The translations under genes were made by a program, and so were the position numbers. Source: Amanita rubescens (lineage: Eukaryota; Basidiomycota; Agaricomycetes; Agaricales; Amanitaceae). Taken from it: a DNA stretch of 64,000 bases. Under the pieces are notes generated by a model that was not told where the DNA came from, searched no databases, and saw only the letters and a program-made list of their open reading frames with translations. The DNA lies in NCBI GenBank assembly GCA_015039365.1, contig WION01000110.1, forward strand, positions 90,135 through 154,134, read 5' to 3'. Shown here piece after piece: positions 1 through 64,000 of this stretch. How positions within the stretch are numbered: position 1 is the stretch's first letter; the number at the start of each line of letters is the position of its first letter.

Positions 1-989
1 TACAACCGATCCCTAGTCTCTTAGGAGAAATCCCTACCTTCACAGGAAAGCGATCTCAAGCACAGGATTTCTTAGATCGAATGGAGCTATTCCTAGATCT
101 CAATCCAGGTCGCATCAACACAGATAGACTTAAAATCGGACTGACGTTATCTATGATAACCGACAAAGCTGAAAACTGGAGACGCAATCAAAACAACGAT
201 CTTAATGATGCAGCAAAGACGGAGATAACATGGAACGACTGGACAGGATTTAAAACCAGATTCCTCAACAATTGGCAAGAAATAGATTCACCCGGAAACG
301 CATACACAGAATTAGTACAACTACAGAAACGCAAAGACAAGAAAGGAAAACGAATCTCAATCCCAAAATACGTTGGTTTATTCAAAGAACTAATAAAGAA
401 AGCTGGAATTACAGGCAGTGCCGCCACCCATATGTTCGGACAAGGACTCGACGCCAACACGTACAGAGCAGTCGTAATGAGAGACCCTAAAACCTTGGAC
501 GAATGGTATGAAGGAGCACTCAGAGCATACAACGCCGAAACACGTATTGGCATTCTAGCAACCAACAGAGGAGGAACATCCTCACACAAACCCCCTCGAA
601 ACGAATGGGATATGGATCTCGATGCAATAATTCTTGGCGCGTTATCAAAGGATGAACGAACCCGACATATCCGAGATGGACTCTGTTTCATATGTCATAA
701 ACCGGACCATATGTCAGGACAATGCCCCATGAGGAAGGATAAAGGATCTTACAAAGGGAAGAAGAAGTTTAATGGAAAGAAAGGAAAGAAATTCGCACAC
801 GGTCGTCATATTCGAGCAACCGAAAGGGATGACGACGGCAGTAACTATGAAAACGTCGAAGAGTCTAGCCAGCATGAAGAAGAAGAAGAAGAAGACACTA
901 GCGACAGAACGATACGCGCTATGTTAAAGAAACTCTCTCCAGATCAACGAATCAACCTCCTTATCAACGCGGATAAACCGGATTTTTGA
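1..989 (+). CDS. gag: Retrotransposon Gag polyprotein, partial at 5' edge
   Basis: The frame is open from the first bases of the window (no stop before the ATG at 81), so the true start is probably outside. The N-terminal part has the helical retrotransposon-gag pattern. A CCHC zinc knuckle (CFIC-HKPD-H-MSGQ-C, spacing CX2CX4HX4C) lies about 203-216 residues after the ATG at 81 and would bind template RNA. A basic Lys/Gly stretch follows, then an acidic Glu run. The product should form the particle that packages the element RNA. It ends at a TGA (987-989) that overlaps the pol frame. Confidence 0.9.
   Translation, partial: QPIPSLLGEIPTFTGKRSQAQDFLDRMELFLDLNPGRINTDRLKIGLTLSMITDKAENWRRNQNNDLNDAAKTEITWNDWTGFKTRFLNNWQEIDSPGNAYTELVQLQKRKDKKGKRISIPKYVGLFKELIKKAGITGSAATHMFGQGLDANTYRAVVMRDPKTLDEWYEGALRAYNAETRIGILATNRGGTSSHKPPRNEWDMDLDAIILGALSKDERTRHIRDGLCFICHKPDHMSGQCPMRKDKGSYKGKKKFNGKKGKKFAHGRHIRATERDDDGSNYENVEESSQHEEEEEEDTSDRTIRAMLKKLSPDQRINLLINADKPDF
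981..989 (+). promoter_or_regulatory. Probable -1 ribosomal frameshift site between gag and pol
   Basis: The last gag codons read GAT TTT TGA. A run of five T allows the TTT codon to slip back one base onto another TTT, after which reading continues TTG ACA in the pol frame. The pol frame has no ATG here (its first codon is TTG), so frameshifting rather than a separate start is likely. This is inference from the sequence; no downstream pseudoknot was modelled. Confidence 0.5.
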
Positions 990-3900
990 CAGTGGGACAC
1001 ATGTCAGTGGATGCCTGTCCCATAACTTCGGATTCAACTCCAAAGGACGATCTTTCGATATCACCTGTAATAGTACGTTCTATTTCAAGCAATCGATTAT
1101 CTATCCCACTCGAAGTTGAAACCGAAGACAACACTGAATCAATGACTGCACTGGTCGACAGCGGTGCAGAAGGTCTATTTATTAATTCATCAATCGCGTA
1201 CAAATGGAGAAAGAAGAAACTCGCAAGACCAATCCGAGTCAAGAACGTTGACGGCACATATAACACGAATGGAGAAATTTCTGACAAGTGTTTGATCACC
1301 ATCGATATCAATGGAAAGAAGATGACCGAATGGTTCTTGGTCACTTCGCTTGGCGATCAAAACTTGATACTGGGGCTTCCGTGGCTCGAGAAGCATGACC
1401 CAATCATAAGCTGGAGGAATAAGACTCTGGAGTTCCGTAACTCCAAAGAAGACGAATGGAAGGCATCAATACGGAGCATCTTGCATCGACTCGATGAAGA
1501 AGCAATGCCTAAATGGGAAGAAGATGTCGTAATTCGGTATTTGTTGTCACACAAAGGACCAGAAGAGAAGAGTCTACGTTGGAAACTACCATTTGAAGAT
1601 ATAAAAAGATGGACTGAAGAAGATTATGACGAGATCACGATTAATCGCTATTCACCAGCTCAACAAATGGAACATAAATACAACACCGATCAGAAGGAAA
1701 TCACGCTACCTCCTGAGTATCTCGAATGGAAAGAGATATTTGAAAAACAAGCGTCAGAACGATTCCCAGACCGCAGATCATGGGATCACGCAATTGAACT
1801 TCGCGAAGATTTTATACCAAAGAAAGGGAAGATCTACCCAATATCACCATTACAACAAAATATGCTTGATGAATGGATCAAAGAACAATTAACTAAAGGA
1901 TATATACGACCATCCAAATCTCCGCAGGCAGCGCCATTCTTTTATGTTGAAAAGAAGGATAGCAAAACACTCAGACCCTGCCAAGACTACCGATACTTGA
2001 ACGAACACACGAAACCAAACTCTTACCCCTTACCACTAATATCCGATCTGATGCTACAACTTAAAGGATCACAATACTTTACAAAATTGGACATCAGATG
2101 GGGATACAACAATGTTCGAATCAAAGAAGGAGACGAATGGAAAGCCGCATTTATCACGAATAAAGGACTATTCGAACCAACAGTTATGTTCTTTGGATTA
2201 CGCAATTCACCAGCAACATTTCAAGCTATGATGGACGATTACTTCAGGGACTTCATGAACGAAGGATGGATCGCCATTTATATGGATGACATCTTGATAC
2301 ACGCGCGCAACAAACAAGAACTCGAGAAAAGAACAAAGCTAGTACTCGCAAAATTAAAAGAACACGATCTTTACCTGAAACTTGAAAAATGCAAATTTGC
2401 CGCCGAAGAAGTGGATTTCTTAGGCATGATAATCACAAAAGACACGATAAAAATGGATCCAATAAAACTCGCTGGAATCAGAGACTGGCCCCCTCCGACA
2501 ACAGTTAAACAAGTACGCTCGTTTCTTGGATTTGGAAATTACTACAGACGTTTCATATCCGGATTCGCGCACCTCGCACGACCCCTCCATGACTTAACGA
2601 AGAAAAACAAAATATGGGAATGGACACTAGAATGTAGAGTCGCCTTCGACTCATTAAAGGAAAGTTTCGTAACAGCACCAGTACTAAAGATGCCAGATGT
2701 CAATCAACCCTTCATACTCGAAACGGATGCATCTAAATGGGCTGTCGGAGCCGCCTTAATGCAGAAAGACGAAAACGGAGACTTACACCCTTGTGGATAC
2801 CTCTCACACGCACTTACGCCTACTGAACGAAACTGGCAAATCTACGACCGAGAGCTCTTTGCCATAATTTACGCCCTTGATGAATGGAAATACCTACTGC
2901 TTGGAGCAGAACACACACTCACTATTCACTGCGATCACAAGAACTTAACCTATTACCGCGCACCACAACGTCTCACAGCTAGACAAGCAAGATGGTGGAA
3001 TAATCTCTCAAGATATAATTACCAACTAATTCACGTTCCTGGAGCAAAACTAACTCAAGCGGACGCCCTATCCCGCCGACCTGATCACACCAATGGAGAA
3101 GAAGATGACGAAACAGTCACGATGCTCCCTGACTCATTATTCATTCAAGTCATCGCTGAAGATCTCCGAGATCAAGTAAAGAATGCAACTCAAACCGATG
3201 AGTTTGCTGAAACCATTAGAAGATGCTTAAAGGAGAAAGGAACAGCGCCCCTTCGCACAGCAATCACCGATTGGACCGAAGATAACGGAATCATCCTATT
3301 CAAAAATAAGGCATACGTTCCATTAGACTCCGATCTCCGCCGATCTATTATTAAAGAATACCATGAAGCACCGAGTGCAGGACACCCTGGATTCTTCAAA
3401 ACGCTTAGCCTACTAAGGGAACACTACTGGTGGCCTAGAATGACAACACTTGTCAAAAGTTTTATCGACGGATGCCTTACCTGTCAACAGATGAAACCTA
3501 ATACACACCCCACCGCCGCACCCCTAATGCCGATTAAATCCCACGCACACCGACCGTTTCAACAGATTACCATGGATTTCATCACCGATCTACCGCTTAG
3601 CGACGGTTTTGACTCTATCTTTGTCGTGGTCGACCAAGGACTTTCAAAGGGAGTAATTCTATGTCCCTGTAATAAAACTATTACATCAGCCGAAACCGCC
3701 GACCTCTACATCAAAGAAGTATTCAAGAACTTCGGATTACCAGACATTATGATATCTGACAGAGGACCGCAATTCGCAGCAAAAGTCTTCGAAGGGATAA
3801 CTAGCGCACTTCAGATCAAACACAAGATGAGCACCGCCTTTCACCCTCAAACAGATGGACAAACGGAACGCTATAACGCCGTACTCGAAGTATACCTCCG

Positions 3901-4603
3901 CATATTCTGCGCTTATGAACCAGACAAATGGAACAAGATACTTCCTATCGCACAATTCGCTCATAATTCTAGAACGCATGAAGAACTGAAACAATCACCG
4001 TTCTATCTCATGTATGGATCTAACCCCGTGGCACTACCCCAGGTTACAGAACAATCAGCTACCCCTGTAGCAGATGAACGCATCAGACTCCTGATCAAAG
4101 CAAGAGAAGAAGCTCTGGCAGCACACGACCTTGCACGCCTCAAAATGGCACAACGAACAATGAAACACTCTAAACCGTTCAAAGAAGGAGAAAAGGTTTG
4201 GCTAGATTCAAAGAACCTACGCATTCCTTATCAATCACGTAAACTCGCACCTAAACGAGAAGGACCCTTCAAGATAAAGAAAGTCTTAGGACCTGTCACC
4301 TATCAACTAGACCTACCGAAACAATGGAAGATACACAGCGTTTTCCACGCATGTCTACTGTCACCATTTAAAGAAACAGAATTCCATGGACCTAACGACA
4401 CACGTCCACCACCAGATCTGATAGAAGGATCAGAAGAATACGAAATAGAAGCTATTCTCGCACACCGAAAGATCGGACGTCAATTACAGTTTCTCGTCAA
4501 ATGGAAAGGCTATGATACAAGCGAGAACACTTGGGAACCCCAAAGGAACTTGTCAAACGCCGAGGATATCCTTGACGAATATAAGAAACGTAGGAAACTC
4601 TAA
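986..4603 (+). CDS. pol: Pol polyprotein: protease, reverse transcriptase, RNase H, integrase, chromodomain
   Basis: About 1205 codons, uninterrupted. In order: aspartic protease with the DSGA motif (ALVDSGAEG, near residue 57); reverse transcriptase with the YMDD catalytic box (IYMDDILI, near 430); RNase H (ETDASKWAVGAAL, near 580); integrase with an HHCC zinc-binding segment (CLTCQQMK), then the DD35E core (MDFITDLP, ISDRGPQF and the downstream E); and a C-terminal chromodomain (VKWKGYDTSENTWEP). The chromodomain defines the chromovirus clade and is thought to guide integration to particular chromatin. Expression probably needs the frameshift at the gag stop. Confidence 0.95.
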   Translation: MTVGHMSVDACPITSDSTPKDDLSISPVIVRSISSNRLSIPLEVETEDNTESMTALVDSGAEGLFINSSIAYKWRKKKLARPIRVKNVDGTYNTNGEISDKCLITIDINGKKMTEWFLVTSLGDQNLILGLPWLEKHDPIISWRNKTLEFRNSKEDEWKASIRSILHRLDEEAMPKWEEDVVIRYLLSHKGPEEKSLRWKLPFEDIKRWTEEDYDEITINRYSPAQQMEHKYNTDQKEITLPPEYLEWKEIFEKQASERFPDRRSWDHAIELREDFIPKKGKIYPISPLQQNMLDEWIKEQLTKGYIRPSKSPQAAPFFYVEKKDSKTLRPCQDYRYLNEHTKPNSYPLPLISDLMLQLKGSQYFTKLDIRWGYNNVRIKEGDEWKAAFITNKGLFEPTVMFFGLRNSPATFQAMMDDYFRDFMNEGWIAIYMDDILIHARNKQELEKRTKLVLAKLKEHDLYLKLEKCKFAAEEVDFLGMIITKDTIKMDPIKLAGIRDWPPPTTVKQVRSFLGFGNYYRRFISGFAHLARPLHDLTKKNKIWEWTLECRVAFDSLKESFVTAPVLKMPDVNQPFILETDASKWAVGAALMQKDENGDLHPCGYLSHALTPTERNWQIYDRELFAIIYALDEWKYLLLGAEHTLTIHCDHKNLTYYRAPQRLTARQARWWNNLSRYNYQLIHVPGAKLTQADALSRRPDHTNGEEDDETVTMLPDSLFIQVIAEDLRDQVKNATQTDEFAETIRRCLKEKGTAPLRTAITDWTEDNGIILFKNKAYVPLDSDLRRSIIKEYHEAPSAGHPGFFKTLSLLREHYWWPRMTTLVKSFIDGCLTCQQMKPNTHPTAAPLMPIKSHAHRPFQQITMDFITDLPLSDGFDSIFVVVDQGLSKGVILCPCNKTITSAETADLYIKEVFKNFGLPDIMISDRGPQFAAKVFEGITSALQIKHKMSTAFHPQTDGQTERYNAVLEVYLRIFCAYEPDKWNKILPIAQFAHNSRTHEELKQSPFYLMYGSNPVALPQVTEQSATPVADERIRLLIKAREEALAAHDLARLKMAQRTMKHSKPFKEGEKVWLDSKNLRIPYQSRKLAPKREGPFKIKKVLGPVTYQLDLPKQWKIHSVFHACLLSPFKETEFHGPNDTRPPPDLIEGSEEYEIEAILAHRKIGRQLQFLVKWKGYDTSENTWEPQRNLSNAEDILDEYKKRRKL

Positions 4604-4642
4604 ACGAGCAAAGATTACACCTACAACACTCAGAAACCACCT

Positions 4643-6358
4643 ATGAATCATGGAATCAACAAAAACCTCACCGACAATCTCGCCAACAACGACGAGAGCA
4701 CCATCACCGGAACCGCCCATATACTCAGTCTTTACCCAGACAACGACGACAACACCACCACCACCACCGAATCCCATGATACATCCAATAATCAGGATGC
4801 TAGCAGAAGGACGACGATCACCGAATCCGATAGGCCACGCCTCGTTCCTTATCACAGCGCTTCAGATTCTGACAAAGAGAATCGATCTAATGATTCACCC
4901 AGAACAAGCCGAGCTACGAGTCTTCACGATACCACAGAAGATCAAGATAACGGAGGACATAATGAAGATACAAGGAGAGCTAGGAAAATACTTGATAACA
5001 TGCGAAAGGTATATCATAACCCCGACTCTTTTGCCGAATTCGACAAGGAATCAACTGGCGATCTTCGCAACAGAAGCGATGATAACAACCCAGCTAGCCC
5101 TAGCAGTCATCGAATCTTGGCAGACATCACTCCCTCTGAACCTCAGACGATCTTTACGACATTCGCAGACCATAACAGCTCAGCTCTTATGCGAAAGACT
5201 ATTGACGACATTAGAAGACTTTCCGGCCTGTCGATCAATTCTCAGGAACTGGAACGACTTACCAGACTCTGGCGCATTCTCTCAGACGCAAGACTCGCCA
5301 AGGCAATCATCGTCAACGCTCGAGAACGATACAACTATCACTGCGCAGATCTTATAGAAATCTGGACCAACTTAGATCGTATGGAATGGTACACCAAACT
5401 CTCTCATGGATGCACCATCCACCAATTCGGAATCGACCTCTTACGCCGAATCCTCACCGCTGACGTAGAACGCTTCTACGAACAAGCCATCTTAGACGTC
5501 AGAAATGAAATACACCCCCCATTCATCCTTAATGACGACCCCAACGACCTCATCGCCATCCATCACAGCTTTGACTCTCACAGGATCGCACCAGATGCAC
5601 AGCATGTCTTAGAACTTACGAACCGAACCGAAATCGGAGCAATCGCCTTAGCAGATCTAGCAGATCGAATCAAGGAGATCGCCGAATCTTCTAGACGGAC
5701 TACCGCATGGACAGAAGATCTGTTTACCAAAGGAGCTAAACCGCAGCAACTCTCTCACAATGCCTACGAAGAAGTTGCCCACGTCATGATGGAATTAGAT
5801 CTCCATCAGAATCTTATACCTTCCACGCCTGTCGCCCAGACCGCTGAAAGATTTAAGAACCTCGGACGTTCACTCATTCCCCAGCACAACCTTTATCGAT
5901 TATGGAAGGGAACGCAGAACAGACCCAACAGACCCCCACCATCTCCAACGGCGCATCGACGTCCACCCCTACCGCCTTTAGCATCGGCGCCTTCGACGGT
6001 CGAGAACGCCTCGCCCGCATTCACCAGGAAATCTCGGATTTCCTCCATTACCAGTCCCACGTCCGGCTCTTTGCCGCCACATCCCTACCGCCAACAGTCC
6101 CTCGTCCCGACGACGAATCAAAGGAGCGCATCATTAAGCTCCTCAAAGAAGAGAACCGACGCCTCAAGGTTCTCCACAAGCTCCTCAACTCGCTTGAGGC
6201 CAACAACGAGGAACTCGTCCAAACGTATACGGACACACCCACCGACTGGAACGCAGGAGGATGGAACCAGGACGAATGACTTCGACGTCTTCGTCGACAA
6301 CTCAGCCGGCTATCATCCTTACGACGATGAAGATGCCCGCCACAACCTCGATACCTAG
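4643..6358 (+). CDS. Long accessory ORF downstream of pol, unknown function
   Basis: A 571-codon frame opens 40 bp after pol and runs almost to the 3' LTR. The N-terminal half is low-complexity (Asn, Asp, Thr, Ser). The central part, from the internal ATG at 5381, looks like a helical protein (for example DLLRRILTADVERFYEQAI). The C-terminal third is Pro/Ser/Arg-rich and ends with an acidic tail. The frame overlaps two other open frames (4650-5357 and 5902-6279), so only part of it may be translated: ATG 5381 sits 24 bp after the stop of the first. No env signal peptide or membrane segment is visible. I do not recognise the family. Confidence 0.5.
   Translation: MNHGINKNLTDNLANNDESTITGTAHILSLYPDNDDNTTTTTESHDTSNNQDASRRTTITESDRPRLVPYHSASDSDKENRSNDSPRTSRATSLHDTTEDQDNGGHNEDTRRARKILDNMRKVYHNPDSFAEFDKESTGDLRNRSDDNNPASPSSHRILADITPSEPQTIFTTFADHNSSALMRKTIDDIRRLSGLSINSQELERLTRLWRILSDARLAKAIIVNARERYNYHCADLIEIWTNLDRMEWYTKLSHGCTIHQFGIDLLRRILTADVERFYEQAILDVRNEIHPPFILNDDPNDLIAIHHSFDSHRIAPDAQHVLELTNRTEIGAIALADLADRIKEIAESSRRTTAWTEDLFTKGAKPQQLSHNAYEEVAHVMMELDLHQNLIPSTPVAQTAERFKNLGRSLIPQHNLYRLWKGTQNRPNRPPPSPTAHRRPPLPPLASAPSTVENASPAFTRKSRISSITSPTSGSLPPHPYRQQSLVPTTNQRSASLSSSKKRTDASRFSTSSSTRLRPTTRNSSKRIRTHPPTGTQEDGTRTNDFDVFVDNSAGYHPYDDEDARHNLDT
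4650..5357 (+). CDS. Accessory ORF 1 after pol, helical protein of unknown function
   Basis: 235 codons in a frame shifted by one relative to the 571-codon ORF, starting 7 bp after that ORF's ATG. After a Thr/Pro-rich leader the sequence looks like a folded helical protein (for example LAIFATEAMITTQLALAVIE), more so than the Asn/Asp-rich alternative frame over the same bases. Its stop at 5355-5357 is just before ATG 5381 of the next candidate ORF. This is consistent with a chain of ORFs. The frame choice is inference; codon statistics against gag/pol would settle it. Confidence 0.5.
   Translation: MESTKTSPTISPTTTRAPSPEPPIYSVFTQTTTTTPPPPPNPMIHPIIRMLAEGRRSPNPIGHASFLITALQILTKRIDLMIHPEQAELRVFTIPQKIKITEDIMKIQGELGKYLITCERYIITPTLLPNSTRNQLAIFATEAMITTQLALAVIESWQTSLPLNLRRSLRHSQTITAQLLCERLLTTLEDFPACRSILRNWNDLPDSGAFSQTQDSPRQSSSTLENDTTITAQIL
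5902..6279 (+). CDS. Accessory ORF 3 after pol, coiled-coil protein
   Basis: 125 codons from an ATG inside the 571-codon ORF. Residues about 75-110 have a heptad-like pattern (IIKLLKEENRRLKVLHKLL) typical of a coiled coil. The alternative frame here is Pro/Ser/Arg-rich and looks less like a folded protein. Its position suggests reinitiation or overlap translation from the same RNA as the ORFs before it. Function unknown. Confidence 0.45.
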   Translation: MEGNAEQTQQTPTISNGASTSTPTAFSIGAFDGRERLARIHQEISDFLHYQSHVRLFAATSLPPTVPRPDDESKERIIKLLKEENRRLKVLHKLLNSLEANNEELVQTYTDTPTDWNAGGWNQDE

Positions 6359-6408
6359 AGGATACCCGCATATTGTTGTTGCGGTCAACAACGTAGAGGA
6401 GAGCTAGT

Positions 6409-6902
6409 GTTACAAACACGGTACGGACTCCTACATTATGATTACATGACACGTCGGACATGCTTACTTTTTCGTATATGCCTACCCCTTCGTCACACCC
6501 CCATTATGTTCATCAAACGGACTGCCTCGTTCCCTTATCAATCCCCATTCCGTTTACCCTATGCCCAACTCCTTGTTCATACGCGTACCATCCCCTATGC
6601 CCCTTGTTTTACCTATACTTGCTATCGCCTTTGTTCTACTTACGATACGGCTGTGTTTCTGTACATGTATATAAACCGATGTACTGTAACGTCGAACCTT
6701 AAGTTCGACTTAACTGTCTAGTTTGTCTTTGTCAATATCACATCCTATCTCACCTAAAGAACGTCGTTCTTACTCCGTTCATTATCGCTCTCAAGGATAA
6801 GACTTCTTCTAGTCGTCTTATCACTTAGCTTATTCGTTCACCTATTGTTTGACTTGTCCGTTGGACTTAGTCTACTTTGTCAAGCGCTCATAGCGTGGAC
6901 AC
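6409..6902 (+). repeat. 3' LTR of the Gypsy element (approximate ends)
   Basis: After a purine-rich tract (about 6391-6406, gaggagagct) a TG-starting segment begins at 6409 (TGTTACAAAC). It ends near ACA at 6900-6902, where the hAT coding frame resumes. A TATA box (tatataaa, 6668-6675) lies inside, as expected for U3. The 5' LTR is not in the window, so the ends cannot be confirmed by alignment; TTGTA at 6903-6907 would be the candidate target-site duplication. Confidence 0.7.
6668..6675 (+). promoter_or_regulatory. TATA box in LTR
   Basis: The string tatataaa within the LTR is followed about 25-30 bp later by the inverted stretch gaacctt-aagttc. It is the likely core promoter of the retrotransposon transcript. 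In a 3' LTR it could also drive transcription outward into the hAT remnant. Confidence 0.5.
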
Positions 6903-8460
6903 ATTGTAGGTGGAGATTGACGTGATCATAACATCTGCAAGTCCTTCGGCAAGTTTACGAATCTCGTTAAGATTGGCGTCTAATCCATCCTGCCCCAGTC
7001 CAGCTCCATCCTGCATATTATCAAATTGGGCGAGTATACTCTTGACGACGAGATTGATTACATGCACGAAGCAACTGACATGCGAGGCATCCCTGGCGAA
7101 CGATTCCACCTTATCAGCCAAATTATCCACCATCACGTCGTTATTACTTGCATTGTCGCATGTCAGAGACAAGATCTGAAACAAAAAAATGGTCAGTTAC
7201 ATCCAGATCAGTGAGCTTTGAGCCGTGCTAACCTTATCGCGAATCCCGAACGCATCCAACACCATCACAAGCTGATCGGCAAGCTCAACACCTGTATGCC
7301 TATGGGGCACCTCGATGATATCAAGAAGCCAGGCGTTCACGACACCGGCACTTGCATATTGGACAGTCACAGCCATGTAGGCTCGACGATTAGGCAACGT
7401 CCAGCAATCCGTACCCACGTGGAATCTCCCTTTGTGTGCCTGATGGTATTTGATGTTAGAAGCAATTTCTGACAGCATTATGGAGGCGACTCACACGTAG
7501 ATGCTTGGCGATCAACTTGCGCGCAGTTAAGAATACCTGCCGAACATCTCGCGCTACCGTCGACGGCGCCGGTATATACTGCTGTGGCCTCCCCGTTTTC
7601 ATGTTCAAGTGATACCCTGCATCCCCAACAACTTCAAATGGACGCTTACTCTCGCTCATCCATCGAACGTGGTTGGCGCGAACCTCATGGTTAGATGCTT
7701 GCCTTGTCGAGTATGTAATCTTCTGCTGACCAGCACGTTCAAATGCAACCGTGAGGGAACCACTGCGCCGGAGGTTAACCTTGTCTTTCATCACGTCCCG
7801 GGCCGCCCTCAAGTTCCTCACCCCCAAAGCTGCTGCAACCGCCTCATCCCCAAAGCACTTTTTCGCGTGTGACTTCAAATTGGATGTAGAAGTTGCATCG
7901 GCGCTGTCCATATTCCTCTTGATTACGTGGCCTCCCTGAGTAAAGCATTGTTTAGCCGCACATCGGAAGACTTGATAACGTTTCTTGTTTTCAAGTTTGA
8001 ACACTGGAGGCAGATAAAAGACGTAGATGGGTGATTTATAAGTTTTGTATAGCTTGTCTACAGCGTTACTGATCAATCGGTGTTCACAGGAAATACAGTT
8101 AGCCTTACCAAGGGCTTCCTGGGAGTCTATGCTCCCCTTTTTGACGCTAGCATCATCATCACCATTATTATCGGGATCAGGGTTGTCAGTATCAGGGTTG
8201 TCAGGATCATCATCAGATTGGTGGAGTTCAATGATGTTGTTATTGTCGTTATTGTGATTGTCATCCTCGATGTTTCCTGTTGCAGTTGGGGTTCCAGGCT
8301 GGGTAGTCGTCGGTGTAGAGGATGGTGCTGATGTCTCAGACACTGTCTGCACCTGTTGACGTCTGTCTTGGGCCACCTTCAGCTTCTTGGTAAGGGCCTC
8401 ATTGCTCTCTTCGAGCCTTGTTGTCGCTGTTCGCTTGCGAGTTTCCTTGGCTGTGTTCAT
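6903..8460 (-). pseudogene. hAT transposase, truncated by LTR insertion
   Basis: The ATG is at 8460. The N-terminus is disordered and acidic. A Cys/His BED-like zinc-finger region follows (CISCEHR...HVIKRN...HAKKC, residues about 123-200), then the RNase-H-like catalytic core with HVGTDCWTLPNRRAY and LTCDNASNND, which carry the first two conserved acidic residues of hAT transposases. The exons join across an intron at 7176-7232 (57 bp) and a 28-bp step at 7469-7496, which is either an abnormally short GT..AG intron or a frameshift. The frame then runs into the Gypsy LTR at 6902, so the third acidic residue and the dimerisation domain are lost from this piece. It cannot encode a working transposase as it stands. 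Confidence 0.85.
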
Positions 8461-9157
8461 TGCAGTCGAGGATGTGCAAATTTTTTGTATATTATTATTA
8501 TGAATGTAATACTTGATATAATCCCAGGGGTATGGAGGGTGGACAATTATAGAGGGGGGTTTTTAGGGGTTGGCCAACCTCAACCCTTACCCCTACCCTC
8601 CATAAAACCCTTGGAAAACCCCCAGGGTTTCCCATACCCCTGCTGATCCCTAATCACTCCTGAATCATGAGTGATCATTAATGATTCATGATTATCCCAA
8701 GTGAACAGCCATGAGTAGTAGTTATTGGATCATGAATAGAATTTTTCAAATATTTGAATTCTGTCATGAAAACTCATTAAGCACAGTGAATCATGGTGAA
8801 CAACTGTTGAGACCATCCAAAGTCCTTTTATGATCAATTGTAGCTTAATTGTGGCTCATCATGAATCATCATGGTCCATTCATGATCACTCCACATCGAA
8901 ATTTTGATGTGCCTTCCAAATTTGGAAGTTGGTATGCCCAACTCGCTCAATATTCCCACGGGAGTACTTAGTGCACTAAGTCTACTTAGTTGTGTCATAG
9001 TTCCCACAGTTGAATTGAGCTTGTGCCACACTGCTCATCCTCAGATATCAAGTTAATGCCTTCAACCTTGGCCCTTAACTTGACATTCAACTTGTAATCT
9101 CAATTGATGTTTGACTTGACTTGTAAACATTGCCAATTGGCTGTATTAATGCTCTCG

Positions 9158-9187
9158 TATTCTCTCTTATTCTCTCTTATTCTCTCT
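9158..9187 (+). repeat. Short microsatellite (TATTCTCTCT)n
   Basis: Three near-identical 10-bp units of tattctctct in the noncoding flank of the hAT element. Confidence 0.8.
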
Positions 9188-9869
9188 TTGGCCATGTTTG
9201 GCATCCTTCTTCTGGGCAATGTTTGGCACTTTTCCTGGCCACTCTCTGGTCCCAAGTTCATTGTTTAATATGTATAATGTGCTGGTACATGTAGCACTAA
9301 CTGTGATTAGAGCCTATGAATAAGCATTACAAGAACTGTCTTGTATTGGAAATCTATTCAAATGAATATTCAGGTCTTGTAAAAAAGACATTCACTTCAT
9401 TTGAATCCTTTCATTGTCAAAAGTGTTGTTAAAAGCATGGTAGTGATCATCAATGATCACTAATGATTAAGAATGATTACAGATGGTTAATGATGAATAC
9501 AAATTCTCTAAATTTCACTCTATATCATGGTTCATAATGGTTCATAATGGTTCATGGGGGCATGATCCAAGAAGAAAAAAGCAATCATGATATGGCCATG
9601 ATGAATCCCTTCCATTCATGACTGGATAAGCATGATTCACAATGATCTATCAAGATCATCATTGATCACTGATGATCATGACAAATTATGATGGATCATG
9701 AAATAGGTTTTGTCCAATTTCGCGGCACATAGGTCTGAGCTATGTTGTAGGGATTGGATATGTTACTTTTCAACAATGACATTGGAAATTGTTTCTAAAA
9801 TTAGCAATGTCATCCGAGTTGCCACTGGCCAATCCACCCCTCCACCCCTCTCAATGGTCACCATCAAAG

Positions 9870-10052
9870 ACCAGTTGCGACCGGTTGTGACCGGTTTTCA
9901 ACCGGTCTTTGATTCTAGCCCAAAGGCCCGGACCGCAACCGGGCAGAAGTCAAATCTACCAAAACCGGCAACCGTGGTTCGGTTGCAACCGGTAGCGGTC
10001 CAGTCCGGTTGCCGGTTTTTTACCGGTTGCACAACCGGACTTTAAAACACTA
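9870..10052 (-). repeat. hAT terminal and subterminal ACCGGTT repeats
   Basis: About ten copies of accgg/ccggt in both orientations are packed in 180 bp, ending at the element border. Such clusters are transposase-binding subterminal repeats in hAT elements. The base composition changes abruptly on either side. Confidence 0.7.
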
Positions 10053-10189
10053 ATCAGGCTCGCTGCGATACTATACCAGTGGGACATCATGTCGGATGAT
10101 GAGCAAGCGAGCGGCGATGTGGGTCCTGGCAATATCGACGGCGGGGCCCATAACCTGACGAAGAAGACAGGTCTACGCAAGAGCATGTC

Positions 10190-10570
10190 CACAGCATGAG
10201 CAGGTGCAATAGCTTACCTATTGCGATATGATCTTAGCACTACCCTTCGGCGTAGTAGTGATAGTAAGAGGAAGAGAATGGATTGTCCTATTCTACGATA
10301 CAGGACAGGTTTATATACTAAGAGGGAACAAATATGTATCTACATATGTGTAAGCGTATAGTATAGATGAGAAGATATGGCGTGCTAAGCACACCATAAG
10401 GTGCGATCATGAGTCTATCATGATGTCACTATGATATCATAATGAAGTCATTATGATGTCATCTCTATGTCATACATAAAGGATGATGTGAGCGATATGA
10501 GTAACATTGATTGTAGTCAATCAGTAGTTAATCATTCTATAAATATATTTCTATATTTAACATCAATTGG
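10190..10570. other. Structured noncoding stretch, possible degenerate LTR
   Basis: The stretch contains a perfect hairpin (GCAATAG-cttac-CTATTGC, 10207-10225), a longer imperfect hairpin around 10237-10260, a TATA-like tatatacta at 10313, and a 10-bp inverted repeat ATCATAATGA/TCATTATGAT. It ends with ctatatttaaca followed by tcaattggc, which resembles an LTR end and primer-binding site. No matching TGTTAA start was found, so the LTR reading is weak. Confidence 0.25.
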
Positions 10571-10664
10571 CTCAGCTCAACTGGCTCGCAGCTTGAAGCC
10601 GAGCCAGCAACAACACTAGGCACCTGCATGACATATGAGTGACCTAGATGCAACTGACAAAATA

Positions 10665-12149
10665 TCATGACATACTACTAGGATGGTAATTGCCACTGTT
10701 GTAAAGGCCATTAGCCCAGCAGGTGATTTTTTCATTAAAGGTGATGTTTACCCTCCAAATATAGTTGGGATCGTTATTACCATAAGATGTTGCATCTTTG
10801 AATCCATAAGCCATAGGATTGTCGAGAATTCTAGTAAACGCAGCATGTGCATCCCAGTCCCACAACTGAACCTAAGCATACCTGGATCAGACAGGCGGTC
10901 ACAGAGAATAAATTTAGCATACATCACTGTGATTTCCCGAAAACCAATCGATCCTCGTTTGCAGTCTGCTATTGTAGACATTGATAAATGCCTTCTCGTG
11001 CGACTGGTTTGACGCAGGGAGCGCAATGAACTTAAAAACATGCAGAATCAATCCTTCCGCAGGTAACTGCGCTACGTACCAGAGGGCTGCGTTCCATCGG
11101 GGGTACGTTAATGAAAAGGTAGTTTCTTGCTCCTACTTGACTGCAGACGAGTAAGATCATTTCTTAATGGTCAGTTATATGGGCTTACTACTAGAGGATG
11201 GTTAGATCGCGGGATGCTACTGAAGAAGAACTGACTAGTTTCTCAACTAGCTCAAAATAGGCGTTCATCAGTTCATCAGAAAACCTAAGCCCGGCGAGTC
11301 TATATCAGGAAGCGCAATGAAGAGGCGGTACATACGTGGTCAGATCAGTAACCTGGTTGTATGAATCTCCCACATCATTAATACCGATCCACACCGAGAA
11401 TAATGTATTATCGGTTTGCCATGGTGTAGACTGGGGCTTGCTGGCAAACTTATTTAGGAAGGTATTGACTTCGTTCGTCAACGATATGCCTGAACCTGGC
11501 GTCACAAGTTTCGCATCGATGGTTGCGCCTCCCCATGCAAAGTTATAAGTGAGAATCATAGAGTTGTTGTATGTCGTTGTTAGAAAGTCGACCCAATTTT
11601 CACCTCCATCAGCGGTGTAACCGGGATATGGAGGATTCCCTAATGGGTTTCCGATTGAGGGAAGAGTACTTGATGCATTGAAACTAGTAGTTGAGTAGGA
11701 ATCACCGCTGTAGTAACTTTAACTTGAGTGTCGTCGAACCACTATAAGAGTGTTACTCACAAACTAAACCAGAAGTTAGGTGTAGGCTTCGGACACAACT
11801 TGCAAAATGAGGATTCTGAGCTCGCATAAGTGATCTGCCTCGTAAGGCACGTAATTTCTACAAACGCTCGTCAACAACGGTACAGATGGATCTGAGGCAT
11901 CATATCAGTCAAAGATCCAGAGGACTCTGGAATGGCGAATCACGCACCCTGCCGAGCATATCGTTGGTCCTGTCCATCCCTGTCCACCGCCTTCCGAGGT
12001 GATCAGCAATCGTCGGCTACGCCAATTCGAGTAAGTAATATTGCGGACGACGTACATTGTTCGCCAATCTGGGATTGTGCAGCTGCGCTTGGTAAGAAAA
12101 TGTGAAGGGAGAGAAGCGGAACCACGGCAAGCGAAGAAAAGGCAATCAT
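10665..12149 (-). CDS. CBM1-containing carbohydrate esterase family 16 acetyl esterase (SGNH/GDSL), possibly decaying
   Basis: Start ATG 12149. A signal peptide (MIAFSSLAVVPLLSLHIFL..) leads into a cellulose-binding CBM1 assembled over three exons: ..QIGEQC / GGQGWTGPTICSAGC / ITYASSESSFC. The exon ends are 12056-12149, 11944-11990 and 11761-11834. The SGNH esterase follows: block I FSFGDSY is completed across intron 11708-11760, then PLGNPPYPGY, block II NFAWGGATI and block III GINDVGDS (exon 11336-11707). Further exons give FSDELMNAYFELVEKL, GARNYLFINVPP and a C-terminus with NYHPSS carrying the catalytic His. CE16 enzymes deacetylate hemicellulose oligosaccharides outside the cell. Oddities: the exon between about 11250 and 11140 does not join in frame, and the protein stops right after HPSS, short of the usual C-terminus. 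The gene may therefore be recently inactivated. Confidence 0.75.
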
Positions 12150-13380
12150 CCCAGGAAAGCTGTCGTCGAGGTCATTCCCGTGCTTATATGGAAAATTCGG
12201 GAAAAGCCCACTGAATCGTGTGCCCGCTCTTTGATAACAGTTCGGAGGAGGAACCCCACTTTGATGTGTCATGGCGGGTCCAATTTCAGCGTGAGCGACT
12301 CCGGCCGACGCGGCGCTATTCAGATTGTCCCTAGACATGGTATGGTGATTCTTACGACTTGAATTATATATATATGGGCAGTTCTTTTCTTCTTCTTCTC
12401 GTTTGTTCAAGGGTACTGAGAAAGAGCCGACGTTGACGGCGCAAACTAGGGCTCATTCACACGTGCGGTCCCAAGTGGCCGACGCGTCGTGGACGGAGTT
12501 AAAGGCGACAATCAGTTGGGTGGCCCAGTGATCTCATTTCCAGCGTTCATCTTGATGCCATCCACTTCTACGTTGCGTGCTACATGCTGTGGAGATCGAC
12601 GATGATGAGAGTACGGAGGAGCGATGTAGCTTGGATGGACCCGAGCTAGCCCTGGTTCAGGCTAGCACTGACATTTAGTACCGCAATTCAAGCGTAGGTC
12701 TTCGAGTCCGACTGCCCGACCGTTTCAACGAATGCAGAAGACAAACTGGGACAAATACATTTACACGTGGCTGCCATTACCTCCGAATTGTCATGGACAG
12801 ATATGACCGCCTTTCACTTCCGCTATCGGAATAGAGGTCTTCTCGCTCTTGTCATAGTGCAGAGTCGTTGTCAGCCTTTACGTAACTCAAAGGTACTCTC
12901 GTTACCAACCATCGACATTTCCTGGGCCTTGAGTACAAAGCCAATCAACGGTCGCAGTTGTCGAACCTTCCACCTATGACCGAAGATGAAATCGAGCGTT
13001 ATATTCATCATCGCAGGTGTTACTATTCATCAAGCTTCAAGTACAGACCATTAGCAGTCTCGTTGCGGCTATCGCCGTCGTACTTTGTTTATTCTTAGGT
13101 ACCATGGTGCTGGGGTATTCGGCTGGGTGTGGGCGGCTGCCGAAGCCATCAAGGCGACGCTTGCAATCCCGGGAGTGGTGGTGGGGGGGTACAGAGCCTG
13201 TATGACGATGAGGTTCAAGGGATAAAGAATTAAGGTATTTTAAGGACATTATGACGGAGGAAGTACAAAAATGGACCTCGGTCCGAGTATACGCTGGTAT
13301 TTTTTTTAGTCGTCCTTGAGATATAATAATGATAATTCACTTATTTTAATAACCAACCGAGTTCTTGCCACGTCAACGCG
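12150..13380. other. Intergenic, no gene seen
   Basis: A shared upstream/downstream region between the esterase and panB. A TATA-like tatatatata lies at 12366, about 215 bp upstream of the esterase ATG. The remaining short open frames show no recognisable protein pattern. Confidence 0.5.
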
Positions 13381-14446
13381 TCACGCGCCCGTCATCATCT
13401 TTAAGAACCTATCCCATTCTTCCTCTTCCATTCCGTAGCTTTCAGCTTGTGCGTCCGGGAATAAACCGGATCGTACAGCCTCTGCATATTTATGAACGCC
13501 ACCATCACGCAGAGGTTTAAGTTCCGCGAATCTACGGGCGAATTTAGGCTTGTGTCCGGCGTAAGTGCCTAGCGCGTCGTCTATCACCAGAACCTGCCAG
13601 CGCGTCAGCGCTTCGTCATGATGCGCGCCACGGAGGGAAGAAAACGTACCTGACCGCTCGTCCAAGGCCCCGCGCCGATACCGATCGTAGGGATCGAAAG
13701 CTTCTCCGTGATGTATTTCCCCAGTTCTTTCGGAACAGCCTCAAGAACGACGGCGAACGCTCCTGCATCTTGCATCGCCATCGCGTCGCTCAAGACGGAT
13801 TTAGCCGCCTCTGCAGTTCGTCCTTGTACGCGATATCCAGAGAGTGCGATGACACGTTGCGGCAACAACCCTACGTGCGCCATAACGGGTATACCGATCG
13901 AGGTGAGGCGGTTAACCATCCCCGCGATTTCTTTTCCTCCTTCCATTTTGACGCCTTCGACTTGTCCTTCGCGGACGAGTCTGACTGCGTTTGAGATGGT
14001 TGATTCCGGGGAGGAGTGGTACGTTCCGAAGGGCATGTCGGCGACGATGAGAGGGTGGGAGGATCCGCGGCCTCGGAAAACGGCGCGGGAGTGGTGGATC
14101 ATTTCGTCGAGGGTGAGTTGGGTTGTGGATGGGTAACCTAGGCAGACTTGGGCGAGGGAGTCGCCAACGAGGATGATGTCGATAAGAGGAGAGGATGAGC
14201 ATGCGATGGAAGTTGGGTAGTCGTAAGCTGTGAGCATCGCGATGGGTGTTTTGGATGCGCGGAGGTTTTGTAGGGTTTGAATTGTGACTTTTTTACGTGC
14301 TGGAGGTGGGCGATGTGAGGTGGAAGTAATGGAGGTGAGTCGTATGACGTACCCGGCGTGGATGGGCCGAACTCGGTAGAGGAGGGGCGAAAGCTCATGT
14401 ATCTCCTACCTAGAGCGAAGGACATGGAAGCGAGAGACCTTGACAT
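13381..14446 (-). CDS. panB: 3-methyl-2-oxobutanoate hydroxymethyltransferase (ketopantoate hydroxymethyltransferase)
   Basis: Three exons, 14353-14446, 13650-14299 and 13381-13593, sum to 957 nt (318 aa), the normal length; introns are 53 and 56 bp. It catalyses the first step of pantothenate synthesis, adding a hydroxymethyl group from 5,10-methylene-THF to 2-oxoisovalerate. The motifs run in family order: MLTAYDYPTS, VGDSLAQVCLGYPST (metal/substrate site), IVADMPFGTY, GVKMEGG, IPVMAHVGLLPQ, GYRVQG, VLEAVP and IGIGAGPWTSGQVLV. The first 35 residues are Ser/Arg-rich and could be a mitochondrial targeting peptide. The neighbour at 14567 is divergent, with only 120 bp between start codons. Confidence 0.95.
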
Positions 14447-14566
14447 GGTTTGAATACATTCCAGAGAGCGAGTTTAATAATTTTTATATCATGATTTTTC
14501 GAGTCGGGAGATCATTCGAATCCGGAACGAAAGATTGCCGGACACAGCCACATAAAATAAGGAGTC

Positions 14567-15920
14567 ATGCCGCCCCTCCAAGACATCACACATAAATTCT
14601 TGTCGCCCCTGCCTCCGTCTTCATCTCCAGCCCTTTCGTATATCGATGAAGTCGAGGAAAAGATAAACCCATCTTCAGCTTTTTTAGCGCTCCCAACTTC
14701 ACCCGCACGTCAAGGATCAAACTTTGTTTTTTCAACTCCCAAGGCTAATACCCCGGCGCCAAGAGACTCCGATCCGTTTGGCTTTCTCGCAGCAGAGCGC
14801 AAGCTCAAGCTCGAACGAGGGAAGGATCACGCGCGTCGTCAGCCTTTAGCTCCCCTAGAACCACAACGAAAACGGCAAAAGCTCGAAACCAATGCCACGC
14901 CTGGTAAGCATGCCCCACACTCGCCCTCAACCCACCCAACTCTAACTCGACTCTATAGGCCACTCTAGGTCTAGCGCTGTCAAACTCAACCAGACTACAA
15001 CTCCCATATCCAAACCATCCGCCGGTACCAGAACCTTACTAACCCCACCCGCCATCGCTCCCCTTCACACCTTAAAGAAAAGACGCGTTGAACGCACGAC
15101 AACAACCTTTTCCTTTGACAACGATGACGAGAACAATCCTTTCCTACTAGTCAGCTCTCCGAGCGTGTTATCTACACCTTCCCCTGTTAAGCCTAGACCT
15201 AGGCTGCGTTCTTCTCCCGGGGATGATAACGTGGAAAATGACGAGAATGTCAATCCTTTCTTCAGTCCCGCGTTGGAAGAAGGGGAAGAAAAGGACGTGC
15301 CTTCGGTTGTTAGCTCAGCGGTCGTTACGCCGATAAGGCGTAGAAGGAAACGTGATAGGATGGTACTAGAGGAAGTACAAGAAGAACGAGTCCAGAATGT
15401 GGATGATTCTGCGCTTGTGGATGATCGTCGTGCATTGCGGTCTCAGTTACCAAAGAGGAAGACGAGAGAAGAGCCTAGTGCGGAGGTTAGCACGCCTGTT
15501 AAAAAGAAGGCTAGGACGACCAAATCAACAGGACGGAAGGGTAAGGAGAAGGAAGAACCGGGGAAGGAAGATGGAGGAGGGAAGAGACGATCTGCGAGGT
15601 TATCCAAGCAAAGTCAGCTCGCGGACGGAAATAAAGGGAAGAAGGAAAAGGCGAGCAAGACGACGCGGGGTGTGGCTAAAGGCAAAGGAAAGGAGAACGC
15701 TGGTAAAACGTCTGCTCCTACGAAAGTCAAGGGAAAAGGCAAGGCCAAAGCCAAGGATAGGGAAGGCGAAGTTGATGAAACGGTGAGTTTATCGTTGATC
15801 ATGTCACCGCATCGTTGACGCGTGCTATTCTAGTGGGAAAAGGAACGAGCTACGCGGGTCGCATATTTCAAGAAGTTGGAGTCGTACGAGTTGGAAACAG
15901 AGAATATTTATGTTGTTTGA
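14567..15920 (+). CDS. Basic disordered nuclear protein with FGF motif, KEN box and conserved-looking C-terminus; sororin-like candidate
   Basis: Exons 14567-14903, 14959-15782 and 15834-15920 stay in frame and give 415 aa. The protein is mostly disordered, Lys/Arg/Ser/Pro-rich and probably nuclear (PKRKT, KKKARTTK-type signals). Three islands stand out: DPFGFLAAERKLK (residues about 68-80) with an FGF core, a KEN box in KGKGKENAGK near residue 363, and the last 28 residues (WEKERATRVAYFKKLESYEL..), which form a predicted helix. An FGF motif, a KEN degron and a C-terminal helix domain are the hallmarks of sororin, the Pds5-binding antagonist of Wapl in cohesion. The resemblance is in motifs only; other chromatin proteins remain possible. 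Confidence 0.75.
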
Positions 15921-16021
15921 CAGTATGCACTTTCTCTCTGTACTATAATACCCTATGTGTATGTACAGTCCCATGTAATCCAGGTCCCAGGGTATAGTAA
16001 ATTGTATCATGAATGCTACTA

Positions 16022-18318
16022 TTATTCTTCCTCGCCGGCACATTCCACCTCGAATTTCGCCTCTGCATTCTCGTTATCCCAGATCCATCGTCCGGTATAG
16101 ACCACCCCTGTAACCACCATAACCCGCAACTTTGATCCTTCCCGGTCCATCACCGTACGCGCATGTTCGAGCGTGAACGATCGATGATACTGTTGCTGTT
16201 CAATACCACCACCACTGCCACCGCCATCCATGATGATCTTGCCCCCATTTCTACCATTCCAATTCCCATTTCCATTTCCGTTTCCGTTTCTGTGCCAGAG
16301 ATTATCACGGCGGGCGTTCATCTCACTGGAACCACCCTGGTTGGCGTTGAAATTTGGGTTGAACCCGTACGCGGCCATAAGTCTGCTGCTAACAGCTGCG
16401 CGTGGTGGTGGTCCGGATGTGCCATCTAAGCTTGCGTCGTGGTGGGCGCTACCACCAACACCGTCATTGTCGGAGACGTAGTCAGAGTCCAAGTCCGAGT
16501 CAGACTCGGTGAGTTCCGGAGAGGGAGTCAAAGCCCGGTCAAATGCCCACGAGTTGCCATTGAGGAGGCGTATCTCATCTGAAGGTAACCATGAATGATG
16601 ATGTTGTTGTTGTGGAAGATCAGGTGGGATCCACTGAACGTGGAGTCTCAACGTATGCAAGTTGGTTGCAGAAGAAATGGCATCCACGATGGATTCCTAT
16701 CAAAAAGACACGCGTCAACGTCCCATGTCAACAACCATTTAAGAGACGGACTCACCATATCCCCCATGACAACAGCAACACTACACGCCAGCTCTTCCAG
16801 CTCTGGAAACGTCTTGCACACACACTCGATATCCGACAACGTCATCTGAGCTTGTCCCACGATCCACTTCCTCAACCCCTTGAAGGTATTTTCGGATCGG
16901 GTTGGTTGAGTTTGCCCTGGGAGCACCGAATCCAAAGAAGGGGAGATATCCCCGTGTACCCTCGCCATATCCAATATAAACGAGCGAGGGATATCGGTGT
17001 ACCCGCTCGTTGTAAACGTGAGTAGGCGGAGAGATTCGAGGCCTGGGTTGACGACGAGCGCTCGGATCCAGGGGAATAGTTTGTTAGGGCCTAATGTGTC
17101 GATTGAGGATGTGCGTACGGTCAGGTTTCGGAGTGTCGGTAGCACAGGGAGGTTTTGTGATGCATCGGAGTCGTGGTTGGTAGTTGTGGTAGTAGTAGAG
17201 TTTGCGGTGCGGAGCTGGAGAGGCCAACCTCTGGGCCATATGTTTCCTGCTCCGGGATTGAGAAATTCGGTGTCGAGAGTGTGAAGGCGGGGTAGGAGGG
17301 TGAAGATGGTGAGAACGGCAGAGGGCGGGGCGCCTTTGAGGTAGAGGTTTTGTAAGAGGGGAAGTTGGGAAATGACGGAGACGAGGATCGTGGGTGGGAC
17401 ACCGGCGCAACGCTGTGTTGTCAAAAATGTTAGAAAAACGTGACTAGTAAGGGACCGGACGTACGCCGAGTTCAAGCTCTGTCAGGGTTTTCCCTAGCTC
17501 TTGGCCTGCCCATCCTTGTAAAACCTTTGGAGGGCCTTCCATGCACCAAATACTGATCTTGCACAGTGCCTTCCATTTTGATAGCTCTGACCAGACTTCC
17601 GGACCAAGGTCACTGTGTGATCGGATGGTAAGTTCCCGCAAGGGCGCTTTGATTTCTCGGATCACGGTAAGGAAGCAAAGGAGGGGGTGGAAAAAGGTCT
17701 GGTCTCGTTCAGAGGTTGTGCCGTGTAGTATGGAAGATCCGGGAAGTGCGTTGGTTGACCAGGGCGACAAGGTAGAGTTGTTTTCGTTGGAGGAGAAAGG
17801 AATGTGAAAGGCTACAAAGGATGCTGACGGCGAGTCATCTGTCCAGACTAGAGAATGTAGGTCCGTGCATAGGGTGAGCGCTTGTAGCGTTTCGTGCGTA
17901 ATATTTGGCTGTAGCGGTCGATTTGCAAAGTGTACGGCGCCTAGTGGAGTTGATAAGCTACGTTCGTGAGGTTGTGGAGTTACTGACCTGTTTCCTTGAT
18001 CTTCCAAACGTATTTGGCGAGTTCTGGTCGGTTTATAAGCGTTGCAGAAGGGTGGTACAACTTTGACTATCGAGCATAAATGGCAGGCGATTCTCAAGTG
18101 GCGATGAGACGCACCTGTTTTATCCGTGAATCCAACGTTCTATACAGCAACGGCGTAGCGACCTGGTTGAAGGCTTTGTTCACGAGCGCGCAAGTATGCC
18201 AATGTTTGCGGTCAGATAGGTCAGCGAGGATTGGTTGGAGGACGTCCAATGGCAAATCAGTAAAACGCCTCGCACGCGAATCAGCTTGCCTCTCAACCAC
18301 CACCAACGAAGGACTCAC
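16022..18318 (-). CDS. F-box protein with leucine-rich-like C-terminal region; start codon not found
   Basis: Exons 18115-18318, 17988-18060, 17465-17940, 16756-17412 and 16022-16696 sum to 695 in-frame codons. The F-box lies at the start (FTDLPLDVLQPILADLSDR...CALVNKAFNQVATPLLYRTL), followed by the typical agaricomycete continuation LYHPSATLINRPELA and repeated short Leu-rich segments (LPLLQNLYL, LPRLHTLDTEFL). A Gly/Asn-rich low-complexity insert precedes the last 60 residues. F-box proteins link substrates to the SCF ubiquitin ligase through Skp1. Anomaly: the open frame begins with GTG and contains no upstream ATG; a DPH5 fragment sits about 90 bp upstream, so the original 5' end may have been lost in a rearrangement. 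Confidence 0.8.
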
Positions 18319-18408
18319 ATTGGTTCGGGAACAAGGTTAACCTGGGCTCAGTTGCTTACGCATCAGGCCATCAGGGCCTATTACGAAGTTTGTCTAACTC
18401 CGCGCGCT

Positions 18409-18476
18409 TGTTTTATCTTATCGGCCTCGGTCTCTGCGACGATATCATTCTTCGTGGCCTCAATGCTTGTTAGACT
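18409..18476 (+). pseudogene. Duplicated 5' fragment of DPH5
   Basis: About 65 bp nearly identical to the first codons of the DPH5 gene at 22104-22172. The ATG is replaced by TTG and 5 nt are deleted after the GACGA; similarity stops abruptly after ctcaatgc. It cannot be expressed as DPH5. It marks one side of a duplication or insertion that also involves the lineage-specific gene between the copies. Confidence 0.85.
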
Positions 18477-18896
18477 CCGCTGAGATGGCTAAACTCAGGG
18501 TATCCTTAGTCGAACAAGATCACACCTACGCAGCGCGCCATCGTGTAGCTACCTGCTCGTGTGCACGACGTGCAGCCGATTCATTTGCGTCTTTGTACTC
18601 AGGAATCAGGACTCGGAATCGATCGATGACACGGCCCGTTTAACATACATGCATGACCTTGCGTTCCATACTACAACCGACAATCGCCAGACAAAGTGGT
18701 ACTACCAGTAATGTACTTCAATAAGCAACTTTTAATCGGTAGCAAATTCGGCGTTAGGAAAACCTAATTCCTGAAACGTTATTGCAACAGGCATGTTGAA
18801 TATCTCCCGTGAGGCTGTGTCCCTCATCGCTAGCAAGTGTATTGTAAATGTACCTATTTGAAATACAGGGTTGAGTCATGACCACTATTTTAACAT

Positions 18897-21813
18897 TCAC
18901 TCCAACGTAATCGCATCCCAAGGCGTTAAAGGGCCATCCTCGTCTCCTAATGGCCAATAACGGTTTAAATTAGAAAAATGACTAAATTGAAAAGAAAAAA
19001 AAAGATGCGTACCATCCCATTCAACTGACGCAACGGGTAAGTCCAGGAAACGGGGAATATCGGGTGAATCGGCGGCAAACCCAAATATCTGGTGAAAGAC
19101 GCGTAGATCCTCCCATATCTCAGCCGGCAGGTGCCACGCCCCGACATGGATTTTCGACTGATGAAGCTCGCCCAGTCCTAACACGCTCATGTCAGCTGGG
19201 CTAAGATGTTTCAACCCTTTTCGATCCTCTGCCCAAAACCATGATATTTCGAACGCGTCATCAACGTCCTGAAGGTTCTTAACAAATAAAAATACTGCTT
19301 GTGGGGCTGGGAAGGGTGATTTCGGAGAGAAGCAGCTCTGGAAGCAGATCTTGCAATTTACGCCTGTCACTGATCATCGCATTTCATAAGTAGAGAGTTG
19401 TCGTTATCCTAAACTTTTCCTGCTTACCTATCGCCATATCCATGCAAGTAGTACATGACAATCGGATTTGGGACAACATTCGTTCGCCTTGTGCAAGGAA
19501 CGATTCGAGATATAACGATGGAGCGTCAAACTTCGATTGGCAGCAGATAGCTGGGTGCCCTGCTTGAGGTGCGGACGAAACACTTTGGGGTATGGTAAAA
19601 CTTGAGGATGTCAATAATGATTTTGATAATCGCATTCTTGACTTACCATGTCCAAGAGAAGTTGTCAATAGCTACTTCAGACACCTCAATATCCGATTCA
19701 TCATCGTTGATATGCCAACCATGCCACGTGAAGCGATATTCACGGTTGAAAGTGAGTCGCACAGCCCTGGCATGCCTCGTTGGCGAGATCAACATGATCG
19801 GATTCTTCAACAATGGGCGCCGCAGAAAAAAATAGTTCCTCCCAATCAGAAAATCATATATCGCAAGTAAACACGCTTTCTTGTCAATCTGATACCTATC
19901 TGATATAATTCCGTTAGACAGTAAAGCATCCTTCATCGCATCCGTGTCATGCGAAGACAGGTTCGGCAACTCCATCATACAATTCCAGGAACCTATACCG
20001 TTCACAGGTTCCTGAGTGCAAGAAACATTTGCATCATGAAAAATCAGGTGCGGGTAACAAGAAAACGCACGATGGATACTTGTAAACGCTGACAATCGTC
20101 GATATAAATATGACAGCTGCAATTAGTAAAATTCACGGATTCAGGAAGAATGCAACGTTCCCGAGTCTGTCGTGGAGAGGGGCCGGAGAGCCAGCAGAAG
20201 AGCCGACCGTCAGATGTAAGTCGCATACTACTCGAAAGACAGCCGAGTTGAATCCCTTGAATGAGGTAGCGAAAAGCAGCCTTAAAGACAGGGAGCTCAG
20301 GTGAAGGTTTGTGGATGCTTTGTTACTAACCTGGAGTTCCCCGTGCTGTATATTTTCGTCAATAAGGTACCGAACTGCTGGTAAGTCACAGTGACATACC
20401 AGCTGAATCCGTCGAAGCCAGGACTCTCGCTGAGGTAAAGGTTTACGTTCTCCAAATATATATCAGATACAAGCCATCTGACACGAAGTTTAGAAGGATC
20501 GCACCACCGTGGAATATCAGGGTAGGCACTTTGTTGGAAAAACACACGCCAAAAAGCTGAGCAAGATGCTGATGTCTTCATGAATACGTGAGAAGGCATG
20601 ATCTTGACTGACAATGATGACGTGACTCGCCGAAAATTGTATTCCAGAATCATCTTTGCATCATTCCTGAAAGACTAATATAATATGACCTCCACACCGG
20701 CATAAAAGCTTGCGGTAGCACTCACTTGTAAAGCGGATCCCCCTCTGTAGGTTCTGGCAGTCATGATCTGATTGTGAATGACAACAGTGTATTCCTGGAA
20801 TGGGTCCTGTTCATTGACATCGTGAGGCCGGGTTCCTTCATATCTTCTCCGTGGCGTGCTGATGGCTCGAAGATCACCATATTTAAGGACACTGTACTAC
20901 TGCATGTCAGCTCCAACACGGGACGATATCAATAAGCATACATCTGAGAAATCAAGACCATCCATTTTCCTTGCCATATCATTGAGGAGTAACGTTTGAA
21001 TATCCGCGGTTCCACCGTTGGGGAAGATCTATGAATCATGCCGTTAGCATCATACAGACAGGATAAGTCTGGCGCACATATTGGTTCAAGTTGCCTTGAA
21101 TATCTGTGAACGTTCCTCCTGAAATCGTGACTTCCCTAGAGTTTGAGAGTAAACCCGTCGACGACGGTACCGGCGAAGAAAGTGACAACGCCTGTCGGAT
21201 CGCTTTGTTAATCTTCTATAATCAATTTTCCATATTGGTACCTGGAGATCTCTGCGCAGGCAACTAACTCGGAGCTGGTAAGAAGATAGAACGGTTTGGA
21301 ATGCCTTCGCTTTCGGTGAGCGCTTAGTAGGGGTCCCAAGTATCTGCTCCATTTCAGATTGCATGCTTGATACAGTGCTATTTGTCGACGATCAGTTAGC
21401 ATAGATGAACCCCGGACGGTGGATATACTCACGTCAGGAAATTATCGCATACTCCCTTAAATCTCTCGCACACCGGATCGTGCTCCCTTGCATACCGAAC
21501 AGCTAATTCAATAAGACTCGCGATCTCATTAGTGATGGCACAAAAGTCGTCTCTATTCCTTTTAATTGCCTGTAGAGAATGAGCAAACTAATGCACATAG
21601 AGCGGTGATCCAATTCACGTGAAGACGTTCCAACATCCGAGTAAAGACATCCGCGATGCGTTTGACAGATGGAATATGTGCGAGATTGTTAGTCGTCACT
21701 GCGTTTATCGCAGTATCCAAAGCGCTCCAAATCCAATCGTCATTGGGTGATGATTCCGACTCTTCTGCAACGATTCGAACAGCCTTGACTTTGTCACTTC
21801 TGATAGGGGGCAT
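18897..21813 (-). CDS. Large lineage-specific multi-exon protein, function unknown
   Basis: ATG 21813, stop at 18897, about a dozen exons with canonical 45-60 bp introns (for example after ..RMLERLH, after FLT, and the last one after VEWDG). The N-terminal 150 residues are helical. Then comes an ISGGTFTDIQGNLNQ element, a signature I associate with many agaricomycete-only proteins; later segments are rich in aromatic residues (IPRWCDPSKLRVRWLVSDIY) and end with a Cys-rich patch (CTTCMDMAI/GVNCKIC, CX2C pairs) before DLPVASVEWDG. No enzyme motif is seen. One junction uses an AAAG acceptor at about 20654; the others are standard. It lies between the two DPH5 copies. Confidence 0.6.
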
Positions 21814-22103
21814 TGTGGTAGTAACTTGGATGTGAGCGCGCAAAGCGGTGCTGTGTCCTATATGAGGCGAATGTTGTTTCCATAACGAGCGAGTGTGTAC
21901 TCGGACGCGACCTTATACTCTCGAGTGGGAGTTAATCGGCTTGCAACACCCCGCCATTCAACCTAGCCTGTTGCGTGGCGAGTCGCACGCTCTTAACCGA
22001 CTCTTGGAATTGTGGGGAAGCAGGCATTGGGTAGAATCAAGAAGTTGGCCGCTGACGTGCCATTTATATCTATTTGTGCGCCCCTAGCTAGCGCACGTGG
22101 CAC

Positions 22104-23093
22104 ATGTTTTATCTTATCGGCCTCGGTCTCTGCGACGAATCTGATATCACTCTTCGTGGCCTCAATGCCATCCGAGGTGCCTCACGCGTATATCTCGAAG
22201 CTTACACGTCGATCTTGATGGTACCAAAGGAACGACTCGAGAATTTCTACCAGAAAACTCTCATTCTTGCGGATAGAGAAACGGTGGAGTCCAACGCGGA
22301 CGAGATACTCAGCGGAGCAGATAAAGAAGACGTGGCTTTGTTAGTCGTGGGCGATCCATTTGGGTGCGTCTCCGTCCGTTGTGAAATATCCGAGTCTAAC
22401 AGCGGAATTCATCGCAGTGCTACAACCCATACAGATATCATTCTACGCGCCAGACACCTTAACATCCCCACCCAGATCATCCATAACGCTTCCATTCTCA
22501 CCGCTGTCGGTTCAAGCGGCCTTCAGCTATACAACTTTGGCCAGACCGTCTCTCTCGTATTCTTCACACCCTCCTGGCGTCCATCTTCATTTTATCATCG
22601 AATATCAGAAAATGCAAAGCTCGGATTACACACCCTCGTGTTATTGGACATTAAAGTCAAAGAACAGAGCGAGGAAAACTTGGCGAGAGGAAGGAAGATC
22701 TACGAACCTCCGAGATACATGTCTATTCCGACCGCGTTGGAACAGATGAAGGAGGTGGAGGAGGAAGTGGGCGAAGGCATATTAGACCCGAAAAAAACGC
22801 TTGTCATCGCATTGTCGCGGATGGGCGCACATCCACCACCATCGTCGTCCGCCAGCGATGATCATGCTCCTAATTTGTCATATGATGGGGAGCGTATTGT
22901 GTCTGGTACGCTTGACGACCTGTTATCGGTCCCTCCGGAAGATCACCAACGGGTCTTTGGATCACCGCTTCATAGCCTGATTGTGGTGGGGAAAAGACTC
23001 CATGTGCTAGAAGCGGAATTTGCAGAAGCTTTCGCTGTGAACAAGGAAAATTGGAGAAGAGTGGCAAAGGAGTATGGTGTCGCACTAGGATAA
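22104..23093 (+). CDS. DPH5: Diphthine methyl ester synthase
   Basis: Exons 22104-22363 and 22418-23093 (intron 54 bp) give 311 aa, near the usual family length. The enzyme uses S-adenosylmethionine to methylate the modified histidine of elongation factor 2 in diphthamide synthesis (cytosol). Diagnostic segments are MFYLIGLGLCDESDITLRGL, RVYLEAYTSIL, VGDPFGATTHTDI (across the intron), HNASILTAVGSSGLQLYNFG and PRYMSIPTALEQM. The start is fixed by the conserved MFYLIGLGL beginning. Confidence 0.96.
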   Translation: MFYLIGLGLCDESDITLRGLNAIRGASRVYLEAYTSILMVPKERLENFYQKTLILADRETVESNADEILSGADKEDVALLVVGDPFGCVSVRCEISESNSGIHRSATTHTDIILRARHLNIPTQIIHNASILTAVGSSGLQLYNFGQTVSLVFFTPSWRPSSFYHRISENAKLGLHTLVLLDIKVKEQSEENLARGRKIYEPPRYMSIPTALEQMKEVEEEVGEGILDPKKTLVIALSRMGAHPPPSSSASDDHAPNLSYDGERIVSGTLDDLLSVPPEDHQRVFGSPLHSLIVVGKRLHVLEAEFAEAFAVNKENWRRVAKEYGVALG

Positions 23094-26008
23094 CTTGGAG
23101 TTCACATCTTGCTTAGTATATCATCCATCGGATCATGTTTACTCGTCGCCCGATGTAGTATATCATGTATATTTAAAGGGAGGCTGTGTTGCTATAGAGA
23201 CAAACCAGGACGCTTCGCCGTTTCTGTCCCTGGTCTCAGAGTAATAAAGCGCGACGGTTCTGATAGGATGTACAGCACAAGTTGGATCCAAGGATAATGA
23301 TAGGTACGTCGACACCCGGCAATGTTCGACCCTGACTAACAGGAGAGGAAGTAAGAATGTAGGTTGAGTTTTGACTGAAACGGCGGCAATTGTGAAAGTT
23401 CGCTTAAAATGCGCAAGAGTGGATTCGTGAGTTGTATCGGTTATCAGTTCCTGACTCTACAAAACAGGACAAGGTTTAGATTAGCCGCGTATGCAGGGAA
23501 TGTGAGACGCACCGTGGTCAGCATGGGCTCAGCGGCAATTTCACCGACCTCTGGCAGTCAGACAGCTTGCCAGTCTCTCACTCGGACACCCTTATCTATA
23601 TCATGAGCGTCGTCTTCTCCAGCACGCAATGCACGCGTTCTCCAAAACGGGCTACGTATTGGCAATCATTAGCAGCAACTTTGTTCTCTACCTGTGCGAT
23701 TCGCAGCGACGGATAGGAAGAGCGACGTCAGTCCGCTAGGATTACAGCACAATCGCGCATCACACGTACCTTCAAGGCCGTTGTCTGTCCCTTCTTACGA
23801 TCCACGATCAAGTCTTTTCAATCATGCGGCGGGTGACAGTGGTAATGACTTGAGGGAGAATCATGCTCCACTTGTCATTCTTACTATCCTCTAGGAATAA
23901 CCTCCGCCAGTGGAGTAGACTTGTGGCTGGTCAGGCCAACTGCGAGATAAAGCGAGCGCTCGAAGAAACAAAGGGCAGCAACTTGATTTGGGGGGCGAAG
24001 ACCCGGCGCATTGTTGGGCACGAACTGATCCTGTACTTTCTCTGGCAGTGAACGACGGCCAGGAACGACGGCCTACTAACGCTTTCGATGAGGCTAGAAA
24101 TTATAAGTCAGTTTTTCGAAAATCCTTGACTGTAAGGAACTGGTCACCTTCGAGTACGTGCGGTTTTTTATAAACCATCCCGTTCTTGTTAACGCACCGG
24201 TCCAATGTCGTTAATTAGATGATAACCAAGACATTTTCTGCCACGGTGCGCATTCCACGTCGCCCTCAAGTTTCCCAAGCCGTGGGATCCAAAGAGACGA
24301 GGGCTAGCGGCCAGGCGACAATCGGGAAGCTCGCATGCTCTGGTACAGCGTCCTTTGAAGAAGGTTGCATATATATTAAATAGAAAATAGGTGACTAATG
24401 AGCAGCCAAGTTGGTATACGCCAGAGCTGAGGTGCGACGTAATTTTTGGTGACTCCAGAATAGCCCTGAATCGTATCGATAAGTTAGTCACAGGATATTT
24501 TTTTTCAACTGTCTTCAACGCTGGGGTGAAGTGTTGACGAGACGACAACTCCTCTGTAAGACCGAAAAGTTATCCCCAAGGCGAAACATCTCATCGAGTC
24601 ATTTGATTCATCAGCCGTACAGTGAAACTCCACGTCATTTACATTCCCTGCAAAAAGAAGGAATCGTTAGTAAACAAAATTTCCATATCGACGTTCTTAC
24701 CTTTCTCGCACACCATCAGATTTGGTTTGACATAACATTTTCCCTGCACCTTTAGAGCACTGCGCAAGGCACAGACAGGCACAAGGTCCATCCGTTCAAT
24801 TCATTCGGGATTCGCAAATTAAAATTGGTCAAGCAGACTTGAAGTCGTGAGGCAGTTGTGACAACTCGTGTGCGTGCTGTGGTCTAGAACTTTGGAATTC
24901 CGTGAAAAAGATGGGTTAACTTTTCGCCTTGGCACGTCAATCGCGTATAGTTGAACCATCTCCTTGCGATATGACAATAGGGGTCGTTTAGTTAGTTCAT
25001 ACGCGCTTGTTGAAGCCGAGAAAGGAAACCGAACAAACAAGCGTAACGCGTAACGTCCGCGGCCCGGAACGGCACCCACATCTTAAGCTTATCTTGTGGC
25101 ACAGCGGCTTCTATCCTCCTTCACGAAGAACACGCTCGGAAAGAACCCTTCCTTTCTAACATCATCAAAACTGACGCATTAGCTCATATCCGAATTGCCG
25201 TACCTGCGACATGTGTCATCCATAAAGTACAAGGATTCCATATTTAGCACGGTTGGCACACACTTGATATAAAGTTCCGAGTCGCGCGACCTCCTGGCCG
25301 TTGGTTCCTGAGGCACGCTCACACCTTATCTCCACTCGTAACTGGTAATAATAATAAACCTCCGTTAACGTACACTAGAGATAGAGAGTGCAACTTTGTT
25401 TCTTTCATACACAATATATACATTAAAAAAATACCGAGTATACGTATAGAGAATCTCACAATCCGCTAGTTAGCGCTGTTTTTGACAGTTTTTGTACGGG
25501 TAGTGTAGTAGATGCAGTAGAACATTTGAAGAAAATTAGATTGTAAGAAGAAAAGAAAGGAGACTCGGCATGTATGTACTTGGCGCATTCTTGGTTGTTG
25601 AATAGAAACCTTCTATAGATGTTGTTTGTTGTACGACGCGAAAAGGAATGAATGGATCGGACGCCCAAGTGCTCGTGTAAGTCGTGTTCGTATTTCGTTT
25701 GTCTAAATATGATAATACAACCCCGTCAGCTCCTCTCTCTCTCCATCAATTATAATCAAAACCACGCACCACCGAAACCGAAAAACTCGCACCAACACCC
25801 GACGCCGCTACTAAAAACCAGAAGAAGAAAAAAGAAGACAGAAATACAACCGCAACCTAGTAGGTATAGATCAAAGAAATCATTCCTTCAACCCCAAAAA
25901 AAAAAAATTCAAAGAAAAAAAAAACAAATCGAGGGACACGGTATAGGAAGCGAGCAGTTGGATATATATATAAAAAAACACTTCTTTTTGTTTTTCGTTC
26001 GTTTGAGT
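23094..26008. other. Gene-poor interval with one dispersed repeat copy
   Basis: No ORF with a convincing protein pattern. About 23188-23830 carries copy A of a degenerate repeat also found at about 31.2-31.9 kb and, inverted, at 38.1-39.1 kb. The rest shows nothing recognisable. The last 600 bp are A-rich (runs of A around 25900) and include the 3' flank of the OPT gene. Confidence 0.6.
23188..23830 (+). repeat. Dispersed degenerate repeat, copy A
   Basis: Shares long diverged stretches with copies B and C, for example ggacgcttcgccgtttc, gtgagacgcaccgtggtcag and gtcttctccagcacgcaat. Clear but imperfect identity over about 640 bp. Confidence 0.8.
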
Positions 26009-29000
26009 CTATGATTGGTGGACGGGAATTCCACCAGATGGAACCGCCCTGAACGCCTTCCTCCTCCAATCCACGTCTAAAAAAGACAAATTAACCAAGG
26101 CGACACAAGGGACAAGCAAACTGCACTCACTATTCATAAACACGGTATTCCCCCACCAATTCACCTGAATCGTTCCCCCTTTAGGAAACTGCAACGTGAA
26201 AAAGATAAAAATCAACGAAATCACAGTCCCACTATCCATCGCCGCACTGGTAACATAGTTAAACTTGCTCCACCAAGCGAAATTGCGTTTCCTAATCAAA
26301 TACTGGAAAATGAAACCAACGAGGAACCAAGACGAATAGTTGATACCCGTCGCGGGCGGAATGGCCGATACGCCGTTAAGAATGACAGGTGTGCTAACCC
26401 ATCGAACCCAAGACTGCGGATACCGCCTAGCATAGAGCCAAAACGGTAACGGGAGAAACACGCCGACGATGATAGCGTACAATTGCGGGTGGTATATCGA
26501 TCCAGCGCCAAACTGTCGGCTGGGACCGATCAAGCCCCAGATAGCCGAAGCGGTAAAAAAGACTTGATTGTGCGGGCAAGTGAGGAAACTCGCTTGAGTA
26601 GGCGTACAGATATCCGCCACGTTTGCGAATATCCACTGTTTCACTCCGATTTGGACAAACGCCGCCAAGACGGTTGCGACTAGCTGCGCTACGAACGTCG
26701 CGCGGGGTGGGACTTTGATGTAATGACCCAATTTGAGATCTTGCACGAAAGATGTTGCTTCAGTTAGAGTTTGCACGGAATAAGCCTTGAACACCATATT
26801 CGCGAATGGGTTTCCGGGGAGGAGTGTGCCGGGGATGATTTGCGCCAACAGGTTGAGCGTAATCCCTTGCCCCGTCATTGCATAAATGAACCCCGACGGA
26901 AGGACATACAACACCGGCAACGCCACTGAAAGGAGCAAACTCCACACCGGCATACCCGTATTCCATACTTCTACCGCGACGATCGCCATGGCGAAAAAGA
27001 CGCAAAATACACATAGGTACCACCAATCGGGGACTTCGGGGTAGTTTCGCATTAGTTTGAAGTGAATGTCGTCCGCTTCGACGCGGATCCGTTTGAGGCC
27101 GTTGAGCAGTGTCCGGCCGTGATAGAGGAGGGTATGGACAATCACGCAGGTGGATAGTGCGAACGCGATTAGGTAGGTCATGGCGTAAGTTGCGGGGAGG
27201 AAAAGCGGGGAGTAATCACTGTAAGCTTGCGGGTCGAATAAGTCTTTGGGAGTTAGAACGCGCGTGATATTGTAAACTTTGCCGAATCGGTCATAAGGGT
27301 TATTATCGGATATAGGGAAATATGCAAGATACCAGCTCTGGAACGGGAGGATTTTAGAATGTGAAAACAGGGAGAAAAAAAAGACGGGGCTCACGTTGGT
27401 ATAGTACAATGCTGGAGTTAGGATCCAGAAGAACAACACGAATCCAATGAATATCTGGAATTGAGCCCACCACGGAACCATGAGCGGACTACCTGTCCAC
27501 GTGATTTGGCTCCAATCAAAAGTGAGCAAGGACATGCCCAAGCCAGAACGGACACCGAACAGCTGATTGACGACAACGTTATTTGGCGCAGCCCAGCATA
27601 TAAACGAAAACACGGAAAGTGCCTCGAACAGATATCCTAAGAACGCGCGAATATCAGCTTCAATTCCCAGAAAAACAAAAAAAAGAAACCACACTCACCC
27701 GGAAGGAAGAAAAACAAAAACGCAGCCACAAGCACAATAATAAAATACCTATACCTCGACAACGGCCTCCTAGTCAACCTTCCCAAAAACCCAAAAGGAC
27801 CCTCCTCCCCACTCGCATCATCATCTTCCTCCGCATGCAACGTATTCAACAACGTACAAGCCACCAAATTCTGCGGCCACACCATACTAGCCGGCCAAAC
27901 CAAAAACCGCCTACACAACCCCGCCAATCCGAACCCAGTCAACTGCGTCGCCAGCACAAGCACGAGCTGGAACCAATACCCAACATCCAGGTTGTAAAAC
28001 TTTTCAGAGGTAACAATGGCGTTGAGGGCGTACGGACTGCCGACGGCGACGTTGGCCATGATGTAGACTAGTACGTGTTCCTTGATGTTCCATGGCCCGG
28101 GGTTGAGGGAGAATTCGAGGACGTGGGGGATAGTCATTGGACTGACTAGCCGAACCAAGGGGGTTGGGAGGGAGGCGGGTACGTAAGCGGGTGGGAGGTG
28201 AGGTACTGGGACGCGGTAGGATGCGATGGGGAGGGAGAAGGCGAGGAATTTACCCATTGGGTAGGATATGAGGAGGAGGACTAGGGGTACGACGGTAGGT
28301 GCCGGTGAGCGGAAGTTGAAGAATACGTTGAGGGCTCTGGGGGGGAATGCGGGGTTAGTGCGGAAAATAAGATGGAATAAAAATACTCACCCTCCGACTG
28401 TACATAGGAATAGACCGATAAACCACATTCGGATCGTCATAGCTGGCATATCTGGGTCGTCAATGTTGGATACGGACGCCCTAACTTCAGGGTATGGACT
28501 ATCCTCTTCTTCAATCGCATCTAGGTCGAGTTCCATCCTACGAGGGGAGAAAGAAAATGGGTTCAGCGACGTGGTCGACATGGAGGAATGGAACGAGGAG
28601 AACGAAGGAAGGTGTTAAGAAGGGAGCGGAGGGCTGTCAAAAGCTGACAACCTTCTTCTTTGGCTGAGGGCATCAAGCCAAGAAGCCCTAACGAGAATCC
28701 GAGCGGATCGTCGCAATGAAACACCAAACTCACTTGATAGATCCTTCCCTGCTCGTTGCGTCCTCCTCCAACATGCTCGGGGTGAGGCTCATGCTCTCCG
28801 GGATTGACGGCGGTTGACCTTTAGACCTGACTTTCACATCTTCCATCATAGTTCGATCCATGTCGTCTGAGAAACCACATTCCGCATTCCCGGCAGCGCT
28901 TATCGGAGCGCTGACGATGCTTTCCCCGCGTCCCCGCGTGACGGGGATAGACCTTGTACTGAAGTCCGGTTCACTACCGTCCTCTAGCTCGCGGTTTGGC

Positions 29001-29476
29001 AAACTGATCCTGACTTCTTTCGAAGAACCGGGGCGGACACTCGTGTTGAGGCGTTTGAGTCTATATGGATCGTTTTCTGCTGGGTTAGAGTGGGAAGCGG
29101 TTGAAGGGGGGGATTGCGGGGGTGGTTGTAGTTGATAAGGTAATGGTTGTAGGTGGGATGGAGATGAATAGACTGATTCGGCGGGGAAGCGAGAGTATGA
29201 TGGGTCGAATGTGGGAGAAGGAAATGTGACGTTGGCAGCAGCTGTGGTGGATGGGCGGTTGAGAGACTGGTGGTCGTCTAGAGGATTTGGGTCTGGATTT
29301 TGACCTGCTGCTCGTCTGGGATCTGTACTGGGAGGTAGAAAGGCAAAGACATCTTCGTCCTCCGATTCTTCTTCGTACTCTTCGTCATACTCGGGATATT
29401 GCCCTGGGTTATACGTAGTAGGTCGCTGGTGAGCTAAAGAAAAAGCGTCAGAGACTGGACGGGGAGGGGGAGACAT
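26009..29476 (-). CDS. Oligopeptide transporter (OPT family) with long disordered N-terminus
   Basis: Six exons (28734-29476, 28391-28537, 27699-28336, 27395-27636, 26131-27337, 26009-26076) stay in frame and give 1014 aa. The first about 250 residues are acidic, Pro/Ser-rich and cytosolic. The OPT domain starts at MTIRMWFIGLFLCTVGG and contains the family landmarks NVFFNFRSP, SYPMGKFLA, NPGPWNIKEHVLVYIMANV, FLPGYLFEALSVFSF, CWAAPNN, ISDNNPYDRFG, ATSFVQDLKLGHYIKVPPR and FGAGSIYHPQLYA, with many hydrophobic membrane spans. OPT proteins import small peptides, glutathione-like compounds or metal chelates with protons; this one resembles the peptide-transport branch. The N-terminal extension is longer than usual and joins in frame through a long (196 bp) first intron. 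Confidence 0.93.
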
Positions 29477-32220
29477 GGCTAAAGCGCCAGCTCAGAAGGG
29501 GGAGAGAACGAGACTTTGAGAGAAAGAGAGTAGTGAGGCTGGGAAGTTTGAACCAGGCACGGGTGATGTGCCTGGCATGTGTGCCCACAGCCACGCCCGC
29601 AAGAAACCTGTCACTCTAGTCCTTTCTAGCTCTTCACTATCCGTTCTTCTTTACTGTTCACTCAATGCTCGTGTCAGGCACTCTCCAACATCCGGGTTCC
29701 TGGCTGATTTAAACCGAATAATAATGCACAGCCTCCACATAGTCCCCGAGCTGTGTACTATCTGTGTTCGATCACTTTTCCAGTGTTGATCATGTCGTCA
29801 CAGACCAACACCGTCTTTGAATATTTGAATACGTAGTGAGACAGGACAACGGCACTAACGAATGGCGCAATTACATAAGCCGTACAGCTATCTTTAGACG
29901 ACTACTACTATCCCCTCGGATATGGGCGGCCACTTCCAGGACGAAATCTCTCTTTTGTGTCTCGGTCAGAGTTGCACACGTCCCTCGGCAATGCACCGTG
30001 CTCCATTCCACTTCACTCTGCGTAGATGCCACCTAATCAGTCCATCGTCAAGCTCGCTTCTCTCAGTATCGCCTTGCCCATTCCCTGGATTATTTTACGC
30101 GGTTGTAATCATTCCTTGCGCCGGGTGTCGTGAGAGAATGGCCAATACAACCATTGCCAAGGAAAGCGGGAGAATAGAAACGGCTTGATCTGACGGCACT
30201 GTCCTCCAACAAATTCTGCGTAATACGCCATATGCTATATTGCGACAAGTTATTTACACTTTGTAATACGGGCCCGTTGGCAAATTTACGAGAAAGCACC
30301 GGAAAACACTCTGTCAAATTTGTGCCACACATATTCAATGGCTTTAGTAACATTGCGTTCACGAAAGACCCAGTCAATGACCCTTATCCAATCTCCGACT
30401 CTGACGCAACTTGTGATTAGACATGCGGCGTTTCAAGGGCAGGATACCCTGCCCCGGATTTGGATGAAGGCTCGTTATCCTGAGCCTGGTTGAACCTTTA
30501 TCGATTATCATTTAGGATGGCGCTGTCTTCGGCGTGATGCAGTCTTTTTAAAACTTGCAGTTCGTCTCTTTTGGATATCTGCATTAGCCACTTCCTGCCC
30601 ATATCGAATAAAAGTCAATGATTCCTATTGCAACTCGAACGAATTATTTACACTTCCTTGCTACGCTAATGACAGCGATACATCCCCATGCACGAAACAT
30701 GGGAAAGGCATGTTAAGGGAGGAGAAGAAAAAAACCGAGTCGGTCAGCGACCCGCGCTTGAACCGAATAACATACTTGGCCGACGTAATCGCCGATTCAT
30801 CGGCACTACCCCCATTCACTTTGTCAATCCTCATCGAAACCATATCTTCAAACTTGACCTGATTCGCACCGTCCAGACAGGTCATTGGTCAAAGACTTTA
30901 GCAAAAAAAAGTAGCAACACACCGGGCGATACGTGCTCTTCGGATGATACATTTCTCCTCAGAAGAACTGGGTCAGGATTGAGAGGCGGCAGGTGCATAT
31001 CTAGGCTCTGCCTAGTCGCAGGTTTGTAGATTCTGGCAGTAGATTAGAGGACGTAGATAGAGGAGGCGTATATCAGGCGATGGGAACAGGAAGGGATTGC
31101 AGCACCTTCGTGCTACCATAACACGTGCCTCACCCACCTCGTATCCACCGCGACTCGGCATCTTTGCCTAAAACATTAAAAGGACATGTAAGCGTTGGAA
31201 AACAAAACTTGTGCGGTTTTCTTGACTTTGAGGTCGAATTGAGCCTTACGCTGTCATTCAGTACTGCGGGTCGATGAAATGTCCCGTGGAGATAATACCG
31301 AAACATGTCTGTGCGGAACAGCCTTGTGAAAGTCCGTCGCTCATGAGCTCTCAATATGTTGCCTGTCATGCCTGTCATGAAGGACGCTTCGCCGTTTCTG
31401 GAGTCATAATACGCAGCGGTTGATCCGAGGGTAGTGATAGGCACGTCAACACCTGGCAAAAGTCAGACCCTGGCTAAGAGATGAGGAAGTTGGAGTGAAT
31501 GACGTGTGAAACTTCCTTTAAAATGCGCAGGAATGAATTCGTGGGTGGTACCAGTTCCTGTCTCTACAAAACAGGATCAGGTTTAGATTAGCTGCGTTAA
31601 ATAGGGAAGGTGAGTTACACCGTAGTCAGCAGTGGGTCAACGGCACGACAGCTTGGGAGCGGATTCTCACTCGGATATCCTATGACCGTCGTCTTCTCCA
31701 GCACGCAATCCACGCGCTCTCCAAAACAGGCCACGTATTGGCGAACCTCGGGGCCATTTAGCAGTACCTTGGCCATTCGTTCCTTCTTACGAACCACGAT
31801 CACTCGGGCTTACGCGCTTGCTTTGTTTCTTATCCTGGTTGGGAAAGCCGACGTCGTCGTGATTTCCCTGAATCTGGGGATTCAAGGTGACATTGATGAC
31901 CGTCGCTGGCCTGAGGGTCCATACTAGACGTTTCGAGAAAGAGCTAGAATGGCCTGAAGACAGGGTACGCGCGTTGCCAGATGGAGAATAAGTTATCCAA
32001 ATACGTACAATTGTCGGACTGTCGCCTACTATCGCACGGTCACTTGGCGAGCTTGACGCACTTTATCTAGACTCCGAGTCGCCCGCTGCCCTACACGCAC
32101 CGCTTCATGTACCAGCAGGTCAAGTCACATCAGACTCACCACGTTGTGGATCTTTTGATCCCGAGTCACATCACGTCCAGACATGTGACTGTCACTCATT
32201 GCCTTTGTCGAGGCACAAAT
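29477..32220. other. Gene-poor interval with repeat copy B
   Basis: No convincing gene. Copy B of the dispersed repeat lies at about 31200-31870. A small palindrome (gggcaggataccctgcccc) sits at about 30437. The composition changes to AT-rich at about 32220. Confidence 0.55.
31200..31870 (+). repeat. Dispersed degenerate repeat, copy B
   Basis: Matches copy A in the same orientation and copy C inverted. On its minus strand a 60-codon open stretch (LLNGPEVRQYVACFGERV, 31615-31803) is preserved in part in the other copies, hinting at a decayed gene. Confidence 0.75.
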
Positions 32221-32551
32221 TCAGTTTTAAACACATACCCTTTCATGGTTGTTGTCAACACCAATTTCTTAGCTATTGCAGGGTTGGTATGTATGTGGTA
32301 TATGATACCTTTAACATCTAAGGAGAGGACTCCTGCAATTTCCAATCATGGTTCATATTTCATTTGTGTAGCTACCAACCTGTCCCTGAATATATTTCCA
32401 ACAATCATATATGTATGTATATGTCTGACAAAAGAAACTTTGAGACAGATGCATGAATAACCAAAGGAAGGCAACTGATCTATGTACAAAATATGAGCTC
32501 AATGCAAAGGCAATGCAGCCAGTTAATCACTTGAATATCATGCTGTAAGTT

Positions 32552-35500
32552 TCACCCTGCCATAAATTGTCCATAAGTAGTCCATGACTGCAAAGTATGT
32601 ACATGCCTACCATCAATGCGAGTCACCTGGCTATAGAGTAATGTGACCAAATTTTGATGGTCAGAGCACATAAATTCAGGGGTAATCTCCCTCTTCAGCT
32701 TCTGAACATAGCCTTTTTGCTTGTATTGATCCAAGGCATCAGTGACTGATGGCAAAAATGTTTTATTGATCCAAAAGGATAGCTTGGCAATGATAATAAT
32801 TGCTTCAAAGTTTAAGCATAAATACAGTAAATGAAAAGGAATACTTTACAAACTAAGAGCTGGCAATCAGTAGGCTTTTTGCAATTGCATCAGTTGTGTA
32901 CCATATGTGAAAAAAAGAATAAAAATACCTTGATGGAAAAGTGCTTGTGCTTGTCTCCAAACAGGGAGAAAAGTTCATACTGGTTACATATGAGATAGAG
33001 TAAATCATCCAATATGCATGTCATAAGACCTACAGACTAGCATGAAGATTGGTATTAAAATCAATACCTCATGAACCTGCTTCACTCACCTGAAAATCAA
33101 GGAAAGTGATATAAGTGAGAGGAATGTTGAAGTGTGTAGTTGAAATGAAATCTTACAATCTATGATGATAATAATGTAAAGGGAAGACAATTGGAAAAGA
33201 TAGGACAACATGCTCACTTTCTGAGATGTAATGATTCATCAGACATTCATAAATTGAGGTATGCTGAGAATGCAGGTCAGAAAATTTGTGATGTCACTCA
33301 CAAGCTGTTGGTCAAAGGGAAGATGTGATGAGACTGTTTCACAAAATGTGCAATGTCACTCACTCCCTATTGGTCATGTATGAGATTGCTCATTACAAAA
33401 TCAATGTCACTCACTTCCTGTTGGTCATAAGAAAAGATGTGATGAGATTGCCACAAAACATGCAGTCTCACTCACTTCCTGTTGTCCATAGGAGAAGATG
33501 TGATGAGATTTTACAAAATTTGCAATGTCACTCACAAGCTGTTTGTTATAGGGAAAGATGTGATAGGCTGCCTTTCACAAAATGTGCAATTGCTCACTTG
33601 CTGTTGGTACTGGGTTAAGATGTGTTAATGTTGAAATGTGCAATGTCACTCACTTCCTGTTGGTGATAGATAAGGATATGAAGGGGTTGTCTTTCACAAA
33701 ATGTGCAATATCACTCACAAACTAGGAAAAGATATGATGAGACTGGCTTTCACAAAATATGTAATTCCTCACTTGCTGATTGGAAAAGATGCAATGAGAC
33801 TGCCTTCCACAAAATCTGCAATGTCACTCACAAACTGATTGTGATATAAAATGTAATGAGATTGCCTTTCACAGAATGTGCAACCCCACTCACTCCCTTG
33901 ATTGGAAAAGATGTATCATGTGGACTTTCTTTGTGTAATGTCACTCACTCCCTGTTGGTGATCAGGAAAGATGTGATGAGACCATCTTAATGTGCAATGT
34001 CACTGACAAACTGTTGGTGGTGCCAAAAGATGTGATGTGGCTGCCTGTCACAAAATCTGCAATATCACTCACAGACTGTTGGCAATAGGAAAAGATGTGA
34101 TGAGACTGCCTTTCACAAAGTGTCCAATGACACTCACTCCCTGTTGGTGATAGGAAAAGATATGGTGAGACTATCTTTCACCAAATGTGCAATGTCACTG
34201 ACAAACTGTTGGTGATAGGAAAAGATGTGATGAGGCTGCCTTTCACAAAAGCTGCAATGTCACTCACTCGCTGTTGGTGAGAAGAAAAAATGTGATGAGA
34301 CTGCCTTTCATAAAATGTGCAACTTGTCACTCACTCCCTGTTGGCAATAGGAGAGGATATGATGAGAATGCCTTCCTCAAAAGGTGTAATGTTACTCACT
34401 TCCTGTTGGTGATTGGAAAGGATACATATGATGACAAAATGTGCAACATCACTCACAAGCTGTTGCTCAAAGGAAAAGATATGATGAGACTACCCTTTAC
34501 AAAAATTTAAATGTGCAATGTCACTCACTCCCTATTGGTGATGGGAAAAGATGTGATGAGACTGCCTTCCACAAAATCTGACATGTCACTCACAAGCTGT
34601 TGGTGATAGGAAAAGATGTGATAAGATTGCCTTTCACAAAATGTGCAATGTTGCTCACTCCCTGTTGGTGATAGGAAATGATCTGACAATACTGCCTTCC
34701 ACAAATTTGCAATGTCACTCACTCCCTGTTGGTGATAGGAAAACATATGATGAGACTGCCTATCACAAAATCTGCAATGTCACTTGCTTGCTGTTTGTCA
34801 AATAGAAAAGATATGGTGATCAGAATAGACTGTCTTTCACAAATTTGCAATGTCCCTCACTTGCTGTTCATCATATGAAAGATGTAATTAGTAAGACTGC
34901 CTTTCACCAAATATTCAATCTGACTCACTCCCTGTTGATCATAGGAAAAGGTGTGATGACACTGCCTTCCAACAAAATTCTCTAATGGTGCTTACATCCT
35001 GTCAAAAAAATACATACATAGAGCAGCTTTTCAGAAATATTTGCAATGTTACTCACATACTATAAGCCATGGGTTACAATCTTTTGAACCACTAAAGCAG
35101 TTGACATGCTGCTAACCTTCTACATTTATTTGAACAGATGTGATGAGACTGTTATTTCCAAAAATTGCAATATTACTCACAATCTGTAGTATTTTCTTGT
35201 GTCCAAATTGTCTTGCAGAAGAGTGGCCAGCATCACTCACTTCCTTTCAGAATGGAATTAGCACATTGAGTTGGGAGGAAAAAAACATTATCACTGACTC
35301 TCTTTTACCATAGTATTTTATATAATGAGCCCACATCTCAAAAAAGTATCACATACATACATCCTATTTGTTTTGAATTGTGTGAAGAGGCTTTGAAAAT
35401 GAGAAATATTACTGTCTGTTATTTTTGGACAAGATGTAATGTTTATAAGCAAACAGAAAGGAAATGTTGCTTACTTCCTGTTATTAATCCAATGAGGTCT

Positions 35501-37450
35501 TTTGAGACTTTAGACTACCATATGTCACCAACTTTCTATTGTCCATGGAGTTGTGTCTGATACACTTCAACCTCAAAGTTGCTTACTTTCTTTAAGCAGG
35601 TCAGATGTGGTGTGAGGCTGTGTTTTATCACCCACTCCCTGTCCATGAGAGACTGGAGTGACAAGTCTGCTTACAATGATAGATTGACTCACTTTCTATT
35701 GGTCATGTAAATTGTAATGCATCATGGAAAATCAAATTGAGTGATGGCACTCACTTCCTGTAGATTATGGGACAAGACTGCTGATCACAAAGAAAGCATT
35801 GCTCACAAACTGTTGTCATGAGACATTACTATATCAGATCTATGCTAGTTTAATATCACTTACCCACTGATATCAATTTCATCAGATCCTGTCACCAAGA
35901 ATATCATGTGACAACTAACCTGTGCTTCACTCAATTGTTTATTAGTCATCTGAAATATTACTACTCCTGTTTTCATGTCAAGGCATTGGAGTGTCACTTA
36001 CCTCCTGTTAAATCTTTTGCAAGTATCTATTGTCATATGAAGGCCACCTACCTCCCTGGACACCTATTGCCATTAATGTTTCCTAAGCTGATGTGCAGTT
36101 TGACAAAAATATGTATGTACATACCCAGAAATGTGGAAATTTTGAAAAAACTATGAGAACAACATCACCCCATGCCAAAGGTTCATGTTTCAGAACATGT
36201 CTGAACAATATTAATGCTAATAAGGGACATTGTGCATTTGTCCTCACTGAAGTGCAGATCTAACACAAAGGTCAAGATTATTCATCTGTGTTGAAACAAA
36301 TAGCTGATGTATGCAGTCATCATCTATTGCATCAGCAGTTTTCAGGGTTAATTCAGGACAATTCTTCTCTGGTAAATCCATGTCTATCAAAAAATATTAT
36401 TCCCATGTTCAGAAAGAAATCTACATTGTGCCCACCTTCTAATAGCACATATGCCCTGGGAGGATATTTGGCATTCAAAACTTTAGGAAGATAAACTTTC
36501 TGAAAAGTGACTTCAGCAATTTCCCTGGCCCTCCCCCACTTATCTTCATCCTTTCTATCAATCAAGTTGACATATTCACTGTCTATTTGACCATCAAACT
36601 TAGTGAATATTACCAATAAAGGAACTGTAAAGGAAATATTTACTAGTCAGTACTGTTAGATTTTGCAGCACCTTGGCCAATGGAAAGGAGGTAACAATAG
36701 TCAAGTGTAAACAATCTCTCCAAACCAACAAGATGTGGCATGTGTTCATTAGGGCTTACCTCTGCCTGTCCCTTTATTGAAGAATTCAAGTTCTGCAGGC
36801 AGAATTGGGCGAGGGCTGTCCATGGGTATACAGTACCTACAGAAAGCCAAATCAGACAGTACTGTATTGAAAGGGATGAAGCAAGATACCAGATTGCATG
36901 CAGCTGATTCTTCAGCTCAGTTTCTGCACACCTCTTTTCAATGAACTTCCAAGCAATCTCCAGTTCCTCAGTTGATCCAGATTCAAAACCCTGAGAGTCA
37001 TGGAAGATAAAGTTACTTCCAGGGTATGTAATTTGATGCTCAATATCATGCTGGCCTCTCTGTTATGTGTCATTGCATGTGAATGGGCACATCCATATCA
37101 TTAGCTGACCTCAAGTGATGGCATCAAATGATTCTCAGACTGTTCAAGCTGATTACCTGCAAGAAACTCAACAGTTAGTAAGGAAGCACAAAACTCAGAC
37201 CAACTCACCATCCTTGTCATATATGATGGGCTCTGTTGCCTTTGCTACACCACAGACCTTCTCAAGGATGGTTGTTTTGCCTGCATTTGCCCTCCCAATA
37301 ACAAGGATGCGAAAGTGTGGGCAAAGATAATATTCCCTGAGCATTTGAACACGTGTCTCATCTGGATTTGATATGATATTTGTCAGTCAAGGACTAGCAA
37401 TACACATAAATTAGCATACTCAAAAGAGGTACACCAGTTGCGGCAGCCAT
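32552..37450 (-). CDS. P-loop G-domain protein with about 47 single-codon micro-exons (proposed 60-exon model)
   Basis: ATG 37450. Ordinary exons are 37420-37450, 37209-37361, 37110-37156, 36890-37059, 36760-36836, 36436-36624, 36248-36383, 36125-36200 and 36052-36082. They encode a G domain: G1 GRANAGKTT, G3 DSQG in FIFHDSQGFESG, G4 TKFD in LVIFTKFDGQIDSEY, then CPELTLKTADAIDDD and MNNLDLCVRSALQ. After a 3-nt exon (36002-36004) and a 47-nt exon (35920-35966) come 45 consecutive 3-nt phase-0 exons from 35864 down to 33157. Next are a 13-nt exon (33077-33089), 32929-33029, another 3-nt exon (32850-32852) and 32552-32782. The total is 1443 nt in frame (480 aa). Weak points: the GTTCAT donor at 33071-33076, the AAG acceptor before 32782, and the lack of RNA evidence. 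The family is a GTPase group expanded in mushrooms; its cellular role is unknown. Confidence 0.7.
33077..35866 (-). repeat. Tandem array of intron-plus-triplet units
   Basis: On the minus strand each unit reads acceptor (usually CAACAG), 3 nt, donor (usually GTGAGT), then about 50-65 bp to the next acceptor. Units between 33296 and 34930 are similar in sequence (core gacattgcacattttgtg...aggcagtctcatcacatc) with a spacing of mostly 62+3. Units from 34996 to 35866 have lost most sequence similarity but keep the sites and the 3-nt exon. Seen from the plus strand it looks like a minisatellite with repeated cactcac...ctgttgg. Confidence 0.9.
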
Positions 37451-38129
37451 AACTGATACTATGCAAGTTGAGAATCATCATGTGATTGTCTGATAAGGGG
37501 CAGTGAAATACACACCAGAGAAGATGGGGGAAAACTAGGTATGTAAATTAAGATTCAAAAGTGTACTTCTGGACTTGATGGAGGCAATGGATGATGTGTT
37601 TCTGGATTAAGAGAGGCAACAATGATTCGGAGTTACATAATGTGGTTGACTTACTCTGACAAAGAGATATGTTTGCCAGGTGACACTTGAGAGCGCACAG
37701 AGGGATGCGAGCGTGTGATCGAACGGTAGGCCTGGTCAAAGGGTCAAGAGCGCGCGACTATAAGTTCACGAGGCTGCACCGTGTGACCCGGAACAGGGTT
37801 ACTCTCAAGCCAAGTCCAAATTTAGATATCAACTCCATTCGGGAACGTACCCCGTCTTACCTTGTCTTCTTGCCTGGAAACTAAGGAGTCTCAGGCCAGT
37901 GACTCAACACCACGGACGGTCGCTTACGAAGACGCCTGCAGCCCTGTCTTCGCTGACCCGCTTCTACAGGCTACAATTTGTCCACAATGTCCAACCACCG
38001 TCTTCTATCCGCGTCTACGTCAATTCATCGCAGTCTAACCAATCTTGTAATTCGGCCAACAAACGTATGAAACAGATGAGGCTAGTTTAGCAGGCCTGCA
38101 ATTCCATCCTTTCTGACATCATCCCAGTA

Positions 38130-39060
38130 TCCCTCGAGTAATGCAATGTCAACTTGAAGCCCCAGTACGCCGGCTTTCCCAATACCCTTCTTGTTATCGC
38201 AGGACAGACGTAGATCCCAAGAAGGGCCGGATTCCAGCCAAGGTACGTCCGCGCCGATTGTGCTGTAATCCTAGCGGACTGACCTCGTTCTTCCTATCCA
38301 TCGCTACAACGAATCGCACAGGTAGAGAACAAAGCTACTGCTAAACGGCGGGGAGGTTCGTCAATAAGTAGGAGAGCGCGTGTATTGCGTGCTGGAGAAG
38401 ACAACGCTCATGACGGAGATAAGGTTGTCGCGGCCAAGCTGTCTGACTGGAGGTTGGTGAAATTACCGCCGGGCCACGGCTGACCACGGTGCGTCTCACG
38501 TTCTCTACGCATCTAAACCTGATCCTGTTTCGTAGAGGCAGGAACTGATACCACTCATGAATCCGCCGTTGCGCGGTTTAAACGAACTTTCACGCATTCA
38601 CTCCACCAAACTCAACTCTCAACCCAAACGTTCTTACTTCCTAGCGTCGGACGTTGCCGGATGTCGACGCGCCTATTACCCTCGGATCCAACTATGCTGC
38701 ACATCTCCTTATCAGAACTGCCGCGTTTATGACACTGAGACCAGGGACGGAAACGGCGAAGCGTCCTGATTTGTCTCCATAACCCATCCTTACTCAGTAT
38801 GAGTGCTGGATTGACGACGTGTCAAGTGCGCGAAGATATGTTGACCCGAGAAAGGACAGAATCGTCGCTGGGCAACATGTTGGAAGTCCACAAGCGAAGG
38901 GCTTTCGCAAGACTGTTCTACCCACAAACATGTTTCAAATTACGCCGGAATCTTGACCTCAGCTCCATCCATGAAGAAATCATCTTGTTTCCCTTCCTCA
39001 ACCTCCAGTAATGAACGACGGGCGACAGACTCAATTCTACGTCGAAGTCGAGCGAATCGC
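38130..39060 (-). repeat. Dispersed degenerate repeat, copy C (inverted)
   Basis: Its reverse complement matches copy A over about 640 bp and copy B over a longer stretch, including gaaagcccttcgcttgtgga / gaaagtccgtcgctcatgag. With copy B it forms a long, diverged inverted repeat around the AT-rich island. Confidence 0.75.
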
Positions 39061-39109
39061 GACAGCTTTTCAACACTTGCATACCATTATATGTTCTCTC
39101 AACCCGGGG

Positions 39110-39250
39110 CAGAGAAACTGTTGCGTTTCATGGGCGCGCGTGTTATAGTACGAAGGTACTGAAATCCTTTCTTGTATGCGCAGCGGGCTTACCTCGTACT
39201 TCCATAGGCACGAACCATCTACATCCATCCTCCACCCACGCCCTTTAATC
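39110..39250 (+). repeat. Short dispersed repeat, first copy (second at about 41360-41480)
   Basis: gaaggtactgaaatcctttcttgtatgcgcag here and gaaggtactacaatcccttcatgtatgcgtag at about 41404 are related, with further matches after both (cttacctcgtacttcc / tttgacctggttcttc). The pair flanks the F-box gene at 39.6-41.1 kb. Confidence 0.6.
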
Positions 39251-39611
39251 TGCCGCCAGAATCTATAAACCTGCGCCCAGGTAAAGCCTAAGTGTGACTT
39301 TAGGGGTCGTCGTTTTTACCGAGCTCCCAAAATCACATGCCAGATACGCACCTGCCGCCTCTCAGTCCTGACCTGGTCCTTCTGCGCTTCTGCGGAGAGA
39401 TGTATTATCCGAAGGGCGCGTCTCAGATGCTATGATGACGTTAATATGTCACCATGCTGATGACTCTTCCGATGCCATATCCCCAGATCTTTTGGGTCAA
39501 TTGCTAATCTCTGTTGAAAAGGGGTTCGCCGGGGGCGAAGAACGGCCTCCTGGCCCCTGTCCTATTAGATCGCTCTATTTGGCATTGTGTTGTCCAACAA
39601 TCTCCCACAAT

Positions 39612-41056
39612 ATGTTTAGCCAAGCCGAAGAGAAATCTGACGGTCGTACTCCCTCTCAGGGTGAGAGCAGCGTTCATTTTGACTTTCAGCAATCGAAAAT
39701 CAAATCGCCACTTAATGCTCAAACAGCAGCTTTCTTCAATGAAAGGAACGGTATCGACCTTTTACCGGACGACGTGCTTAGAGAAACCTTTCTTTCATGT
39801 GATGGCGAGCGCTTGAAAATACGGTCTCTATCAGAGAGTGATCGTAAGTCGATACTTGAACTTGTCTTACTCTATAATACCGATGATTCTCATATACAAA
39901 AGCGGAGAAGGCACCACAAAACCCGCCTTTACCACTTGTTTTGTCGAGCATATGTTCATCATGGCGTCGTGTTGCCTTATCCACTCCCCAGTTATGGAGC
40001 AGCATAGGCATCGCGTCGTTCACTGAACACTCAACACTTGTTGCCGCGGAATGGCTCTCCCGGGCAAGAGGACTTCCTGTCTCCATCTACATCAAGCGCA
40101 TCTGTTATGATGATGAACATGTCTATGCTAAACTTACAATCTTCCTTTCGGCGTATCATATCAGATCTCTCAATGTCTTTATAACCGGTCCTCTGCTCGA
40201 ACATGATCGCTTCATGTCAGAATTACCTGTAGAAAGCGTCGCATCTCTCGAAAGGCTTACCCTCACCGCGAGCCTTGTCGGTTCCATACCCGTACGCCTA
40301 AACAGCGCACGTTATCCACGTCTGCAATATCTATCCCTCTTAGGCCATTACGACAGCGACTCTGCGATCACCCTCCCATGGACATCGCTGCGTAAGCTTG
40401 ACCTTACGAGGTTTAGCCTCCAATTCACTCAATGCCTTTACATTCTTCGACAATGCACATCCCTCCATTCTGCTTCACTCTTCGTAGTTCCCGCTTTCTT
40501 CCCAACAGGGCATGAACAGGTCTACCTCCCAAATCTTTCTTGTCTTTCGTTTCGTTTCACCTCACCCACTGTTCACATGGGGACATATTTCGATGTGCTC
40601 GCAGTCCCAAGCTTGACATATCTTGCAATTGATCAACCCGCCACGAAATCATATGAGGATCCCCCCGAGATCATCTGGTCGTCGTCAAGCTACGCTCGTA
40701 TGATCGAAGGATCTCACTATCCTCCTATTCACCAACTTATCATCCCACGCACAAAAGATCCAGTCGACCTTGGTGACCTTCTACGCCATACCCCGACTCT
40801 GACACGACTTACTTTGCTCTATGGGGCGCTTGACGAAGATACTTCAAAACAATTGGCTGAAGGACGGCTGGGGCCAAACCTGCAGCATCTAGACATAGAG
40901 GAAATAAGAGGAGTGACTCGGGAACAGTTTTTGGATATTATTTCAATGCGGGTGGAAGATTCAAAGCAGATTGAGGAGGCACCAAGGGGAACGATTACGT
41001 CTATCAAGTTTGTTTGCAGTAATCCTAGGGACCTGACCTTGGATGAAGTATCTTAG
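39612..41056 (+). CDS. F-box protein, divergent member of the local cluster
   Basis: Exons 39612-39843 and 39903-41056 (59-bp intron with GTAAGT donor) give 461 aa. The F-box is split by the intron: IDLLPDDVLRETFLSC before it, NPPLPLVLSSICSSWRRVALSTPQLW after it. LRR-like repeats follow (LERLTLTASL, YPRLQYLSLLG, LRKLDLTRF, LQHLDIEEIRG). Residues in the second half align in pattern with the copies at 46.9-54.9 kb, but the sequence is much more diverged. I chose ATG 39612 because the paralogues also have short N-termini; an in-frame upstream ATG at 39432 exists. Expected role: SCF substrate adaptor. Confidence 0.82.
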
Positions 41057-43203
41057 GCGATTGTGATGATTCCTTACTTATGCTGGCTTTAATTTTGTTT
41101 GGTCATCATGAGCCTGTAACCGATTGATCGTTTCTATGGTAACGACAACCGAATCAACAGGCCTAGACTCTTGACCTCGTCGTCTCTGTCTATCATTTTG
41201 AATCCATTTCATCTGTTGGGATGACGCAATCAACCTGCAGGCGTTGACTCACTCATGCAAGTCTCATCGGAGTCAAACGAACCGCAACGGCTGTCCCAAC
41301 GTGCTCCAACATCCTAGGAAAAGGAAGCAGGCGACACTGGTCAACGTAGGTGCATGAACTTGAAATACGTTCATGGGCGAAGGGATAGTGGCATGTTATG
41401 CTCTGAAGGTACTACAATCCCTTCATGTATGCGTAGTAGAGGTTTGACCTGGTTCTTCTCCCGGCAGTTACAAGCGACATCGTCTATGCCCCACTCGCGC
41501 CTTTCGCCCATCTACATTCATTTCTTGGTTATAGCAGGAAGGACACAGGCCCAAGTACGACTTTGATGGTATCGAAAGTCGTTGTTGGACGGTTCAAAAC
41601 CACCTCCAGCGATGCATCTGCCACCTCTCACAGCATATGGCCCATAATGGGGAATCTCGTCGGACTCGGGAAAAGCTAAAATGGCCCTCTTCTTCTCACC
41701 TTCAACACACACCTACGCCGGCGTCGGAGACATGCCTTTTCATCCATGCTAATCCAATCCGCAATGCATTGGATTCACCCCAAACAACGCTTTGAGCTTC
41801 CAACCTCCGATATGCAGGGTTCTCTGTAGCAGGTACCAGCAGGACAACGCGGCCTCAAATCACGGCTTTGACCGCTTCGCAATATCACTTAATGTGCTCT
41901 AACCTGCGCGCCCACCGTGCACCACTGGATATGGCGAGGCATGTGATAAAGATACGGGATGTCCCAGTCACAAGCGCCTGGCATGGCAGGCCTCTTTCGG
42001 CCCATCGAAGCGCCATTTTTTTCCTGCGTTTTGCTAGGGTGACCATTCTATCGACGAGTGTGCATTGTCAGCCGAGAATCCAGTGGGAGAAAGTGAACTG
42101 TCACAGTAAGTACGGGTTACCGGGTATTTCAGCTTGATCTGATTCCGTGCAGGGCTGAAACTAGATACCCTCGGTTTTTCTCTGTTCCCTTCTGTATTCA
42201 ACGCGTAGATTCGTCTATGGCACGCACCATACGATATCGAGTATTTCAATTGCAGTATTGTTCGCCAAAATCACGGATTCGACGCGTGTCTGACTTCTCC
42301 AGCACCCGTCTTTTCATCTCCTTCGGGTCGGAACTCACTACCGGGCTGGACATTTTCCGAGTCCGTAACCAGAATTTCCATATTCATCGTCGAGCTCGGG
42401 CCAAAAACGGTCTCATTAGGAAATCGAGTATGGATAAATTGAGAAATACTCATTGGTGCCCCCGATCAGACTTCATTGGTGTTCTTTATGGAGATCGAAC
42501 AATCTGTTGCACATTCTGTTTGGTGCTTTGAAAACTGCCAGTCTTATTAGCGAATGTGTAGGGCGTGAATCCAAGGAGAGAAAACGAGATCGCGGTTTGG
42601 TTCTGCGGAGGTGACATATGCATTGGCTACTGTTGTCCTTGTGATTTAAACATTGCATTGAGTGTCGGAAGGGGTGTCTTGGCCGAAGCATCACGGAGGA
42701 ACATAAATGTATGTGTCAGAACAAAGGTAGCTGGACAGATTGTGAGCGGGCGCCAGGCACAAATGGCTCTTCAATGCAGCCAGCACGTTAATCCGGCATG
42801 TTGCCTATCAATCGAAGCACAGCATGCTTAGACGGTAATCCTCCATTTAGCGCGATAGGGATTGAGCGAATGCCTTGAGCTTCACAGATGCACTTCTGTT
42901 GCTTGCGACTTTCACTTCTGACTCACACGGTGGCCGCCAATGCGCTGTAACAGGTACCTCTATGAGTCTTTCCATGACATTACTCGCAGAACTAGCCATA
43001 TGTTTTATCAACGGAGATCACTATCAATCGATCAAAACAGGCAAGGCACTCTGATTAACACCACTGCCTGTCACATGTCACTGCTAACGGCGTCGACGAC
43101 GCCGATGCGGTAGTCGTCGTTATGCTCTGAGTGTCGGCTGTCAAGTTGATACCTTTCAGAACGATTCACACCTGGCCAAGGCGTAAACACAATCAAGGGA
43201 AAG

Positions 43204-43584
43204 TCATCCATGGGACATGATATATTTCATTTGGTGTGTAGGCACTCGGCGCCCCGCGGCCGGCCCCGGGGAAGCAGATATTTCCGTCGTTCCGACCTCC
43301 CGAACATTAGCATTGGTAAGTGAATGATACCGTACAAGTAGAATTGTGGCGCTGACAATTAGGAGTGCAAATGATAGGAATCTCCAAATGTGCCGTGGAA
43401 TACGTGTGAATGGAGAAGAACAGCAATAACGTTTTCTTTCAACTTGTGATTGAGCAACATGTACTTGGTTGCCTCTTTCTAGGTTCGTTACTCGCACCGT
43501 TCCCGGGTCTCTGGAATCCTCTTGGATTGGCATTGCAAGCTTCACGACATAAGGAGCTGGCACCTGCCAGCAGAACGGATTCAT
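43204..43584 (-). CDS. Small hypothetical protein with one membrane segment
   Basis: 126 codons from an ATG. A single hydrophobic segment (FLSFALLIVSATILLV) near residue 75 is preceded by Arg residues, suggesting a type II orientation. It has no recognised family and no clear neighbour relation. It may be a chance ORF. Confidence 0.3.
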   Translation of the reverse strand: MNPFCWQVPAPYVVKLAMPIQEDSRDPGTVRVTNLERGNQVHVAQSQVERKRYCCSSPFTRIPRHIWRFLSFALLIVSATILLVRYHSLTNANVREVGTTEISASPGPAAGRRVPTHQMKYIMSHG

Positions 43585-43805
43585 ATCCGGTATTCAACCC
43601 CAGAGCGCATATAAATACAGAGAGATGGACATCAACCCAAAGAAAGTGGTCTACATTATACTAATGCTATTTTTGAATCTAATATCCTCTCTCCCATCAG
43701 GCACCTAGAAAGCGTCATGCATCAACCAGGAACGCAAATTACCTGGGGACGGCAGCGTGAGGCTTGGCAACCACCGATCTTGGCTTTGCTGTGGGCAATG
43801 CTCGG

Positions 43806-43813
43806 TATAAAAG
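43806..43813 (+). promoter_or_regulatory. TATA box of laccase gene
   Basis: tataaaag lies 53 bp upstream of the laccase ATG at 43866, a plausible core-promoter position with a very short leader. Confidence 0.5.
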
Positions 43814-43865
43814 TGCTTACCATGGATGTCAATTGGTAAGATCGTGTTCTCTGAAGCCTCGTCCA

Positions 43866-46092
43866 ATGCGGCTCTCGCCCCCCTTTGTTTCTCTCTCCTT
43901 CGCCTTATTCGTCTATGCTTCTATAGGTCCCGTCACTGATTTGTACATCGTCAACAAAGTCATTGCACCCGATGGGTTTAGCCGAACGTGAGTAACGCAT
44001 TATTAGGAAAGTTATTGTGTTGACAGCGTTCGACAAAGTGCTGTTCTTGCTGGCGGTACACCGGGATCTGCTACTCTTCCAGGACCCCTTATTGTCGGAA
44101 ACAAAGTATTTGTCGTCTTTGCCTTTGAATAAACTGTCTCTCATCGCGTGGTTAAAGGGAGACCAACTTCGCATTAATGTCAAAGATCAATTGACCGACA
44201 GCATCTTGATGTTGACTACTACTAGCATTGTACGTTCTTTCTTGACCATATCACGAGCCAGACTTTTAAAGGCGGAATATAGCATTGGCACGGGTTTTTT
44301 CAACAAGGAACCCAGTGGGCTGATGGCCCTGTAGGAGTCAGCCAGTGTCCAATAATTCCAGGCGAATCGTTCCTATATCAGTTCAATGTTCGGAATCAAG
44401 CGGGTTCATTTTGGTACCACTCTCATCACGGTACGTATGCACCGTTTGTTTCCTTTTTTGGTTAATTGACCATTAGGGACACAATATTGCGACGGGTTGC
44501 GAGGACCCCTCGTAATTTATGACCCCCATGACCCCTTGAGGCATTTGTAAGTACATGTTTATCCGTCCATCGCAAAAGTTAACTTGGATTATTAGGTATG
44601 ATGTTGACGACGGTAAGGCTAGAAGCGTACACCGCCCAATCATTTATTGACGCCCCGCGAACAGAGAATACCGTCATTACTCTGGCTGACTGGTAAGCAG
44701 TTATTGCTACTCATTGAACCTTATCATAACGACACTGACACCAGGTATCATTTACCCTCGGGTGCTGAACCTCTAATCGCCATCGCCGATTCCACCCTTA
44801 TTAACGGTCTCGGTCGCTATTTTGGAGGTCCGAGTTCGCCATTGGCCATAGTTAATGTCCACCGGAACAGGCGATATCGAATGCGTCTCTTTTCAATCTC
44901 ATGTGATCCCAACTTTATTTTTACCATTGATAACCATAAAATGGTACGTATCACACACAGATGACGAATATCTCATCTTATAGTTACACTACTCAGACTG
45001 TGATCGAAGCCGATGGAGTTGAGACCAATCCCGTGACAGTCGATTCCATTCAAATCTTTGCAGGCCAACGTTATTCATTTATCTTGAAAACGAACCAACC
45101 TGTGAATAATTACTGGATCAGAGCAAGCTCTAGCGGAAGCTTAGTAACAATATTCGAAAACGGGCTCAACTCCGCGATCTTGCGATATGCAGGTGCTCCC
45201 ATCGCAGATCCAACGACGACGCAGACCCCAAGCGTCAACCCATTGCTGGAGACTAGTCTATCTCCACTCCGACACCCAGGTGCCCCTGGAAAGCCTTCCC
45301 AGGGTGGTGCAGATATCAACCTGAATCTTAACATTGTTTTTAATATCGCCGATCTGAAGTTTTTTATTAACGGCGCAACCTTCAAGCCTCCCACCGTTCC
45401 TGTGCTTTTACAGATTCTCAGTGGTGCAAAAACTCCGCAAGAGTTGCTCCCTCCTGGCAGCGTTTATATTCTTCCTCGCAATAAAGTTGTTGAAGTATCA
45501 ATTCCTGGCGGGTCTCCTGGAGCTCCCGTGAGTTTATGTTAGAATCAGGAAATATTGTCGACGGTGACCTTCTTGATACAGCATCCTTTTCACCTGCACG
45601 GAGTGAGTCCTAGTTCGAGTCAAATTCTCGTTTCTTATGCCTGGATAGCAAACGTTTGATGTCGTTCGAAGCGCTGGCAGTTCCAGCTACAACTACGTGA
45701 ACCCAGCGAGGCGCGACGTCGTCAATACTGGTCTTGCCGGCGACAACGTTACTTTCCGGTTCAGCACAGAAAACCCTGGACCATGGATCCTTCATTGGTG
45801 CGAATCATTGTCTTTTCTCCTGTCTATCTTTCTGATGCGTCACTTCTGCTTAGCCATATTGATTTCCACCTGAACCTGTAAGTAGTTATGAACGCCCGGT
45901 TAGTCGTGACGAAATTGATATAATAAAATAGTGGCCTTGCTATAGTATTTGCCACAGATGTCGATACGACGTCTAAGCTCCATCCCCCTAGTAAGTCATT
46001 TCGCACTCGCGATATTCATTTATCGTGACCTGGTATACGTAGCTTCCTGGGAGAAACTGTGCCCTATTTACGATAAGAGCGGCCTCCCGTGA
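43866..46092 (+). CDS. Laccase (multicopper oxidase)
   Basis: Fourteen exons (43866-43987, 44027-44105, 44158-44229, 44283-44430, 44477-44546, 44596-44612, 44665-44692, 44745-44943, 44997-45527, 45582-45602, 45649-45797, 45854-45877, 45932-45990, 46043-46092) keep frame and give 522 aa. A signal peptide ([21 protein letters not shown]) starts it. All four copper-binding motifs are present: [31 protein letters not shown] and HCHIDFHL (each of the last two is set off or split by introns). The residue ten after the type-1 Cys is Leu, the usual axial residue. It oxidises phenols with four-electron reduction of oxygen outside the cell, for lignin or pigment chemistry. The C-terminus [14 protein letters not shown] is family-typical. 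It appears functional. Confidence 0.95.
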
Positions 46093-46939
46093 TGATGTCA
46101 AGGGCGAGGTGAGCCAAGACTCGAACGACATCGGGAGGAATGGACTAGTGCGTATTTTATTAGACAGGCCTTCAACTACGAGGACCGTTTTCGCGCCATG
46201 GGACGAAATATGTTGCATCGTCAATTTGCAGTGACTCAAGTACAATTAGTTTTGCCCAATAAACGTGCACCCCTTACGAGACTGAGTTCGGTCGCCGTGA
46301 ACTTGTTAAATGTGACCGATTCCGAACTCTGTGGGTTGTGGCCCACCGCTTCGCGTGGCATGATCCGAGGCCGGAGATTACGACGCAAATGTAGAATGCT
46401 CACCGCAGCGAACGTAACGAAAGCGATCCTTTGTCTCCTTAAAGTTCGTGCCAAAGACGTTTGTCGGAAAGTTCCGGGCGTGTCTCGCGTTTCGCCTTGG
46501 ACGTTGGTCATCCAGGGTGGGCCACCGCTTCGCGTGGCAGGCCGAGGCCAGCCTGCACTATCGAGCAGCACAGGCATTGAGTCATAGGCGACGCAAATTT
46601 GCTTCAGCGGGAAACCCCGCGTTTATGTCTCGTGAATTGCCGCGCACTGCTTGTCTCGCGTGTAGCCGTTGCCTCTTGGATGTCTCGCGTGTCGCCGTGG
46701 TCTAGGGTAAATCCGCGCGAGGAAGTGAGACCTCCTTTCAGGCCTCGGAACTGAGTCCCTCCGTTAGGCAGATTCATCAGAACCGCATCCGATTCTGAAT
46801 TCAACTTGAACCTCTCCGACATACAGAACTTTCAATAAGACTCAAATCCCAGACATAGTCCTAGAACTGGATAACTGTGACTATTGGACTCGGATGGTGA
46901 AAACGTACGCTATAACGTACATTGGAGCCCATCTAAAAC
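46093..46939. other. Intergenic; short GC-rich repeats and duplicated F-box 5' flank
   Basis: CCACCGCTTCGCGTGGCA occurs at about 46343 and 46522, and tctcgcgtgt.gccgt variants at about 46657 and 46682. From about 46240 and again from about 46790 the sequence matches the upstream flanks of the other two cluster F-box genes (cttacgagactgag; ttcaac.tgaacctctccgacatacag). No separate gene is convincing. Confidence 0.6.
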
Positions 46940-48457
46940 ATGAGCGACTACTCCCCAACTGCATTCTTGTCGAGTACGCGGCTACCAGATGATATTGTTC
47001 AGGAGATATTCATCTGGTATGTCAATGATGACCCCTTCGTGGATGTGCCGTTCCTTCCCATAGAAGAAGAAAGGTGCTCCCCGTTCTCTCATTGGGATTT
47101 GGATGTGCCATTCCTTCCCATGGAAGAAGAAAGCTGCTCCTCGTCCTCTCATCGGGATTCGGACGATAGCGAGGATGACGATGACTCGGACTACTCCGTC
47201 CGATCGTCTGACGAAATCTCGTCATTTGAAGAAATACCATTCATTAATCATCTTCCTCTGCCGTTCGTCGTATCACACGTATGCTCAGCGTGGCGCCGCG
47301 TCGCTTTGTCCACCCCCCGATTATGGAGCAACGTGTGCATCAGAACGTTTGGCCCGTGCTCGAAGCGGCTCGCTACAGAATGGCTCCTAAAAGCAGGAAG
47401 TTGTCCTCTCTTTATCACCATTTTCAATCTGGTTTCTGACTCTCACTTCGATATCTATGATGAACTTAGGGAATTCCTATCAGCTTACAATATCAAAAGC
47501 CTTGAGCTCCCTCTACTATCTCAAACGTGTCCACTGCTCCCTCTTCTTTTAGCCGAACTCCCCGATGAAAGAATCATACACCTTGAATCGCTTTCGCTCA
47601 CGGATCTGGAATACGGTCGCAATGAGTTTTTATTTCTTGACGATGCCCGCTACCCATTCCTCCGAGAGTTGCAGCTCATAGGACGGTTTGTCGGTGACAT
47701 GATAATTTTCCCCTGGATATCACTGCGCCATCTCGACGCCTCAACCGCTCTTCTGCCGATGATGCAGTGTTTGCATATACTGCGGGACTCTGTCTCTTTA
47801 GAGGTCTGCTATCTTGGTGTTTCGTCTGATACGGGATCGGAATCATCTGTGGGAGATCTTAATCTCCCGACTCTGAACGAGTTAACCTTATCTTTCAACT
47901 TTGACGCAGACGTTGGCGACTTTATCAAGCGGCTGACTACTCCGAACCTAAAGGTCTTGGCCTTTGACAGAGGTGGATCCTCAGATGAAATACCATTGCG
48001 CTGGTCGGATCTGGAATACTCAAACATGATGCACAGATCAAACGGACCACTCAACCATCTCGCAATCAGGCAAACCAACGAAGTCAATGCTCACAGCGTC
48101 CTCCAAAGCAGTCCAATGCTAGTGGAGGTTAACCTTCATCGAGCCAGATTTTGGCAGAAGACTCTAGATGATCTCGCAACGGGGCGATTGGCGCCACTGT
48201 TGCAACATTTCTGCGTCGACGAGATCAGCGGTGTCGATAATTCAGCAATTTCAAAAATGATAGAGCGGCGAACTCAGAATTCTGTATGCATCGGAGGTGC
48301 GGGGCATCGTTTGATGCCGTTTTCATCCGTCATGAGCGGTCGCATAATGGATGCAAACTTTGATTTTGTTTATCCCGCGCGACAGCATATGTCATATTAT
48401 CACGAGCCTGATATGCTCGGGATCTGTGATTGCATTTCCTGCATTTTGGGCTCCTGA
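46940..48457 (+). CDS. F-box protein, intact cluster copy
   Basis: Single exon, 505 aa. The F-box begins at residue about 14 (RLPDDIVQEIFIWYVNDDPF) and resumes after an acidic insert with LPLPFVVSHVCSAWRRVALSTPRLW. The insert carries an internal duplication of about 20 residues (DVPFLPIEEERCSP / DVPFLPMEEESCSS) not present in the two sister copies. Leu-rich repeat-like segments follow to residue about 420, then a short tail ending in CDCISCILGS. It is the only one of the three close paralogues with an unbroken frame, so probably the functional one. Confidence 0.85.
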   Translation: MSDYSPTAFLSSTRLPDDIVQEIFIWYVNDDPFVDVPFLPIEEERCSPFSHWDLDVPFLPMEEESCSSSSHRDSDDSEDDDDSDYSVRSSDEISSFEEIPFINHLPLPFVVSHVCSAWRRVALSTPRLWSNVCIRTFGPCSKRLATEWLLKAGSCPLFITIFNLVSDSHFDIYDELREFLSAYNIKSLELPLLSQTCPLLPLLLAELPDERIIHLESLSLTDLEYGRNEFLFLDDARYPFLRELQLIGRFVGDMIIFPWISLRHLDASTALLPMMQCLHILRDSVSLEVCYLGVSSDTGSESSVGDLNLPTLNELTLSFNFDADVGDFIKRLTTPNLKVLAFDRGGSSDEIPLRWSDLEYSNMMHRSNGPLNHLAIRQTNEVNAHSVLQSSPMLVEVNLHRARFWQKTLDDLATGRLAPLLQHFCVDEISGVDNSAISKMIERRTQNSVCIGGAGHRLMPFSSVMSGRIMDANFDFVYPARQHMSYYHEPDMLGICDCISCILGS

Positions 48458-48589
48458 GAAGCCCTTTTCTCCAAAAAAACGCGGAAGTGATCACTTGTCT
48501 TTGGCGGTTTCGATCTATTGCATATTGTAATTGCCATGTATTCTAAATATGAAGAAGGGCCAGCCGTTTCTTTGAGCCAGCTTCGGATA

Positions 48590-49080
48590 GTCAATCATTG
48601 TCTGTGTGCATGAGCGTAGACGTCCCGCCGTGATTCTCTTGAGATAATCTATTACAATTTGAATCGGTTTTTTGCTTGACATGGATTCATAGTGACCGAG
48701 AACTCCACACAAGTCATGCCGATCCAATGGTTGTTCCCTCAATTTTCCAGTGACTCCGGTACCATCAAAGAAAATTTAAAGTGCTGAGAGAGCTATATCA
48801 ACGCTGCGGTCAAACCCGTTAATGTTACTGTCACATACCCAGCAGATGGTTATTAATTCCGGGACGAGATGTAGCAGGATGAATGATGTAACAGGAAACG
48901 AACTTGATCGACCCCTTTTGCCCTAACTGGGGTTAACTTGAAAGATGACGTTTAGCAACACCCAGAGAGGATAACGTCAGGATAACGTATATCGCGGCAT
49001 CTTGATTTGGCGGTTTGGATTGAGCGAACTAGTTGCAATACTTCGGCATGAGGGTGCGAACGCGATCATAGTAGGACGGG
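48590..49080 (-). pseudogene. Fragment of RIT1 (initiator tRNA ribosylphosphate transferase) carried by duplication
   Basis: Matches the 3' half of the RIT1 gene at 56.6-57.3 kb in the same orientation, for example atcaaagaaaatttaaagtgctgagagagct versus the same stretch at about 56895, and atatcgcggcatcttgatttggcggttt versus about 57185. It has many substitutions, gaps and stops. It sits just 3' of an F-box copy, exactly as the real RIT1 sits 3' of an F-box remnant. Confidence 0.8.
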
Positions 49081-49419
49081 AAACGTGACTCATCTCATCG
49101 CCACCTACGCCGCTCCAATGCATCAGGCTCGGTTCCTGCTGGTCTCTCAACACGGCCTCAGAGTCTTCCTCGGCTGCCTCTCAATCATCTTCTTTCCATG
49201 GAAACATTGACGGGGACACGGTGCTACTCTCACGAATTAGCACACTGACCCTCTTTTACAGGCCTCAGCTTTATTCACACACCGCGCCCATCCATTTCCC
49301 AAACCGTGCGACTTGAATCTTTCCATGTCGATAAATTCTAGGGAAAACTCATTCGAAACTTCTTGTGGAGATTTTCCACGAAGATGATTAAGAAAGTGAC
49401 GCTTGATGGGTAACTCCGC

Positions 49420-50166
49420 CGAGAAGAGAAGAGGGGGAACTTCGAGAGGTCAGAGACTACCGGTCATTCTGTTCGTTTCTCCCTACTGACCGCCGGTAGT
49501 TCCGAAAGGTGTCAGGCTGGGCTTGCTATCAATACCCTCGTTCAGCAACGCGGTCCCCAATGGCACATACATAATACCCCTGCGACCGCTTCTGCAAAGT
49601 AACATCAAATACGCCCACAATCACCACGATATTCGCTTCTTGCTCCCCATTCTCTCAATATCCCACATAAACTGAATCCCCCCGGAATGCCCCCGACGCA
49701 AGTGCAGTTATACCATCTCTACCACATTGTTGGCACCGAGAGGTCTTCTCACCCGCTTTCCAATCTCCTTTGTCCCATCCTCAATTTCCACAGCTCACTG
49801 GCATGTTGATTCCGGCTTAAATACAATGAGTTTTGTCCTATAAACGTGCCGCTCCTTACGAGACTGAGCTCAACACTTTGTTAAATACGACCGAACTCGC
49901 ACCCTTGACAACACTGATCGACAATCCGGTTCTATATCGTATGTCAGCGTGCTCGCCATATAATGATGGCCGTAAATTTTTAAGTCGGAGTCTGATCAGA
50001 TTGGCACAGAACCGCCATTCATCTGATTCTAAATTCAACCTGAACCTCTCCGACATACAGCACCTAGTCACAAACATATTCCCAGAACCGGGTAGCTGTG
50101 ATCATTGGACTCAGCTGATGAAAACGTGAATTAGAAAGCCAAAACGACTCTGCATTGGAGCTCAAC
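49420..50166 (+). repeat. Duplicated spacer and 5' flank of the F-box unit
   Basis: 49420-49800 matches 52360-53000 (agaagagg..gaacttcgaga, tactgaccgcc, cttctgc.aagtaacatcaaatacgc). 49830-50166 matches 53040-53376, including a nearly identical 60 bp before the ATG. This shows that whole units of about 3 kb, not just genes, were duplicated in tandem. Confidence 0.8.
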
Positions 50167-51646
50167 ATGAGCGAGGCGGACTCGGACCACTCCCCAACTG
50201 CATTCCCGTCGATTACGCTGCTACCAGATGATATTATTCAGGAGATATTCATCTGGTATGTCAATGATGACCCCTTCGTGGATGTGCCATTCCATCCGTC
50301 CATGGAAGAAGAAAAGTACACCCCGTCCCCATATTGGGATTCGGATAGCGAGGATGACGATGAATACTCCGACTCCCCTGACGAACTTGAAATCTCGTCA
50401 CACGAAGAACAACCATTCATTAATCTTCCTCTGCCGTTCGTCATATCACGCGTATGCTCAGCGTGGCGCCGCGTCGCTTCGTCCACCCCCCGGTTATGGA
50501 GCAACGTTTGTATCGAAACGTTTGACCCGTGCTCAAAGCGACTCGCTGCAGAATGGCTTCTAAAAGCAGGAAGTTATCCTGTCTCTATTACCATTTACGA
50601 TCTGGCTTCTGACCCTCACTTCAATATCTACGATGAACTTGAGGAATTCCTATCAGCTTACAATATCAAAAGCCTCGAGCTCCCTCTACTATCTCAAACG
50701 TGTCCAATTCTCCCCCTTCTTTTAGCCGAACTCCCCGAGGAAAGAATCACACATCTTGAATCGCTTTCGCTCACGGACCTGGAACCCGGGCGCCAGGAGC
50801 TTTTACTTCTTAACAATGCCCGTTACCCATGCCTCCGAGAGTTGCAGCTTATAGGGCAGTTCGTCGGTGACATGAGAATTTTCCCCTGGAAATCACTCCG
50901 CCGTCTCGACGCCTCAACCGCTCTTCTGCCGATGATGCAGTGTTTGCATATACTGCGGGAATCTGTCTCTTTAGAGGTCTGCTTTCTTGGTATTTCGTCT
51001 GATACGGGATCGGAATCGACTGTGGGACATCTTAATCTCCCGACTCTGCACGAGTTAACCTTATCTTTCGACTTTGACGCAGACGTTGGCGAACTTTATC
51101 CGGCGGCTGACTACTCCGAACCTAAAGATCTTGACCTTTGAAAAATGTGGATTTTGGAGATTCTGGAGTGAAGTGACATTGCGCTGGTCGGATCTGGAAT
51201 ATTCACGCATGATGCAGAGATCAAACAGACCACTTATCCACCTCGCAATTCAAAGCAGCGAAGTCGATGCTCACAGCGTCCTCCAAAGCAGTCCAATGCT
51301 GGTGGAAGCCAACTTCCATCGAGCCAAATTTCGGGAGGAGACTCTAGATGATCTTGCAACGGGGCGATTGGCGCCACTGTTGCAACATTTCTGCGTCGAC
51401 AACATCAGTGGCGTCGACGATTCTGCATTTTCAGAAATGATAGAGCGGCGGACTCAAAATTCTGTAAGCATCGGAGGTACGGGGCATCGTTTGATGCCGT
51501 TTTCATCCGTCATGGGATTGGGCGGTCCCAGAATGAATGCAAACTTTGATATTGTTTATCCCCCGCGACAGCCTACTATAGCATATTTTCACGAGACGAA
51601 CATATCCCGGCTCTGTGGTTGCATTTCCTGCATTTCGCGCACCTGA
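50167..51646 (+). pseudogene. F-box gene copy with 1-nt insertion
   Basis: Starts MSEADSDHSPTAFPS; roughly 85-90% like the copies at 46.9 and 53.4 kb by eye. The frame breaks at about 51091, where ggcgaacttta replaces ggcgacttta of both sisters (one extra A). The remaining C-terminal part stays open in the next frame to 51646. As it stands it would give a 324-residue truncated protein lacking the last third. Confidence 0.88.
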
Positions 51647-53376
51647 GAAGCCCTGTTTTCCGTATGTTATAAGCTACACACCAAAAATGCGGAAATGATC
51701 ACTTGTCACATGTTATGGATGGTTTCGATTTATCGAGTATTGTAATTGACAATGCTACTATGTATTCTAAATATGAAGAATTGTCCGCAGGCCAGTCGTT
51801 TCTTTGAGGACAACTCCAACTTCGGACAGTCAATCATTGTCTGATTAGATGTGTGCATGATGAAATTTGACTTCTTCGCTAGATTCGTATATGGTGGCTT
51901 GACATTATACGAAGGATACGGCCAAGCGAGGGGTCTCGTTCGTGACCTTCGCTAAGACTTCCGCTTCCTGTTGTTGAGTGTTGACGAGGCCGTCTCCTCT
52001 TCCCCCCCGGGAATCGGATTAGGCAAGGAATCGATCTGAAGGAGCAACGCTAACGTTTCTCATTGCACTCTATGCCAAAAGGGATCAAAAATATACTATT
52101 CTTTCGTATTTCTGTAATGGGCGCTCGGACCACTTGATATCTGTTTGGACGTGACTGATACTTCAACCACTGACATCTACTGCCTCAATACCAATGAACG
52201 TCGCAAGATGAATAAGGGTGCCAGGACAAGAAAGCGAGAGTCACAACTGGTTGCCAGTTATGCTGTGACAGGTAAGTCCATCGTCCATTGTCTTTCAGTT
52301 AAGGCTGATGATATTTAGGAATTACGGTTTTCTGAACTACTACGAAAAAGATAGCTATGGGACCGAGAAGAGAAGAGGGGAAACTTCGAGACTACCAGTC
52401 ATTCTGTCCGTTTCTCGCTACTGACCGCCAGTGACAGGACTCTTAGATATTGTCGAATCCTTATCGTCAAACCGCTACGATTGAAGATTTGATATCTCAA
52501 CCATTTTATCAAGCCCCTTGTGATTCCCGTTAAATTATCGTTGGCTCCCGCTACATCAGCATTCAACCGAGATCTAAGCCACCCTAATTCAACAACGCGG
52601 CCCCCAATTGCACCTACATATGTAATATCAGCCCTACGGCCACTGCTTCTGCGAAGTAACATCAAATACGCGTATTCGCTTCTATTGCAAGTATGAGGAC
52701 GATATCCATTTGGTTTCCATGCCCGGGGATCCACCCAACACGACCAATATAAAGAATCAGACATGAGCACCATACGGGAGCCGCTCCTCCGGTTTTGATC
52801 TCGTCGATTGTCGTGATGGGCAGCGAGGGACTTGGGCTTCTCGCGCCCCCTTATCCCACATAAACTGAATCCCCACCTTATCTCCGGAATGCCCCGACGC
52901 GAATGCCTCGGTTATACCATCTCTACCACATCGTTGGCACCTTCAATCAGCCAAGAGGTCTTCTCACCCGCTTTCGAATATCCTTTGTCCCATACTCAAT
53001 TTCCAAAACTCATGTTGATTCCAGCTCAAATACAATGAGTTGTCCTATAAATGTGCCGTTCCTTACGAGACTGAGATCGGCACTTTGTTAAATATGACCG
53101 AGGAGTTTCGAACCTGTGCCCTTATCGACCCTTTCTGACAATCCGGTTGCATTGTATGTCGCCGTGGGAAACGATGGTCGTAAATTTTCATTTATTTTTA
53201 AGTCGGAGTTTGATCAGATTGGTACAGAACCGCACCGGCGTGAGTTCGCCAACCATTCATCTGATGCTAAATTCAACCTGAACCTCTCCGTCATACAGCA
53301 CCTAGAACCGGGTACCTGTGACCATTGGACTCAGCTGATAAAAACGTGAACTAGGAACTCTGCATTGGAGCTCAAC
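51647..53376. other. Spacer between F-box copies
   Basis: Contains the duplicated 3' flank (about 51700-51850, like 48480-48620 and 56460-56600), the duplicated spacer (52360-53000) and the 5' flank of the next copy. One possible small ORF is listed separately. Confidence 0.6.
52399..52773 (-). CDS. Hypothetical ORF in duplicated spacer
   Basis: 124 codons from an ATG, with a protein-like middle (EYAYLMLLRRSSGRRADITYVGAIGG). A related but broken stretch is present in the other spacer near 49500-49700. I do not recognise it; it may be the remnant of a gene carried in the duplicated unit. Confidence 0.3.
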   Translation of the reverse strand: MVLMSDSLYWSCWVDPRAWKPNGYRPHTCNRSEYAYLMLLRRSSGRRADITYVGAIGGRVVELGWLRSRLNADVAGANDNLTGITRGLIKWLRYQIFNRSGLTIRIRQYLRVLSLAVSSEKRTE

Positions 53377-54859
53377 ATGAGCGAGGCGGACTCGGACCAC
53401 TCCCCAACTGCATTCCCGTCGATTACGCTGCTACCAGATGATATTATTCAGGAGATATTCATCTGGTATGTCAATGATGACCCCTTCGTGGATGTGCCAT
53501 TCCATCCGACTATGGAGGAAGAAGAGTACACCCCGTCCCCTTATTGGGATTCTGATAGCGAGGATGACGATGACTACTCCGACTCGCCTGACGAACTTGA
53601 AATCTCGTCACACGAAGAAAAGCCATTCATTAATCTTCCTCATGCCGTTCGTCATATCACGCGTGTGCTCAGCGTGGCAACGCGTCGCTTTGTCCACCCC
53701 CCGGTTATGGAGCAACGTTTGTATCGAAACGTTTGACCCGTGCTCGAAGCGACTCGCTGCAGAATGGCTTCTAAAAGCAGGAAGTTATCCTGTCTCTATT
53801 ACCATTTACGATCTGACTTCTGGCCCTCACTTCAATATCTACGATGAACTTGAGGAATTCCTATCAGCTTACACTATTAAAAGCCTCGAGCTCCCTCTAC
53901 TATCTCAAACGTGTCCAATTCTCCCTCTTCTTTTAGCCGAACTCCCCGATGAAAGAATCACACATCTTGAATCGCTTTCGCTCACAGACCTGGAATCCGG
54001 GCGCCAGGAGTTTTTACTTCTTAACAATGCCCGCTACCCATGCCTCCGAGAGTTGCAGCTCATAGGGCAGTTCGTCGGTCACATAATAATTTTCCCCTGG
54101 AGAACACTCCGCCGTCTCGACGCCTCAACCGCTCCTCTGCCGATGATGCAGTGTTTGCATATACTGCGGGAATCTGTCTCTTTAGAGGTCTGCTTTCTTG
54201 GTATTTTGTCTGACACGGGATCAGAACCGACTATGGGACATCTTAATCTCCCGACTCTGCACGAGTTAACCTTATCTTTCGACTTTGACGCAGACGTTGG
54301 CGACTTTATCCGGCGGCTGACTACTCCGAACCTAAAGATCTTGACCTTTGAAAAAGGTGTATTTTGGAGATTCTGGAATCAAATGCCATTGCGCTGGTCG
54401 GATCTGGAATACTCGCGCATGATGCAGAGATCAAACAGGCCACTTATCCATCTCGCAATCAGGCGATGCAGCGAAGTCGATGCTCACAGCGTCCTCCAAA
54501 GCAGTCCAATGTTGGTGGAGGCTAACTTCCATCGGGCCAGATTTCGGGAGGAGACTCTAGATGATCTCGCAACAGGGCGATTGGCGCCACAGTTGCAACA
54601 TTTCTGTGTCGACGAGATCAGTGGCGTCGACGATTCTGCATTTTCAGAAATGATAGAGCGGCGGACTCAGAATTCTGTAAGTATCGGAGGCACGGGGCAT
54701 CGTTTGATGCCGTTTTCATCCGTCATGGGATCAGGCGGTCCCAGAATGAATGCAAACTTTGAAATCGTTTATCCCCCACGACAGCCTACTATAGCATATT
54801 TTCACGAGACGAACATATCCCGGCTCTGTGGTTGCATTTCCTGCATTTCGCGCACCTGA
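53377..54859 (+). pseudogene. F-box gene copy with 1-nt insertion in the F-box
   Basis: The closest relative is the copy at 50167. One extra A at about 53642 (cttcctcatgccg versus cttcctctgccg) shifts the frame inside the F-box. The rest, from ..MPFVISRVCSAWQRVALSTPRLW to the end (54859), is open. The break could be bypassed only by starting at the ATG at 53643, which would drop the first half of the F-box. Confidence 0.88.
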
Positions 54860-54884
54860 GAAACTCTTTTCTCGCTCTGTGTTG

Positions 54885-54954
54885 GCGAGAAGGCTTGACG
54901 TTGTTCAAGACAATAGTTAGCGAGAAGGCTTGACGTTGTTCAAGACAATAGTTA
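54885..54954 (+). repeat. Perfect 35-bp tandem duplication
   Basis: gcgagaaggcttgacgttgt... occurs twice head-to-tail (54885-54919 and 54920-54954) with no mismatch, between the F-box copy and the next gene. It is probably a recent slippage or repair scar at the duplication junction. Confidence 0.9.
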
Positions 54955-56132
54955 GCGATACATTATGTAATCTTGTGCACAGCCTTCTCGGTTTCACGAC
55001 AATCCATCCTCATGAGCCAGCCGAAGAAGCGCAAATTCTCCGGTCTCAATTGCAACTGGCTTATAATGCTGTTTCAAAGCTGAAAGAAACCTTCTCCTAC
55101 GTGGAGTCCGAGGTGAATCCGGAAGGAGCCTCGGTCCCGAACGACGATTTTGACCAACGTGTCCTCGAAATAGTACTCGCTATCTTTGAGGCGAGGATGA
55201 AAGTGCCACAGGTACGACTCTGGTTACGAGACGAATTTCCTTTCCTTCTCCAATGCGGACAACGATAACTTGTCGAAGTTGAACATCGCTTTTGCAGGCA
55301 GTATCAGCCTGAAATCCAAATCCGATCTCAATCAACGCATCGCGACGACCTTTGGTCTTCTAATAATCTGTATCGCCAATTAAACTTGTTGGAAAGCCTC
55401 ATTGCCAGGAATGTATGTTAACGTTCTATCGCCTTTGCGCAGCTCTAATACCTTGCCAGACCGAAGCAGGTGCCCGTGCTTGGATTGATGCTTTCTTCTT
55501 CCGGGCTACTGCAGCAACATAAACCTTTCCGGACTTATAAACTATGCCGCCATAGTAGCAAATGAGAAGGATGCTAGTAAATCTACGTTTGAATTCTCTT
55601 AATAGCCCACCTCATCATTTTCCCTAGGAATTTTCCAAGTAGACTCGCGACTTTCAACCATCAAGAGGAATATGAGAGATTCAACTTGCCTGTTCGTTGT
55701 CGAAGCAAAGCGACACGATCCAGCGAACCACGTTCCTCAGGCAGTCGCTGAACTTTTTGCATGCGCAAAGTATCTTGAGTAAGCTGATCCTATGGGCCTG
55801 GGCGTTCACGTTTCTCATATGTCATTTTATCACAGTAAACAGGTCGTCCGTGGTGCTCTGACCAATGGATCTTCCTTATCGTAAAGCTCAATGACGATCG
55901 CAATGGAGCCTCGTTCATGCAATCTGATATCATCCACTTATATACGCAGCAAGAGGAACTGAGTGGCCCGCAGGTGATGATCCGCCCATTCCCTGATTTG
56001 AGTGCTGGTATTTTGTCACATTGGGTGAGTTTGACTCAATCAGCGTATTGGACCGTTGTCTGAGTGGGATGCTAGATGCAAAACAGCTTCGTAGAACTTG
56101 CGAGTGATGATTGGTTTACGGTGGAGGCTTAG
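54930..56132 (+). pseudogene. Lineage-specific gene with VEAK (PD-(D/E)XK-like) motif, 5' end missing or unresolved
   Basis: Coding pieces can be followed through several introns: LQLAYNAVSKLKETFSYVE.. to KVPQ (ends 55212); RSQSTHRDDLWSSNNLYRQL; TEAGARAWIDAFFFRATA (about 55465); LFVVEAKRHDPANHVPQAV (about 55690); VVRGALTNGSSWIFLIVKLND (about 55850); LSAGILSHW; MQNSFVELASDDWFTVEA, stop at 56130-56132. The acidic residue and EAK in FVVEAK, with preceding and following beta/helix patterns, suggest a restriction-endonuclease-like fold. This is inference. The first open frame has no ATG and begins inside the 35-bp duplication, so the 5' end may have been removed by the F-box duplication. Confidence 0.5.
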
Positions 56133-56189
56133 CACGATGACTTGTATGCGTTCAAACTGTATGAATTATATTCCGAAATCAATTGTGTT

Positions 56190-56620
56190 CATTTAAACTC
56201 GTGACGCATCCAAGATGCGCTTGAGGAGGGCAAGGACCGAGGTCGAGACGAACTCAGGGCATTGCGTCAGATGGAGATCAACATGCGTCTCCAGACCGCG
56301 CAACGAGAACCTTGCGTCAAGGCAAGCGGCGCAGAGCGAGCCTGGCTCATCGTCCAGCGAAGTAGAAAGAAAGGGATTACGGCGGGAGATGGAGGCCATC
56401 CACGAGCAGATACGTGACATGACAGGCCAATCGATACCGAAGGATCACCGAGGAAGGTATGAAATAAATGATCACTTTTCACATGTCATGGGTGGTTTCG
56501 ATCTATCGAGTATTGTAATTGACACTGCTACTATGTATTCTAGATACGAAGAACTGTCCGCAAGCCAGTCGTTTCTTCGAGGCGGAAAAATGCGGTTTCA
56601 GTCGTTAACCAGTGTATGAC
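56190..56620 (+). other. Composite remnant: coiled-coil fragment and F-box 3' flank
   Basis: 56200-56450 reads in one frame as a Glu/Arg-rich coiled coil (ALEEGKDRGRDELRALRQME, then, one frame on, RREMEAIHEQIRDMTG), without start or stop context. 56455-56600 matches the 3' flank of the F-box copies (ggtttcgat.tatcgagtattgtaattgac). It suggests a fourth F-box copy once stood here, beside RIT1. Confidence 0.5.
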
Positions 56621-58482
56621 TAGATAGGTGTATCAGCGTAGACGTCAATTTAAAAGATACAATATAACGATTCACGGTTGGGCTGGAATGCCTGAATGAC
56701 TTGGGAGACATAAGATATTCGTTTACACGTTTGAGAGTTGTCCGTGAAGGATTAGCTCTTGGCTCGCTGGAGATAATCCATTCCAGACGGGTTTGAACCG
56801 ATTTCTTGTTAGTCACGACTCCACCAGAGAGCTTGGATATATCTCCATCCGAGTCACGCCAATCCAACGCTTTCCGCAGGTTCCCGGAATCATCAAAGAA
56901 AATTTGTAGCGCCGAGAGAGCTATCCCAACGCTACGATCAAACTGACTGTTACTATCACATATACAGCAGATGCGTGGGTGGCTGCGACGATGAAGAAGG
57001 TACGATTGGATGAAAGACATTGATCTAGGTAACGCGTCTTGCAGGAATTGAAGTTGACCCCTTTTTCCCGGTGATATCATTAATAGCAGTACGTTTGAGA
57101 AAGGATCCCCGCCTTCATCCGGGTCACTGGGGGCTGGGGATAGTGTCGTAAATGCGTCCGGATAGGATGACATCGCGATGACATATATCGCAGCATCTGG
57201 ATTTGGTGGTTTGGAGTTTAACGAGCAGACCAGCGGGATCAATTCGACAGAGGGAGCTGATGCGATCGAAACTATGCCATTAACGCGTGCAATGGGGGAT
57301 ATTTGCAACACGGGTATCAAATAGTCAGAGTCTAGTGGTCGTACTTGTGCTGTTTCGAGCCTGGAAGCACATTCCGAATGTGAAGGTTTTGACGCGATGC
57401 TTTTCACTAGATCAACTAGGGCGTCTCTGTCGGAAGAGAGTAGTTCATCTTTGTGTTTCCAGAACATTTTCGGCTCCAGACCCTGCATCGCGTCAAGTTC
57501 GAAGTTCAGTTTCTTGGTTGACGTGCTCACCGTTCCCCATAATTCGTGATCATCTGCGGATCCTTGAATGTAAGTGTACCCCCCTGATCTGCGTTCAATA
57601 CCGTCTGTGGTTTGCTTCGAGGCTGATATACACAGAACGGACAGAAACTTCAGACCAGCAATGTTGGGGAAGGCGGAAGTTGAGGGTGTGATCCAGAATG
57701 GCCTGAGCGGGTCTGACAACGGTGGAAGGTCGAAAGAAGAGTCCTGAAAGATGTCACGTCAGTGATCCTTTGTGTCGTGAAGCATTTGAGGAAATTTTAC
57801 AGCTAGAGCTTTGGCCCAAGCACCAATTCTTTGCTCGATCTGGTACTGCTCCTGCATTCCAACGCTACCTGGAGGGGTATATAGCGTCGTATCCCACCCA
57901 TCTGGATTGCGATTGTAACGCTGGGTATCTGGATATCGTAAGGAAATGGCACGGTTTACTACACAACACCAAATAGGAACGGTTTTTGAGAGTGCATCTG
58001 GTATTCGTTTGCCCGCGCGAGTCGAATCTACCAAGATCAATCTAGTGGAACATCAGAAAATGCAGTGGAAAGTACAATCTACTCACCCTCCATGCCGTTG
58101 TATAAAGGGTAAGAGATGCAGGTTTGCGCGTCTCAGATTAAAGCTCCAATTGTTGTAATGACCGTCGGTTGATTTGAAGTAAGCTGGTATATCTTCGGAC
58201 TAAGAGTTCAGATTGGAATGCCGGAGATAAGGGCATTCATACTATTGTTGGATTGGTATACCATGCACCGCATCTGAGATTGGCTACATTCTAGAGTTAG
58301 CTTGCGGTCTAATAAAACAGAATACGGAAAGGTGCACGAAGGATAGGGAGGTTTGGGTAAACCTGATGCACGCGTTCGACAAAATGGATATCATCTGCGA
58401 TAGAATGGATCCTATTGTATATGTCTAGGGATTCCTTGCGCAGATATGCGAACGCGTCCGAGTCTGAGCTTCCTTGCGGCAT
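56598..58482 (-). CDS. RIT1: Initiator tRNA A64-2'-O-ribosylphosphate transferase
   Basis: ATG 58482 (MPQGSSDSDAFAYLRKESLDIYNRIHSI). Pieces in order: LPNLRCGAWYTNPT; YFKSTDGHYNNWSFNLRRANLHLLPF; LVDSTRAGKRIPDALSKTVPIWCCV; DPLRPFWITPSTS; YIQGSADDHELWG; ending with RANPSRTTLKRVNEYLMSPKSF. These are the RIT1 landmarks. The enzyme marks cytosolic initiator tRNA-Met so that it is excluded from elongation. The C-terminal exon is 56598-57719 or slightly longer. The joins near 57760 (after ..ALAVKFP) and near 58230 are not resolved by eye, so an exact exon list is not given. The neighbour is the SET gene, head-to-head with 39 bp between start codons. Confidence 0.88.
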
Positions 58483-58521
58483 GCAAGCGAAAAGAGTGTG
58501 ACAGGTTGTGACTCGGTTATT

Positions 58522-59652
58522 ATGACCCGGACACCGCCACCATGGAGGTATCAAGACCAAGAATTCGTCCTCCATAATGTCCATTTCAAGTCCCCAAAGG
58601 CAAACCAGCCCGACATAGAATGTGCCATGATACTAGATCCCAGAATTATACCACTGATACCCTCAAACTTCTTCGCAGTCACTGTTCCGGACCCACCATG
58701 TTTTGAAATTCGCGATGCAGAGGGAAAGGGCGCTGGGATGTTCGCACTTAAAGACATTCCTGCGGGTGGTGTCATACTTCCTGAACATCCGGCAATAATA
58801 ATACCTGCACCATCTTTTCCGAGAGAATTTGGTGCATACGAGGCACTTTACGAGGCACTGCCTGAATCTACTCGGACGGATCTACTAAAGATGGCGAATT
58901 GGAAATCAGAGCAAGAATGTTGTCTAGAGGAAGGCATCGCGCGAACGAACGGTACCGATGTGGATCTCTTATTTCCGGATGACATGAACGGCGATACGCC
59001 CGAGCTGCGACGAGCCAGGGAGTATGGGGCCACATTTTTGAAAATTGACAGATGCAATCACAGTTGTAGTCCGAACGCGGCTCACAAATGGGACGTTACG
59101 CGGTTTGCATCGTATCTCTACGCGTTACGGGATATTAAAGCTGGCGAGGAAATATGCATCACGTATACGGACGTCACGGCGCCACGGCAAACGCGTAGAG
59201 TAAAATTGCACAAGTCGTACGGATTCTTGTGCAACTGTCAAGGATGCGATCTAAACGGAGAACATGAAGTTGAAGAAAGCGACCTCGCTCGAGAGCAATT
59301 GCACGATTGGTGGTTTATCAACCCCAGTTATGACAAGTGGAGGAAAGATCTTTGCAGGGGCGATGACGCAGTTATCAAGTCTCACGAAAGGGCTTTGGAG
59401 TTGATAGAGAGGGAAGGTCTCCACGCCCTGCAAGGTCATTTCATCGAAGAGATTGCGCTTTGTTATGCTGTGCTGGGCAATGAAGACGCGTTCAGGACGT
59501 GGGGACGGCGGTTGACTGCCTTATCCAGAATCCCGGATCCAGCACTATCATCTCAGTTTGAAGGATGGGTCCGTAATCCAAGCTCAATGAAACTTTGGGC
59601 TTGGAGAGAAAAACAGCGGCGCCAGCGTAAGCGGAAAGATCTATTTCTTTAG
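58522..59652 (+). CDS. SET-domain protein (SMYD/SET5-like lysine methyltransferase candidate)
   Basis: Single exon, 376 aa, from ATG 58522 (the frame is open further upstream but only from TTG). The SET domain spans residues about 53-245: FEIRDAEGKGAGMFALKDIPAGGVIL at the N-terminal edge; RCNHSCSPNA (the NHSC-type AdoMet/pseudoknot motif) and IKAGEEICITYTD (catalytic-Tyr region) at the end. A post-SET Cys cluster follows (GFLCNCQGCD) that could hold zinc. The C-terminal 130 residues are helical. The substrate is unknown; relatives methylate histones or cytosolic proteins. Confidence 0.9.
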   Translation: MTRTPPPWRYQDQEFVLHNVHFKSPKANQPDIECAMILDPRIIPLIPSNFFAVTVPDPPCFEIRDAEGKGAGMFALKDIPAGGVILPEHPAIIIPAPSFPREFGAYEALYEALPESTRTDLLKMANWKSEQECCLEEGIARTNGTDVDLLFPDDMNGDTPELRRAREYGATFLKIDRCNHSCSPNAAHKWDVTRFASYLYALRDIKAGEEICITYTDVTAPRQTRRVKLHKSYGFLCNCQGCDLNGEHEVEESDLAREQLHDWWFINPSYDKWRKDLCRGDDAVIKSHERALELIEREGLHALQGHFIEEIALCYAVLGNEDAFRTWGRRLTALSRIPDPALSSQFEGWVRNPSSMKLWAWREKQRRQRKRKDLFL

Positions 59653-60016
59653 ATGTGTCATATTAATATACAATGTAGAGGGCCGGAAAAAAGTTGAAGA
59701 GGAAGAAGAACCGTACGATTCATTGTCGCTATTCTTGCTATCTGTACGTATGATGTGCCAATATCAAAACGTTGCTATAGATATTTCTAGCAGCCTTAGC
59801 AAATCCTGACGAAGGTCAAGGATCTGAGACTTGGTTTTGTAAAAATTTGCTTGGCGGCCATGAAAATGGGGTTAACCTTAGCTATGTACTGTTCCCTGGC
59901 GCTACATGTATAGTTGCACCCTGTAGTAGCACGGAAGATCGGGCCGGTGCACGTGACTGCCGCATTTGACGTGGAAGCCGCAAGGTTTTGCGGCTTGCCG
60001 CTTGAGGCGTGTAACC
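59653..60016. other. Intergenic
   Basis: 364 bp between the SET gene and the glucosidase gene. Nothing recognisable beyond the flanks; promoter of the downstream gene presumed. Confidence 0.5.
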
Positions 60017-63000
60017 ATGTACTCCAAACTCGTCTTTGGGGTTCTCGCGCTCCTTATCATGAGCGCTCGAAGACTCCACGCTTTCAAAGACCAAGACTTC
60101 AAAAAATGCTCGCAATCCGGATTTTGTCGTCGAGGAAGAAGCATTGCAACGCGTGCCAACCTTGCAGGAAAGAATTGGAAGTCACCGTACTCCATTGTTA
60201 CCCCTGTGACTATCAATGAGAACGGAGAGGCAACGTTGAAGGCGGGGGTCAAGTCCTCGCTGTACCCGGGGATCAACTTCAGCCTTGATGTCCGCGTTCA
60301 CGCGGATGGCGTCGTTCGGGTACGCATGGACGAGGTTGGAGGGCTGAGGAAGCGATACGACGAGACTGCATCTTGGGCTCTCATTTCTGAACCGATCATC
60401 AGCAAGAATGTCAAATGGAAGCAGGGGAAGAAGGACGCGCGTGCCACGTTTGGCGATAAAGGCGATATAGAGGTTGTCGTCGAATACGAGCCGTTGAAGG
60501 TGAAGCTGCTGCGCAGTGGGAAGGAACAGGTTGTTTTGAATGGACGAGGACTACTTCATATGGAGCATTTTAGGACGAAACAGGTTGAAGAAGCCAAAAC
60601 GGACGAAGAGCCCCCAGTCGAAGACGATGCTCAGGCGGTGGTTCAAACCCCCTCTGAAAATCCCAATGCTTGGTTTGAAGGTGATACAGAAGACGATTGG
60701 TGGGAGGAAAGGTTCTCCACCTGGACAGATACCAAGCCTAAAGGTACGTGTCGTCCGTCACCTATTCGACCAACTTTTAACACTTAGCTTTAGGTCCAGA
60801 ATCACTTTCTATTGATATTACGTTCCCCAACCACGGGACGGCTTATGGTATACCACAACACGCTACTTCTCTAGCCCTCCCTTCGACTGCTGGCGAAAAC
60901 CCCACTTTTAGCGAACCATACCGGCTCTACAACAATGACGTGTTTGAATACCCGGCGTCATCATCCTCCCTTTCGCTTTACGGTTCCATTCCAGTTATGC
61001 ATGCTCAATCTCCCGATTCAACAGTTGGACTCTTTTACGCTGTTGCGTCTGAAACTTGGATTGATGTATCTCACCCTTCTGAAGACGCCACGGAGACGCA
61101 CTGGATTTCCGAATCCGGAGTCCTTGACCTATTCCTCATGCCTGGTCCCACGCCCGACAAAATCTTTAATCAATATGCCAAATTGACGGGTACGACTCCA
61201 TTGCCCGCTCAGTGGAGCTTGGGTTATCACCAGTGCCGATGGAACTATGTTAGTTCTGAAGATATAAGATCAGTGCAGAAGAGGTTCGATGAGGAAGATA
61301 TGCCAGTCGATGTTTTGTGGTTGGACATTGAATACTCGGAAGAGCACAAATACTTCATTTGGGATAAGAAAACGTTCCCTGATCCCGTGGAGATGATCAA
61401 CGATGTCGCCGCCACCGGACGCAAGGTGAGCCGTTTCCACGTTAATGTTATCAGTTCTAATCACGCTCTGCAGATGGTGGTGATAGTCGACCCGCACTTG
61501 AAGCGTACCTCGGATTACCCTGTATATAAGCAAGCGTCTGAGCTGGGATTACTTGTCAAAAACAAGGACAACCAAGAATTCGAAGGATGGTGTTGGTCTG
61601 GCAGTAGCGCCTGGGTTGACTTTTTCAACCCCGAGTCGTGGGAGTGGTGGAAATTACTCTTCAAGCCATACCAATTACCGGGCGATCAGTGGTCTTGGAC
61701 GGAGAGTACCACTGACGTCCACATTTGGAACGATATGAATGAGGTGCGTCGTTCATGAGCCGTCTGAGAGTTTATGTTGTTAATAAACTACATCAGCCGT
61801 CTATATTCAACGGGCCTGAGATTACGATGCCCAAAGACAGCATTCACCATGGCGGATGGGAACATCGTGATGTACACAACCTTAACGGCATGGCATACGT
61901 CAGTCCCTTCTCCCTTTGTTCTGCATGCGATCAGCTCGCTGAACCGTATTTATAGGCAAACCAAACTTTCAACGCTGTCGCGGCACGTACGGACCCTGCG
62001 CAACGGCCGTTCGTCCTTACCCGGTCGTTCTTTGCCGGCACTCAACGTTATGCTGCTATGTGGACTGGCGATAACATGGGTACATGGGAACACATGGCCG
62101 TCGGGATCAAGATGGTGCTTGCGAATGGGATTGCCGGAATGACTTTTGCGGGGTGTGAGTGTCCCCTATCATTGTCTCACTTTGACACGGTTTGACGTGC
62201 GTATAGCTGATGTTGGCGGGTTCTTTTCTAATCCTGGGCCTGAGATGCTTGTGAGATGGTACCAAGTCGGGATTTTCTCGCCCTTCTTTCGTGCCCATGC
62301 GCATATCGATACTAAGCGTCGGGAACCGTACTTACTCGAAGACCCGTACAAAGGCATGGTGAAGGACCTGTTGAGGCTAAGGTACAGCATGCTGCCAATT
62401 TGGTACACCGGGTTTAGGGAGGCTAGCGTTACGGGACTTCCTCTTCTCAGGCGAGTTTTTTTCTTCTTTTCAATCCGACAATACGTCGAGCTGATCCCGG
62501 ACTTTACAGACCTCAATATGTCATGTTCCCAAAAGATAAGAAAGGATTTGATATTGATGATCAGTATTACATCGCTTCATCTGGTCTTCTCGTCAAACCT
62601 ATTACGGAGGCGGGAGCTACCGAATCATCCGTCTACCTCGCCGAAGACCAAGTGTACTATGACTATTTCACACATCGAATTCACCGTGGTGCAGCTGCGG
62701 GTAAATACGTCACTGTTCCTGCTGCGCTGCATCAAATTCCGCTTCTTGTTCGGGGAGGATCTATCATTCCCACGCGCGAACGTCCGAGGAGGGCATCTTC
62801 CCTGATGAAACATGATCCGTTCACACTCCGCATCGCGCTTGACAATAAGAACAGTCGAGCTCGGGGAGAACTCTATCTCGATGATGGGGTAACGTATAAT
62901 TACCAACGCGGCGAATTCGTCTGGCGCGAGTTTGTGGCGGAGAAGCAAAAGAACGGTGCGGTGTTCAAGATTGTGAATCGTGATTTGGGTTCGGTGAATC

Positions 63001-63281
63001 TTGCCGATGCTGCGCTGGGTATCTCGGTGTCGCGTTATGATGCTGATGAGAATGCTTTTGCGAGGGATGTTGCTAGTGTAAGGGTGGAAAAGGTTGTTGT
63101 TCTCGGGTTGGGTAAGAAGCCAACGAGTGTGAAGGTGGAGGAGACGGGAGCTGTTCTAGATTGGGAGTACGTGTCAGGCGTTGCTGCGGGTGAAAAGAAC
63201 AAGGAAGGTGTGGCGAGTGTGTTGACGATAAAGGATCCCAAAGTTCTGGTGGGAAGAGAGTGGACGATTGGGATTTATTAA
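60017..63281 (+). CDS. Glucosidase II catalytic alpha subunit (GH31)
   Basis: Seven exons (60017-60743, 60794-61425, 61474-61743, 61797-61898, 61956-62154, 62207-62450, 62510-63281) keep frame and give 981 aa. A signal peptide ([23 protein letters not shown]) leads to the N-terminal GH31 beta domain, then the catalytic barrel: [30 protein letters not shown] with the nucleophile Asp (split by an intron after MNE), [10 protein letters not shown] with the acid/base Asp, DVGGFFSNP and PFFRAHAH. The enzyme trims the two inner glucoses from N-glycans in the ER. The sixth intron (62451-62509) starts with GC rather than GT. Length and domain order are as in fungal homologues. Confidence 0.95.
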
Positions 63282-63730
63282 CCCGTAATGTGTTGTTTAT
63301 AGAAGTTCATTCATAGATCTTTGCCGTCACTCACTTTAGCTACATAATCGGTTAATTATTGACGATGTAGGCTAGCAAAATATATACATGCTACTCCTGA
63401 GGGAAGAGGCATGACGTGTGCGGAACTCGTGGGTTGAACAGGGGACAGGTATTGTGATGTGATCGAAGAGTCGCTTTGGGGGTGAAGAAAATGTCGTTTT
63501 TTGAATCATTGGGGGAAGGGAGAACGGAGGCGGACGAGCTCCTCCCATGAGCGAGAACGGCTGTGGGTCGGGTAACGGTCTCTAACTCTGCCAAGGGGAG
63601 GGGTATCTTGAAGCTTGTCCAGGGTAAAATCGGGCACATATATCAAGGAAGGAAGTAGAGGAAGGTGGTATGGGAAACTCGTGAGCACTGGGAATTCTAC
63701 GGGGGAGGCAAGAAGAGCTCACCTTGTGCT
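63282..63730. other. Intergenic between convergent genes
   Basis: 3' regions of the glucosidase gene and of the partial gene at the right edge. Nothing else seen. Confidence 0.5.
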
Positions 63731-64000
63731 CTAGATTGAATTATGAACAGCTTCCGAGATAGCATCGAGCAGGCGTTCGTTGATGATACCGATGTTGAAA
63801 CCTTCGCCTCTTTCCAGGGAGTCATGCCACTCTCGACGAACTCGTGAAGCATAGAGTAATAAAATTCTCTCGCCGCCGTTTCGGAAGCGAAGGTTGTGGG
63901 TGCAAACATTGCGGAAGAAATTGAATAACGAGTCGATGTAATGTTTGTAAGAGCGGATGTTGGCTACAAAGTTAAAGCGGGCCAAGTCAAACTGGCGCCA
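63731..64000 (-). CDS. 3' end of an unidentified gene, cut by window edge
   Basis: The frame is open from the right edge (WRQFDLARFNFVANIRSYKH..) to a stop at 63731, giving about 89 residues ending ..LLDAISEAVHNSI. It is rich in aromatic residues and Arg, and looks helical and protein-like. The other open frame over the same bases (63697-63909) looks like a shadow. The family is not recognised from this fragment. Confidence 0.5.
   Translation of the reverse strand, partial: WRQFDLARFNFVANIRSYKHYIDSLFNFFRNVCTHNLRFRNGGERILLLYASRVRREWHDSLERGEGFNIGIINERLLDAISEAVHNSI

Follow-up and report, generated by a model that had tools for sequence, protein, structure and literature searches.

Introner-like elements of fungi and Micromonas are groups of many similar spliceosomal introns that have been multiplied within a genome, and they are scattered through unrelated genes. 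TAL-effector repeats and the WD-repeat allorecognition genes of fungi consist of repeats that are almost identical except at a few hypervariable codons. The micro-exon genes (MEGs) of Schistosoma, as described in the available excerpt of one source, have exons of 3-81 bp and introns of up to 5 kb and encode secreted proteins (PMC10526429). The aphid megacycle gene is described in a comparable excerpt as containing more than 100 microexons in about 2000 amino acids (PMC9168663). In plants, exons down to 1-3 nt are spliced, according to part of another report (PMC8831610), and in the excerpted report on a microexon of Trichoderma Xlr2, its authors state that functional microexons had been undescribed in filamentous fungi (PMC11121469). 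A search for literature on the A. rubescens genome and on GTPase expansions found nothing usable.

The locus described here lies in a 64-kb window, the whole stretch of A. rubescens DNA that was analysed (64,000 nucleotides). The best explanation of the feature is that an array of single-codon exons encodes a variable linker in a fungal protein with a G domain, a reading to which we assign a probability of roughly 85%.

On the minus strand, from position 35866 to 33157, a script listing gives 45 consecutive AG-NNN-G(T/C) units of 3 nt. The donors are 44 GT and one GC (in the unit at 34790), the units are spaced 46-81 nt apart, and no triplet is a stop; the script thereby reproduces the counts, donors, spacing and lack of stops reported in the first-pass annotation. 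A search for chains of exons of one fixed length, separated by introns of 38-95 nt, scored 168.5 with 45 exons at length 3. Other lengths of 0-18 nt, on both strands of the window, reached at most 18 (length 7) and otherwise no more than 8. The length-7 chain is an echo within the 3-nt array itself. Among 300 dinucleotide-preserving shuffles, scores were at most 8, with at most three exons. The older half of the array by itself scores 49.5 with 16 exons (shuffles at most 7, with at most four exons). When the array is masked, the longest 3-nt chain on the minus strand has three members. An Rfam search of the window gave no match.

The exon model of the window gene is given in the table. P0003, the protein annotated in the window, matches its Pfam G-domain family with 24.8 bits (cut-off 21.9); the Pfam G-domain scores of P0026 and P0027 are below cut-off, NCBIfam gave matches below cut-off only, and a PDB sequence search with P0026 gave no match. 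An additional 3-nt exon that had been proposed at 36004-36002 is supported by an E between VGRD and MANKQLSEAQ in P0005, though P0001 lacks this residue. The first-pass annotation overlooked the 30-nt exon at 35949-35920, which lies between this E exon and the array. The motif of the 12-nt exon, V(D/G/S)R(E/G/A), is present by strict pattern at 14 of 21 loci. Downstream of the array, a second additional 3-nt unit, at 32852-32850, is rather the end of a 10-nt exon, 32859-32850, judging by the frame, the paralogs and the full-length homologs. In these homologs VLIS/LVVA precedes (I)IIAKLSFW and is similar to LLV(S) of the window. The coding exon previously placed at 33029-32929 stands in its conserved, phase-0 part (32979-32929), but the part upstream of 32979 (LMTCILDD..) is wrong because paralogs carry stops there.

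Table. Predicted exons of the window gene, in order of transcription
Feature	Position	Strand	Remark
First coding exon, MAAATGVPLL(N)	37420..37450	-	agrees with NCBI protein P0003
G-domain exon, P-loop GRANAGKT	37209..37361	-	Pfam match of P0003, MMR_HSR1
Six more ordinary G-domain exons	37156-37110, 37059-36890, 36836-36760, 36624-36436, 36383-36248, 36200-36125	-	protein continues in P0001, P0005
12-nt exon VSRE	36052..36063	-	V(D/G/S)R(E/G/A) in paralog loci and RNA-type proteins
Single-codon exon E	36002..36004	-	E in P0005 (RNA-type, relative); P0001 without E
30-nt exon MTNKQLSEAQ	35920..35949	-	P0005 counterpart MANKQLSEAQ
Conserved block of 16 successive 3-nt exons: W F E K G K K E T D R E I K Y D	34996..35866	-	similar residues in paralogs and P0001/P0005
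Variable block of 27 successive 3-nt exons (units 17-43)	33302..34931	-	tandem period of about 65
Final two single-codon exons K, I	33157..33220	-	12 of 21 arrays end in K-I
51-nt exon YELFSLFGDKHKHFSIK, phase 0	32929..32979	-	homologous to ELFS.FG of P0024, P0027
Putative 10-nt exon LLV(S)	32850..32859	-	frame, paralogs and full-length homologs
C-terminal exon (A)IIIIAKLSFWINKTFLPSV..	32612..32802	-	3' end at either 32627 or 32612

The G-domain family of the window gene has at least 150 genomic matches. Arrays are found in all 23 loci examined (the window, 20 fetched loci and two divergent ones), with raw counts of 40-88 units, and other exon lengths tested at these loci gave chains of at most three. 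Paralogs carry about 40-90 consecutive 3-nt, phase-0 exons between the G domain and the C-terminal domain. The array exons are multiples of three in length and in phase 0, and the introns have a median length of 62 nt (5-95% range 51-71, n=1360), without the long introns of Schistosoma-type MEGs. The raw chains of 13 of the 23 loci include two units ahead of W, and the chain of L047 lacks W. As a rule, the second of the units ahead of W is the start of the 30-nt exon. In the chain of L048, eight successive GCA units are out of register, which makes the unit count of this locus and the codon run at that place unreliable. Stop triplets number 0 of 195 in young arrays (11.1 expected) and 2 of 567 in old ones (40.2 expected) in chains chosen with a stop penalty, and 8 of 1227 in chains chosen without it; the L057 array has two. 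A region search with the L058 protein gave no match at E 1e-3 among 95 candidates.

The opening codons of the arrays, about 15 in number, encode a conserved peptide (WFEQGKKETDREIKY), and the remainder varies among genes. The older half of the window array had been described as decayed repeats of the younger kind; this description needs revision, because the 16-unit block is conserved in paralogs and the younger part comes from one master intron. In 14 paralogs compared with the window, changes in the conserved block are 35 nonsynonymous and one synonymous (L040, a near copy of L037, being excluded from codon tallies), so conservation there is partly an effect of splice sites.

Proteins from JGI appear, from contig size and splicing, to derive from RNA, and are called RNA-type here; they come from paralogs or relatives throughout, none from the window gene. 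The RNA-type protein of one paralog shows a run of single-codon exons spliced together in sequence, with a single frame open throughout. This protein, P0123, is a 265-amino-acid ORF on a 1143-bp contig and matches a gene at C106:20929-23668 with 92-98% identity by piece. In the linker, the alignment of P0123 with L059 runs over 25 tiny exons, of which 22 have 3 nt and three have 6 nt, and all 28 of the 28 residues agree. All 22 of the 3-nt exons match, and 17 single-codon exons are unbroken. The alignment score is 166, compared with at most 88 for 100 shuffled linkers; the last six residues lie past the end of L059 and were skipped, and one L059 unit (K, position 820) is absent from P0123. The 45 units of the window gene itself are presumably spliced likewise.

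Other RNA-type proteins also match array peptides. The 48-residue array peptide of L058 can be aligned over its full length with P0111 (42% identity, E 7e-10), and the window array matches P0001 (E 2.7e-8), both in a database of 120 proteins. The G-domain exons of P0111 match the genome at 94-99%; its exact gene was not found there, since its C-terminal exons match only at 82-93%. Judged by eye, the linker is crossed in frame by no fewer than nine RNA-type proteins (P0024, P0026, P0027, P0052, P0111, P0121, P0123, P0128 and P0129), of which P0123 was aligned exon by exon, to L059. The earlier reading of a coding G-domain gene with a linker of one residue per exon is supported by RNA-type peptides in one frame, by arrays at 23 of 23 loci and by the depletion of stops. 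The accompanying idea that units change without loss of frame is supported in its core. However, P0061 and P0127 seem to be out of frame at the C-terminal exon (compared by eye), and the arrays of L048 and L013 include 2- or 4-nt units, so preservation of the frame has exceptions. None of the Amanita NCBI models read includes the array peptide, and in P0070 the G domain runs straight into the C-terminal exon.

In young arrays the introns are nearly all copies of one 62-nt master, which has 162 exact copies across eight loci. Of 22 loci, 17 have a cluster consensus identical to the master and five have one that deviates by 1-2 nt, while older introns differ by 1.6-23% among the nine loci compared. 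In the window, the introns after units 17-42 have 60-95% identity to the master. A genome search with this intron, in which 40 of 158 candidates were scored, gave at least 410 matches; among the matches listed, contigs carry family arrays, and two matches at contig ends (C650:4-65 and C88:4-65) adjoin family C-terminal exons. The master intron, folded as single-strand RNA, is no more stable than shuffles (z 0.09).

Codons and introns are decoupled in the young arrays: within an array, codons diverge by 35-66% and introns by 0.13-1.9%, where the choice of introns at 90% or greater identity to the centre lowers intron divergence, mainly in older arrays. Divergence of introns from the master is roughly star-like within arrays, with d_ij/(d_i+d_j) of 0.76-1.0, as read without a simulated null and for introns of 62 nt that differ from the master at no more than 14 positions. 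Distance between units has a small effect on intron divergence in most arrays (exceptions are L052 and L055), and so does codon identity (exceptions are L020, L039 and L054). Because young introns are nearly identical, register is unreadable between loci, and the between-locus codon comparison is one of array contents only; the proposal that the introns of paired arrays stay in one-to-one register was dropped on this ground. Four neighbouring codon units differ between L013 and L049; within this tract, three of the intron variants that L049 carries have returned to the master sequence. These three returned variants refute the candidate interpretation that introns beside the L049/L013 codon changes are unchanged.

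Tandem Repeats Finder reports the younger part of the array as a 65-nt repeat, and the NCBI gene model of the window ends ahead of the array, as might be expected if the whole block were one non-coding minisatellite intron with the 3-nt spacing as a by-product of the repeat. This is hardly credible, however, given that the first 16 units retain splice sites and spacing despite introns that are mostly only 39-56% identical to the master, that stops are depleted and that array peptides are found in RNA-type proteins; for a paralog it is contradicted by the codon-by-codon match of P0123 to L059. Perhaps the array acts mainly as a regulatory brake: full splicing would be rare, and retention of one array intron would cut the protein short downstream of the G domain. 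P0011 follows the L057 exons and then ends in DASETT..LYAC, which is genomically continuous ahead of the array, so that it appears to read into the pre-array intron and stop, and the apparent frame loss of P0061 and P0127 also fits a brake. The in-frame crossing of the linker by the nine or more proteins named above, and the agreement of linker residues with arrays in both fully compared cases, make such a role very doubtful. Alternatively, an introner-like element might have been inserted between the codons of a once-continuous exon, whose codons would then be the old ones. One master intron in many loci, arrays of differing age and roughly star-like divergence are consistent with insertion, but we consider it quite unlikely. 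Random insertion leaves the spacing of exactly 3 nt at every unit unexplained, and young codons are unlike those of ordinary family exons: the third base is A or T in 182/195 versus 1140/1732, NAG codons number 0/195 versus 137/1732, and CGA, GGA, CAA and GAA together make up 118/195 versus 172/1732.

If a unit of intron plus codon had been duplicated step by step in tandem, and its codons had then come under very strong diversifying selection, the exact 3-nt spacing and the growth in frame would be readily accounted for. Such a history is also in keeping with codon-level repeats (GVVGVVGVV in L042), with codon changes that are nearly all nonsynonymous, and with intron variants common to several units in some older arrays, such as L050, where 27 variants are shared among units and 45 are single. 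Adjacent identical codons are in mild excess in L042 (p 0.02) and, counted in the right register, in L048 (p 0.035), but the lag-1 excess is not significant in the other six arrays tested. The roughly star-like divergence of introns within arrays also speaks against such growth, and in L053 and L042, where introns differ by 0.13-0.15% and codons by 39-54%, a several-hundredfold acceleration would be required. Moreover, the old pair L047/L054 has no codon excess (18/204 versus 417/3463, p 0.18), so codons do not keep evolving fast. We therefore regard duplication with selection alone as rather unlikely and rank it, like the plain minisatellite and insertion into an old exon, below a variable linker encoded by single-codon exons.

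For such a linker, the master intron may have been multiplied in bursts, each copy with a codon. Near-identical introns would then provide homology for exchanging blocks of units within and between many family genes. Each exchange would replace one or a few codons while keeping the splice sites and usually the frame, and the linker is probably rewritten codon by codon through this recombination. Arrays would freeze once their introns diverge, the window gene being a possible example. Intron definition on each short intron probably allows the spliceosome to remove the introns singly. Plain exchange of units fails to explain codon diversity on identical introns, because codons should homogenise as fast. 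Tentatively, the arrays could be a codon-cassette system, in which the master 62-nt intron is copied in bursts with different codons at birth and single-codon units are exchanged across the family.

Joining of 17 consecutive one-codon exons by the spliceosome is indicated in the paralog, and joining of 40-90 is probable in other genes. Single-codon arrays test the splicing of exons that are too short to hold both splice-site complexes. One genome offers intron amplifications of differing age within genes, from arrays with nearly all introns identical to others in which the units retained are about 10% away from the master; intron gain can therefore be tested directly. The arrays suggest a new route to protein variation, in which the recombining repeat is an intron and its cargo a single codon. 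Gene predictors miss such arrays, as the NCBI models without array peptide illustrate. If the codon-cassette reading is true, the arrays would be new throughout and the spliced product would be a rewritten linker of about 40-90 residues. The system would then be dedicated to protein diversity at one-residue resolution, perhaps serving self/non-self or immune-type recognition.

The Amanita arrays resemble introner-like elements in having many near-identical introns from one master, but the listed copies are separated by single codons in the arrays of a single gene family. Known cases of intron creation by a duplicated segment are similar in that the segment brings splice signals and a new intron results. 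However, these are single events, whereas the Amanita genes have dozens each, and the codons next to the copies differ. In TAL-effector and WD-repeat genes the constant part is protein; in Amanita it is an intron, which is removed. Schistosoma MEGs, as excerpted (PMC10526429), are alike in genes that consist largely of very short exons, in variable proteins and in alternative splicing. Many short exons with lengths divisible by three are a further common feature. In contrast, the exons of the Amanita arrays are all one codon, the introns of about 62 nt are near-identical when young, and the encoded protein carries a G domain. Aphid bicycle genes share long runs of microexons of a single phase, but their exons are larger and in phase 2, whereas those of the Amanita arrays are 3 nt and in phase 0; a common intron sequence is not mentioned in the excerpt of that source (PMC9168663), and young Amanita arrays share one master. 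The microexons of plants and Trichoderma, in the excerpted reports (PMC8831610, PMC11121469), are single or two adjacent, whereas those of Amanita occur in arrays.

The array in the window is a run of 45 consecutive candidate 3-nt exons (units), one codon each, as the first-pass annotation had claimed; 44 have GT donors and one has a GC donor, and the introns between them measure 46-81 nt (median 59). In a search for chains of exons of length 3, the array scored 168.5 with 45 members, versus a maximum score of 8 and at most three exons in 300 dinucleotide shuffles. The older half alone scored 49.5 with 16 units, where shuffles gave no more than 7 and 4, respectively. No second such chain was found in the 64-kb window, and the sole further score above 8 is a length-7 echo within the same array. 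The exons 5' of the array encode a G-domain protein. The annotated Amanita rubescens protein of the window, F5887DRAFT_1140763 (P0003), exceeds the Pfam MMR_HSR1 cut-off, and its annotation terminates at SALQ, upstream of the array. The frame originally read after the array (LMTCILDD..) had to be abandoned, as stops break it in paralogs. Protein function can be read from the G domain only, and a role in recognition, suggested by the variability, is a guess.

Features of the window (1-based positions)
Position	Strand	Feature	Remark
81-4603		Ty3/gypsy-type open frames at the window start	presumably gag-pol, by motif
		12-nt exon VSRE	upstream of array
		3-nt exon E	upstream of array, between VSRE and MTNKQLSEAQ exons
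		30-nt exon MTNKQLSEAQ	directly before array
35866 to 33157	minus	45 consecutive 3-nt exon candidates	AG/donor spacing
33091-33084		TTTTCAG/GTGAGT in intron after last unit	zero-nt exon, acceptor directly followed by donor; may be a recursive splice site or mark a lost unit
32979-32929		51-nt exon YELFSLFGDKHKHFSIK	downstream of array
32859-32850		probable 10-nt exon	downstream of 51-nt exon
from 32802		exon IIIIAKLSFWINKTFLPSV..	last of exons after array
39941-41056, 46940-48457, 50155-51141, 53438-54859		protein family (LPDDIVQEIFIWYV..)	taken to be F-box-like
47040-47163		60-nt repeat	in F-box-like family region

The gene belongs to a large family. Protein searches of the assembly containing the window (75.7 Mb, 786 contigs) with single exons returned 107, at least 150 and at least 150 matches, allelic and duplicate contigs counted in. 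Three contigs (C14, C283 and C307) carry the window array with 100% identity across 2961 bases; they are perhaps assembly duplicates. Chains of 3-nt exons occur in all 23 loci of a set comprising the window, 20 paralogs and two divergent paralogs, with raw counts of 40-88 units that include two units preceding the W in 13 of the 23. For the first 21 loci, exon lengths of 1, 2, 4, 5, 6 and 9 yield chains of only one or two. The first ~15 codons of the arrays read WFEQGKKETDREIKY or variants, and across these codons 175 of 210 residues from 14 paralogs are the same as in the window. Locus L046 leaves this peptide after five residues, L057 and L058 are divergent, and 12 of 21 arrays end in K-I. 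Family genes form inverted pairs ~8-45 kb apart on several contigs (C23, C67, C289, C73 and C737), and contig C228 carries a pair at 3-8 kb (-) and 51-55 kb (+); recombination or inversion could take place between such genes.

The proposed coding reading of the arrays is supported by RNA-type evidence from paralogs. JGI proteins whose contigs measure 0.9-1.9 kb have open frames that cross intron positions of family genes; we take them for assembled RNA, and even a retrocopy would still be a record of spliced RNA. The decisive one, P0123, shares 92-98% identity, taken piece by piece, with a gene located at C106:20929-23668. On the corresponding locus (L059, C106:21380-23330), its linker aligns as a 15-nt exon, 25 tiny exons (22 of 3 nt and three of 6 nt) and then the beginning of the following exon, with 28 of 28 residues of the tiny exons identical, 17 single-codon exons in unbroken succession and two GC donors used. 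The alignment score is 166, whereas 100 shuffled linkers averaged 60 and never exceeded 88. P0123 lacks one genomic unit (K), which was either skipped or not present in that individual. The 6-nt exons lie at L059 positions 462, 642 and 764; at 462 and 764 the acceptors are NAGNAG-like, and the RNA-type protein takes the upstream AG, which adds one residue.

Proteins P0001 and P0005 have WFEKGKKESDREIEYDG and WFEHGKKDTDKQIVYDG directly after the pre-array exons (VSRE, E, MTNKQLSEAQ region). Over its full length of 48 residues, the array peptide of L058 can be aligned with P0111 (E 7e-10 in a database of 120 proteins, 42% identity), and P0111 in turn shares an identical stretch of 106 aa with an A. 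rubescens protein. The gene of P0111 itself is not pinned down, because its C-terminal exons match the genome at only 82-93%, versus 94-99% for the G-domain exons. P0121 is 97% identical to an A. rubescens protein over 135 aa; its presumed array lies on contig C46. Three proteins fit less neatly: compared by eye, P0061 and P0127 seem out of frame on reaching the C-terminal exon, and P0011 seems to end within an intron preceding the array.

For chains selected with a stop penalty, stop triplets number 0 of 195 in young arrays and 2 of 567 in old arrays, where position-specific base composition predicts 11.1 and 40.2, respectively, and 8 of 1227 when chains are chosen without it; L057 has two. 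More than 90% of unit codons end in A or T, versus 66% in ordinary exons. The 195 young triplets include no NAG or NGT, either of which would create competing splice sites. In the conserved block at the array start (16 units in the window), comparison of paralogs with the window gives 87-96% identity at codon positions and 76% in introns. The codon changes are 35 nonsynonymous and 1 synonymous, so this conservation partly reflects splice-site context rather than residues.

In 22 of 24 loci (the 23 plus L020), all except L057 and L058, 62-nt introns cluster around a single consensus, the master. The consensus is identical in 17 loci and 1-2 nt off in five (1 nt in the window). Among nine of these loci, the older conserved-block introns differ by 1.6-23%. 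In eight fetched loci, 162 exact master copies stand beside 18 different codons. In the youngest arrays, introns differ by 0.15% and codons by 54% (L042), or by 0.13% and 39% (L053); for L048, L020, L049 and L041 the ranges are 0.4-1.6% and 35-65%. Units of older arrays, including the window, diverge nearly independently from the master (star-like, ratios 0.76-1.0, taken with no simulated null), and in some older arrays intron variants are common to several units. Because of this star-like divergence, arrays seem to arise in bursts and then to remain static. The old pair L047/L054, with introns 12.0% and codons 8.8% different (p 0.18), fits this picture.

Even near-copy arrays have unlike codons. 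Between L049 and L014, two adjacent units differ (CGA CGA, ATC GGA) with identical flanking introns; between L049 and L013, four adjacent units differ, of which one has become 4 nt long, and three L049 intron variants within this tract are restored to master. Pooled over both pairs, 9 of 267 codon bases differ, versus 6 of 4818 intron bases (p 1e-8). Blocks of units may be swapped between arrays that share master introns, thereby replacing codons. Such exchange would show almost only in codons, and so accounts well for the near-copy differences; it does not explain how different codons were initially paired with identical introns. Point mutation with selection could be the source of that pairing, but the selection needed would be several hundredfold in strength, and the codon composition is at odds with introns having been inserted into a pre-existing exon. 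Units of 2 and 4 nt are rare: of 219 segments from six young loci only 5 are of this class, every one of them in L048, while L013 has one more. The odd units in L013 (C254) and L048 (C13) read CTTC, CATT, AATT and CA; without skipping or compensation they would cause a frameshift. Small as their numbers are, they hint at a process that acts directly at the codon site.

The wider result is a gene family in which hypervariable linkers appear to be encoded by exons of one codon each, separated by copies of a common intron. Openly licensed PMC literature on microexons in basidiomycetes, Coprinopsis and mushrooms, 3-nt exons, microexon genes, and introners and intron gain contained no array of single-codon exons among the matches listed. 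The nearest systems are the Schistosoma MEGs, the aphid bicycle and megacycle genes, and introner-like elements, each of which has one aspect in common with the family, while other aspects failed to match or were undecided.
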